NCBI GenBank assembly: GCA_030611105.1
Contig: JAUWQL010000011.1
Coordinates: forward strand, 1-43,630
DNA: 43,630 nucleotides
Direction: 5' to 3'
Source: Bacteroidales bacterium
GTDB taxonomy: Bacteria > Bacteroidota > Bacteroidia > Bacteroidales > UBA12077
Shown here: positions 1 to 43,630 of the stretch, piece after piece
How the letters are laid out: the number at the start of each line of letters is the position of its first letter
Position numbering within the stretch: position 1 is the first letter of the stretch
The notes under the pieces: model-generated
Database searches by the model: none
Seen by the model: the letters and a program-made list of their open reading frames with translations, nothing else
What the model was told of the DNA's origin: nothing
Program-made: the position numbers and the translations under genes

Positions 1-1260
1 TTTTTTATAATTATTTAATTCTGAATAAAGCTGAGAATAAAGATCGTAAGACTCAACAAGCCATTCTTTTACATTGATTTGTTTTGATAACTTAATGGCA
101 AGATTTAAATTGTTTTGTGACTTATTATATTGCTTTTGATGCAAAAAGAGTTTTGCCAGGTTATTATAATTATTTGCTAAACTATAGGTGTCATTTATTT
201 TTATAGCTAGTTCGGTTGATTTCTTTAAGTTGGTATAGGCTTTATCATATTCACCTAAGTCAAGATAAACTAATCCAATATTGTTTAATGCCATAGCTAT
301 TCCATCTTTACTTTCTAACTTTTTATTTAGTTCTAAAGATTTATTATAATATTCAAGCGCTTTTTCTTTATCTCCTTTATCATCGTATACTGTTCCAATG
401 TTATTATAGGCAATAGCTTGTCCTTCTTTATAACCGGATTCAATATCCATTTCGAGTGTTTTTTGGTAATATTCCAGGGCTTTATCATTATCTTTTGTAT
501 GGTATACAATTCCAAGGTTATTATATATGGTAGAGATACCTTCAAGATTGTCCTTTTTTTGATAAATTTCCAACGCATCTAAGTAATACCTTAAAGCTTC
601 ATCATAACTCGAAATTTCATAATAAACATTACCCATTCCGTTATAATTATCTGCTAAGGCCAACTCATCTTTAATTTCCCTAGCAATATCAATAGCTTTT
701 AAAAATTTTTCAATAGCTTTTTTGTACTTACTCATGCTTGTATATGTTTGAGCAATCCTCCTATAGAATAAAGTAATATTCTCTTTATCGTTACGCTTTA
801 TACTTTCTTCCAGAGCTTTATCAAAATTTTCAATTGCTTGTTGATAATCTTTTTCAGAGATATATTCATAAGCAATATCATGATATATGTCTGTTATTCC
901 CCGGGAATTATTTATCTCAAGTCTTATTTCAAGACATTTATGGAAAAACTCAAGAGCTAATTCGCTTTCATTTTGAAAGGAATAAACATTACCTATTTTA
1001 TTATATGCATCAGAAATTCCTTTTTTATCCTGAACAATATGAGCCAGATTTAGAGCTTCATTTGCAAAATATAAGCTACTATCTAAAGAGTAGTTCCAAT
1101 AGCTCTTGGAAATATTGTTAAGAATCTCAATTTTATCTTTATCATCCGCTTTCTCCAGTTTGTTAAACAGGCTGTCAATTGTTTGCCTGTTATCTTGCGA
1201 AAAAGAATAAAGTGTAAGAAAAGTTAAAACTGCCGAAATATATAACTTGATTTTTTGCAT
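1..1260 (-). CDS. TPR-repeat signalling protein, C-terminus cut off by the window edge
   Basis: The open frame runs from ATG at 1258-1260 to base 1 without a stop, so only the first 420 residues are visible. A signal peptide (MQKIKLYISAVLTFLTLYSFSQ) is followed by about nine or ten tetratricopeptide repeats of the type ALEYYQKTLEMD...GQAIAYNNIGTVYDDKGD. In Bacteroidota such secreted or periplasmic TPR arrays are usually the sensory N-terminus of a larger protein that continues through a membrane helix into a histidine kinase, SpoIIE phosphatase, cyclase or LuxR-type domain. The TPR-SpoIIE protein at 17548-19293 in this window shows the same plan. The effector domain here lies beyond base 1 and cannot be named. 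The gap to xseA upstream is 104 bp and shows no recognisable -7 box. Confidence 0.85.
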   Translation of the reverse strand, partial: MQKIKLYISAVLTFLTLYSFSQDNRQTIDSLFNKLEKADDKDKIEILNNISKSYWNYSLDSSLYFANEALNLAHIVQDKKGISDAYNKIGNVYSFQNESELALEFFHKCLEIRLEINNSRGITDIYHDIAYEYISEKDYQQAIENFDKALEESIKRNDKENITLFYRRIAQTYTSMSKYKKAIEKFLKAIDIAREIKDELALADNYNGMGNVYYEISSYDEALRYYLDALEIYQKKDNLEGISTIYNNLGIVYHTKDNDKALEYYQKTLEMDIESGYKEGQAIAYNNIGTVYDDKGDKEKALEYYNKSLELNKKLESKDGIAMALNNIGLVYLDLGEYDKAYTNLKKSTELAIKINDTYSLANNYNNLAKLFLHQKQYNKSQNNLNLAIKLSKQINVKEWLVESYDLYSQLYSELNNYKK

Positions 1261-1364
1261 TGTAATGGAATGAATAATTTAATTAAGTGTCAAGTTATGA
1301 AATAATTGTCAATTATAAAAAAACAGCATCTAATCAGTATAAAATTAATTTTTCCTGTTTTATT

Positions 1365-2744
1365 TTATTTTTCAAATTTTTCTCTGACTTTACTACGTAT
1401 TAAACCGGAAAAAAGTTTGGTTATTATTTCATCATTTTCCTTAATTTTTTTAGAATCTTTTAATTTTTCACCGTTAAAATATGTAATAGAATAACCTCTT
1501 TTAAGAATGTTTTCTGGATCTAACAATAATGCCTTGTCCCCCAGATTATTAATAATTAAGTTTTGTTTCTGTGTATAAAGTGCACATCTGTGTTTTAATT
1601 GATTTTCTGCTATTCTGATTTTTTCCGACTGATTAAAAGTTACTTTTGTCGAAGTTTTTTCTAAAAGATTAGAAAACCTAAGCAATTGATTTATTTTTAT
1701 CTGACCAGACTGTTTTGTACTATTCTTAACCTTTTCTACAATTATATCTAATTGGTAATTATATTTATTCAGATTGTTTTTTACAGCAGGAACAGTTATG
1801 ACACCGTACTGTGCAAGTTTTGTTTTTTGATCTTGTATATACCCGGTAACCAGATCAAGAATATTATCTTTTAAATATTGGAGGTTATCTTCAAAATCAG
1901 ATGTTTTTTCGATTAAATATTCTGCAACAGCAGTGGGTGTTTTAAGTTTCTTGTGAGCAACTATATCAACTATGGATTCATCCTTGGCATGTCCAATGCC
2001 TGTTAAAACCGGCAAGGGAAACTGAGCAACATTTGTAGCCAGCAAATAACTATTAAAACAGTTAAGATCGGACTGAGATCCTCCTCCACGAATGATAATC
2101 ACAAGATCAAAGAAATCTTCATAATTGTAGATTTTTTCTAAGGAGTCGATAATAGATTCTTCAGCTTGCAAACCTTGCATTATGGAAGGAAACAGTTTTA
2201 TATAAAAAGTATATCCAAAATTGTTATTTTCAAGTTGATTAATAAAGTCCTGGTAACCGGCTGCAGTATCGGATGAGATAATAGCAATTTTTTGAGGAAC
2301 AACAGGGAAGGCTAATTCCTTGTTCATATTAATTACGCCTTCGCTTTCAAGTTTTTTTAATGTTTCGCCTTTTTTTTGAGCCAAATCACCTAAGGTATAG
2401 TTTGGATCAATATCTGAAATATTTAAACTTAAACCATAAAGTTCATGAAATTCGATATTTGCCTGAACTAAAATTTTTATACCGGGGCTTAATTCATGTC
2501 CTGTCGTATTTTCAAAATAAGGGCGAATCATACGGTATGTAAATGCCCAGATCGTAGCCCTTGTTCTTGCAATAATATTATCTGTTATTACATCTTTTTC
2601 AACTAACTCAATATAGCAATGTCCATTTCTGTTTACCTTTAATTCACTTATTTCAGCAATTACCCATATAGAGTTTGGAAAATTTGAATTTATTTTTTCC
2701 TGAATATTTTTATTTAATTCAAGTAAAGTGAATTTTTGGACCAT
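1365..2744 (-). CDS. xseA: Exodeoxyribonuclease VII large subunit
   Basis: 459 residues. An N-terminal OB-fold (about 5-105, with SIWVIAEISELKVNRNGHCY) leads into the XseA catalytic region with IAIISSDTAAGYQDF, LVIIIRGGGSQSDL, PVLTGIGHAKDESIVD and KTPTAVAEYL. A long helical segment follows, then the C-terminal motif LLDPENILKRGYSI. The enzyme degrades single-stranded DNA into oligonucleotides in DNA repair and acts in the cytoplasm as a complex with several copies of the small subunit XseB. The start codon lies 2 bp after the stop of the S8 peptidase gene, so the two are probably co-transcribed. The small-subunit gene xseB, often immediately downstream, is not here: only 104 bp separate this stop from the next gene. 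Confidence 0.95.
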   Translation of the reverse strand: MVQKFTLLELNKNIQEKINSNFPNSIWVIAEISELKVNRNGHCYIELVEKDVITDNIIARTRATIWAFTYRMIRPYFENTTGHELSPGIKILVQANIEFHELYGLSLNISDIDPNYTLGDLAQKKGETLKKLESEGVINMNKELAFPVVPQKIAIISSDTAAGYQDFINQLENNNFGYTFYIKLFPSIMQGLQAEESIIDSLEKIYNYEDFFDLVIIIRGGGSQSDLNCFNSYLLATNVAQFPLPVLTGIGHAKDESIVDIVAHKKLKTPTAVAEYLIEKTSDFEDNLQYLKDNILDLVTGYIQDQKTKLAQYGVITVPAVKNNLNKYNYQLDIIVEKVKNSTKQSGQIKINQLLRFSNLLEKTSTKVTFNQSEKIRIAENQLKHRCALYTQKQNLIINNLGDKALLLDPENILKRGYSITYFNGEKLKDSKKIKENDEIITKLFSGLIRSKVREKFEK

Positions 2745-2746
2745 TG

Positions 2747-4393
2747 CTATCCTATTTTGCTGATTCTTTTTTGTATTATTTGATTACCAATTTTTATTTT
2801 TAGCAAATAAATTCCAGAAGGTAAATTTTCTAAATTATTTAAATTTATAATAGTAAAACCGTTCGAAGATTTTCGTTCATACATTATTTTTGCACCAACA
2901 ATATTAAATAATTCAATAGTAACGATTTTATCTGCTTTTTGTAACAATTCAATACTAATATAACTCGAGAATGGGTTAGGGTAAACTTTAACAATTGCTT
3001 TTTCTGCAAATGAAACTATACTAGTGTTCGTTAAGTTTGCAGCTTTACCAAAATCAGGAATTCCATATCCCAGTTTATAGTCTGGATTTGAATATTGGTG
3101 AGCACTTTCTTCAATTTTTTTAATAATCTCCATGTTATTCATGTCTGGGTAATATTGCCACAAACATGCAGCCATTCCTGCCATAATAGGTGTTGAAAAA
3201 GATGTCCCGTTTGCAACAGTTATTAAACCATCGGTTCCCTGAACAGCTGTTTGGTAACCCATTGCAGCAACATTGGGTTTTATACGTCCGTCGAATGTTG
3301 GGCCTAATCCACTAAAGTAAACATAAGTGGCGTATGCATCAACAGCTCCAACCGCTAAAACACTATCGCCATCTGCGGGTGCACATATGTATTTCCATGG
3401 ATCATCTGCCAGATTTCCAGCACTGTTTAATACAAGTATCCCTTTTGATGCTGCAATATCAGCAGCCTTTGTAATAAATGTTGTATTTCCATCCATGTCA
3501 GAATAAGTGTAATTTTGAGATGGATTGTCAAATTCTGTATAACCTAAAGATGATGTTATAATATCGGAACCAACACTATCGGCGAACTCGGCAGCCGCTA
3601 CCCAATTGTCCTCTTCAACTGAATATTCTGTTGATGTTTCTTCGCTTCTTAATAGCCAGTAATTGGCTTTAGGTGCAGTTCCAATCAATTCGCCCGGGAT
3701 ATTTCCACCCATAGTAGATAAAACTTTCATTCCATGGCTTGATGCATCAAAAACCTGACTATCACCATCAACAAAATCTTTTGTTCCTAAAATCTGATTA
3801 TTAAACCGGAGACTATCAAATGCCGGTAATAAATCTACATTATAAAAACCGGCATCAATCACGGCAATAGTAATACCTTGTCCCTTATAACCGCTTTGAT
3901 GTAAAACATGACCGTTGAGCATACTAATTTGAGTAGTAGCATAACCATAATCTAAAGGGTCATTATTTTCTGATAAAATTGTCAAATGGTTTTTTTCGAA
4001 AGAGTTTTTTTCCAAAAATGGTTTAAGATTAGATACGGTTTTTTGTTTTGATTTTATAAACCCAATATGTGTTATCGTATCAATTAATTCCTGATCAGTA
4101 GTATAAACAACAACAGTATTTAACCATTTAGATTTGTTGAGAATGTGTAATCCAAGTTTTTCGAGACTGTCAAGATAAGTTTTCGAAACAGGTAAATCAT
4201 TGATTTGTATATCGATGTTTTGTTTAATTCTTCTATCTATGGCCTTTTGAGAAAGAAATTCTTCGGGCTTATCAACAGAATAGAAGTTGTAGTTTTTATC
4301 TGTTAAAAACAGGCGATAGCTATTTTCTCCAACTTGAGCAAAAGAAGTATAAGGTGCAATTAAAATAAATATCAAAAAACTTAATCTTTTCAT
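2747..4393 (-). CDS. Secreted subtilisin-like (S8) serine peptidase with T9SS sorting domain
   Basis: 548 residues from ATG 4391-4393. This start is chosen because it places a clear signal peptide (MKRLSFLIFILIAPYTSFAQ) at the N-terminus; an in-frame ATG 12 codons upstream would bury it. The S8 catalytic triad is complete: Asp180 in AVIDAGFYN, His220 in DASSHGMKV and Ser398 in NGTSFSTPIMAG, with the oxyanion Asn327 in NSAGN. The last ~80 residues (VYPNPFSSYISIEL ... GIYLLKI ... QKRISKIG) form a type A C-terminal sorting domain, so the protein should pass the inner membrane by Sec and the outer membrane by the type IX system, then be attached to the surface or released. The substrate is unknown. 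The gene lies 40 bp after mnmA and 2 bp before xseA, an odd functional mix inside one transcription unit. Confidence 0.93.
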   Translation of the reverse strand: MKRLSFLIFILIAPYTSFAQVGENSYRLFLTDKNYNFYSVDKPEEFLSQKAIDRRIKQNIDIQINDLPVSKTYLDSLEKLGLHILNKSKWLNTVVVYTTDQELIDTITHIGFIKSKQKTVSNLKPFLEKNSFEKNHLTILSENNDPLDYGYATTQISMLNGHVLHQSGYKGQGITIAVIDAGFYNVDLLPAFDSLRFNNQILGTKDFVDGDSQVFDASSHGMKVLSTMGGNIPGELIGTAPKANYWLLRSEETSTEYSVEEDNWVAAAEFADSVGSDIITSSLGYTEFDNPSQNYTYSDMDGNTTFITKAADIAASKGILVLNSAGNLADDPWKYICAPADGDSVLAVGAVDAYATYVYFSGLGPTFDGRIKPNVAAMGYQTAVQGTDGLITVANGTSFSTPIMAGMAACLWQYYPDMNNMEIIKKIEESAHQYSNPDYKLGYGIPDFGKAANLTNTSIVSFAEKAIVKVYPNPFSSYISIELLQKADKIVTIELFNIVGAKIMYERKSSNGFTIINLNNLENLPSGIYLLKIKIGNQIIQKRISKIG

Positions 4394-4433
4394 AATAGTT
4401 TGTACAAGAATATTCTCTAAATGTTGCATTATT

Positions 4434-5516
4434 TTACATAATTATTCCACCTCCGATTATATCATCATTCTCATAGAATACTGCAGATTGTCCGGGTGTA
4501 ATTGCGAAAACATCTTCATAAAACTCGACTTTGATTTTGTTATCCAATAAGCTAATTCTACTTAAAATCCCTTCACTTTTATATCTAACCTTAGTAAAAA
4601 CCTCAGTATTTTCAAGAACTTTATTATGATTAATTATATTAAAACCTTTTACCCACATAACTCTTTTATGAAGATCTTTTCTTTGCCCAAGCACTATTTC
4701 ATTTGAGTCGGCTTTTATTTCAACAACATACATTGGTTCGCCAAGCGCAATTTGCAAGCCTTTTCGCTGACCGATAGTATAAAAAGGATAGCCTTTATGT
4801 TGTCCTAGAATTTCTCCATTTGTTGAAATAAAGTTTCCTTGGCCAACTTTTTGGTTGAGGTTTTCTACCTTCTCGTTAAGAAACCTTCGGTAATCATTAT
4901 CATGAATAAAACAGATTTCCTGACTTTCTTTTTTATGAACAAGTCTTGTAAATCCTTTTTCTCTCGCTAAATCTATTATTTGGTCTTTAGTGTATTTTCC
5001 AAGAGGTAGAATGGTTTTTGATAGTATTTCCTGTGTCAAACCCCATAAAAAGTAGCTTTGATCCTTTTTTTTATCCAGTGCTCTGGTAATAATATAATTT
5101 GATTCAGTTTTTTTTACTTGGGCATAATGTCCGGTGGCAATATAATCACAATTAAGTTCTTTGGCTTTTTGTAGTAAAACATCCCACTTTATTTCTGTGT
5201 TACATAGTACACAGGGATTGGGGGTCTTTCCATTAAGATATTCACTGATAAAGTTGCTAATTACAGTATTTTGAAATTTTTCTATAATATTAATAGTATG
5301 GTGAGGTATATTAAGCTGGTCTGCAATCATTCTTGCTTCCATTATTGAATCGGAAGCATGTGAGCCATCATTTGTTTTCCGGGGATCATCTTCAGGATTA
5401 TCCCACATTTGCATGGTGAGCCCAACTACATCATAACCTTGTTCTAATAAAAGTACTGCTGCAAGAGAACTATCAATTCCCCCGCTCATACCTAGTAATA
5501 CTTTTTTATTTGACAT
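4434..5516 (-). CDS. mnmA: tRNA-specific 2-thiouridylase MnmA
   Basis: 360 residues, the usual family length. The N-terminal PP-loop GMSGGIDSS (residues 9-17) binds ATP. The catalytic cysteines are Cys102 in NPCVLCN and Cys202 in ESQEICFI, matching the paired active-site cysteines of the E. coli enzyme. DYIATGHYAQ and FYTIGQRKGL are also family signatures. The enzyme uses persulfide sulfur to make 2-thiouridine at wobble position 34 of tRNAs for Lys, Glu and Gln. It lies 13 bp after the MORN-variant gene and 40 bp before the peptidase gene, all on the same strand, and so probably shares the promoter at about 6355. Confidence 0.97.
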   Translation of the reverse strand: MSNKKVLLGMSGGIDSSLAAVLLLEQGYDVVGLTMQMWDNPEDDPRKTNDGSHASDSIMEARMIADQLNIPHHTINIIEKFQNTVISNFISEYLNGKTPNPCVLCNTEIKWDVLLQKAKELNCDYIATGHYAQVKKTESNYIITRALDKKKDQSYFLWGLTQEILSKTILPLGKYTKDQIIDLAREKGFTRLVHKKESQEICFIHDNDYRRFLNEKVENLNQKVGQGNFISTNGEILGQHKGYPFYTIGQRKGLQIALGEPMYVVEIKADSNEIVLGQRKDLHKRVMWVKGFNIINHNKVLENTEVFTKVRYKSEGILSRISLLDNKIKVEFYEDVFAITPGQSAVFYENDDIIGGGIIM

Positions 5517-5529
5517 TTAACAGAGTTGA

Positions 5530-6333
5530 TTAATTTCCCGGGGGAATAGAATTGTACATATTTCCCATAGGATCCTGAAATTTTCCTTTATTTTTTTCAA
5601 GCATTTCTATTTGTTCGTTTTCTAACCTTTCAAGTTCCTCCTGATTTTCTGCTTCCCCATTTATATAATTTAATTCATCTTTTATATGACCATTTTCTTT
5701 ATAATAAATCCATTTCCCTTCACGCTTGTTATTTTCGTACTGACCTTGTATTAAAATATTTTCATCAGAACCATAAACATTGTATTCCCCGTCTAACACT
5801 CCATTCATATAAAAAATTCTCATCATTACTTTTCCTGACTCATAATATCTTATTGTTAATCCATCATTTATCCCGGTTTGCCATTCCGATTTCTCAGCCA
5901 AATTGCCATTCTGATAATACTTTTTCTCTGTGCCATGCTTCTTGTCATATTGGTAAGGTGCTTCGTTGATTTTAAAACCGTCAACTGAATAATAATTCCA
6001 AATACTATCTTTTAATTTCCCTACATAAATACCTTCGGCTTGTAGTATCTTTCCGGGATAATAGAATTTTGAATAAACTTTATCGGAGTTTTCTTTATAA
6101 AACATTTCAACTTTAAGTACACCATTTTGATCATATCTCTTGAATTCACCAACAGGCTTATTGTCTTTAAAATATCCTGAGTACTGGATATTCCCATTTT
6201 GATAATGTTTTTCCCAGGAACCTTGTTTATAACCCTTATCATCTATTTTATTAACTGATTTATTGTTTTGAGCTATTACAAATGCAGTAGCAGCAGTAAA
6301 CAATAGGGTGAGGAAAAAAAATCTTTGTATCAT
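5530..6333 (-). CDS. Exported MORN-variant repeat protein (YwqK-like)
   Basis: 267 residues. A signal peptide (MIQRFFFLTLLFTAATAFVIAQ) precedes about seven imperfect repeats of ~22 residues of the form G.W..YY.NG.I...YENGK, for example KQGSWEKHYQNGNIQYSGYF and REGKWIYYKENGHIKDELNY. These belong to the MORN-repeat variant family that databases often label 'YwqK family antitoxin'; nothing here supports a toxin-antitoxin role. The C-terminus is a charged helix ending near PMGNMYNSIPPGN. The gene is first in the operon, 13 bp before mnmA, with a -7 box TACTTTTG at 6352-6359. The function is unknown; the repeats suggest a beta-rich, membrane-associated or periplasmic scaffold. Confidence 0.8.
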   Translation of the reverse strand: MIQRFFFLTLLFTAATAFVIAQNNKSVNKIDDKGYKQGSWEKHYQNGNIQYSGYFKDNKPVGEFKRYDQNGVLKVEMFYKENSDKVYSKFYYPGKILQAEGIYVGKLKDSIWNYYSVDGFKINEAPYQYDKKHGTEKKYYQNGNLAEKSEWQTGINDGLTIRYYESGKVMMRIFYMNGVLDGEYNVYGSDENILIQGQYENNKREGKWIYYKENGHIKDELNYINGEAENQEELERLENEQIEMLEKNKGKFQDPMGNMYNSIPPGN

Positions 6334-6351
6334 AACTTATTGTTTTTTACA

Positions 6352-6359
6352 AAAGTAAA
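6352..6359 (-). promoter_or_regulatory. -7 box of the MORN-variant/mnmA/peptidase/xseA operon
   Basis: Read on the minus strand the bases are TACTTTTG, an exact match to the Bacteroidota -7 element TAnnTTTG. It lies 19 bp upstream of the start at 6333. No clear -33 TTG is seen at the expected distance. Confidence 0.55.
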
Positions 6360-6394
6360 AAGAATTATTAACTTTTAAGTTTAAGTTTTATATT

Positions 6395-6426
6395 ATAAAA
6401 AAAGAGCTCCCAGATGAGAGCCCTTT
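6395..6426 (-). terminator. Intrinsic terminator of dnaK
   Basis: A stem of 9 bp with one G-U pair (arms at 6401-6409 and 6418-6426, 8-nt loop) follows the dnaK stop. On the minus strand it is followed by a run of T's (6395-6400). It separates dnaK from the downstream operon. Confidence 0.8.
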
Positions 6427-6446
6427 AAATTTGAATCAGAGTTATG

Positions 6447-8348
6447 TTATTTTACTTCTTCGAAGTCTACATCAGTTACTTCTCCATCATCTTTACCGGC
6501 AGAAGCTTGTTGAGCATCTTGAGGCCCTTCTTGAGCACCAGCTTCCTGGCTTGCCTTATACATTTCTTCGGAAGCTTCTTTCCATGCATTATTTAAAGCT
6601 TCTGTTTTAGCATCAATATTATCTAAATCTTCTTTTTTATGAACCTCTTTTAGTTCTTCTAAAGCTTTCTCAATGTTTGCTTTTTTATCTGAAGATAATT
6701 TGTCTCCGAATTCTTTAAGTTGCTTCTCTGTTGAGAAAATTAAGCTATCAGCAGTATTTAATTTGTCAACTTTTTCGCGAACTTTTTTATCGGCTTCTTC
6801 GTTTGCTTTTGCTTCATCACGCATTTTTTTAATTTCTTCTTCAGTTAATCCTGATGAAGACTCAATACGTATACTTTGTTCTTTATTTGTTGCTTTATCT
6901 TTAGCAGATACGTGAATAATACCATTAGCGTCAATATCAAAAGTAACTTCAACTTGTGGTACACCACGAGGTGCTGGTGGAAGTCCATCTAAATGGAAAC
7001 GGCCAATAGATTTGTTGTCTTTTGCCATTGGCCTTTCACCTTGCAATACATGAATCTCAACAGAAGGCTGATTATCAGCAGCAGTAGTAAATGTTTCTGA
7101 TTTTTTTGTTGGTATGGTTGTATTAGCTTCGATTAATCTTGTAAATACACTTCCCATGGTTTCAATACCTAAAGATAGAGGTGTAACATCAAGTAATAAT
7201 ACATCTTTAATATCACCTGATAAAACACCAGCTTGTATAGCAGCACCTACAGCCACAACTTCGTCAGGATTTACTCCTTTTGAAGGTTTTTTACCAAAGA
7301 ATTTCTCTACAATTTCCTGGATTGCAGGAATACGAGTTGAACCACCAACCAGAATTACTTCGTCAATGTCAGAAGGTTTCATACTTGCATCACTTAATGC
7401 TTTTTTACAAGGAGCTAAAGTTGCTTGTATTAATTTATCAGATAATTGTTCAAATTTTGATTTTGATAAAGATTTAACCAGGTGTTTTGGCACACCATCT
7501 ACAGGCATAATATAAGGAAGATTAATTTCAGTGCTTGTTGAGCTTGATAATTCGATCTTGGCTTTTTCAGCAGCTTCTTTTAATCTTTGAAGTGCCATAG
7601 GATCTTTTCTTAAATCAATTCCTTCATTTTTCAAAAAATCTTCAGCTAACCAATTCATAATTACTTCATCGAAATCGTCACCACCTAAATGTGTATTACC
7701 ATTAGTTGATTTTACTTCAAATACTCCGTCACCTAATTCAAGAACAGAAATATCGAAAGTACCTCCTCCCAGGTCAAATACAGCAATAGTAATTTCTTTG
7801 TCTTTTTTATCTAAACCATAAGCTAAAGAAGCCGCAGTTGGTTCGTTAATAATACGTTTTACTGTCAAACCTGCAATTTCACCGGCTTCTTTTGTTGCCT
7901 GACGTTGCGAATCGCTAAAATATGCAGGAACTGTGATAACAGCTTCTGTTACTTCCTGCCCAAGATAATCTTCCGCAGTTTTCTTCATTTTTTGAAGAAC
8001 CATTGCTGAAATTTCCTGTGGAGAATATTGTCTGTCGTCTATTTGAACGCGAGGAGTATTGTTATCTCCTTTAACAACTTTATAAGAAACACGATTAATT
8101 TCTTTTGACATTTTATCGTATGTTTCTCCCATAAATCTCTTGATAGAAGAAATTGTTTTTGTTGAGTTTGTTATGGCCTGTCGTTTTGCCGGATCACCAA
8201 CTTTACGTTCACCATTTTCTATAAAAGCAACAATTGAAGGAGTTGTTCTTTTACCTTCGCTGTTTGGAATAACAACCGGCTCGTTTCCCTCCATTACTGA
8301 AACACATGAGTTTGTCGTTCCTAAGTCTATACCAATTATTTTACTCAT
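6447..8348 (-). CDS. dnaK: Chaperone DnaK (Hsp70)
   Basis: 633 residues, full length. The N-terminal ATPase domain has the signatures [25 protein letters not shown] and [15 protein letters not shown]. The linker [17 protein letters not shown] leads into the substrate-binding domain and helical lid, and the tail ends in the acidic DnaK motif ([10 protein letters not shown]). It is the ATP-dependent chaperone of the cytoplasm, working with DnaJ and GrpE; neither gene is in this window. It is transcribed alone, with its own terminator. The leader contains a 7+7 bp palindrome (8393-8412) that may be regulatory. Confidence 0.99.
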
Positions 8349-8392
8349 TTCGTTATTTGTTTAATGTTATGTATGTTTAATATATTTTTTAT

Positions 8393-8412
8393 AATGATTT
8401 TCGATAATCATT
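8393..8412. promoter_or_regulatory. Palindrome in the dnaK leader, possible operator
   Basis: AATGATT and AATCATT are perfect inverted 7-mers separated by 6 bp, centred about 54 bp upstream of the dnaK start. No CIRCE element or other known heat-shock operator is recognised. An operator role is inferred from position only. Confidence 0.3.
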
Positions 8413-8546
8413 TTATCAATCATTATGCCATTGAAAAATATACCGATTTTAATGTAAATCTGACATTTATTAAATGTGTTATCATGAATTATCCGTCATG
8501 TTTTATGACAAAAAGACATAATTTATTAAAAATGCCTAAAATTTAA

Positions 8547-8566
8547 CCTGCCTGGCGGCAGACAGG
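8547..8566. repeat. Short GC-rich palindrome (REP-like)
   Basis: CCTGCCTGGCGGCAGACAGG is an 8-bp inverted repeat with one mismatch around a GCGG loop, in otherwise very AT-rich DNA. It shares the CCTGCCTG end with the longer element at 31944-31984. It interrupts an AT-rich repeat whose uninterrupted relative lies at about 28480-28520, so it looks inserted. Confidence 0.65.
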
Positions 8567-8622
8567 AATACTTAATGAATGCATAAAGTTAAAAATGACA
8601 AAACTAATTGTTAAATATTTTA

Positions 8623-8658
8623 GTCATTTTAGTCATTTTAGTCATTTTAGTCATTTTA
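8623..8658 (+). repeat. 9-bp tandem repeat, four copies, in the panB promoter
   Basis: The unit GTCATTTTA is repeated four times without error and ends 4 bp before the panB -7 box. It therefore occupies the place where a -33 element should lie. Confidence 0.9.
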
Positions 8659-8662
8659 TTTG

Positions 8663-8670
8663 TAGCTTTG
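8663..8670 (+). promoter_or_regulatory. -7 box of panB
   Basis: TAGCTTTG is an exact TAnnTTTG match, 25 bp upstream of the panB start. The -33 region is taken up by the 9-bp tandem repeats. Confidence 0.55.
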
Positions 8671-8695
8671 TCTTCTGAAATAAATTATTATAATT

Positions 8696-9511
8696 ATGTC
8701 AGTACATCAAAAAGTTAAACGGGTTACAACTCATGTTTTGCATGAAATGAAACTTAGGGGCATAAAAATAGCTATGCTTACCGCTTATGATTATTCAATG
8801 GCAAGAATTCTTGATCATGCTGAAATAGATGTAATTTTAGTTGGAGATTCGGCTTCGAATGTTATGGCAGGTAATGAAACAACTTTGCCTATTACAATGG
8901 ATGAAATGATCTATCATGCTAAATCTGTTGTTCGTGGAGTGAGCAGAGCATTGGTTGTTGTTGATTTACCTTTTGGATCATACCAGGGAAATTCGAAAGA
9001 AGCATTGACAAGTTCTATTCGGATAATGAAGGAAACAGGAAGTCAGGCTGTTAAAATTGAAGGAGGACAGGAAATTATTGAATCTGTGGAAAGAATTTTA
9101 TCTGCGGGAATTCCTGTTATGGGACATTTGGGTTTAACACCTCAGTCGATCCATAAATTTGGTACTTATGTAGTTAGAGCTAGGGAAGAAGAAGAAGCAA
9201 ATAAGTTAATAAAAGATGCTCATATTTTACAAGATGCAGGTTGCTTCGCAATTGTTCTTGAAAAAATCCCTGCTAAACTGGCTGAAAGGGTTGCCAAAGA
9301 ATTAACTATTCCGATTATTGGTATTGGTGCGGGTAGTGGAGTAGATGGACAGGTGTTAGTACTGCATGATTTGCTTGGTATAACACAGGAGTTTTCTCCT
9401 CGATTTTTACGTAGATACCATAATTTATTTGAAGAAATAAAAGGATCTGTAAAGTCGTATATTTCTGACGTTAAAAGCTTAAATTTCCCAAACGAAAAAG
9501 AACAATATTAA
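8696..9511 (+). CDS. panB: 3-methyl-2-oxobutanoate hydroxymethyltransferase
   Basis: 271 residues. This is the ketopantoate hydroxymethyltransferase TIM barrel, with [19 protein letters not shown], the metal-binding stretch [48 protein letters not shown] and [18 protein letters not shown], where the GIGAG loop is a family hallmark. It transfers a hydroxymethyl group from 5,10-methylene-tetrahydrofolate to alpha-ketoisovalerate, the first step to pantothenate and coenzyme A. The other pan genes are not nearby. The branched-chain aminotransferase at 15520-16539 acts on the same ketoacid, but 6 kb away. Confidence 0.97.
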
Positions 9512-9642
9512 TAGAGATGAAAGATATAGGATGCAGTTGGGAGTAGGAATAAGCAGTATTAGTTTATTCGTAAATTGTTAAACTTATTGAACTTATTGAA
9601 TTCATAACCTTAAACTCAAAACTTTGGACTCAAAACTTGATA

Positions 9643-10320
9643 ATGGAAATTCTTTACGAAGATAATCACATAATAGCGGTAAATAAAAAAAGTTCTGATA
9701 TAGTTCAAGGTGATAAAACCGGCGATGAACCTTTATCGGAGAAGGTAAAAGCATATATCAAAAAAAAGTATGAAAAACCCGGGGCGGTATTTATTGGAGT
9801 GACTCACAGATTAGATCGTCCGGTTAGTGGAGTGTTGATTTTTGCACGAACCAGTAAAGCTCTTACAAGATTAAATAAGATGTTTCTTGAAAAAGAAGTT
9901 AAGAAAACTTATTGGGCTATTGTAAAAGAGAAACCAATAAAAGAAACGGATACTTTAAACCATTATATTGTAAGGAATCAGAAAAAAAATAAATCGTTTG
10001 CGTACGATAAAGAAGTTAATAATTCAAAGTTGGCAAGCTTATCATATAAGCTAATTGCTTCGGCAGATAATTATTATTTATTGGAAGTTGATTTACACAC
10101 AGGACGGCATCACCAAATTCGTTGTCAATTGGCAAAGATTGGTTGTCCGATTAAAGGCGATTTAAAATATGGATTCCCGAGATCAAATTCCGATGGAGGA
10201 ATAAGTTTGCATTCAAGAAAGATTGAGTTTATTCATCCGGTTCAAAAAGAGCAAGTTTCAGTAATTGCAAATCCACCAAAGGATTCTTTGTGGGATTATT
10301 TTGTTCCGATTGTTTCTTAA
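9643..10320 (+). CDS. RluA-family 23S rRNA/tRNA pseudouridine synthase
   Basis: 225 residues from ATG 9643-9645; an in-frame TTG two codons earlier is less likely. The catalytic motif HRLDRPVSGVLIFARTS contains the essential Asp of the HRLDR signature. LEVDLHTGRHHQIRCQLA and GCPIKGDLKYG are the other family blocks. There is no N-terminal S4 domain, so this is the short RluA/RluC-like form; the target uridine cannot be deduced. The stop codon lies inside the left arm of the inverted-repeat element that follows, so the element sits directly against the gene end. About 130 bp of non-coding DNA with short degenerate repeats (for example AACTTATTG twice near 9585) separates it from panB. Confidence 0.92.
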   Translation: MEILYEDNHIIAVNKKSSDIVQGDKTGDEPLSEKVKAYIKKKYEKPGAVFIGVTHRLDRPVSGVLIFARTSKALTRLNKMFLEKEVKKTYWAIVKEKPIKETDTLNHYIVRNQKKNKSFAYDKEVNNSKLASLSYKLIASADNYYLLEVDLHTGRHHQIRCQLAKIGCPIKGDLKYGFPRSNSDGGISLHSRKIEFIHPVQKEQVSVIANPPKDSLWDYFVPIVS

Positions 10321-10584
10321 GGCAACCTCTATTAATTCGTTTGCATCAAAATTTCCATAGCTTTTTAAAGGCAAGGAAAAACTTTGAAGAACTATCGGGA
10401 TAATGCGAAAAGTTTTGACGAAGAATTTGGAAAGCTATGGAAACCGTTCGGGAATAAAGATAATAAACGATCTGGCTGCGTTATATTTTATTTTCAATAG
10501 CTATGGCTATTCAAAAAAAATATGCCTTGTATCTCATTCATTTTCTTTATTTTTTGAAAGAAACGAATTAATAGAGATTGCCTT
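10319..10584. mobile_element. MITE-like element with 24-bp terminal inverted repeats
   Basis: The ends 10319-10342 and 10561-10584 are inverted repeats matching at 23 of 24 positions (core CTCTATTAATTCGTTT), with a further TCAAAA match just inside. A second, perfect inverted repeat lies inside: TTTCCATAGCTTT at 10352-10364 and AAAGCTATGGAAA at 10431-10443. Within that is a third pair (AAAACTTT/AAAGTTTT), and a small hairpin AATAGC-TATG-GCTATT lies near 10498. No transposase is encoded; the 66-codon frame inside is not credible. The length and nested inverted repeats fit a non-autonomous transposon-derived element. A structured RNA is the alternative. No clear target-site duplication is visible. 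Confidence 0.65.
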
Positions 10585-10654
10585 TAAAATTATTTTTAGG
10601 TGATGAAATAAAAATAGGCTAATTTAGTCCTGTCATAAATTATATTTTACGAGT
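10321..10654. other. Gene-free gap filled mainly by the inverted-repeat element
   Basis: 334 bp between the pseudouridine synthase and the LytTR regulator. The first 264 bp are the MITE-like element. The remaining 70 bp are AT-rich leader of the LytTR gene without a clear -7 box. Confidence 0.7.
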
Positions 10655-11491
10655 ATGTTCAAATTTTTAAATAAGCCTTATCCATTTAATGATGATTTAA
10701 AGTACAATAGTAAACTCATATTTTTTATTAGTATAGGAGTATTAGCTTTTTTATACCTATTTCAACCATTAGACGTGAGTTTAATGGATAATAAACAGAA
10801 GTTTTACGTTGTCGTGGGCTTGGGAGCCATTACTTTTCTTTCGCTTAGTTTAAATTTGTTAATTCTTCCAAGTTTATTCCCGGGTATTTTTATTAAACGA
10901 ATTTGGAGTATTAAGAAGGAAATTTTGTGGAATATCTGGATTTTAACAACTATTTCAATAGGTTATTATTTATATTATAAACTATTAGGAATATTTGATA
11001 TTGATTTTAAAATGTTTCTTGGGTTAATTATTATTGCTATAATACCAATAACAGGTCTGATTACTGTTAATCAGAACAGAATGTTACGATTCAATTTAAA
11101 GTTATCAGAAGGTATAAATAAGAAACTAAACGAGAATAAGTTAATCGAAGAAAAATTAGCACATTTCAAATCAGATTATGTAAAAGATAACCTTTCAATA
11201 AAAGTAAGTTTAATATTGTTTATTCGTGCAGCCAATAATTATATTGAAGTATTCTGGAAAGAAGGCGATAAGCCTAAAAGTCAAATGATCCGAACCAGCT
11301 TGCTTAAAGTTGAGGACTTATTAAAAGAGCATAAATTTATTTTTAAATGCCATCGCTCATACATGGTGAATATCAATTTTATTGATAAAATTGAAGGAAA
11401 TATTCAAGGATATAAATTGTTTTTTGAAAATCTGGATTTTTCTATACCTGTTTCTAAAAATTTTGCGAATAAATTAAAGGAACTCATTTAA
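10655..11491 (+). CDS. Membrane-bound LytTR-family transcriptional regulator
   Basis: 278 residues. Four hydrophobic segments (about 25-42, 50-72, 88-108 and 120-140) form a membrane domain. A short helical linker follows, then a C-terminal LytTR DNA-binding domain (about 180-278) with LFIRAANNYIEVFW, RTSLLKVEDLL, FKCHRSYMVNINFIDKIEG and FSIPVSKNFANKL, all typical of the AgrA/LytR fold. There is no receiver domain, so any signal must come through the membrane part. Four-helix-plus-LytTR proteins are common in Bacteroidota and of unknown ligand. The flanking genes do not share an obvious pathway. Confidence 0.9.
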   Translation: MFKFLNKPYPFNDDLKYNSKLIFFISIGVLAFLYLFQPLDVSLMDNKQKFYVVVGLGAITFLSLSLNLLILPSLFPGIFIKRIWSIKKEILWNIWILTTISIGYYLYYKLLGIFDIDFKMFLGLIIIAIIPITGLITVNQNRMLRFNLKLSEGINKKLNENKLIEEKLAHFKSDYVKDNLSIKVSLILFIRAANNYIEVFWKEGDKPKSQMIRTSLLKVEDLLKEHKFIFKCHRSYMVNINFIDKIEGNIQGYKLFFENLDFSIPVSKNFANKLKELI

Positions 11492-11611
11492 TTCACGTCA
11501 GAATTTGTTCTATTCACCCCTGAATAGGGAATTTTAATCCCTAAATATGATATTTTAAACCTATTCTTTTACTATTAATACCTATTTTTTCCTGAGTACA
11601 GGGTTTCCTAT

Positions 11612-11619
11612 TAGTTTTG
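11612..11619 (+). promoter_or_regulatory. -7 box of the nitronate monooxygenase-like gene
   Basis: TAGTTTTG matches TAnnTTTG and lies 28 bp upstream of the start codon. The region before it (11515-11600) contains AGGGA-ATTTTAA-TCCCT and repeated ACCTATT words, which could be regulator sites. Confidence 0.5.
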
Positions 11620-11647
11620 TGATGTTTTAAAATAATTTTTAAATATT

Positions 11648-12823
11648 ATGAATCCATTAAAAATAGGAAACTTAAAAGTTAATTTGCCAATAATTCAGGG
11701 CGGAATGGGAGTAGCTATCTCATTGTCAGGATTAGCATCTGCTGTTGCAAATGCAGGAGGTATAGGTGTTATTTCTGCTGTTGCAATAGGAATGACTGAG
11801 CCTGATTATATGAAAAATTATCGTGAGGCAAATAAAAGAGCATTGCGTAAAGAAATAAGAAAAGCAAGAAGCTTAACAGATGGTGTTCTTGGTGTGAATT
11901 TAATGATTGCAGTGACAGATTATGAGGAGTTACTTACTGTTGCTCTTGAAGAAAAAATTGATGTAATAATTTTAGGAGCGGGATTACCATTGAAAATGCC
12001 TCAATATGTAACTGAAAAAGGATTTGAGAATATTCATACGAAATTTATTCCAAAAGTTTCATCAGCGAAAGCTGCCAGAGTAATTTTTTCATATTGGGCT
12101 AAAAACTTTAATTATATTCCTGATGCAGTTGTTGTTGAAGGCCCACTGGCCGGAGGACATCTTGGATTTAAAAAAGAAGACTTAACAGGTGAAGTTGTAC
12201 CCTTGGCTGATTTAATTGAGGAGACTGTACTGGAAATTAGTCAATTCGAGAAAGATTTTGGGAAGGAAGTGCCAGTTATTGCAGGAGGTGGAATATATTC
12301 GGGCAGAGATATGTATGAAATTATGCAAAAGGGAGCAAAAGGAGTTAAAATGGGAACTCGATTTGTGCCAACGCATGAATGTGATGCATCGATTAAATTT
12401 AAAGAAACATATATAAATTCGACTAAAGATGATATTACTATAATCGATAGTCCTGTTGGATTACCTGGCAGAGTTATACGAACCAAATTTGTTGATCAAA
12501 TTAATGCTGGTAATGCAAAGCCGTTTAAATGTCCATGGAAATGTTTAAAATCTTGTGATTTTAGAAAAGTTCCTTATTGTATTGCACAAGCTCTTTTTAA
12601 TGCTGCTCGCGGTAATATGGATGAAGGCTTTGCTTTTGCAGGATCTAAAGCTTATTTGTCAACAAAAATACAATCTGTTTCTCAGATTGTGTTGGAGTTA
12701 AAGGTAGAGTATTACAAAATGAAGTACCTGGAGTATTTAAAAAACTTTGTTGGGCAAAAATTTATACCCGAACGAATTAATATCCCCAATGTTATACCTA
12801 ATATTGGATTAAAACTTGCGTAA
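11648..12823 (+). CDS. Nitronate monooxygenase-like FMN-dependent TIM-barrel oxidoreductase
   Basis: 391 residues. The N-terminal FMN-barrel motif IIQGGMGVAISLSGLASAVA is followed by GGIGVIS, VVVEGPLAGGHLGF (carrying the His conserved in nitronate monooxygenases), VPVIAGGGIYSGRD and GVKMGTRFV. This places it in the 2-nitropropane dioxygenase/FabK superfamily. The long C-terminus with a cysteine cluster (CPWKCLKSCDFRKVPYC) marks a subgroup frequent in anaerobes and Bacteroidota. The natural substrate may be a nitronate or an enoyl compound; the sequence does not decide. It is a monocistronic gene with its own promoter. Confidence 0.85.
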   Translation: MNPLKIGNLKVNLPIIQGGMGVAISLSGLASAVANAGGIGVISAVAIGMTEPDYMKNYREANKRALRKEIRKARSLTDGVLGVNLMIAVTDYEELLTVALEEKIDVIILGAGLPLKMPQYVTEKGFENIHTKFIPKVSSAKAARVIFSYWAKNFNYIPDAVVVEGPLAGGHLGFKKEDLTGEVVPLADLIEETVLEISQFEKDFGKEVPVIAGGGIYSGRDMYEIMQKGAKGVKMGTRFVPTHECDASIKFKETYINSTKDDITIIDSPVGLPGRVIRTKFVDQINAGNAKPFKCPWKCLKSCDFRKVPYCIAQALFNAARGNMDEGFAFAGSKAYLSTKIQSVSQIVLELKVEYYKMKYLEYLKNFVGQKFIPERINIPNVIPNIGLKLA

Positions 12824-12878
12824 ACAGTAATAAGTTTAATTTTTCTTGATATTTTTATAGTTGTATTAAATATATGTT

Positions 12879-12886
12879 TATCTTTG
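12879..12886 (+). promoter_or_regulatory. -7 box of the cold-shock gene
   Basis: TATCTTTG is an exact -7 match, 24 bp before the start codon. A TTG at 12861-12863 is somewhat too close for a canonical -33. The resulting leader is short, unlike the long thermosensor leaders of enteric cspA. Confidence 0.55.
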
Positions 12887-12910
12887 TACCAAATTTTTTA
12901 AAAAAATATT

Positions 12911-13102
12911 ATGAATAAAGGAACAGTAAAATTTTTTAATGAATCAAAAGGTTATGGATTCATTAAAGACACAGAAACAGAAAAAGAGTACTTTGTACAC
13001 GTATCTGGTTTGATTGATGAAATCAATGAAAATGATGAAGTTACTTTCGAATTACAAGAAGGTAAAAAAGGATTAAATGCGGTAAATGTGAAATTAGCTT
13101 AG
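12911..13102 (+). CDS. Cold-shock domain protein
   Basis: 63 residues, one OB-fold cold-shock domain. The RNA-binding motifs RNP1 (KGYGFIK) and RNP2 (YFVHVS) are both present, and the protein opens with the usual GTVKFFNESKGYGFI. It should bind single-stranded RNA or DNA as an RNA chaperone. It is monocistronic, between a TAnnTTTG box and an intrinsic terminator. Whether it is cold-induced cannot be told from sequence. Confidence 0.96.
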   Translation: MNKGTVKFFNESKGYGFIKDTETEKEYFVHVSGLIDEINENDEVTFELQEGKKGLNAVNVKLA

Positions 13103-13133
13103 TCTAAAGATATTTAATGCTCATTTAAGATTT

Positions 13134-13165
13134 AAGTCTTACTAATTTTAGTAAGGCTTTTTTTA
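13134..13165 (+). terminator. Intrinsic terminator of the cold-shock gene
   Basis: Arms AAGTCTTACT and AGTAAGGCTT (one G-U pair) surround a short AT loop and are followed by seven T's. Confidence 0.85.
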
Positions 13166-13263
13166 TTGTAAATTTTTCATAAGTTCACATTAAACTTTAT
13201 TCAAGAATTAGTATCTTAATTTAAAATGAATTTGAATCAAAATAATAACCATAAAAAAATATT

Positions 13264-15357
13264 ATGAAAAAACTATTTTTAATTGCCCTCATGTCGGGGA
13301 TGTTTTTTACATCTTGCACAAAGCAAGAAAGTGCTAATAATCCGCTATTAGCAGAATACAATACCCCATTTGATGTTCCTCCGTTTGAAAAAGTGAAACT
13401 GGAACATTTTACTCCTGCTTTTGAAGAAGCAATGAAACAGCATAAAGCTGAAATAGAAGCAATTTTAACAAATCCGGAAGAACCAACATATGAGAACACT
13501 GTTGAGGCTTCTTATTATGCCGGCGAATTATTAGGAAAAGTAGGTGCTGTTTTTGGCACTTTTAATAGTGTTAATATTAGCGACGAGATACAGGTTTTAG
13601 CTCAGGAGATTTATCCAAAATTATCTGCACATGGTGATGAAATCAGACTTGATCCAAGATATTTTGAAAGAATAAAAGTTGTTTATGAAAATAGAGATAA
13701 ATATGAATTAAACGAAGAACAATTATTTTTGCTGGAAAATGGTTACAAAAGTTTTATTCGTAGTGGAGCTGCACTGCCGGAAGATAAAAAAGAAATTTTA
13801 AAACAAATTAATCAGCAATTATCATCTTTAACATTACAATTTAGCCAAAATGTATTAGCAGAAGTTAACAATTTTAAATTAATAATTACCGATGAGGTTG
13901 CTCTTTCCGGTTTACCTGAAGCATCTATTCAGGCTGCTGCTGAAACTGCTGCTAAAGACAGTATGGAAGGATGGGTTTTTACAATTCAAAAGCCAAGCAT
14001 GATTCCTTTCATACAATATGCAGATAATCGTGAGTTAAGAAAAACGATTTATGATGCATATGTTAATCAGGGAAATCATGATGATGAAAAAGATAATAAA
14101 GATATCCTGGCTCAAATTGTAAATTTAAGAGTTAAAAGAGCTAATTTACTTGGTTATGAAAATCATGCAGCATATAGAACCGAAAACAGAATGGCTAAAA
14201 ATCCTGAGAGAGTTTTTGATTTGTTAAATCAATTATGGGAAGGAATTTTACCTAAAGTTAAAGAAGAAAGAGCTGCTCTACAAGCAATGATTGATAAAGA
14301 AGGTGGAGACTTTAAATTAGAGCCACACGATTGGTTTTATTATACAGAAAAGCTTCGTAAAGAAAAGTACGATTTAGATGAAAGTGAAGTGCGACCTTAT
14401 TTTGAATTAGAAAATGTTCGAAAAGGAATATTTACTGTAGCAAATAAATTATATGGAATTACATTTACTGAGATTGATGGTATTCCTGTACCACATCCTG
14501 AAACTACAGTATATGAAGTTAAAGAAGCTGACGGTTCTCATATTGGATTATTCTTTATGGATATGCATCCAAGAGCTAGTAAGCGTGGTGGTGCATGGTG
14601 TAGTGGATTCCAGGGCCATTCTTTCACAAAAGATGGTAAAGAAATTACTCCATTAGTTAATAATGTGTGTAATCTCACTCGTTCTAGTGGTGATACTCCT
14701 GCTCTTTTAAGTGTTGATGAAGTTAGCACTATGTTTCATGAATTTGGACATGCTTTAGATGGATTGTTTTCGGAAACATCATATAGAGCGGGCAATATAG
14801 CTTGGGATTTTGTTGAGTTACCAGCTCAAATTATGGAACACTGGGCTTTTGAACCAGAAGTGTTAAAGATGTATGCTGCTCATTACGAAACAGGTGAAGT
14901 AATTCCCGATGAGTTAATTGAGAAATTAGAAAAAAGTGCAAACTTTAACCAGGGATTTGGTCTGACTGAAATTCTTGCAGCTTCGTTACTTGATATGAAA
15001 TTTCATATGATGACAGAGGAGGATCCTAATTTAAATGTAATGGATTTCGAAAAGAAATATATGGATGAAATTGGTTTAATTCCAGAAATTTACTCAAGAT
15101 ACAGACCGACATATTTCCGCCATATTATGGGTGGATATGATGCTGGATATTATTCATATACATGGGCTAGTGTGCTTGACAATGATGCATTTGAAGCATT
15201 TAAAGAGACAGATATATTCGATCAGGTTACAGCAAAATCGTTCAGAGAAAATGTACTTGCCATGAATGGAATTAAAGATGCAATGGAAATGTATGTTGCA
15301 TTCAGAGGTCGCGAGCCTAAAATTGATGCTTTACTAAAAAGCTTGGGTATAGAATAA
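13264..15357 (+). CDS. M3-family zinc metallopeptidase (peptidyl-dipeptidase Dcp type), lipoprotein
   Basis: 697 residues. The lipoprotein signal MKKLFLIALMSGMFFTSC puts the acylated Cys at 18, so the enzyme is anchored in a membrane facing the periplasm or surface. The M3 zinc motif HEFGH begins at His492 (TMFHEFGHALDGLFS), and the third-ligand region follows in WDFVELPAQIMEHWAFEP. The C-terminal YYSYTWASVLDNDAFEAF and RFRHIMGG-like (YFRHIMGGYDAGYYSY) blocks are typical of Dcp and oligopeptidase A. It probably trims dipeptides or short peptides taken up from the environment. It stands alone between two terminators. Confidence 0.94.
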   Translation: MKKLFLIALMSGMFFTSCTKQESANNPLLAEYNTPFDVPPFEKVKLEHFTPAFEEAMKQHKAEIEAILTNPEEPTYENTVEASYYAGELLGKVGAVFGTFNSVNISDEIQVLAQEIYPKLSAHGDEIRLDPRYFERIKVVYENRDKYELNEEQLFLLENGYKSFIRSGAALPEDKKEILKQINQQLSSLTLQFSQNVLAEVNNFKLIITDEVALSGLPEASIQAAAETAAKDSMEGWVFTIQKPSMIPFIQYADNRELRKTIYDAYVNQGNHDDEKDNKDILAQIVNLRVKRANLLGYENHAAYRTENRMAKNPERVFDLLNQLWEGILPKVKEERAALQAMIDKEGGDFKLEPHDWFYYTEKLRKEKYDLDESEVRPYFELENVRKGIFTVANKLYGITFTEIDGIPVPHPETTVYEVKEADGSHIGLFFMDMHPRASKRGGAWCSGFQGHSFTKDGKEITPLVNNVCNLTRSSGDTPALLSVDEVSTMFHEFGHALDGLFSETSYRAGNIAWDFVELPAQIMEHWAFEPEVLKMYAAHYETGEVIPDELIEKLEKSANFNQGFGLTEILAASLLDMKFHMMTEEDPNLNVMDFEKKYMDEIGLIPEIYSRYRPTYFRHIMGGYDAGYYSYTWASVLDNDAFEAFKETDIFDQVTAKSFRENVLAMNGIKDAMEMYVAFRGREPKIDALLKSLGIE

Positions 15358-15376
15358 GCTAAATTATATTTAATAG

Positions 15377-15413
15377 AGGAGTTGTTTTAAATACTAAACA
15401 GCTCCTTTTTTTT
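15377..15413 (+). terminator. Intrinsic terminator of the M3 peptidase gene
   Basis: Arms AGGAGTTGTTT (15377-15387) and AAACAGCTCCT (15396-15406) pair with one G-U and run into eight T's. Confidence 0.88.
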
Positions 15414-15477
15414 ATTACTAATAATTAAAAACTGTTGCAAAATAGTTTTTTTATAAAATTTCATTGGATGATTTTGG

Positions 15478-15485
15478 TATCTTTG
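15478..15485 (+). promoter_or_regulatory. -7 box of ilvE
   Basis: TATCTTTG is an exact -7 match, 34 bp before the ilvE start. No TTG is found at the best -33 spacing. Confidence 0.55.
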
Positions 15486-15519
15486 AGCAGTAAAAATTGA
15501 AAATCAAAAATATACAATT

Positions 15520-16539
15520 ATGATAAACATTGAATGGGGTAAATTACCTTTTGGTTATTCAAAAACCGACTATAATATCAGATGCTATTACAGAGATGGT
15601 AAGTGGGGCAAGTTAGAAATATCTTCATCTGAATTTTTAAACTTACATATTTCAGCAACAGCATTACATTATGGACAACAGGCTTTTGAAGGGATGAAAG
15701 CTTATCGTGGTAAGGACGGTAAAATAAGATTATTTCGTTGGGAAGAAAATTTTAAGCGTATGAAACGTTCTGCTAATGGAATATTAATGCAGCCTATTAC
15801 AAAAGACCTTTTTAAAGAAGCAATTACTAAGGCTGTTTTAATGAACGAGCGATTTGTTCCGCCACATGGAACGGGTGCTACTTTGTATTTACGTCCTTTA
15901 TTAATTGGTTCAGGTCCGCAAATTGGTGTAAAACCAGCCGATGAATATTTATTTATGGTATTTGTTTTGCCAGTTGGACCATATTTTAAAGAAGGTTTTA
16001 ATCCTGTGAAAATTGCCGTTATCAGAGATTCTGACCGTGCTGCGCCATTAGGAACAGGAAGTATTAAAGTGGGTGGAAATTATGCATCAAGTTTACCTGG
16101 TGTAAAAAAAGCACACGACGAAGGTTATGGAGCACCAATGTATCTTGATTCAGTTCATAAAAAATATATTGATGAAATTGGAGCAGCAAATTTCTTTGGA
16201 ATTAAAGACAATACATATATTACACCAAAATCACCTTCAATATTACCATCAATTACTAATATGAGTATTATGCAATTGGCAGAAGATATGGGATTGAAAG
16301 TTGAAAGAAGACCTATTGATATTGAGGAATTAAGTACTTTCGAAGAAGTAGGTGCGTGTGGTACTGCTGCAATTATTTCTCCTATTGGTGAAATTTACGA
16401 TATTGATAAAGATAAAAAGTATAATTTCTGTAAAGATGGTAAAGCAGGACCGATATCAACTCAAATTTATAATAGGTTGGTTGCGATTCAGTATGGCGAT
16501 GAGCCTGATTCTCATAATTGGGTTGAAATTATTAAGTAG
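15520..16539 (+). CDS. ilvE: Branched-chain amino acid aminotransferase
   Basis: 339 residues, class IV PLP-dependent aminotransferase of the longer, eukaryote-like (BCAT2-type) subfamily. ALHYGQQAFEGMKAYRGKDG and LRPLLIGSGPQIGV form the substrate and PLP pockets. The Schiff-base lysine is Lys183 in GTGSIKVGGNYA. The C-terminal EEVGACGTAAIISPIGEI binds the PLP phosphate. It catalyses the last step of valine, leucine and isoleucine synthesis, or the first step of their breakdown, with glutamate/2-oxoglutarate. No ilv or leu genes adjoin it; it is a single transcription unit closed by a strong bidirectional terminator. Confidence 0.96.
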   Translation: MINIEWGKLPFGYSKTDYNIRCYYRDGKWGKLEISSSEFLNLHISATALHYGQQAFEGMKAYRGKDGKIRLFRWEENFKRMKRSANGILMQPITKDLFKEAITKAVLMNERFVPPHGTGATLYLRPLLIGSGPQIGVKPADEYLFMVFVLPVGPYFKEGFNPVKIAVIRDSDRAAPLGTGSIKVGGNYASSLPGVKKAHDEGYGAPMYLDSVHKKYIDEIGAANFFGIKDNTYITPKSPSILPSITNMSIMQLAEDMGLKVERRPIDIEELSTFEEVGACGTAAIISPIGEIYDIDKDKKYNFCKDGKAGPISTQIYNRLVAIQYGDEPDSHNWVEIIK

Positions 16540-16554
16540 AATATAATATGAAAT

Positions 16555-16591
16555 TAAAAAGAGGGTTTTCAAGCAGAAAACCCTCTTTTAT
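16555..16591. terminator. Bidirectional terminator between ilvE and the SiaC-like gene
   Basis: A perfect 12-bp stem (AAGAGGGTTTTC with GAAAACCCTCTT, 5-nt loop) is flanked by A's on the left and T's on the right. It can therefore serve the converging genes on both strands. Confidence 0.92.
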
Positions 16592-16610
16592 ATAATTTAA
16601 ATGAAAATTA

Positions 16611-16997
16611 TTACTCAAATTCTATCAGTTCAATCTTCATTCCTGATTCTGCTTCAAAATCTTCAACTTCTTCTACCATGTCAGGGTCCGATTTATCGTA
16701 ATACCAATTTACTTTAACTTTTCCTCCTTCATCTTCAAAATCTTTTAAAATTTCCAATATATCTAAAATACATTTGGTAGAACTTGTATTTAAATATATA
16801 AGCTTAATGTTTAATTCTAGCGATTTTTTAATATGTTTTGCATAATCTTTTATCCAGTTAATTAGTGGTAGATAAAACTTGTAAGTCTCTTCCATATATG
16901 ATTCGCCACTTATTTCGCAAATGCCCTTATCTACATCAAAACTTACCTCAGGGAAATAAGGAGTCGTTGGAGAGCTTGTTAAAGTAATATTTTCCAT
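16611..16997 (-). CDS. SiaC-like regulatory phosphoprotein (DUF1987)
   Basis: 128 residues. It begins with MENITLTSSPTTPYFPEVSFD and contains the segment KLIYLNTSSTKCILDILEIL, the family's conserved region around the phosphorylated Ser/Thr, then a C-terminal acidic part with VNWYYDKSDPDMVEEVEDF. In Pseudomonas aeruginosa, SiaC is phosphorylated by SiaB, dephosphorylated by SiaA, and in the unphosphorylated form activates the diguanylate cyclase SiaD. Here the gene is last in an operon with two SpoIIE phosphatases and a SiaB-like kinase, 12 bp after the kinase, so the same switch is likely. No GGDEF protein is nearby; the target is open. The family assignment is by pattern recognition. Confidence 0.85.
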   Translation of the reverse strand: MENITLTSSPTTPYFPEVSFDVDKGICEISGESYMEETYKFYLPLINWIKDYAKHIKKSLELNIKLIYLNTSSTKCILDILEILKDFEDEGGKVKVNWYYDKSDPDMVEEVEDFEAESGMKIELIEFE

Positions 16998-17009
16998 AAT
17001 ATGATTCGT

Positions 17010-17540
17010 TTAATATTTATCAATTGTAACTGTTAGTGAAAAATAAGAAAAATCTTCGTTAATTTTGTCTACTTTATATTCTAATTTATTTTTGGATAGC
17101 ATTACGGCTTGAATTAAACCAATTCTGGCTCCAAATTTTTCTCCGGGCGAATTTAATCTTTGTTCTCTTTTTAATTCTCTTAATTTCATTTGATCTGAAG
17201 CATTTACTAATTCGCAACGCTCAGTCAGTATTTCAGCATCTGTTTTTTTTACCTGATTTTTAGTTGTAAAACTATAAGCAGTATCAAATTCTTTAAGAGA
17301 AAGTTCTCCTACACCAATTCTTTGCACATTGTTAACCATATGAAAATTTTCGGAATAATTCGATACATTTTGCGAAAGTTCAATAAAAATTTTGAAAAGT
17401 TTTTTCCGTGCATTACTATAAGCATCATTAAAGTTGCGGATATTAGTACCAAAAACAGATATTAGCTCGATGTAAAAAGGTCCGTTATAAGATAATATTG
17501 TTTTACTTGTCATAGTTGAAACTGTATTCGTATCCACCAT
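17010..17540 (-). CDS. SiaB-like protein kinase (GHKL fold, DUF6272)
   Basis: 176 residues. An N-box-like helix KIFIELSQNVSNYSE (Glu and Asn spaced as in GHKL ATPases) and a C-terminal glycine-containing segment GARIGLIQAVMLSKNKLEY fit a small anti-sigma-factor-like kinase of the SiaB family. The protein has no membrane segment. It should phosphorylate the SiaC-like protein encoded 12 bp downstream. It begins 7 bp after the TPR-SpoIIE phosphatase gene. The order phosphatase-kinase-phosphoprotein matches siaA-siaB-siaC. Confidence 0.8.
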   Translation of the reverse strand: MVDTNTVSTMTSKTILSYNGPFYIELISVFGTNIRNFNDAYSNARKKLFKIFIELSQNVSNYSENFHMVNNVQRIGVGELSLKEFDTAYSFTTKNQVKKTDAEILTERCELVNASDQMKLRELKREQRLNSPGEKFGARIGLIQAVMLSKNKLEYKVDKINEDFSYFSLTVTIDKY

Positions 17541-17547
17541 TATTAGG

Positions 17548-19293
17548 TTAATTAATTTTTATACCAATTAAAGTAATGTCGTCACGTTGTTCTTCATCCT
17601 GTTGAAAATCATTCAATTCTTTTTCTATTATCTCTTTCTGTTTATCCATTGGCTCTGAAATATTATTTAAAATAATTTCTTTAAGCCTGTTACTTCCAAA
17701 TCTTTTTCGTTCTGAATTGTTTTGATCTGTTAAACCGTCCGAAGATAGAAATAAAATATCTCCTTTTTCGGCATTAATAATATGATTATTAAACTTTTCA
17801 TCATCTTTTTTCTTTTTTACCCCACCAATAGATATTCTGTCGCCCTTAATTTCGTCTAATTCTGATGTTTTGTTTTTAAAAATAAACAATGGTCTTTTGG
17901 CACCAGAAAAAGTAATTTTGTTTGATTTTAAATCAATAGAAATAAAACAAACATCCATACCATCATTATTCTCTGTTTCATCTTGTCTTAACGATTCAAC
18001 AATTTTTTCGTTTAATAAAGATAATATTTTTGCTGGTTCTGACACCTGTTTTTCTAAAACAATTTCATTTAAATGACTACTTCCTATCATTGACATAAAT
18101 GCTCCTGGCACTCCATGACCTGTACAGTCAACGGCTGCAAGAAAAGCAGTGTCTTTCACTTTAGCAAACCAGTAAAAATCTCCCGATACAATATCTTTAG
18201 GACGATAAATTATAAAACTTTCAAAAAGATTCCTTATTTGGTTCCGAACTGGAAGTATTGCTCTTTGAATATTTTGAGCATATTGTATGCTTGCATGAAT
18301 TTTCTGATTCTGTAAATCTAATGTGTCTCTTTGTTCTTCTATTTGGTTTTTTTGAGTTCTGATTTTCCTATATACAATAACTAATACTCCAAAAAATATT
18401 AAAATAGCTATAAAACCCCAAATAAGGAAGCTGCGAACTAATCTTTCAAATTTTAATTGAGCGGCCTGTTCTCTAATTTTTGATTCCTGGAGATCGAGTT
18501 GCATTTTTTGTTCATGCGATACTTCTTCAACCTTTGCAAGAGAGCTTTCTGTTTCCAATAATTTGTCAGTTTGTTCTACCAGTTCTTGCTTTGTTTCCTC
18601 TTTCTCTTGTTGCGCTTTTTTGACTTCCGATTTGGATTGTTGTTTAATATCTTTTATTTCTTCTTTTTTAAGATATTTATCGATCGAAGCAAACAAATCA
18701 AAATATTCTATGCTTTTTTTTGAATCTCCCAGATTTTGGTAATTATTTGCCAAAATACCGTAAAAACTCCTGATTAATTTTAAATTATTCATTTCCTTGG
18801 CTAACTCAACACCTTCAAGCGCCCATTTATTTGATTCGTCGTAGTTTGTTAATTGCTGATATGTTTGCGAAATGTTAATTAAAGAGGAAGTAATATTTTT
18901 CTTATTATTTAAATTTCTGCTAATTTCTAATCCTTTTTTAAAATAAGTTATTGCCGAATTATAATCCTGAATTTCATCGTAAATCATTCCAACATAGTTA
19001 GAACTTAACATAATTCCATTCAGGTTGCCTGATTGTTCATTTAACACAATTACTCTATTAAAATGATTAACAGCTTTGTTATATAATTGATTGTTCCAAC
19101 ATAGAAATGCAGCTTTGTTTAGAAATTCTAACTCAAGTTGAGTATTATTTTTGCTTCTATATTGCTTTATCTTGGTTTCATATCCTGTTAGTTCATCCTT
19201 AATATTTGAAGGAACATCCTGGGCTAATATAAAAAAACAAAAAAGGAAGTTTGTTATAAAAATAAGTGATAATATTTTATATATTTTTTTCAC
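17548..19293 (-). CDS. TPR sensor with transmembrane helix and SpoIIE/PP2C phosphatase domain (SiaA-like)
   Basis: 581 residues. A signal peptide (MKKIYKILSLIFITNFLFCFFILAQ) is followed by four or five TPRs (about 45-215), a long charged coiled coil (215-285), one transmembrane helix (FLIWGFIAILIFFGVLVIVY, about 290-310), a second coiled coil, and a cytoplasmic SpoIIE domain (about 345-581). Phosphatase metal-site motifs are intact: SGDFYWFAKV, AAVDCTGHGVPGAFMSMIG, NDGMDVCFISID, FLSSDGLTDQ and QRDDITLIGIKI. The domain order implies a periplasmic signal controlling dephosphorylation inside the cell, as for SiaA, though SiaA senses through a different domain. It lies 26 bp after the receiver-SpoIIE gene and 7 bp before the kinase gene. 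Confidence 0.9.
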   Translation of the reverse strand: MKKIYKILSLIFITNFLFCFFILAQDVPSNIKDELTGYETKIKQYRSKNNTQLELEFLNKAAFLCWNNQLYNKAVNHFNRVIVLNEQSGNLNGIMLSSNYVGMIYDEIQDYNSAITYFKKGLEISRNLNNKKNITSSLINISQTYQQLTNYDESNKWALEGVELAKEMNNLKLIRSFYGILANNYQNLGDSKKSIEYFDLFASIDKYLKKEEIKDIKQQSKSEVKKAQQEKEETKQELVEQTDKLLETESSLAKVEEVSHEQKMQLDLQESKIREQAAQLKFERLVRSFLIWGFIAILIFFGVLVIVYRKIRTQKNQIEEQRDTLDLQNQKIHASIQYAQNIQRAILPVRNQIRNLFESFIIYRPKDIVSGDFYWFAKVKDTAFLAAVDCTGHGVPGAFMSMIGSSHLNEIVLEKQVSEPAKILSLLNEKIVESLRQDETENNDGMDVCFISIDLKSNKITFSGAKRPLFIFKNKTSELDEIKGDRISIGGVKKKKDDEKFNNHIINAEKGDILFLSSDGLTDQNNSERKRFGSNRLKEIILNNISEPMDKQKEIIEKELNDFQQDEEQRDDITLIGIKIN

Positions 19294-19319
19294 ATTAAAA
19301 ACAATTACAAAGGTTAAAG

Positions 19320-20558
19320 TTATTTTATTTTTATTCCAAAAACAAGAATATCATCAATTTGCTCTAATGATCCACGCCATTTATCATGTACATTATTTAA
19401 TATCTCTTTTTGTATATTCATAGGTTCATGGCTATTATTGACCAGTAATTCTTTAAATTGCTTGTAACGAAATTTCTTTCCTCGTGGTCCTCCAAACTGA
19501 TCAGCATATCCATCCGAAAATAAGTAAATCTGATCATTGCTTTCTAAATCAACTATATGATTTGTAAAAGGTTTGTCAAAATTTATATGAATACCAACAG
19601 GCATTCTGTCACCTTTAATTTCTGTAAGTTCTTTGTTTCTTATAACATAAAAGGGATTGTTAGCGCCCGCAAATTGTAGTTTTTTATCTTTACAATCAAT
19701 AATGCAAAGTGCAATATCAAGTCCATCTTGAGTTTCTCCTATTTCTCCTGTTTGATTTAAGGACCTCATAATATGATCTCGAAGCTGTTCCAAAATATCG
19801 CTTGCTGTTTCAAAATTTTTGCTCGAAATAATTTCATTCAAATAAACTGAACCTAACATATGCATTAGAGCACCAGACAAACCGTGTCCGGTACAATCAC
19901 CAACAGCAATCACTTTTTTCTTCCCAAGACATGATGCCCAGTAAAAATCGCCACCAACATGATTTTTGGGTTGGTGTAGAATAAAATACTCATCCATATT
20001 TTGATTAATAAACTCTATACTGGGTAAAATAGCTTGTTGAATTCTGCTGGCGTAACGAATGTCTGCCATAATCTCCTTATTCTTACTAATAATAATTTCA
20101 CGCTGTTTAAGTTCATTTTCAATCTGAAAACGAATTTCCTGATTCTTCTCTTCAATTTCAGTTTCTTTTATCCTTACTGATTCTAGAATACCAATAAGAT
20201 TTGTAGCTGTTTTTAAATTTGAAATTAATGTAATTTCGGAATAAGGTTTTTGAATCAAATTAATTGCACCAACTTTAAATATTTTATTATAATCGGTGCT
20301 TGATGATAAAACAATAATCGGAAGTTGTTTTATTCTTAAAATATCTAATAAAAGTTTTAAATTTTGATCTACATTATTCTCCGGATAGTCTATATCAAAA
20401 ATAATAATATCAGGAGATAAAATTTCAGTTTCCTTTAAAATATTATTTTGATTGCTGGTTGAATAAATGTTGATATTTGGGAATTCAGCACTTAATATGG
20501 AATTGATTTTTTCAATATCATCTGTATTGTTATCAATCAAGAGTAATTTTTGATTCAT
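19320..20558 (-). CDS. Response regulator with SpoIIE/PP2C phosphatase output
   Basis: 412 residues. The N-terminal receiver (1-120) has Asp9, the phospho-acceptor Asp55 (PDIIIFDIDYP) and Lys104 (LIQKPYS), so it looks able to be phosphorylated. A coiled coil (125-175) leads to a SpoIIE domain with VGGDFYWAS, AVGDCTGHGLSGALMHMLG, TQDGLDIALCIID, KGDRMPVG, LFSDGYADQ and QIDDILVFGI. It is soluble. It heads the operon and is a second phosphatase besides the membrane one, so the Sia-like switch may receive two inputs. No cognate histidine kinase is adjacent. Confidence 0.92.
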   Translation of the reverse strand: MNQKLLLIDNNTDDIEKINSILSAEFPNINIYSTSNQNNILKETEILSPDIIIFDIDYPENNVDQNLKLLLDILRIKQLPIIVLSSSTDYNKIFKVGAINLIQKPYSEITLISNLKTATNLIGILESVRIKETEIEEKNQEIRFQIENELKQREIIISKNKEIMADIRYASRIQQAILPSIEFINQNMDEYFILHQPKNHVGGDFYWASCLGKKKVIAVGDCTGHGLSGALMHMLGSVYLNEIISSKNFETASDILEQLRDHIMRSLNQTGEIGETQDGLDIALCIIDCKDKKLQFAGANNPFYVIRNKELTEIKGDRMPVGIHINFDKPFTNHIVDLESNDQIYLFSDGYADQFGGPRGKKFRYKQFKELLVNNSHEPMNIQKEILNNVHDKWRGSLEQIDDILVFGIKIK

Positions 20559-20800
20559 ATTAAATGCCCGATTTTTAGAGTATTTAAAATAATGATTGTA
20601 AATTCATTTTACCAATAAATAAATACGTTATTTTAACTTTTGAGTTTTTAATTTTAAACCGTTTTTGATGAAATGATTAAAAACTAATGCGAATGACACA
20701 TAAGTAATAGTTAAAAAATAAGTAAATGAATCTTTTTTTGGTTTAAAAGTTATACTTTTAAACTGACAAACTAGATAGTTAAACTCCTATTTTAAACTCT
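20559..20800. promoter_or_regulatory. Divergent control region of the phosphatase operon and the cyclase
   Basis: 242 bp, very AT-rich, between oppositely transcribed signalling genes. A near-match to the -7 box (TACTTTTA at about 20752) precedes the cyclase; no exact TAnnTTTG is found on either strand. No clear operator is seen. Confidence 0.3.
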
Positions 20801-22402
20801 ATGATGTATAAGATATTAATTGCAGATGATAAAGGCAGTTGTTTTGCCTATTTGCAGGATATGCTTAAAGAAGATACAGATAGATTTGAAATAATTCAAA
20901 CAGTACAAAACGAGATTTATAAATCTGCTGTAAAAAATAAACCCAACATAATTTTAATTAGTTCAGAACCACTGACCATAAATAGTATAGAGAGTATAAT
21001 GTCTTTAAAACAAGACAAATCTACGCATGGTATTCCTGTATTATTAATTACTGATTACTCACCAAGAACGAACTTCGATAGAGTTTTTGAATATGGAATT
21101 GTAGATTTTATTCGAAAACCATATAGTAAAGACGAATTACTAATGCGAATAGAGGCAGCCGAAGGCCGTAGAGAATTTCAACATGAAATATACATTGAGC
21201 ATGAGTGGCTTCGTGAGCTTTCCATTGTTGCTAGAAAAACAGCTACAGGGGTAGTGATATTGAGCAATGATAATAAAATTGAATGGGCTAATGAGGGTTT
21301 TGAACGAATGTATGGATACTCACTTGATGAATTTAAAGAGAAATTTGAATCTTCAATATTTAATCCCGAAGAAAACCAAGAATTATCTGATGCAATAAGA
21401 CATTGTAAGGAAGGTGTTGAAAGTTCTGTTTATGAGAAAAAATTGGAAACAAAAGATGGAAAACTAATTTGGATTCAAACTACATTAACTCCGGTTTATA
21501 ATGAACAGGATATAATTATTAAATATATTGTGATTGAATCTAATGTTACTGCTTTAAAAGAGGCAGAGGAACGATTGGAAGCTAAAAACCAAAGTTTAAT
21601 ATCTCTAACCAAAAATTTAGAGAGTTCTAATTTGCTTTTAGAAAAACAGCACGAAGAAATTGAGAAGCAAAAAGAATTTATTGAGACACAAAAGAAAAAA
21701 TCAGATGAACTTTTATTAAATATTCTGCCTTTCGAAATTGCAGAACAATTAAAGAAAAAGGGATTTGCAAAATCAAAAAAATATAAATTAGTCACAATTC
21801 TTTTCACCGATTTTAAAGATTTCTCCAAATTAACCGGAGCAATGGATAGCCAGGAACTGGTTGAAGAACTCAATGTTTATATCCAAAAATTTGATGAAAT
21901 TATTGAGAAGCATTATATTGAAAAAATAAAGACTATTGGAGATGCTTTCATGTGTGCAGGTGGTTTGCCATTAAGAAATAGGAGTAATCATATTGATGTT
22001 ACCTTGGCAGGTTTGGAAATTCAGAAGTTTATGAAGGATTACGCGCTAGAAAAGAAAAAGAATAATGAAAAAGCCTGGGAGCTACGTTTAGGGATTCATA
22101 CCGGTAAAGTAATTGCAGGAGTAGTTGGGAAAAAGAAATTTGCCTATGATATTTGGGGAGATGCTGTAAATAAAGCCAGCAGAATGGAACAATTTGGTGA
22201 AGTGGGCAAGGTTAATGTTTCGGGTGATACCTATGAATACATAAAAGATTACTTTGATTGTACCCACAGAGGCAAAATAGAGGTGAAAAACAATGTTGAG
22301 TTGGATATGTATTTTGTAAATAGGTTAAAACCAGAATATTCTGGCGATAAAGAAGGAGTCGTTCCTAATGCAGAATTCCGTAAAATATTAGCTAGATACT
22401 AA
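20801..22402 (+). CDS. Class III adenylate cyclase with pseudo-receiver and PAS domains
   Basis: 533 residues. Receiver-like domain (1-125): the acidic pair Asp9-Asp10, Thr84 and Lys106 are present, but the phospho-acceptor position is Ser54 (NIILISSEP). PAS domain about 140-260 (GVVILSNDNKIEWANEGFERMYGY ... WIQTTLTPVYNE). A coiled coil about 255-305 leads to the cyclase domain (330-510). All catalytic residues are visible: metal Asp337 (LFTDFKDF) and Asp381 (KTIGDAF), Lys377 and Asp450 (YDIWGD) as adenine-specifying residues, and Asn457/Arg461 (NKASR). The product is thus predicted to be cAMP, not cGMP. It diverges from the Sia-like operon and may be its output, but this is inferred from position. 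Confidence 0.92.
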   Translation: MMYKILIADDKGSCFAYLQDMLKEDTDRFEIIQTVQNEIYKSAVKNKPNIILISSEPLTINSIESIMSLKQDKSTHGIPVLLITDYSPRTNFDRVFEYGIVDFIRKPYSKDELLMRIEAAEGRREFQHEIYIEHEWLRELSIVARKTATGVVILSNDNKIEWANEGFERMYGYSLDEFKEKFESSIFNPEENQELSDAIRHCKEGVESSVYEKKLETKDGKLIWIQTTLTPVYNEQDIIIKYIVIESNVTALKEAEERLEAKNQSLISLTKNLESSNLLLEKQHEEIEKQKEFIETQKKKSDELLLNILPFEIAEQLKKKGFAKSKKYKLVTILFTDFKDFSKLTGAMDSQELVEELNVYIQKFDEIIEKHYIEKIKTIGDAFMCAGGLPLRNRSNHIDVTLAGLEIQKFMKDYALEKKKNNEKAWELRLGIHTGKVIAGVVGKKKFAYDIWGDAVNKASRMEQFGEVGKVNVSGDTYEYIKDYFDCTHRGKIEVKNNVELDMYFVNRLKPEYSGDKEGVVPNAEFRKILARY

Positions 22403-22613
22403 AGTTTCTACTTCGAATGCAGTACATCGAATAAAAACCCTGCGGGGAGAATGTTTAGTGCAACAAAACACAAGTTGGCGGTTGGCAGGATACAGTAAAT
22501 CAATTTCAAATTTCAAGTTTAGTTGTCAGGAACTTTTGGGACTTGCAAACTGCAAACTGTTTACTGCTGCTGCGACTTATTAAACGTGTTGATGAAAATT
22601 GTCAGCTAAGTGC
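22403..22613. other. Gene-free gap with eroded short repeats
   Basis: 211 bp between converging genes. It is less AT-rich than its surroundings and contains near-repeated words such as GTTGGCGGTTGGCAGG and GCAAACTGCAAACTGTTTACTGC. No gene, promoter or strong terminator is seen. Confidence 0.5.
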
Positions 22614-23096
22614 TTATTTTAACATTTCCTTATTGAAATTTACAGGTAAAAATTGTTTTATACTATCTGCTTTTGTTATTTTATTTTCTCCATAGAGAAT
22701 AACCTGAATAGAATTCTCATATCTAACTTCACTTTCTAACATAACTTGTAAACACGAACCACAAGGAGGTATAGGTTCTTTTATAAATCCCGTATCTGTA
22801 TTGGCTGTTACAGCAATGGCCTTAATTGGAACATTAGGATATTTCGAGTTTGCATAAAAAATTGCCACACGTTCTGCACACAATCCAGATGGATAAGCCG
22901 CATTTTCCTGATTATTACCTTGAATAATTTCATTATTTTCGAGTAAAACTGCTGCCCCAACTTTAAATTTTGAATAAGGAGCATAAGCCTTTTTTGCCGC
23001 TTCTTTTGCTTTTTGTATTAATTCCTGATATTTTTCATCAAGTTCGGCAGGAGAATTGTAATCAATTAAAAAAGATTTAATTTCGCGTTTATTCAT
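22614..23096 (-). CDS. cdd: Cytidine deaminase
   Basis: 160 residues from ATG 23094-23096 (MNKREIKSF); a longer frame begins 11 codons upstream but adds no family sequence. This is the small homotetrameric type. Zinc-site motifs are CAE at 73-75 (Cys73, catalytic Glu75) and PCGSC with Cys112 and Cys115. AYAPYSKFKVGAAVL and GNNQENAAYPSGLCAERVA are family blocks. It deaminates cytidine and deoxycytidine to uridine forms in pyrimidine salvage. It diverges from the GH73 lipoprotein gene. Confidence 0.95.
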   Translation of the reverse strand: MNKREIKSFLIDYNSPAELDEKYQELIQKAKEAAKKAYAPYSKFKVGAAVLLENNEIIQGNNQENAAYPSGLCAERVAIFYANSKYPNVPIKAIAVTANTDTGFIKEPIPPCGSCLQVMLESEVRYENSIQVILYGENKITKADSIKQFLPVNFNKEMLK

Positions 23097-23150
23097 AAGA
23101 AGAAATTTCTTAAGTGAAAAAATATCCAATATTAAAATGAATATTTTTTT

Positions 23151-23158
23151 TACATTTG
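23151..23158 (+). promoter_or_regulatory. -7 box of the GH73/LysM gene; decides its start
   Basis: TACATTTG is an exact -7 match. Transcription would begin near 23165, so translation must start at the ATG at 23179 rather than at an in-frame ATG at 23137. Confidence 0.6.
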
Positions 23159-23178
23159 TTCAAAATAACAAAAAAAAA

Positions 23179-24213
23179 ATGACAAAAAAACTATTATTCC
23201 TTATAATACCGCTATTTGTGGTTTCCTGTAAAGTACAGCAGGTGCCTAAATCATCTCGAAAAACGAATAATAATTATGTATCCTTAGATCGAAAAGAATA
23301 TATAAATAACTATAAAGACTTAGCGATTAAGGAAATGTACAGAGATAAAATACCTGCAAGTATTACTTTGGCTCAGGCAATGCTCGAATCTAATAATGGT
23401 AATAGTACATTAGCCAGAAAAGCAAACAACCATTTTGGAATAAAATGTCATAACGGGTGGAAAGGTGGTAAGATTTATCATGATGATGACAAAAGGAATG
23501 AGTGTTTTAGAAAATATAATTCTGTATATGATTCATATAAAGATCATTCGGATTTTATCGTAAAAGGCTCAAGATATGCATTTTTATTTGAACTTAATCC
23601 AACGGACTATAAATCCTGGGCAAAAGGTTTACAGAAAGCAGGCTATGCAACGAGCAGAACCTATGCAATTTTGTTAATAAGAATTATCGAAGATAATCAA
23701 CTTTATGTATTTGATCAGGGAGGTAGTTTGTCAAATAATATGCCTGATGAATTTGTTGCAGATTCACAAGAAGTTGTTTTAGCTGATGTGGATAATTTTA
23801 CTATTTATACTGAAAAGCATCGTATTTATAATAAAAACAGGATTGATTATTTAATTGTTAAAAAGGGAGATACATTTAAAAGTATTACCGAAGAATTAGA
23901 AATGCTTCCCTGGGAATTATATAAGTATAATGAAACAGAAGAAGATAGCAAGCTAAAAGAAGGCCAAATATTATACATTCAGCCAAAAAGAAATAAGGCT
24001 GAACATGGATTTGATTTCCATGAAGTGAAGGAGGGAGAAACCATGTATGCCATATCTCAAATGTATGGGATAAAGATTAAAAAACTTTATGAAAAGAATT
24101 TAATTGACGAGGGAACCGAACCCGTAGTTGGGCAAAAACTTTGGCTGCGAGATTATAAAACACATTCCGATGTAGTTGAGGAAACCCCAATTATAGAGGA
24201 TTTTGATGAGTAA
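23179..24213 (+). CDS. Peptidoglycan glucosaminidase (GH73) with two LysM domains, lipoprotein
   Basis: 344 residues. The lipoprotein signal MTKKLLFLIIPLFVVSC gives acylated Cys17. The GH73/FlgJ-like domain (about 35-190) has PASITLAQAMLESNNGNSTLA with the catalytic Glu70, then NNHFGIKCHNGWKGGK and YATSRTYA. Two LysM peptidoglycan-binding modules follow, YLIVKKGDTFKSITEELEML and FHEVKEGETMYAISQMYGI. It should cleave beta-1,4 N-acetylglucosaminyl bonds in the cell wall during growth or division, held to the outer membrane from the periplasmic side. It converges with fmt, with 32 bp between them and no clear terminator. Confidence 0.93.
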   Translation: MTKKLLFLIIPLFVVSCKVQQVPKSSRKTNNNYVSLDRKEYINNYKDLAIKEMYRDKIPASITLAQAMLESNNGNSTLARKANNHFGIKCHNGWKGGKIYHDDDKRNECFRKYNSVYDSYKDHSDFIVKGSRYAFLFELNPTDYKSWAKGLQKAGYATSRTYAILLIRIIEDNQLYVFDQGGSLSNNMPDEFVADSQEVVLADVDNFTIYTEKHRIYNKNRIDYLIVKKGDTFKSITEELEMLPWELYKYNETEEDSKLKEGQILYIQPKRNKAEHGFDFHEVKEGETMYAISQMYGIKIKKLYEKNLIDEGTEPVVGQKLWLRDYKTHSDVVEETPIIEDFDE

Positions 24214-24245
24214 TAGCTCAAAAAAAGAGAATTAGTTCAGCTAAA

Positions 24246-25226
24246 TCAAATTTTTGTTAAGAATTTGTAATTATTAATATCCGGGAATCCTCTAAGAAAA
24301 TCTTTTACATTTAGTCTTTTTTTGCCAGCTTGTTGTAATTCAATAATATTAATAAAGCCATCTTTTACAGCTATTTTTAAAAAGGTTTTTTCATCAGAAA
24401 CGATTTCTCCAGATGAATGATTATGGTCATCCATTTCCTTTTCTGATTTAAAGATTTTTAGTTGAATCAATTCATTTTTTTTATTAATTATTTCTGACCA
24501 GGAAGCAGGATAGGGGCTAAGCCCGCGAATCAGGTTGTGAATAGAGTCAATATTTTCTTCCCAGTTTATTTTACAATCATTTTTGAAAATTTTTGGAGCA
24601 TGTTTAGTTTCTGTTTCGGGTTCAATTAAATCTTCTTGTTTTAATTGAGGATAATTGTTTTCAATAATGGCATCAACAGTTTTTATAACAAGATCAGCAC
24701 CTTTATACATTAATTTATCATGAATACTACCAGCATTATCATCGTTAGAAATCGGAACTTCTTCTTGAAAAATAATATTGCCAGTATCAATTTCGTGTTT
24801 AAGAAAAAAAGTTGTGATTCCGGTTTTTTTATCTCCATTAATTATGGCCCAGTTAATTGGGGCTGCTCCTCTGTATTGAGGTAACAAAGATGCATGAAGA
24901 TTAAAAGTTCCAATATTTGGCATGGTCCAAACTACTTCGGGAAGCATTTTAAATGCTACCACAATTTGCAAATCCGCTTTTAGCGCTTTAAGTTTTTTTA
25001 GAAATTCTACATCACGAAATTTTTCGGGTTGCAGAATATTTATATTTTGACTCATTGCATATTTTTTAACTGAGGATTCTTGAATTTTTTGTCCTCGGCC
25101 GGCAGGCTTGTCTGGATTAGTAATAACTCCAACTATATTATATTTATTTTCGACTAGTTTTTTTAGCGGTTCAACTGCAAAATCGGGAGTTCCCATATAA
25201 ACAATTCTTAAATTGCTCTTATCCAT
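24246..25226 (-). CDS. fmt: Methionyl-tRNA formyltransferase
   Basis: 326 residues from the ATG at 25224-25226 (MDKSNLRIVYMGTPDFAV); an ATG three codons upstream is equally possible. Catalytic residues are Asn109, His111 and Asp147, in FNLHASLLPQYRGAAPINWA and FLKHEIDTGNI. DKPAGRGQ and SPYPASW are further family blocks. It formylates initiator Met-tRNA with 10-formyl-tetrahydrofolate. The usual partner def is not adjacent. An exact -7 box lies just upstream, so it is transcribed on its own. Confidence 0.97.
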   Translation of the reverse strand: MDKSNLRIVYMGTPDFAVEPLKKLVENKYNIVGVITNPDKPAGRGQKIQESSVKKYAMSQNINILQPEKFRDVEFLKKLKALKADLQIVVAFKMLPEVVWTMPNIGTFNLHASLLPQYRGAAPINWAIINGDKKTGITTFFLKHEIDTGNIIFQEEVPISNDDNAGSIHDKLMYKGADLVIKTVDAIIENNYPQLKQEDLIEPETETKHAPKIFKNDCKINWEENIDSIHNLIRGLSPYPASWSEIINKKNELIQLKIFKSEKEMDDHNHSSGEIVSDEKTFLKIAVKDGFINIIELQQAGKKRLNVKDFLRGFPDINNYKFLTKI

Positions 25227-25251
25227 TTTAAACATGTTTTCGTTACTTTAG

Positions 25252-25259
25252 CAAAAGTA
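25252..25259 (-). promoter_or_regulatory. -7 box of fmt
   Basis: On the minus strand the bases are TACTTTTG, exact for TAnnTTTG, giving a short leader before fmt. Confidence 0.55.
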
Positions 25260-25276
25260 TTAAATATATCTTTTAA

Positions 25277-25297
25277 ACTTTAGATTTTATCTAAAGT
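25277..25297. promoter_or_regulatory. Perfect 9+9 bp palindrome upstream of the DUF4405 gene
   Basis: ACTTTAGAT-TTT-ATCTAAAGT lies 20 bp before the DUF4405 start, between two divergent genes. It is either an operator or a leader hairpin; it has no T-tract, so it is not a terminator. Confidence 0.45.
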
Positions 25298-25317
25298 CAT
25301 AATTAAAAAATACAAAG

Positions 25318-25923
25318 ATGAATAATAAATTTAATTGGCAAAGTTTTATTAGTATTGGGTTGCTGTTGTCTTTTTTTATAATGCTAGTTTCAGGGATTGT
25401 GTTATATATAGCTCCAGAGGGGAGTTTGTCGAGATGGATTGGCTGGGATATTTTAAATCTTTCTAAAAAACAGTGGGAATACCAACATACTATATTTTCA
25501 TATCTTTTTATATTGTTTTCAATTTTTCATGTTTTTAAAATTAATTGGAGTTATCTAATCTCATATTTTGTTGTTGAAAAATTTAAAATGATATTTCTGA
25601 AAGAAATAATTGTGGCAGTTGTAATTACGGTCTTGATTTTTATGGGAACACTTTTTAACTGGAGCCCTTTCAAGAATGTTATTCAGTTTGGAAATAAGAT
25701 TTCAGATAGTTATGCCGAAAAGGTTAAAATACCGAATATTCCTGATGCGGAAAAATTGTCATTAAATGATTTTGCCAAAGAAGTGTTTAATATCTCTTAC
25801 TCAGATTTAGTAAGCAATCTTAAAAAATTTGATTTTGATAAAGTTGATGAAAACAGCACAGTAATAGATTTTTGTAATCAGAATGATATTACTCCTGAAG
25901 AGTTTTATTTATCTTTTCTATGA
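25318..25923 (+). CDS. DUF4405 membrane protein (cytochrome b561-like)
   Basis: 201 residues. Three hydrophobic helices (about 11-32, 58-78 and 95-113) contain conserved histidines in [25 protein letters not shown], typical of the DUF4405 family, whose fold resembles the haem-binding cytochrome b561/formate dehydrogenase gamma subunit. The C-terminal ~80 residues are soluble, with [19 protein letters not shown] and [12 protein letters not shown], the second resembling a helical domain seen in related proteins. A redox role is plausible but unproven. The last 19 bp overlap the 3' end of ribBA on the other strand. Confidence 0.8.
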
Positions 25924-27164
25924 GGTTTTAAATTCACGAACTCAAGTGTATGCCCCATTTTTTTCTGTTTTGTTTCTAAATAAAATTTGTTGTACTCGTT
26001 CGGTTCTATTTCCAAAGATATATTTTCAACAATCTCAAGTCCGTAAGCTTCGAGGCCTTTTCTTTTGATAGGGTTATTTGTTATAAGTTTTATTTTTCCC
26101 AGTCCTAGTTCTCTTAAAATACTGGCGCCAACACCATAATCTCGTTCATCATCTTCGAATCCAAGTTCAATATTAGCTTCAACAGTGTCCATCCCTTCTT
26201 CCTGTAACTTATAAGCTTTAATTTTATTAAATAAACCAATTCCTCTTCCTTCCTGATTCATATAAAGAACGATTCCTTTACCTGCTTCATCAATTTTCCT
26301 CATTGCTTCGTGCAATTGTTGTCCACAGTCGCAGCGCTTTGAACCAAAAATATCTCCGGTAATACATGAGGAGTGAACTCGTACACAAACAGGTTCTTCT
26401 TTAGTCCATTCGCCTTTAATAAGAGCAACATGTTCAAGTCCATTTGATTTTTGTCTGAATGGAATTAAATCAAAGTTGCCATACTCTGTTGGAAGTTTAA
26501 CCCGAACACCTTTTTCAATAAGGCTATCTTCGTTTAATCTATATTTTATTAAATCTTCTATAGAAATAATTTTAAGATTAAATTTTTCAGCTATTTTAAG
26601 AAGTTCCGGCATACGTGCCATTGTACCATCCTCATTCATTATTTCAACAAGTGCTCCTCCAGGTTCTAATCCTGCAAGTCTTGTGAGATCAACAACTGCC
26701 TCAGTGTGTCCTGCTCTTCGAATTACTCCTCGCTGTTTGGCTTTTAACGGAAAAACATGCCCCGGACGGCCAAGGTCTTCCGGTGTGGTGCTGGAATCAA
26801 CTAAAGCTTTTATTGTTTTTGCACGATCAGAAGCCGAAATACCGGTAGTACACCCATGACCGTTTAAATCAACCGACACGGTAAAAGGTGTTGCATGTAA
26901 AGCGGTATTATTTCCTACCATTAATTCAAGTTCCAGTTCTTCACATCTGTCTTCCGGTAGTGGAGCACAAATTAAACCTCTCCCGTGAGTAGCCATGAAA
27001 TTTACAATCTCAGGAGTAATTGTTTCTGCAGCAACAACAAAATCACCTTCGTTTTCCCGATCTTCATCATCAACTACTATGATTACCTTCCCAGCTTTAA
27101 TATCCTCAATAGCCTCTTCGATGGTATTAAGTTTGCTTTTTATATTATCTTGATTATTAGACAT
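25905..27164 (-). CDS. ribBA: Bifunctional 3,4-dihydroxy-2-butanone-4-phosphate synthase / GTP cyclohydrolase II
   Basis: 419 residues from ATG 27162-27164, chosen because the upstream in-frame ATG falls in the -7 box. The RibB part (about 12-208) has [33 protein letters not shown] and [10 protein letters not shown]. The RibA part (about 215-410) has [20 protein letters not shown] with the zinc cysteines Cys267, Cys278 and Cys280, then [11 protein letters not shown]. The two activities start riboflavin synthesis from ribulose 5-phosphate and GTP. No other rib gene and no FMN riboswitch is visible. The 3' end overlaps the convergent DUF4405 gene by 19 bp. Confidence 0.97.
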
Positions 27165-27194
27165 TTTACTACAATTAAAGGAAAATTTGTTTTG

Positions 27195-27202
27195 CAAAAG
27201 TA
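27195..27202 (-). promoter_or_regulatory. -7 box of ribBA; decides its start
   Basis: On the minus strand the bases are TACTTTTG, an exact match. The start at 27164 leaves a leader of about 24 bases, while an in-frame ATG at 27197 would overlap this box. Confidence 0.55.
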
Positions 27203-27241
27203 TAATAAGTGTTTAAATTTCCATAGAAAAGGCATTATAAA

Positions 27242-28423
27242 TTAGGACTGATTTTCTCTTTTTGATCTTTCCCAGTTTACCGATTGTTTTTTTCTTACAA
27301 ATCGTATTAAACCCATAACTTCTGAAAGATTCAGAATAAAGAGGTAATAAGGGGCAAAGAATAATTTCAGTTTTGTTTTTCTTGATTGTAAAACAGCTCC
27401 TAAAATTACGAACAGATAAAATATAATTTGCAGATAGAATATTTTAGTATAAAACCCATTCCAGTTTTCATTTGTTGCAATGTATAAATTTGTAAAAAAT
27501 AAAAATAAAATAGAAATTGGAACCAATGTCCACCTAATAACTTTATGTGATAGGTACTGAAAAGTTAAAAGAGGCTTTTTAAAAGGGTTAAGCAAGCCTT
27601 TTAGCCTGGTTATAGCTTGAAAACCACCATAAGCAATTCTGGTTTTTCGTTTTAATTCTTCATGAATATTGATCGATGCTCCTTCTGTAGCAAAAGCTTT
27701 TGGAGCATACTTTATTTTGTAACCTTTTTGCGCAATTCGTAATGAAATAATGAAATCATCAAGAATAGTATCATGCTCAATTTCATTGTACAACTCCGTT
27801 CGTATAGCAAATAATTCACCAACAGCACCTATGGCAGAATTTATTTTCGATTCACATTTTTTAATGAAAGATTCATATTTCCAGTAAATTCCTTCGCCTG
27901 CGTTAACAGCATTATCCTTATTTTTTGTTATAATTCGTTTTTCACCTGCAACACAACCTACAACTGAATTTTGAAACTCACTTACAATATGGCGAATAGA
28001 TTGTTTGTTTAGCATTGAATTCGCATCAGAAAAAATAACAATTGGCGTTTTTACAAAATTCATACCCCGGTTAATTGCACCAATTTTTCCTTTACGGTCA
28101 GCATTATGATATACTTTTATATTATCATATTTATTTAAAACTTCGGGAGTTCCATCATTTGACCCATCGGTGATCCATATATGATGTAATTTTTCTTTTG
28201 GGTAATCTAAAGAAAATGAGTTGGTTACTTTTTTATCGACAAATTCGATCTCGTTGTAAGCTGCCACAAAGAGCGTTACGTCAGGCTCATAGGTGCTATT
28301 TTGATTTTTCTTATTACTAAACGTAAATAATTGCACTAATAAACTTACAATGTATATCAGAAAAGGATATCCAATATATGAATATAAAATAATTAGTAAA
28401 AATGTCCAGAATAAGATATACAC
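27242..28423 (-). CDS. Family 2 glycosyltransferase with membrane segments
   Basis: 393 residues, starting with GTG at 28421-28423. An N-terminal helix (ILFWTFLLIILYSYIGYPFLIYIVSLL) anchors the protein. The GT2 domain (about 48-275) shows TLFVAAYNEIEFVDKK, HIWITDGSNDGTPEV, the acidic motif FSDANSM, and DDFIISLRIAQKGYKIKYAP. At least two more helices follow (about 300-365). Processive or transferase-type GT2 enzymes of this plan build surface polysaccharides on the cytoplasmic face. The next gene downstream of the promoter side is another glycosyltransferase, 157 bp away with a repeat-rich gap between. Donor and acceptor are unknown. Confidence 0.9.
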   Translation of the reverse strand: MYILFWTFLLIILYSYIGYPFLIYIVSLLVQLFTFSNKKNQNSTYEPDVTLFVAAYNEIEFVDKKVTNSFSLDYPKEKLHHIWITDGSNDGTPEVLNKYDNIKVYHNADRKGKIGAINRGMNFVKTPIVIFSDANSMLNKQSIRHIVSEFQNSVVGCVAGEKRIITKNKDNAVNAGEGIYWKYESFIKKCESKINSAIGAVGELFAIRTELYNEIEHDTILDDFIISLRIAQKGYKIKYAPKAFATEGASINIHEELKRKTRIAYGGFQAITRLKGLLNPFKKPLLTFQYLSHKVIRWTLVPISILFLFFTNLYIATNENWNGFYTKIFYLQIIFYLFVILGAVLQSRKTKLKLFFAPYYLFILNLSEVMGLIRFVRKKQSVNWERSKRENQS

Positions 28424-28580
28424 GATAGTTTATGGTATTATTTCTTAAAAATTATAAATGACTAAAGTTTAAAATACTTAAAATGCCTAAAATACTTATG
28501 AATGCCTAAAGTTTTAAATGCCTAAAATACTTACTAAGGATTTATAATTTTAACTTATTTTAAATTTTAGTCATTTTAGT
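28424..28580. repeat. AT-rich dispersed repeat between the two glycosyltransferases
   Basis: 157 bp made largely of near-repeats of AATGCCTAAAATACTTA, bounded by the inverted words AAATGACTAAA (about 28456) and TTTTAGTCATTTT (about 28565). A related stretch occurs at about 8530-8660 upstream of panB. Confidence 0.55.
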
Positions 28581-29789
28581 TCATTTGTAATTATTAATAA
28601 AGGTTAAAATATCACTTGCAATTTTTTCAAAATCATAATGCTTTTTTACAAATTTATATGCATTTTCTCCAATTGTTTTTTGTAAACCAACATTATTTAA
28701 AAGTAAGATTACAGAATCAGCAAAACCCCGATCATTATTTGCCAATAATATATTTTCATTGTGCAAACAGTTAATTCCTTCTGAAGCAGTATCTGTGGCT
28801 ACAATGGCTTTTTTAAAAGCCATACTTTCAATAATTTTTACTCGCATACCACTTCCTGAAAATAATGGTACAATAATAGGCCCCGGGTTTTGAATAAATT
28901 CATAAGCGTTTTTCACTTCTCCCAGGTAATTTATGTTGCTATGATTAAATTTTCTGACTAAGCATTTGGGAGCATTTCGTCCGGCTATATTAAGTATAAC
29001 ATCAGGGAATGATTTTAAAATTACCGGAAAACAATGTTTAATAAACCATAATAATCCTTCCTGATTTGGAATCCAGTCAAGTGCTCCGATATAATTAATG
29101 AAATGATCTGTATCTGAGTTGATTTCAACATATTGATCTTGAATATTTTTTAAATCAATTCCAAAAGGTGAAGTTTTAACAGGTTTGGTATTACCTAATT
29201 CTTTATAAATTTTTGCATCGGATTTGGAAATAGGGATTAAGAAGTCATAGGTGTTGAGCAAATTTTCCTCTAATTTTTTCAATCGTTTAAATATAGAGTT
29301 AAAGTATAATCTTTTAATTAACGATTTAGTTTCTTTGTAATTTCTCTTCCATATCTGGTATTCAATGTTGTGAGGTCTGTATAGAATGTTTCCCTCAAAT
29401 ATATTTCGAATGGTGTTAATATACTGAAGTGAATATAATCCTTCGATCTGAATAAAATCAAAGGAATTATTTTTTAATAAATTGATAAGTTGTGAAACAA
29501 ATTTTCTCGAAACAAATCGTTGGGCAATATAAGGTTTATTCGAGAATAGTAGATTTAAAAGAAGCTTGAAAAAAGATATTTGCGTATTGACATTAACTCC
29601 GGATATTTTAAGAGAATCTTTATATTCACTCTCTATTATCTCATAATTATTGAAATGCTTATGAGTTATCATATTTAAAAGATGAACCTGGTGCCCGTTT
29701 CTTATATAAGCTTTTGATAAACTTAAAATCGCCAGTGAGCCACCATCAGGAGGGTATATTGCTTTATTTGCAATTTGTAATATATTCAT
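28581..29789 (-). CDS. Group 1 (GT4-type) glycosyltransferase
   Basis: 402 residues, GT-B fold. The N-terminal Rossmann half begins MNILQIANKAIYPPDGGSLA. The C-terminal half has FINYIGALDWIPNQEGLLWF, VILNIAGRNAP, and the donor-binding region PLFSGSGMRVKIIESMAFKK followed by AIVATDTASEGI, containing the conserved Glu residues of the family. It probably transfers a sugar from a nucleotide donor in surface glycan assembly. It starts 3 bp after the LptF/G permease gene, so lipopolysaccharide or capsule assembly is a reasonable context. Confidence 0.9.
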   Translation of the reverse strand: MNILQIANKAIYPPDGGSLAILSLSKAYIRNGHQVHLLNMITHKHFNNYEIIESEYKDSLKISGVNVNTQISFFKLLLNLLFSNKPYIAQRFVSRKFVSQLINLLKNNSFDFIQIEGLYSLQYINTIRNIFEGNILYRPHNIEYQIWKRNYKETKSLIKRLYFNSIFKRLKKLEENLLNTYDFLIPISKSDAKIYKELGNTKPVKTSPFGIDLKNIQDQYVEINSDTDHFINYIGALDWIPNQEGLLWFIKHCFPVILKSFPDVILNIAGRNAPKCLVRKFNHSNINYLGEVKNAYEFIQNPGPIIVPLFSGSGMRVKIIESMAFKKAIVATDTASEGINCLHNENILLANNDRGFADSVILLLNNVGLQKTIGENAYKFVKKHYDFEKIASDILTFINNYK

Positions 29790-29792
29790 TTA

Positions 29793-31352
29793 TTACGATT
29801 TCTTGGATAATCTTTTAAAAAGCCTTTTAAAGAAAAGTAAATATGTATCAGCATTTAATATCACAGAGTCTGTTGTGGCTTTGTAAGTGAGAAAAATTCC
29901 TAAAGGCATTAAAATAAATGACGATAACCACATACCAATGTAGGCAGACATTACTCCCTCTCTTGCAAATTTTTCTCCGGAAATAGAAATGACATAATAA
30001 AGAATAAAAAATAAGATTGCAACTACAACTGACGTTCCAAATCCACCTTTACGAATAATTGCACCAAAAGGAGCTCCTATAAAGAAAAATACTAAACATG
30101 CAAATGGAAGAGTAAATTTTCTGTGCCATTCTATTTGATGTCTTCGAATTCGTTCAGCTTTATGGCTAAATTGTTTTTTTGAATTTGTAATATTATTCTG
30201 AGCAGCCCTGGCATAAGTTAAGGCATACTTAACAGCATCTTCTTTAACTTTACTTTTTTGAGAATTATATATGCTGTCAAGATTAAAGTTAGGCGATGAA
30301 ATATGTAATGAATCTGATTTGGAATCTTGCTTAATTTTAATAGTTGAATTCTTTTCTTGTGTTACAATAGTTCTTTTAATTTTTTCAAGTTGTGCCGGTT
30401 TTATTTTTGGTTTCTTTTTCCGGGTTTCTATTAAAAGCTTCTCTTTCTTAAAATAGTTGCCGGTTGAAAGTGTTGAAGCAAATCTTTTTATTTGTTTATC
30501 ATATTCATTATTTAATGAATCTTCGGCATATTCAAGTTGCTTAAGGTTCATCATCTGATAATTATTCTTAAACAAATCTTCATCGCTGCGGCTAAAATCT
30601 AATCCTGTTAATTCAAAAATAACTACTTGTTTTTCAAATTTTTGTCTTCTGTGTGGGTATGTTTTGTCTTTTGGCCTTCGGTTTTTCTTTGTCTCCTCAA
30701 TTTCCTCAAAGGTATATCCATTATATAATGTCAGGATCAGGTTTTGTCCATCGGCTGTCATTCGCATATAACCTGAATCAGCAATAGTCACTTGTACATT
30801 ATTTTTATTTTTGCTATGGTCATAAATCATAACATTTTGTAAAAGATTTGTTTTATAATTTTTCTTTGCAATTTTAATACTGTAACCTTCAATTCCATTA
30901 TAAAACATCCCTTCTTTAATTTGTAATTCAGGACGTTGATTTTTTACATCATAAATTAAAGCTCCGGTCTTTAGGTTTGTATATGGAATAACATAATCTT
31001 GATAGTAAAAAGCACCTATGCTAATAATTATTGTTAAAAGTATTAATGGAGCCATAAATCTTTGTAAAGAAACTCCGGCAGATTTAATTGCTGTTAACTC
31101 AAAATTTTCGCCCAGATTACCAAATGTCATTATTGATGATAAAAGAACCGATAACGGTAAAGCCATTGGTACTAGTCGTGCTGAAGCATAAAGAATTAAT
31201 TCGGCAATTATTATCCATTCTAAGCCTTTTCCTGTTAAATCATCAATGTATTTCCACAAAAATTGCATTAAAAGGATAAAAAGAGAAACAAAGAATGTTG
31301 CGACTAGAGGGCCAAAAAAAGATTTTAGAATAAATTTATGTAATCGCTTCAC
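29793..31352 (-). CDS. LptF/LptG-family permease
   Basis: 519 residues, GTG start at 31350-31352. The YjgP/YjgQ family plan is visible: N-terminal helices (about 12-35, 50-75 and 97-120), a long soluble periplasmic part (about 120-425) and three C-terminal helices. RLHKFILKSFFGPLVATFF and LFILLMQFLWKYIDDLTGKG open the protein, and HRKFTLPFACLVFFFIGAPFGAIIRKGGFG is the hallmark C-terminal block. It should be part of the LptBFG ABC exporter that extracts lipopolysaccharide from the inner membrane. The periplasmic part carries a lysine-rich insertion (about 290-370), making it longer than the E. coli proteins, as is usual in Bacteroidota. The partner permease and LptB are not here. Confidence 0.92.
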   Translation of the reverse strand: MKRLHKFILKSFFGPLVATFFVSLFILLMQFLWKYIDDLTGKGLEWIIIAELILYASARLVPMALPLSVLLSSIMTFGNLGENFELTAIKSAGVSLQRFMAPLILLTIIISIGAFYYQDYVIPYTNLKTGALIYDVKNQRPELQIKEGMFYNGIEGYSIKIAKKNYKTNLLQNVMIYDHSKNKNNVQVTIADSGYMRMTADGQNLILTLYNGYTFEEIEETKKNRRPKDKTYPHRRQKFEKQVVIFELTGLDFSRSDEDLFKNNYQMMNLKQLEYAEDSLNNEYDKQIKRFASTLSTGNYFKKEKLLIETRKKKPKIKPAQLEKIKRTIVTQEKNSTIKIKQDSKSDSLHISSPNFNLDSIYNSQKSKVKEDAVKYALTYARAAQNNITNSKKQFSHKAERIRRHQIEWHRKFTLPFACLVFFFIGAPFGAIIRKGGFGTSVVVAILFFILYYVISISGEKFAREGVMSAYIGMWLSSFILMPLGIFLTYKATTDSVILNADTYLLFFKRLFKRLSKKS

Positions 31353-31424
31353 ACCAATAATTTTTATATAAAACGATTACAAAAATAATTTATTTTATCG
31401 TAAGAATTTAAGGTTTTAAGAAAA

Positions 31425-31799
31425 TTAAAGCCCAAGCGTATGTTTTAATTCATCAATTTGTCTGTTCCACAGATCTATTGTATCATCTTTATCATCGTCA
31501 TCTGCAAAATCAGTAATTATAAGTGCTACATCACCGGTTAATTCGTCTTTGTTAATTTTAAATTCAAAATATGTATCATCTTCATCATCAATCCACTTAA
31601 AGCGAACTAATTGGTCTTGTTTTTTACAAACCTGTTCTGCTTGTTGTTCTGATCCATCCCAGATAAAAGTGTAAATACTGCCTTGTATATTTATATCGTC
31701 AGCAAACCATTCCGACAAACCTCCGGGAGTACTTAATCTTGCGAATAAAATTTTAGGAGATGAGTTTATCGAGTATTCTAATTCTAATTTATTTTTCAT
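31425..31799 (-). CDS. START-like (AHSA1-type) domain protein
   Basis: 124 residues from ATG 31797-31799 (MKNKLELEYSINSSPKILF); an upstream in-frame ATG would add 22 unrelated residues. The fold signature is clear: ARLSTPGGLSEWFADDINI, YTFIWDGSEQQAEQV, FKWIDDEDDTYFEFKI, then the acidic stretch DFADDDDKDD and a C-terminal helix IDLWNRQIDELKHTLGL. Proteins of this group bind hydrophobic ligands or act as Hsp90-activator relatives; the ligand is unknown. It lies upstream of the permease on the same strand with a 72-bp gap. Confidence 0.85.
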   Translation of the reverse strand: MKNKLELEYSINSSPKILFARLSTPGGLSEWFADDINIQGSIYTFIWDGSEQQAEQVCKKQDQLVRFKWIDDEDDTYFEFKINKDELTGDVALIITDFADDDDKDDTIDLWNRQIDELKHTLGL

Positions 31800-31893
31800 A
31801 GGTAGATTTATTAGCAATTTTTCACTCAAACGCAATATATAATTTTTTTTTAAGAATTCATACATGCAAATTACAAAAGATGAAATAAAATAT

Positions 31894-31901
31894 TATATTT
31901 G
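31894..31901 (+). promoter_or_regulatory. -7 box of the tRNA cluster
   Basis: TATATTTG is an exact -7 match, 24 bp before the first, broken tRNA copy. It implies that the broken copy was once the first gene of a two-tRNA transcript. Confidence 0.55.
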
Positions 31902-31925
31902 CACCCCAATATTATATATTTATTT

Positions 31926-32030
31926 GGCGAGGTAGCTCAGATGCCTGCCTGCTGCCCGCCTGCCGGATGGACAGGTCAGGCAGGGTTAGAGTGTCCCGAT
32001 TTTTATCGGGAAGGTCGCGAGTTTAAAAAC
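31926..32030 (+). pseudogene. Broken tRNA copy carrying a GC-rich palindrome insertion
   Basis: The first 18 bases (31926-31943) are identical to the 5' end of the intact tRNA-Met at 32048. A 41-bp GC-rich palindromic sequence (31944-31984) then interrupts the D-loop, after which the match resumes with GTTAGAG. The anticodon arm is replaced by TCCCGAT-TTTT-ATCGGGA, whose loop cannot present an anticodon, and the T-arm and 3' acceptor strand no longer pair. This cannot be a working tRNA. Confidence 0.8.
31944..31984. repeat. GC-rich palindromic insertion inside a tRNA copy
   Basis: The 41 bp begin CCTGCCTG and end CAGGCAGG, a perfect 8-bp inverted repeat. Inside is a second imperfect palindrome (CCTGCCGGATGGACAGG). 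The element shares its ends with the 20-bp palindrome at 8547-8566. Its position exactly between bases that are adjacent in the intact tRNA shows that it was inserted. Confidence 0.8.
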
Positions 32031-32047
32031 GATATTGAGAAAATAAT

Positions 32048-32121
32048 GGCGAGGTAGCTCAGATGGTTAGAGCGCATGATTCATAATCATGAGGTCGGCG
32101 GTTCAATTCCGCCTCTCGCTA
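32048..32121 (+). tRNA. tRNA-Met (CAT), elongator type
   Basis: 74 bases with a full cloverleaf: acceptor GGCGAGG pairing with TCTCGCT (two G-U pairs), D-stem GCTC/GAGC, anticodon stem CATGA/TCATG with loop TTCATAA (anticodon CAT), variable AGGTC, T-stem GGCGG/CCGCC with loop TTCAATT, and discriminator A. It is not the initiator: the acceptor begins with a pair and the anticodon stem lacks the three G-C pairs. A lysidine-modified tRNA-Ile with CAT is the alternative. CCA is not encoded. Confidence 0.93.
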
Positions 32122-32122
32122 C
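32092..32122 (+). repeat. 31-bp direct repeat, left copy (3' end of the intact tRNA)
   Basis: These 31 bases (variable loop to one base beyond the discriminator) recur without mismatch at 32443-32473. The two copies are 351 bp apart and bracket the GIY-YIG gene, as attachment-site duplications do around integrated elements. Confidence 0.85.
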
Positions 32123-32126
32123 ATTG

Positions 32127-32155
32127 AAAAGCAGGTCGAATTGACTTGCTTTTTT
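32127..32155 (+). terminator. Intrinsic terminator after tRNA-Met
   Basis: Arms AAAAGCAGGTC and GACTTGCTTTT, loop GAATT, one G-U pair, then further T's. It separates the tRNA from the GIY-YIG gene. Confidence 0.8.
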
Positions 32156-32173
32156 GATAATAAAAAAGTTTGA

Positions 32174-32419
32174 ATGTATTATGTATACATTATATATAGC
32201 AAAAAAAGAGATAGTTTTTATGTTGGATATACTGCAAATATAAATTCCAGAATCACTAAACATAATGCAGGAGCAACAATTTCAACTAAATCAGGAATTC
32301 CATGGAAATTAGTTTATAGTGAACAATATGTAACTAAAACTGAAGCAATAAAGCGAGAAAAGGCTATAAAGAAGAAGAAAAGCAGGAAATATATTGAGTA
32401 TCTTATTACGATGAATTAG
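32174..32419 (+). CDS. Small GIY-YIG nuclease, single domain
   Basis: 81 residues forming one GIY-YIG domain. The motifs VYIIYS (5-8 region) and YVG (16-18) stand for GIY and YIG; Arg26 (SRITKHN) and Glu57 (TKTEAIKREKAI) are the expected catalytic Arg and metal-binding Glu. Such short proteins (YhbQ/UPF0213-like) are common in Bacteroidota, and their DNA substrate is not established. The gene begins 53 bp after tRNA-Met. Its last codons and TAG stop (ATGAATTAG) fall in sequence matching the D-arm of the tRNA, so the 3' end of the gene is fused to a partial tRNA copy. Together with the 31-bp repeats, this suggests a tRNA-associated mobile unit. Confidence 0.88.
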   Translation: MYYVYIIYSKKRDSFYVGYTANINSRITKHNAGATISTKSGIPWKLVYSEQYVTKTEAIKREKAIKKKKSRKYIEYLITMN

Positions 32420-32473
32420 AGCGTCCCGATGTATTATCGGGAAGGTCGGCGGTTCAATTCCGCCTCTCGCTAC
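32412..32473 (+). pseudogene. 3' tRNA-Met fragment fused to the GIY-YIG gene
   Basis: From the D-loop onward the sequence follows tRNA-Met (TTAGAGCG, then 31 identical bases to the 3' end). The anticodon arm is replaced by TCCCGAT-GTATT-ATCGGGA, whose loop has G in place of the invariant U33. There is no 5' half: the GIY-YIG coding sequence stands in its place. The same TCCCGAT/ATCGGGA arm is found in the broken copy at 31926. Confidence 0.85.
32443..32473 (+). repeat. 31-bp direct repeat, right copy
   Basis: It is identical to 32092-32122, the 3' end of the intact tRNA-Met, and marks the right end of the GIY-YIG unit. Confidence 0.85.
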
Positions 32474-32475
32474 TT

Positions 32476-32509
32476 AAAAAGCGGTTAGGGTTTTCTTAAT
32501 CGTTTTTTT
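32476..32509. terminator. Bidirectional terminator between the tRNA region and the LacI gene
   Basis: AAAAAGCGGTTA pairs with TAATCGTTTTT with one bulged base and a G-U pair, flanked by A's and T's. It overlaps the stop codon of the LacI-family gene. Confidence 0.65.
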
Positions 32510-33527
32510 ATTTCTTTTTTAAGCTTGATTTCCGTATTATTAAATCAGTATTTAGGATAGTTGTTACAGGGCCATAGTTTTCATCACTTTGTATCCTTTT
32601 AAGGAGCATTCTTGCAGCATGTTGCCCCATTTCAAATCCTTTTTGGTCTACGGTGGTAAGTTCCGGATCAGCAATATATGATATAAACGAGTTGGTAAAA
32701 CCGCATACGGCAATATCATCAGGAACCTTTTTATTAATTGATTTTACTGCTTTCATAGCCCCTATTGCTGTTAAATCATTTACAGCAAAAATACCATCAA
32801 TATTATTGTGTCTGCTTAATACTTCCGGGATCAATTTTAAGGCATGGTCATGTGTATCGCATATTTGAATTGAATAATCGCCGATGCTTATATTCGAGTC
32901 ATTTAATGCGGCAAGAAAACCTTCTTTACGTTGTATGCCAATATCTAAATTTTGTGGACCTGCTAAATGGATAATGTTTTTACACCCGTTCTCAATTAAA
33001 TGTTTAGTAGCTTTGTATGCTCCATCAAAATCATCTACTAATACCTTATCAGCAGTTACTTTATCACATGTCCTGTCTACAAAAACCATTGGCACACCAA
33101 TTTCTGCAACATTCTTAAAATGATCAAAATTTAAAGTAGTTTTTGCCATGGTTATAATAAAACCATCAATATTACTTGACAATAATGCCTGAATATTTTC
33201 TACTTCTTTATGATAAGATTCGTTTGATTGTGCAATAATAATATGATATCCTGATTCATTAGCAATTTTTTCTATCCCGCTAATAATAGTCGAAAAAAAG
33301 TAATGGATTATTTCCGGTACAATTACACCGATAAGCTTACTTTCTTTTTGTAAAAGATTAAGGGCAACCTGGTTGGGTTTATACTTAAGTTTTTTGGCTA
33401 AATCCTGAACATTTTTTTTTGTTTGGGGGTTAATATCAGGATGATCCTTCAGTGCCCTGGAAACCGTGGAAGGAGAAATATGCAATATTTTAGCAATATC
33501 TTTTATTGTAACCTGATGTCCCCTCAT
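32508..33527 (-). CDS. LacI-family transcriptional regulator of the starch locus
   Basis: 339 residues. The N-terminal helix-turn-helix (VTIKDIAKILHISPSTVSRAL, residues 6-26) and hinge (YKPNQVALNLLQKES) are standard. The periplasmic-binding-like effector domain follows, with LIGVIVPEIIHYFFSTII, GFIITMAKT, VDRTCDKVTADKVLVDD and NDLTAIGAMKAVKS. It should bind a sugar, here probably maltose or a malto-oligosaccharide, and release or engage a palindromic operator. A perfect LacI-type palindrome lies at 33666-33675 in the divergent gap to susC. This differs from Bacteroides thetaiotaomicron, where the sus locus is controlled by the membrane activator SusR. Confidence 0.94.
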   Translation of the reverse strand: MRGHQVTIKDIAKILHISPSTVSRALKDHPDINPQTKKNVQDLAKKLKYKPNQVALNLLQKESKLIGVIVPEIIHYFFSTIISGIEKIANESGYHIIIAQSNESYHKEVENIQALLSSNIDGFIITMAKTTLNFDHFKNVAEIGVPMVFVDRTCDKVTADKVLVDDFDGAYKATKHLIENGCKNIIHLAGPQNLDIGIQRKEGFLAALNDSNISIGDYSIQICDTHDHALKLIPEVLSRHNNIDGIFAVNDLTAIGAMKAVKSINKKVPDDIAVCGFTNSFISYIADPELTTVDQKGFEMGQHAARMLLKRIQSDENYGPVTTILNTDLIIRKSSLKKK

Positions 33528-33665
33528 TTTAAACTTTAATATTAAATTTTTGTTATGAAGAAAGGAAAACTATTTCAATTCTCAAACAATTTAATGATAT
33601 TTTAAGAAAAAGTCTAGGTAAATAAAAAATATTAAGAAAATATATCCTTGTTTAAACTCTTTTCG

Positions 33666-33675
33666 CAAACGTTTG
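33666..33675. promoter_or_regulatory. Probable LacI-family operator upstream of susC
   Basis: CAAACGTTTG is a perfect palindrome with the central CG typical of LacI-family sites, in the gap between the regulator and susC. It lies about 60 bp upstream of the predicted susC -33 element. Confidence 0.65.
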
Positions 33676-33734
33676 AAATAACCTCCACGGGGTTTTGTCC
33701 TGCATATAAAACTTTGATATTGACATTGTTGTAG

Positions 33735-33765
33735 TTGATTTTTGATCCGTATTTCCATATCTTTA
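33735..33765 (+). promoter_or_regulatory. Predicted susC promoter
   Basis: TTG at 33735-33737, a 20-bp spacer, and TATCTTTA at 33758-33765 (7 of 8 matches to TAnnTTTG). The distance to the start at 33802 leaves a leader of about 30 bases. Confidence 0.5.
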
Positions 33766-33801
33766 TGATATAAAAATTTAACCCTAATAAAATATAATTG
33801 T

Positions 33802-36801
33802 ATGATGAAAAAAATTCGTTTAACATTAATTTTAATTTTCTTTCAAATTCTTATTCCGGGAATTTTGTTAGCACAATTAAAGGTAACGGGTAATGTTACA
33901 GATGCCGAAGAAGGCATTGCATTACCGGGAGTTACTATTTTGGAAAAAAATTCAGGAATTGGTGCAATTACCAATATTGACGGGAACTATGAAATAACAG
34001 TTCCCAAAGATGCAATTCTTGTATTTTCTTACGTTGGATATGCTCCACAGGAAATTGTGGTTGGAACCCAAACGCTTATAAACATTCAATTGCAACAACA
34101 TACAGAGCTGTTGGATGAAATTATTGTAATTGGGTATGGTACTGTTAAAAAAGAAGATGCGACTGGCTCTGTAATTACAATTGGCGCTGATGATTTTAAT
34201 AAAGGTGCAATAACTTCGGCACAAGACTTACTTGTCGGTAAAGCTGCCGGTGTTGTAATAACTTCACAGGGTGGTGCACCCGGAAGTGGACCTACAATTA
34301 GAATTAGAGGTGGTTCTTCACTACGTGCAAGTAATGATCCTCTGATTGTAATTGACGGAATCCCAATGGATAATTCGGGTATCGCTGGAATGGCTAACCC
34401 GTTATCATTTGTAAATCCAAACGACATTGAATCATTTACAGTTCTAAAAGATGCTTCTGCTACTGCAATTTATGGTTCAAGGGCATCGAATGGTGTTATT
34501 ATTATTACTACTAAAAAAGGTAAGAAAGGTGAAATTAGGGCTAGTTATAATGGTAGCGTATCTCTGGGAGTTCCTGTAGAATATATGGATGTATATAGTG
34601 GCGATGAGTTTAGATCTTTGATTCAGGATAGAGTTGATAATCATGGTTTAACTGATGTAGCTCTTGATAGACTTGGTACTGCTAATACTGACTGGCAAAA
34701 AGAAATATACCAGAATTCTTTTTCTCAAAACCATAATGTAAGTGTAAGTGGTAGTCCAAAGGATATACCTTTCAGGGTTTCTTTTGGTAATACTCGTGAA
34801 AATGGTATATTGAAATATTCAAGTATGGAAAGAACTACTGTGGATATTTCTGTTAATCCTTCGTTATTAGACGATGCTCTTAAAATTAACCTGAATGGTA
34901 AAGGGATGTTTACTAACAATGATTTTTCTAACACAGGCGCAATAGGTGCAGCTATTCAGTTTGACCCGACTCAGCCTATTACTAATGGTAATACCAGGTA
35001 TGGCGGATATACTGCATGGACAGAACTTAGTTCCGGTGATCCTTTGGACGGTGATCCAAACAATATTGCTACTCATAACCCTGTTGCTTTATTAGAATAT
35101 AAAGATAACACTTCAAAAGTGCAACGATACATTGGAAATGCACAAGTTGAGTATATATATCCTGCTTTGCCCGAGTTAAAAGCAACTTTAAAAACGGCTT
35201 ATGATTATTTTTCAAGTGATGGAGATAATAACAATGACCCCAGAGCTTCGTGGAGTGAAAGAGAACCGGAAAGAAATGTTACCAGTTATTCTCAAATAGG
35301 GAAAAACAGTCTTCTTGACTTATATTTGAACTACAATAAAGATATTAGCTCAATTGAAAGTAAAGTTGATATAACCGGAGGTTATTCATGGCAACATTAT
35401 TACCGTGAGGGTGATAATGCTAATCGTCCGTGGGATCTTACTGATGGTGTTTATGTAAATTCAGATACCACAAGTTATAAAAATGAATATTATATGGTGT
35501 CTTTTTTTGGCAGGATGAATTATTCTTTTAAAGACAGATATCTTCTTACAGCTACAGTACGTTATGATGGTTCTTCTCGTTTTTCCGAAGATAATCGTTG
35601 GGGACTTTTTCCTGCATTTGCTTTTGCATGGAAAATTAAAGAGGAAGGATTCCTGGCAAACCTTGATGTTATTAGCGACCTGAAACTTCGTATAGGATAT
35701 GGTATAACAGGCCAGCAAGATATTCCGGGTGGTTTATACCCTTATATTCCTGCATATACAATTAGTCAACAAGGAGCGTATTATCAAATGGGAGATACTT
35801 TTTATCCTACTCAACGCCCTGATGCTTACGATGCAAACATTAAATGGGAAGAAACTACTACCCAGAATATAGGCCTTGATTTTGGATTATTTAATAACAG
35901 AATTATAGGATCGTTTGATTATTATAAACGAGTTACAGATAACTTAATAAACGAAGTACCTGTTGCTGCCGGAACAAACTTTTCAAACTTTTTAGTTACA
36001 AATGTTGGTTCATTAGAAAACACGGGTTTTGAAGCTGCTTTAACTTTAAGGCCAATATCTAAAGCTGATATGAGCTGGGAAATATCTACTAATTTTACTT
36101 ACAATGTAAATGAGATTACTAAATTAACTTTAGTTGATGATCCTGATTATACAGGTTACGATGTTGGAGGAATATCTGGCGGAGTTGGTAATCATGTACA
36201 AATTAATGCCGTAACTTATGGCGCTAACACATTCTTCCTTTTCCGGCAAGTTTATGATGCAGACGGAATGCCAATAGAAGGTTTATATGTTGATAAAACA
36301 GGTGATGGAGGAAACGTAGCAGGGAACAACTTAAATAAATACTATCTTCAAAGCCCTGCTCCTGAATATTTAATTGGATTATCTTCAAGATTTAACTATA
36401 AGGATTTTGATTTTTCATTCTCAGGAAGATTTAATATTGGCAATTATGTGTACAACAATAATGCTTCACACATGGCATTGTATCAAAATGTTTATAATCA
36501 GTCTGGTTATGTAAGTAACATTTTGACTGATGTTGAAAAAACAGAATTTACAACAGCTCAATTCTGGTCTGATTTTTATTTGGAAAACGCATCTTTCTTT
36601 CGTATGGATAACATAAGCTTAGGATATAGTTTTGATAAATTATTCACGGAGAAACTAGATGGGCGTGTAAGCTTTACCGTTCAAAATGCTTTTGTTATTA
36701 CAAAATATTCTGGTTTAGATCCTGAAGTGGACGGAGGAATTGATAACAATATTTTTCCAAGGCCAAGAACATTTGTATTAGGATTAAATCTTAATTTTTA
36801 A
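33802..36801 (+). CDS. susC: SusC-type TonB-dependent outer-membrane transporter
   Basis: 999 residues (or 998 from the second Met). A signal peptide (MMKKIRLTLILIFFQILIPG then ILLAQ) is followed by a CarboxypepD_reg-like domain (GNVTDAEEGIALPGVTILEK). The TonB-box/plug region has DEIIVIGYGTVKKEDATGSV, VIDGIPMDNSG and VLKDASATAIYGSRASNGVI, signature motifs of the SusC/RagA family. The rest is a beta-barrel ending in RPRTFVLGLNLNF with a terminal Phe. It forms the import channel for oligosaccharides with the SusD lid encoded 25 bp downstream. Given the GH13 enzyme and SusE/F proteins, the substrate is probably a starch-like alpha-glucan. Confidence 0.96.
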   Translation: MMKKIRLTLILIFFQILIPGILLAQLKVTGNVTDAEEGIALPGVTILEKNSGIGAITNIDGNYEITVPKDAILVFSYVGYAPQEIVVGTQTLINIQLQQHTELLDEIIVIGYGTVKKEDATGSVITIGADDFNKGAITSAQDLLVGKAAGVVITSQGGAPGSGPTIRIRGGSSLRASNDPLIVIDGIPMDNSGIAGMANPLSFVNPNDIESFTVLKDASATAIYGSRASNGVIIITTKKGKKGEIRASYNGSVSLGVPVEYMDVYSGDEFRSLIQDRVDNHGLTDVALDRLGTANTDWQKEIYQNSFSQNHNVSVSGSPKDIPFRVSFGNTRENGILKYSSMERTTVDISVNPSLLDDALKINLNGKGMFTNNDFSNTGAIGAAIQFDPTQPITNGNTRYGGYTAWTELSSGDPLDGDPNNIATHNPVALLEYKDNTSKVQRYIGNAQVEYIYPALPELKATLKTAYDYFSSDGDNNNDPRASWSEREPERNVTSYSQIGKNSLLDLYLNYNKDISSIESKVDITGGYSWQHYYREGDNANRPWDLTDGVYVNSDTTSYKNEYYMVSFFGRMNYSFKDRYLLTATVRYDGSSRFSEDNRWGLFPAFAFAWKIKEEGFLANLDVISDLKLRIGYGITGQQDIPGGLYPYIPAYTISQQGAYYQMGDTFYPTQRPDAYDANIKWEETTTQNIGLDFGLFNNRIIGSFDYYKRVTDNLINEVPVAAGTNFSNFLVTNVGSLENTGFEAALTLRPISKADMSWEISTNFTYNVNEITKLTLVDDPDYTGYDVGGISGGVGNHVQINAVTYGANTFFLFRQVYDADGMPIEGLYVDKTGDGGNVAGNNLNKYYLQSPAPEYLIGLSSRFNYKDFDFSFSGRFNIGNYVYNNNASHMALYQNVYNQSGYVSNILTDVEKTEFTTAQFWSDFYLENASFFRMDNISLGYSFDKLFTEKLDGRVSFTVQNAFVITKYSGLDPEVDGGIDNNIFPRPRTFVLGLNLNF

Positions 36802-36826
36802 TATTAATTCGTAAAAAAGTATAAAA

Positions 36827-38485
36827 ATGAAAAAAAATAAAATATCATATCTGTTACTTTTATTTACGGTGTTGTTTTTATCATCGTGCATAAAAGATTT
36901 GGATGTAGAGCCAATAGATCCAAATGTTTCTACACCAAACAATCTTTTTAAAGATGACGCTGCCTACAAACAAGTTTTGGCCAAAATTTATGCAAGTTAT
37001 GCCCTAAGTGGACAGGCTGGTGGTGGTGGTGGCGATGCCGATATTAGCGGTATCGATGAAGGTTTTGGTAATTATTTACGTCAATTATGGGGGCTACAGG
37101 AATTATCTACTGACGAAGCCATTATTGCATGGGATGATGCCACAATTAAAAATTTTCACTGGCACACATGGGCTCCTAACGATGTATTCATTGCAGCCTT
37201 ATATTCAAGAATTTTTTATTCTATAACGATAAGTAATGAATTCATTAGAAATGTTGATGCAAAAATGGGAAGCGCTTCCGGAACATTTCTTGAGGATTTG
37301 AAAAATTTCAAGGCGGAAGCACGCTTTTTAAGAGCTTTTTCATACTATCATGCTATTGATATGTTTGGCAATGTTCCTTTTGTTACAGAAGATGATGAGC
37401 CTGGTGCATTCTTTCCTGAACAAATTAACAGGGCTGATTTATTTGAGTATATTGAATCAGAACTTATAGCTATTGATAGCGAATTAGGAGCTCCCGGATT
37501 TGAATATGGAAGAGCTGACCAGGCTGCCGCATGGATGCTTCTTGCAAAATTATATATGAACGCAGAAGTTTATACCGGAACAGGAAGATATACTGATGTT
37601 TTAACTCAAATAATAAAAGTAATTGGTGTCGGTTATTCAATTGATCCAAATTACCAGAGTGTTTTCTGCGCCGATAACAATAACAGTCCGGAGATTATTT
37701 ACCCGATTTGTTTTGACGGGCAAAATACCCAGCAATATGGAGGTATGACTTTTATACTTCATGCATCAAATGGTGGTGGTATGCCGCTTAATGGTATTGA
37801 TGGCGGCTGGGGTGGTATTCGTACTATACAGGATTTTACAGCTTTGTTTGGTATAGACGAAACCAACTTTACAGTTGTTGATACAAATTTGGTTTATGAT
37901 AATGAAGGGGATGCCAGAGCAGAATTCTTTTTCTGTCCTCAAGAAGTAAAAATAGATGGTACTATAAAATATCCAAAATGGGATTGGGATATAACAAATG
38001 TGGGTACTTTTACACATGGTATTGGTGTTACTAAATTTAAAAATATTACTTCAACAGGTGGTGAAGCCCCAAATGTTCATCCTACTTTTGTAAGCACCGA
38101 TTTTCCTGTTTTCCGTTTAGCCGATGCTTATTTAATGTATGCCGAAGCTGTGTTAAAAGGTGGTACAGGGGGAGATGCCGGTACGGGACTTGGATATGTT
38201 AATGCTTTAAGACAAAGAGCTTATGGCGATAATTCGGGTAACATTAATAATTCCGAACTAACTTTAGATTTTATCCTTGAAGAACGCGCCCGGGAATTAT
38301 ACTGGGAAGGTCATAGAAGAACTGATTTAATTAGATTTGGTAAATTTACCGGTGGCGATTATGTTTGGGAATGGAAAGGTAATACACAGACTGGTACAGC
38401 TACTGAATCATATAGGGATTTATATCCTATTCCTTCAAATGATTTGAATGCTAATCCAAATCTTGTACAAAATACAGGTTATTAA
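36827..38485 (+). CDS. susD: SusD/RagB-family starch-binding lipoprotein
   Basis: 552 residues. Lipoprotein signal MKKNKISYLLLLFTVLFLSSC with acylated Cys21. The SusD fold is recognisable from NFKAEARFLRAFSYYHAIDMFGNVP, RADQAAAWMLLAKLYMNAEVY (TPR-like helices), and the C-terminal family block FRLADAYLMYAEAVL with ERARELYWEGHRRTDLIRFG and YPIPSNDLNANPNLVQN. It forms the surface lid of the SusC transporter and binds the glycan. A glycine-rich loop (GQAGGGGGDADISG, about 63-76) is near the N-terminus. A strong hairpin separates it from susE. Confidence 0.95.
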   Translation: MKKNKISYLLLLFTVLFLSSCIKDLDVEPIDPNVSTPNNLFKDDAAYKQVLAKIYASYALSGQAGGGGGDADISGIDEGFGNYLRQLWGLQELSTDEAIIAWDDATIKNFHWHTWAPNDVFIAALYSRIFYSITISNEFIRNVDAKMGSASGTFLEDLKNFKAEARFLRAFSYYHAIDMFGNVPFVTEDDEPGAFFPEQINRADLFEYIESELIAIDSELGAPGFEYGRADQAAAWMLLAKLYMNAEVYTGTGRYTDVLTQIIKVIGVGYSIDPNYQSVFCADNNNSPEIIYPICFDGQNTQQYGGMTFILHASNGGGMPLNGIDGGWGGIRTIQDFTALFGIDETNFTVVDTNLVYDNEGDARAEFFFCPQEVKIDGTIKYPKWDWDITNVGTFTHGIGVTKFKNITSTGGEAPNVHPTFVSTDFPVFRLADAYLMYAEAVLKGGTGGDAGTGLGYVNALRQRAYGDNSGNINNSELTLDFILEERARELYWEGHRRTDLIRFGKFTGGDYVWEWKGNTQTGTATESYRDLYPIPSNDLNANPNLVQNTGY

Positions 38486-38490
38486 TATTT

Positions 38491-38521
38491 ACTTTTCCAA
38501 AGCTTAAAGCTTTGGAAAAGT
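38491..38521 (+). promoter_or_regulatory. Intercistronic hairpin, susD-susE
   Basis: Perfect stem of 13 bp, ACTTTTCCAAAGC with GCTTTGGAAAAGT, loop TTAAA, 5 bp after the susD stop. No long T-tract follows, so it is better read as an RNA-processing or stabilising structure than as a full terminator. Confidence 0.75.
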
Positions 38522-38554
38522 TTAAATATATTTTATAATTTAAAATATTAAAAA

Positions 38555-39580
38555 ATGAAAAAATACAATATAATATTAGCATTTGCGCTTATTCTTTTTT
38601 CCTTTATTGCATGCGAAAAAGATGAGGATAAGGTATATATAAGTGGAGAACCCACTGTTCCAATACTTCAAACTCCAGCATCTCCAAATGGTATGGCGTT
38701 TATTAAGGATGATGCTGACGAAATGATAGAGTTTTCATGGACTGCTAGTGATTTTGGTTATCAGGCTTCGATAACATATGGTTTACAAATTGCCTTAACA
38801 GATGATTTTGCCGGAGCTGCATTACTTTTTACAACACAAGATTTAAGCGGGTCAGCAAAGGTAGGTGATATTAATGCTATTCTATTAGCTAATGAACTAA
38901 TTATAAATGAAGAAGCAACAATAAAATGTCGTGTTTTTGCAATGGTTAGCCAAAATTCGGATAGTGCTTTTTCTGCTAGTGTTGATTATACAGTTACTCC
39001 ATACGAAACTTTAATTGACTATCCGGTAGTATATCTGCCAGGAAGTTATCAAGGATGGGCACCTGATGGTGCAGATGTTGGTTTGCTATACTCCTACGAG
39101 TTTAATGATGTGTATGAAAATATTATGCATTTTACTGATGATGCAGAATTTAAAATTACTGTTGAACAGAATTGGGATTTAAACTATGGGGGTTCTGGTG
39201 GTATTCTCGAACAAAATGGTCCAAATTTTATTGTTACTGCAGGTGCGTATATAATTAATGCTGATTTGGGTAATTTAACTTATAGCATTACAGCAACAGA
39301 TTATTGGGGTATTATTGGAGGTTCAATTCCACCATATGACTGGAGTGTAGATGTAGATATGACATATAACGGACAAAGGCAAACGTGGGAGGTTACTGGT
39401 GATTTTGTTGCCGGAGATTTCAAATTTAGGGCGAATGATGGCTGGGATCTTAATTATGGAGACACTGGTGCTGATGGTAGCCTAGATGCAGGTGGTGATA
39501 ACATTGCTCTTGCTGCAGATGGTAATTATACAATTACATTGGATACAAACTCAAAAACTTATATTGTTACTAAAAACTAA
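38555..39580 (+). CDS. susE: SusE-type outer-membrane starch-binding lipoprotein
   Basis: 341 residues. Lipoprotein signal MKKYNIILAFALILFSFIAC with acylated Cys20 followed by EKDEDK, an acidic stretch of the kind that sends Bacteroidota lipoproteins to the cell surface. The N-terminal SusE domain (about 30-145) contains TPASPNGMAFIKDDADEMIE and ITYGLQIALTDDF. Two starch-binding modules follow (about 150-235 and 245-341), each with an aromatic signature, NWDLNYGG and GWDLNYGD. It should hold alpha-glucan at the surface and tune the size of fragments taken up. Confidence 0.88.
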   Translation: MKKYNIILAFALILFSFIACEKDEDKVYISGEPTVPILQTPASPNGMAFIKDDADEMIEFSWTASDFGYQASITYGLQIALTDDFAGAALLFTTQDLSGSAKVGDINAILLANELIINEEATIKCRVFAMVSQNSDSAFSASVDYTVTPYETLIDYPVVYLPGSYQGWAPDGADVGLLYSYEFNDVYENIMHFTDDAEFKITVEQNWDLNYGGSGGILEQNGPNFIVTAGAYIINADLGNLTYSITATDYWGIIGGSIPPYDWSVDVDMTYNGQRQTWEVTGDFVAGDFKFRANDGWDLNYGDTGADGSLDAGGDNIALAADGNYTITLDTNSKTYIVTKN

Positions 39581-39587
39581 ATTAAGA

Positions 39588-39618
39588 ATTGCTCTGTTTT
39601 ATTTAAAAACAGAGCAAT
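39588..39618 (+). promoter_or_regulatory. Intercistronic hairpin, susE-susF-like
   Basis: Perfect stem of 13 bp, ATTGCTCTGTTTT with AAAACAGAGCAAT, loop ATTTA, 7 bp after the susE stop. It is not followed by a T-tract. Confidence 0.75.
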
Positions 39619-39646
39619 AATATTATTAATTTAAAATCAAACAAAA

Positions 39647-41497
39647 ATGAAAAATATAATTTCGTGGAAAGTATTATCATTTTTTGCAGCTACATTAATA
39701 TTTTTTGCAGCTTGCGAAAAAGATGATATGATAAAATTAGACCCACAAGTAGTAACCTGGGGGATTACTGATATTACTTCAACATCGGCAATAGTTAGCG
39801 GATTTGTTGTAGCCGAAGGCGATGGATTTATCGAACACGGTGTTGCATGGGGAACAGAAAATGACCCGACAGTTGATGCCAATACTGTTAAAGTGGATAC
39901 GGTTGAAAAAGCAAAATACACTGCCACAATTACCGGATTGGAGTATTTAACTACTTATCATGTACGTGCATATACAAAAGATGTAAGTGGTACTGTTTAT
40001 TACGGTAAAGACACTACTTTTACTACTTTGGCTAATGTGCCTGCATTGACAATTGGTGATATTACCAATATTACGGATATTTCAGCAAGCGTTGCAGCCT
40101 CTGTTACTAACGACGGTAAAGCTGCTGTTACCGCAAAAGGTTTTTGCTGGGGTACTGAACAAAATCCTACAATAGAAAACGATACTACTGTTAACGGTAT
40201 AGGTGAAGGAGATTTTACAGATGAAATTACCGGATTGTTAGGAGGAACTACTTATTTTGTTCGTGCTTATGCTATTAATGAAATAGGTATTACTTACAGT
40301 GATGAAAAACAATTTACTACACTAGCCGGTTTAGCTGTTGTGACAACCGATAGTGTAATTAATGTAACTACAACTACTGCTACAGTTTATGGTAACGCCA
40401 TATATAACAGTGGAGCAGATATTACAGAAAGAGGTATTTGTTGGAGTACCATTGAAAATCCGACTATTTCAGACGACAATCTTGCAGCTGGAACAGGACT
40501 TGGTTCTTTCAGCGCTGATTTAACCGGTTTATCTGAAGGTGAGACATATTATGCCAGAGCTTATGCTACAAACAGTGAAGGAACTTCTTATGGTGATAAT
40601 ATTATGTTCCAAACTGTTGCAAATATTATTACCTGGAATGTTCCGGGTGGTTATGTTTCTGCAAGTTACCCGGGAGGTTCATATGCAGATTGGGATCCGG
40701 GAGCATCTCCGCAAGTAATTAGTACACAGGTAAATCCGACATCATTGGAAGGGTATATTTATATGGCTAATGCAAACAACGAATTTAAATTTGCTACACA
40801 AAATAATTGGGATGGACCGAATTATGGAGCAGGTGCCAACGCTGGTGAATTAGACCCCGATGGAGGAAATCTTATCTTATCTGACGCAGGCTACTATAAA
40901 ATGAATGTAGATATTTCAGGAAGTCCATATACTTACACTGCTGTAGCAACAGTTTGGGGTGTTATTGGAGGTGCAACTCCTGGTGGTTGGGATAGTGAAA
41001 CCGCTTTGACTTATGATCCTGCTTCAAGAACATGGAGAGGTACTGTTCATATGACTGCCGATGAATTTAAATTCAGAGCAAATAATGATTGGGGATATAA
41101 CTATGGAAGTTCTGCAGGAGATGAAACATTAGATGCAGGGGGTAGTAACATACCTGTAACGGTAGTAGCAGATTATGACTTTACCCTTGATTTGAGCAAT
41201 CCGAATAATTATACTTATTCTGCATACAGATGGGGTCTTATCGGTGATGCAACTCCGGGCGGTTGGTCAGATGATACAGATATGACTTGGGATAATGTTA
41301 ATAATGTATTTACTGTAATTCTTGATTTGACAGTCGGAGAATTTAAATTTAGAGCCAATGATGCTTTGACGGTTAATCTTGGTGGTGATATTAATGCACT
41401 TACACAAGACGGTGCAAATATCTCGATATCAACAGCAGGTAATTACACAATTACTTTGAATACCATGACCAATGTCGCAACAATAACTCAAAACTAA
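39647..41497 (+). CDS. SusF-like surface lipoprotein: three FN3-like repeats plus three starch-binding modules
   Basis: 616 residues. Lipoprotein signal with acylated Cys23 followed by EKDD (surface-export type). Residues about 33-325 are three ~97-residue fibronectin-type-III-like repeats with the recurring pattern GxCW(G/S)T..NPT and YxVRAYA.N..GT.Y. Residues about 328-616 hold three SusE/F-type modules: EFKFATQNNWDGPNYGAG, EFKFRANNDWGYNYGSS and EFKFRANDALTVNLGGD. The third has lost the W...NYG aromatic signature and may not bind sugar. In classical SusF the N-terminal part is a single Ig-like domain, so the FN3 repeats act as a longer stalk. The gene is fourth in the sus operon. Confidence 0.85.
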   Translation: MKNIISWKVLSFFAATLIFFAACEKDDMIKLDPQVVTWGITDITSTSAIVSGFVVAEGDGFIEHGVAWGTENDPTVDANTVKVDTVEKAKYTATITGLEYLTTYHVRAYTKDVSGTVYYGKDTTFTTLANVPALTIGDITNITDISASVAASVTNDGKAAVTAKGFCWGTEQNPTIENDTTVNGIGEGDFTDEITGLLGGTTYFVRAYAINEIGITYSDEKQFTTLAGLAVVTTDSVINVTTTTATVYGNAIYNSGADITERGICWSTIENPTISDDNLAAGTGLGSFSADLTGLSEGETYYARAYATNSEGTSYGDNIMFQTVANIITWNVPGGYVSASYPGGSYADWDPGASPQVISTQVNPTSLEGYIYMANANNEFKFATQNNWDGPNYGAGANAGELDPDGGNLILSDAGYYKMNVDISGSPYTYTAVATVWGVIGGATPGGWDSETALTYDPASRTWRGTVHMTADEFKFRANNDWGYNYGSSAGDETLDAGGSNIPVTVVADYDFTLDLSNPNNYTYSAYRWGLIGDATPGGWSDDTDMTWDNVNNVFTVILDLTVGEFKFRANDALTVNLGGDINALTQDGANISISTAGNYTITLNTMTNVATITQN

Positions 41498-41504
41498 ATT
41501 ATTT

Positions 41505-41539
41505 TTACCGTAAGGCTATATTTTATAGCCTTACGGTAA
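41505..41539 (+). promoter_or_regulatory. Intercistronic hairpin, susF-like-amylase
   Basis: Perfect stem of 14 bp, TTACCGTAAGGCTA with TAGCCTTACGGTAA, loop TATTTTA, 7 bp after the stop. Only CTTTCTT follows, so termination would be weak at most. Confidence 0.75.
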
Positions 41540-41633
41540 CTTTCTTAAATATTCAATAGCGATGCTATTAAGCTAACACTATAATCTCAAGTAGAAATTT
41601 TATGATAAATCAAGTTTATTTAGATTAGAAGCT

Positions 41634-43532
41634 ATGAAAACAAAATTAGTTTTATTTATTCTGTTTTTTGTAAGTATTACATTTTCTTGTAATCAAAAAA
41701 GCAAAGATGAGCATAAAATTAGTGATAATAGTGGAATCAGCTATGTCCCTGAATGGAGCAAAGAAGCAATCTGGTATCAAATATTTGTTGAACGATTTAG
41801 AAATGGTGATACATCAAACGACCCAACTGCTGGCGATATAATTGGCACATACCCTGATAGTATTCCCGGGAACTGGAGTATAACAGCATGGGGAAGCGAT
41901 TGGTATAAACCCGATGATTATTTCAGTAAATCACCTCTTCCAAATAAATGGGATAATTTACAACTCAGGCGATATGGCGGCGATTTGCAGGGAGTTATCG
42001 ATAAGCTTGATTATTTGCAGTCTCTTGGTATTAATGCTATATATTTTAATCCACTTAATGATTCTCCTTCTTTACACAAGTACGATCCAAGAAATTGGAG
42101 GCATATTGACAGAAATTTTGGACCCAACCCACAAGAAGATATCGAAATAATTAATAGTGAGAACCCTGCCGATCCAAGTACATGGAAATGGACTAATGCC
42201 GATAAATTATTTCTTGATCTTATTAAAAAATGTCACGAACGAGGCATAAAAGTAATAATGGATTATTCATGGAACCATACAGGTAGTGATTTTTGGGCAT
42301 TTAATGATATTAAAGAAAAAGGTAAAAATTCTGAATTTGCAGATTGGTACGAAATTGAAAGTTTTGATGACCCTGCTACTGAAGAAAATGAATTTGCATA
42401 TAATGGTTGGGCAGGTGTACAAATTATGCCTGAAATGAAAAAGGACATAATAGGGGGGCATGATGATGTTCCTTTAAAAGGTAATTTACATAGCGAAGAA
42501 GCCAAACAGCATATTTTTAATGTTACAAAACGCTGGCTCGACCCTGATAATGATGGAGACCCTTCTGATGGAGTCGATGGATACAGGCTTGATGTGGCAG
42601 AAAAAATTCCAACAGGATTCTGGCAAGAATATAGAACTGTTGTTAAAGAAATAAATCCACAAGCGTATTTGCTTGGTGAAATTTGGTGGAAAAAATGGCC
42701 TGACGAATTAATGTTACCACATTACTATTTAGAAGGCGACATGTTCGATGCGGTAATGCATTACCATTGGTACAGGCCCGCGAGGCATTTCTTCGCCGAT
42801 GCACCTGAACCTTTGAAACCCAGTGAATTTGTTTCATCTTTAAAAGAAGAGTTCGAAGATATTAGTATTGATCATTTACAAGCAATGATGAACTTAACAG
42901 CCAGCCATGATGCGCCGCGAATTTCTACATCATTATACAATAACGGCAGGTATAAGTATAAGGCAAAACCCTGGGATAATGAAAATTATAAAATTGATAA
43001 ACCGGATACGAAAACACGCACTGTACAAGAAATGTTGTTAATACATCAATATACTTTTATCGGTGCACCACATATTTGGTATGGTGATGAAATTGGAATG
43101 TGGGGTTCTGACGATCCTTGCACAAGAAAACCAATGGTGTGGACTGATATTAACTACGAAGATGAAACGGCTCATCCTTTTAACAAAGAAAGAAAAACCG
43201 ATAAAGTGGAGCAGGATACTATTTTACTTAATTTTTACAAGAATTTGATTAATATAAGAAAAACCAATCCTGCATTAGTTCATGGAGATATTGTTTTTAG
43301 CTTGGTTGATGACGAGAATAACACACTTGCATACAATCGTAAATACGAATCGAATGAAATAGTAGTAGCTTTTAATAAATCTGAAAGTGTAAAATTATTA
43401 CATATTCCGGTAAGTAACGACGGTAGTTATAAGGATGCTTTAAATAGTGAAAATATTTATGTTTCTGTAAACGGCTTTTTAAATATTGAATTGGAATCAA
43501 CGAAATCTATAATCTTAATTTATGAAGATTAA
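41634..43532 (+). CDS. GH13 alpha-amylase lipoprotein (SusG-like)
   Basis: 632 residues. Lipoprotein signal MKTKLVLFILFFVSITFSC with acylated Cys19. The GH13 barrel begins at AIWYQIFVERFRNGD. Conserved regions: I, DYSWNH (Asp210, Asn214, His215); II, GYRLDVAEK with Arg318 and nucleophile Asp320; III, LGEIWW with acid/base Glu349; IV, TASHDAPR with His425 and Asp426. The motif after region I (HTGSDFWAFNDIKEKG) and the C-terminal beta domain are complete. It should hydrolyse alpha-1,4 bonds of starch-like polymer at the surface, feeding SusC/SusD. The neopullulanase and alpha-glucosidase of the Bacteroides locus are not seen; they may lie beyond the right edge. Confidence 0.94.
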   Translation: MKTKLVLFILFFVSITFSCNQKSKDEHKISDNSGISYVPEWSKEAIWYQIFVERFRNGDTSNDPTAGDIIGTYPDSIPGNWSITAWGSDWYKPDDYFSKSPLPNKWDNLQLRRYGGDLQGVIDKLDYLQSLGINAIYFNPLNDSPSLHKYDPRNWRHIDRNFGPNPQEDIEIINSENPADPSTWKWTNADKLFLDLIKKCHERGIKVIMDYSWNHTGSDFWAFNDIKEKGKNSEFADWYEIESFDDPATEENEFAYNGWAGVQIMPEMKKDIIGGHDDVPLKGNLHSEEAKQHIFNVTKRWLDPDNDGDPSDGVDGYRLDVAEKIPTGFWQEYRTVVKEINPQAYLLGEIWWKKWPDELMLPHYYLEGDMFDAVMHYHWYRPARHFFADAPEPLKPSEFVSSLKEEFEDISIDHLQAMMNLTASHDAPRISTSLYNNGRYKYKAKPWDNENYKIDKPDTKTRTVQEMLLIHQYTFIGAPHIWYGDEIGMWGSDDPCTRKPMVWTDINYEDETAHPFNKERKTDKVEQDTILLNFYKNLINIRKTNPALVHGDIVFSLVDDENNTLAYNRKYESNEIVVAFNKSESVKLLHIPVSNDGSYKDALNSENIYVSVNGFLNIELESTKSIILIYED

Positions 43533-43630
43533 TTGTTAGTGTAGAATATTAAATAAAACTTTAGAAAATTTTAATAATAGACCCAATTAATAAACTAAAA
43601 TAATTACACTTTAGGTGCTTAGCGCCTGCC

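Follow-up and report, generated by a model that had tools for sequence, protein, structure and literature searches.

A recurrent GIY-YIG nuclease unit beside bacterial tRNA genes suggests an unrecognized family of miniature mobile elements

Introduction

Elements that integrate at the 3′ ends of tRNA genes restore the tRNA and displace a fragment of it. I-TevI-like enzymes usually have a separate DNA-recognition domain, and both the I-TevI domain and SLX1 act on DNA. For UPF0213 proteins, we know of no linkage to tRNA genes.

In T-even phages, the GIY-YIG homing endonuclease SegB is tRNA-linked and amplifies a tRNA segment, according to the available part of one source (PMC13096335), and the accessible text of another gives its target as a tRNA intergenic region (PMC2988022). 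Fungal mitochondrial mobile ORFs replace the ends of genes and displace the native ones; the accessible part of the source names atp6, atp9, cox2 and nad3 of Glomus and atp6 of Allomyces, the mobile ORF of the atp9 case being a GIY-YIG one (PMC3630166).

Here we analyse a window of 43,630 nucleotides from a Bacteroidales bacterium, in which a small GIY-YIG gene lies between an intact tRNA-Met gene and a displaced part of it. The layout recurs widely and suggests an unrecognized family of miniature mobile elements that leave the invaded tRNA intact.

Results

Anatomy of the tRNA-Met unit

In the window, an intact tRNA-Met(cat) gene (32048..32122; tRNA call, Rfam tRNA 69.9 bits) is separated by 51 nt from the ORF of a single-domain, 81-aa GIY-YIG nuclease (32174..32419; ORF list, PF01541 with E 2.1e-17 and a structure model). 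A displaced tRNA-Met part, tRNA positions 20–75 (32416..32473), overlaps the end of this ORF, and all three lie on the plus strand. The two tRNA ends share 31 identical nt (32092–32122 and 32443–32473) at a spacing of 351, and the final codons and stop of the nuclease gene (ATG AAT TAG) fall within D-arm-like sequence. A preliminary description, made from the letters of the DNA, had claimed this order across 32048–32473, the identical ends and the D-arm-like gene end, and each of these holds. Its further claim that the nuclease is the only protein, with no integrase, agrees with the same-strand ORFs of at least 40 aa from tRNA-Met to the displaced 3′ part, of which the GIY-YIG gene is the only one; a tRNA-integrating element with a tyrosine or serine integrase was rejected on the same ground. 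A group I intron or tRNA intron was also rejected, as no intron family in Rfam matches up to E 1 and the tRNA is uninterrupted.

The anatomy given in that description was incomplete, as hairpin substitution, the upstream half, a 5′-side class of units and arrays were absent from it. In the displaced 3′ part, the hairpin TCCCGATGTATTATCGGGA (32424..32442, plus strand) replaces the anticodon arm. Upstream of the intact tRNA-Met lies a displaced tRNA-Met 5′ part (31926..32024, plus strand), composed of tRNA positions 1–18 (31926–31943), a D-loop hairpin (31944–31984), a stretch between its two hairpins (31985–31993), an anticodon-arm hairpin (31994–32011) and a T-stem start of the GCGAG type (32012–32024). 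Further upstream, we read by eye a promoter-like TATATTTG (31894..31901, plus strand), which we take to resemble the Bacteroidota −7 motif; relatives that lack the displaced 5′ half have a similar stretch shortly ahead of their intact tRNA. A sigma-70 promoter scan gave 2 sites against 3.0 in shuffles. Between tRNA-Met and the nuclease gene, a hairpin with a T-run (32127..32155, plus strand) looks terminator-like by eye and is absent from the list of the terminator scan; the scan did return a terminator-like hairpin beyond the displaced 3′ part (32476..32508, plus strand).

The window's genome contains 11 PF01541 hits. The order of tRNA, nuclease and displaced part seen at the Met unit is found again at a tRNA-Asn gene (L009) and, mirrored, at tRNA-Arg(acg) (L003). 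At L005, a tRNA 3′ piece with hairpins follows the nuclease by eye, without an intact tRNA.

The nuclease and its tree

The structure model of the 81-aa protein shows one GIY-YIG domain (mean pLDDT 93.4) and no separate DNA-recognition domain. Its nearest solved sequences and folds are UPF0213 (1zg2, 1ywl) and SLX1. The invariant columns of 24 sequences include Y5, Y16, G18, R26, H30 and E62, which we take to be the catalytic residues of the GIY-YIG domain. Within four tRNA-type groups, dN/dS was 0.06–0.30 where not saturated, and by this measure the nuclease gene is under purifying selection.

In the window's genus, 20 genomes gave 131 matches, from which 93 loci were taken; those left out were mainly long frames of ∼450 and 600 aa. 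The genus tree comprises 76 proteins, 17 having been excluded (four with stops, seven matches shorter than 140 nt and six in frames above 300 aa). One clade of 42 rows (support 99/95) contains all rows near a tRNA: 30 of its 42 rows lie within 250 bp of a tRNA, compared with 0 of the 34 rows outside, and the remaining 12 have no tRNA within that distance. In three genus genomes, the GIY-YIG domain sits within frames of 875–881 aa (L022, L028, L033) at a locus without a tRNA. On a wider tree of 99 rows, the tRNA isotype changed 33 times, whereas 300 shuffles gave a mean of 70.8 and a minimum of 64; after thinning to 66 rows, there were again 33 changes, with a shuffled mean of 48.1 and minimum of 42. 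As these counts are far below the shuffles, lineages tend to keep their isotype, yet they have switched it many times. Both trees rest on few columns and have many weak forks.

Recurrence beside tRNA genes

To widen the set, we used five Met-type proteins as query on genome contigs and kept the best 80 of at least 135 relatives. In 58 of these 80 loci, a tRNA lies on the same strand within 150 bp, and many isotypes are represented; no tRNA was found on the opposite strand within 150 bp in any of the best 80. The 58 linked loci come from Bacteroidota, Chlorobiota together with Ignavibacteria, Patescibacteria and a few unplaced records. Among the other 22, 12 are within 300 bp of the end of the locus sequence and seven have a tRNA 167–450 bp away; at the remaining three (L186, L190 and L219), the locus is without a tRNA.

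At least 14 exact nt of the linked tRNA are repeated beyond the nuclease in 44 of the 58 linked loci among the best 80, a count that is unchanged when only the nearest tRNA is tested, and such a copy is missing in 14. With tRNAs of other isotypes as control, at least 14 exact nt were found in 13 of 291 sampled pairs and in 74 of 2980 exhaustive pairs. A duplicate of the gene end beyond the endonuclease ORF, as in gene-end-replacing mobile ORFs, thus occurs in 44 of 58 loci and in both classes of unit described below. The preliminary description had suggested looking for short GIY-YIG genes next to partial copies of the adjacent tRNA, and this is the pattern obtained, with the copy preceding the gene in the mirrored class. 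An accidental neighbourhood of nuclease and tRNA, which that description had named as the alternative, was rejected on these figures (58 of the best 80 on the same strand within 150 bp; 44 of 58 compared with 74 of 2980 controls).

Of 198 genomes sampled from the window's order, 64 match the profile at E 1e-20 or better, a count of profile matches irrespective of a nearby tRNA. Tandem copies in the order's genomes are in many cases ∼330–385 bp apart, and some are spaced at 294–623 bp. The window protein had no match at E 1e-5 among 50,697 phage and 72,556 plasmid records, and a scan of viral contigs with query A2 gave no relative.

Two classes, hairpins and arrays

The units fall into two classes. 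Leaving out eight loci with a tRNA called on both sides, class A (tRNA, nuclease, displaced 3′ part) accounts for 79 of 99 rows and the mirrored class B (displaced 5′ part, nuclease, tRNA) for 20. In class A copies with at least 16 matched nt (n = 59), 52 retain tRNA position 53, 30 retain position 22 and only seven retain position 31. The anticodon arm is thus mostly lost from the displaced copies, often to a TCCCG..CGGGA hairpin. Where the gap at the anticodon arm could be read (30 of 74 copies), a hairpin of at least five pairs fills it in 27, in 20 of them of the strict TCCCG..CGGGA form; the exceptions are L189, L265 and the reverse reading of L201. This replacement of arm by hairpin is seen at several isotypes, and most displaced pieces also lack one side of the acceptor stem. 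Class B pieces, by eye, mostly carry hairpins in or near the D loop, with other sequence in Patescibacteria, where L200, L206, L238, L243 and L245 are class B units at tRNA-Ser and tRNA-Tyr; no clear hairpin was seen by eye in the class B locus L232.

Covariation was assessed in 30 distinct hairpins hand-picked for the TCCCG type, one of them being TTCCG. Pair 6 is kept in 30/30 with three pair types (reached by 0.0002 of shuffles) and pair 7 in 29/30 with four Watson-Crick types (0 of 5000 shuffles), and pair 8 of the same hairpins showed no covariation; kinship among the hairpins and their selection by hand keep these figures from serving as a clean test of significance.

Several loci are arrays, in which mainly the nuclease and broken tRNA pieces are multiplied. 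L031 and L080 each hold two displaced 5′ parts and two nuclease units (one L031 nuclease has a stop), L293 has five upstream pieces with three nuclease units, and L305 at least six upstream pieces with one nuclease unit. Nested insertion, by which upstream and downstream pieces should always be equal in number, held for L031 and L080 and failed for L293 and L305. Such tandem arrays suggest repeated action. The L018 array stops at a contig end, and the L305 and L213/L310 arrays hold runs of N, so arrays may be collapsed in the assemblies.

ARAGORN called displaced halves as extra tRNAs of other identity: three 'Leu taa' calls at L290 (1463–2290) are Val pieces, a 'Cys gca' call at L201 is an Asn piece, and a 'Pro tgg' call at L191 follows an Ala unit. 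Automatic tRNA counts can therefore be inflated.

Palindromes outside the unit

Within the 43.6 kb, there are two TCCCGA..TCGGGA matches and one CCTGCC..GGCAGG match, all inside the tRNA pieces. Genome-wide (3.77 Mb), these palindromes have 82 and 107 matches, some of them within open stretches of at least 100 codons, and their restriction to the unit was rejected on this basis. TCCCG hairpins per genome had a median of 33.5 in genomes with such GIY-YIG genes (n = 64) and 13 in those without (n = 134). Their excess over control had medians of 21 and 7, respectively (p 2.9e-7, a statistic that ignores kinship and lifestyle).

Occupied and empty sites at the Met locus

In the window's genus, an SRPBCC gene neighbours all 17 of the 17 Met loci with an intact tRNA. 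An intact nuclease is present in G000, G002, G005, G010 (two), G012, G016 and G017, the one in G002 belonging to another lineage. Unit parts at contig ends are found in G004 and G015 and, by eye, a unit remnant in G013, a tRNA end only, after other filler, in G003 and G008, and an upstream piece only in G001 and G009. The site looks empty by eye in G006, G007 and G011. G014 has tRNA-Met at a contig edge plus a separate piece, and no Met-locus match was obtained in G018 and G019. The SRPBCC neighbour most similar to that of the window (87%) is in G007, at a site without the unit, and the most similar LacI neighbours are in G015 (96%) and G004 (88%), which both show it. Empty sites in relatives, as the preliminary description had proposed looking for, were thus found here and at the Ala locus of Flavobacterium; occupied and empty alleles of one site, the mark of homing endonucleases, occur at these two loci between species only.

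In the T-stem strand, the displaced 5′ part reads GCGAG, as in G007, G009 and four others, and the intact tRNA reads GGCGG. This match of T-stem type is suggestive, resting on few bases. The Met locus of G002 (L039) holds a GIY-YIG gene from outside the Met clade, probably an independent invasion of the same tRNA-Met gene. By eye, L105 (G008) and L106 (G003) repeat tRNA-Met end 58–75 past filler with ATCAAAACAAA / TTTGTTTTGAT ends and without a GIY-YIG gene.

Terminators at the Ala locus of Flavobacterium

The Ala locus was defined by an enoyl-CoA hydratase neighbour, present in 75 of 81 genomes. We took the 30 best-scoring loci, of which L342 had no tRNA, and added three, giving 32. Twelve of the 32 are occupied (L310–L313 were chosen for holding the gene, and the L327 nuclease is broken) and 20 are not; among the unoccupied, L316 and L318 retain upstream pieces, whereas in L329, L335 and L340 the tRNA lies in the opposite orientation, and these three may represent a different site. 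The kind of tRNA does not differ between species that carry the unit and those that lack it.

An element-type terminator, CCCAA(A/G)CA, comes next after the intact tRNA at 8 of the 12 occupied loci and at 0 of the 20 others (Fisher p 4.7e-5; 1.2e-4 without L329, L335 and L340), with terminator types defined post hoc, after inspecting the flanks, and in related species. Conversely, native-type terminators, the types of the unoccupied sites (matched by 8 of 20 of these, L337 only loosely), stand after the displaced half in 7 of 12 occupied loci and after the intact tRNA in 0 of 12. Against this pattern, the displaced half has the element-type terminator in L317 and L341, neither type fits it in L313, L330 and L336, and the flank of the intact tRNA in L336 resembles those of the unoccupied L331–L333. 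From the terminator pattern, we read the displaced half as the native end and the intact tRNA as having gained its end with the unit; this is supported at this one locus, with L317, L341 and L336 not fitting. As to whether the new gene end is foreign, the T stem has its other common allele in L311, L317 and L321 of the Ala set; in the window, the two tRNA ends are identical. Plain target-site duplication is less likely at the Ala locus after this comparison and is still compatible with loci elsewhere.

Discussion

Our best reading, to which we give a probability of about 0.6, is a miniature, selfish, homing-like element of tRNA genes with a tRNA-restoring end. In such a scheme, the single-domain GIY-YIG enzyme would nick or cut tRNA-gene DNA in or near the anticodon arm, or at the D arm in the 5′-side class, and repair would copy in the unit from an occupied allele. 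Because the incoming unit would carry a tRNA 3′ part along with a terminator and the nuclease gene, it would immediately complete the resident tRNA's 5′ part and move the native 3′ part, still followed by its own terminator, downstream. By bearing a hairpin instead of the anticodon arm, or within the D loop, the displaced half may have lost the target while keeping its homology arms, and repeated action or unequal recombination could then yield the tandem arrays. Of the homing-like element proposed in the preliminary description, restoration of the tRNA with displacement of the native end finds support at one Flavobacterium locus, and cutting and transfer are steps that we infer.

Several lines of evidence argue for the homing-like reading: tRNA linkage in 58 of the best 80 of at least 135 relatives and far-side copies in 44 of the 58, the 30/42 and 0/34 rows of the genus tree, the isotype pattern on the wider tree, purifying selection, occupied and empty Met and Ala sites, the Ala terminator pattern, covarying hairpins and the kinship of the fold. 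Other observations speak against it. The enzyme has no separate DNA-recognition domain, and an intact tRNA should stay a target. The tRNA 3′ parts are often identical (31/31 nt in the window), an outcome expected equally of import and of local duplication or conversion, and upstream and downstream pieces are unequal in number in L293 and L305. A copy of at least 14 nt is missing in 14 of 58 linked loci, for 12 of the 42 rows in the genus clade no tRNA lies within 250 bp, and the Ala terminators misfit in L313, L317, L330, L336 and L341, with types defined post hoc. In addition, the two tRNA ends share at least 20 nt of 3′ flank in 17 of 44 cases, as plain tandem duplication would give, and where the shared stretch runs beyond the tRNA in this way such duplication is possible.

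These shared flanks, like the tandem near-identical units and identical tRNA halves, would also be expected if tRNA loci recombine unequally and a GIY-YIG gene that had landed there was duplicated with the tRNA pieces, the enzyme being inert in the spread. We regard such a passive passenger as unlikely, given that one layout occurs at many isotypes in several phyla, that isotype tracks the tree far better than shuffles, that the nuclease gene is under purifying selection and that other GIY-YIG clades of the genus are never near a tRNA (0 of 34 rows).

Somewhat less probable again, the enzymes may be hairpin-handling, structure-directed nucleases: tRNA-gene DNA extruded as a cloverleaf would be cut at the base of an arm, the arm would be swapped for the palindromic hairpin of the unit, and the palindromes TCCCG..CGGGA and CCTGCC..GGCAGG dispersed in these genomes would have arisen through the same enzymes or act as their non-autonomous partners. 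The replacement of arm by hairpin, the covariation, the kinship with SLX1 and the excess of TCCCG palindromes are in line with this proposal.

We doubt still more that the host retains the nuclease because cutting beside a tRNA gene alters tRNA copy number. SegB, a GIY-YIG enzyme near tRNAs that amplifies a tRNA segment according to the available text (PMC13096335, PMC2988022), is a precedent, and L290 has three intact tRNA-Val copies; however, the arrays multiply mainly the nuclease and broken tRNA pieces, and presence is patchy between species. Least probable of all is an RNA-level system, with tRNA or pre-tRNA as the enzyme's substrate and the hairpin-bearing pseudo-tRNA pieces serving as decoys or antidotes. 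In its favour, the displaced pieces resemble tRNA and have covarying hairpins. Against it, the nearest solved relatives of known activity (SLX1, the I-TevI domain) are DNA nucleases, tRNAs of one kind occur in species that carry the unit and in those that lack it, and one side of the acceptor stem is missing from most displaced pieces.

A literature search, with preprints and most subscription papers outside its reach, found no earlier description of such units. If the homing-like reading holds, free-living bacteria harbour in their tRNA genes very small mobile elements (∼350 bp, one 80-aa protein) that leave the tRNA unharmed, and a profile match in 64 of 198 genomes of the window's order makes them look common. 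The units also account for some of the surplus tRNAs that look odd in annotations, and they are a simple system in which to study how one tRNA gene is located by a single-domain nuclease.

The units share a restored tRNA and a displaced fragment with integrative elements at tRNA 3′ ends and differ from them in having no integrase, a length of ∼350 bp and a hairpin-altered fragment. UPF0213 proteins and the structure-specific endonuclease SLX1 are closest among solved sequences and folds (1zg2, 1ywl, SLX1), whereas SLX1 chains are ∼300 aa long and comprise more than a GIY-YIG domain, their C-terminal zinc-finger domain being absent from the 81-aa single-domain model. With SegB and the free-standing T-even GIY-YIG homing endonucleases, the units have in common a GIY-YIG gene beside tRNA genes and the multiplication of a tRNA segment, but the available parts of the sources mention no displaced tRNA half with a hairpin for SegB (PMC13096335, PMC2988022). 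The present units are chromosomal and encode one domain of ∼80 aa, the window protein having no phage match at E 1e-5. In the fungal mobile ORFs, too, the new 3′ end of the gene and its displaced native counterpart flank an endonuclease ORF; they concern mitochondrial protein genes, with no hairpin substitution mentioned in the accessible text (PMC3630166), whereas the units here occupy bacterial tRNA genes and include a 5′-side class. Overall, the units read as working like a blend of SegB and the Glomus mobile ORFs, but bacterial, minimal and with a hairpin marking the displaced half.
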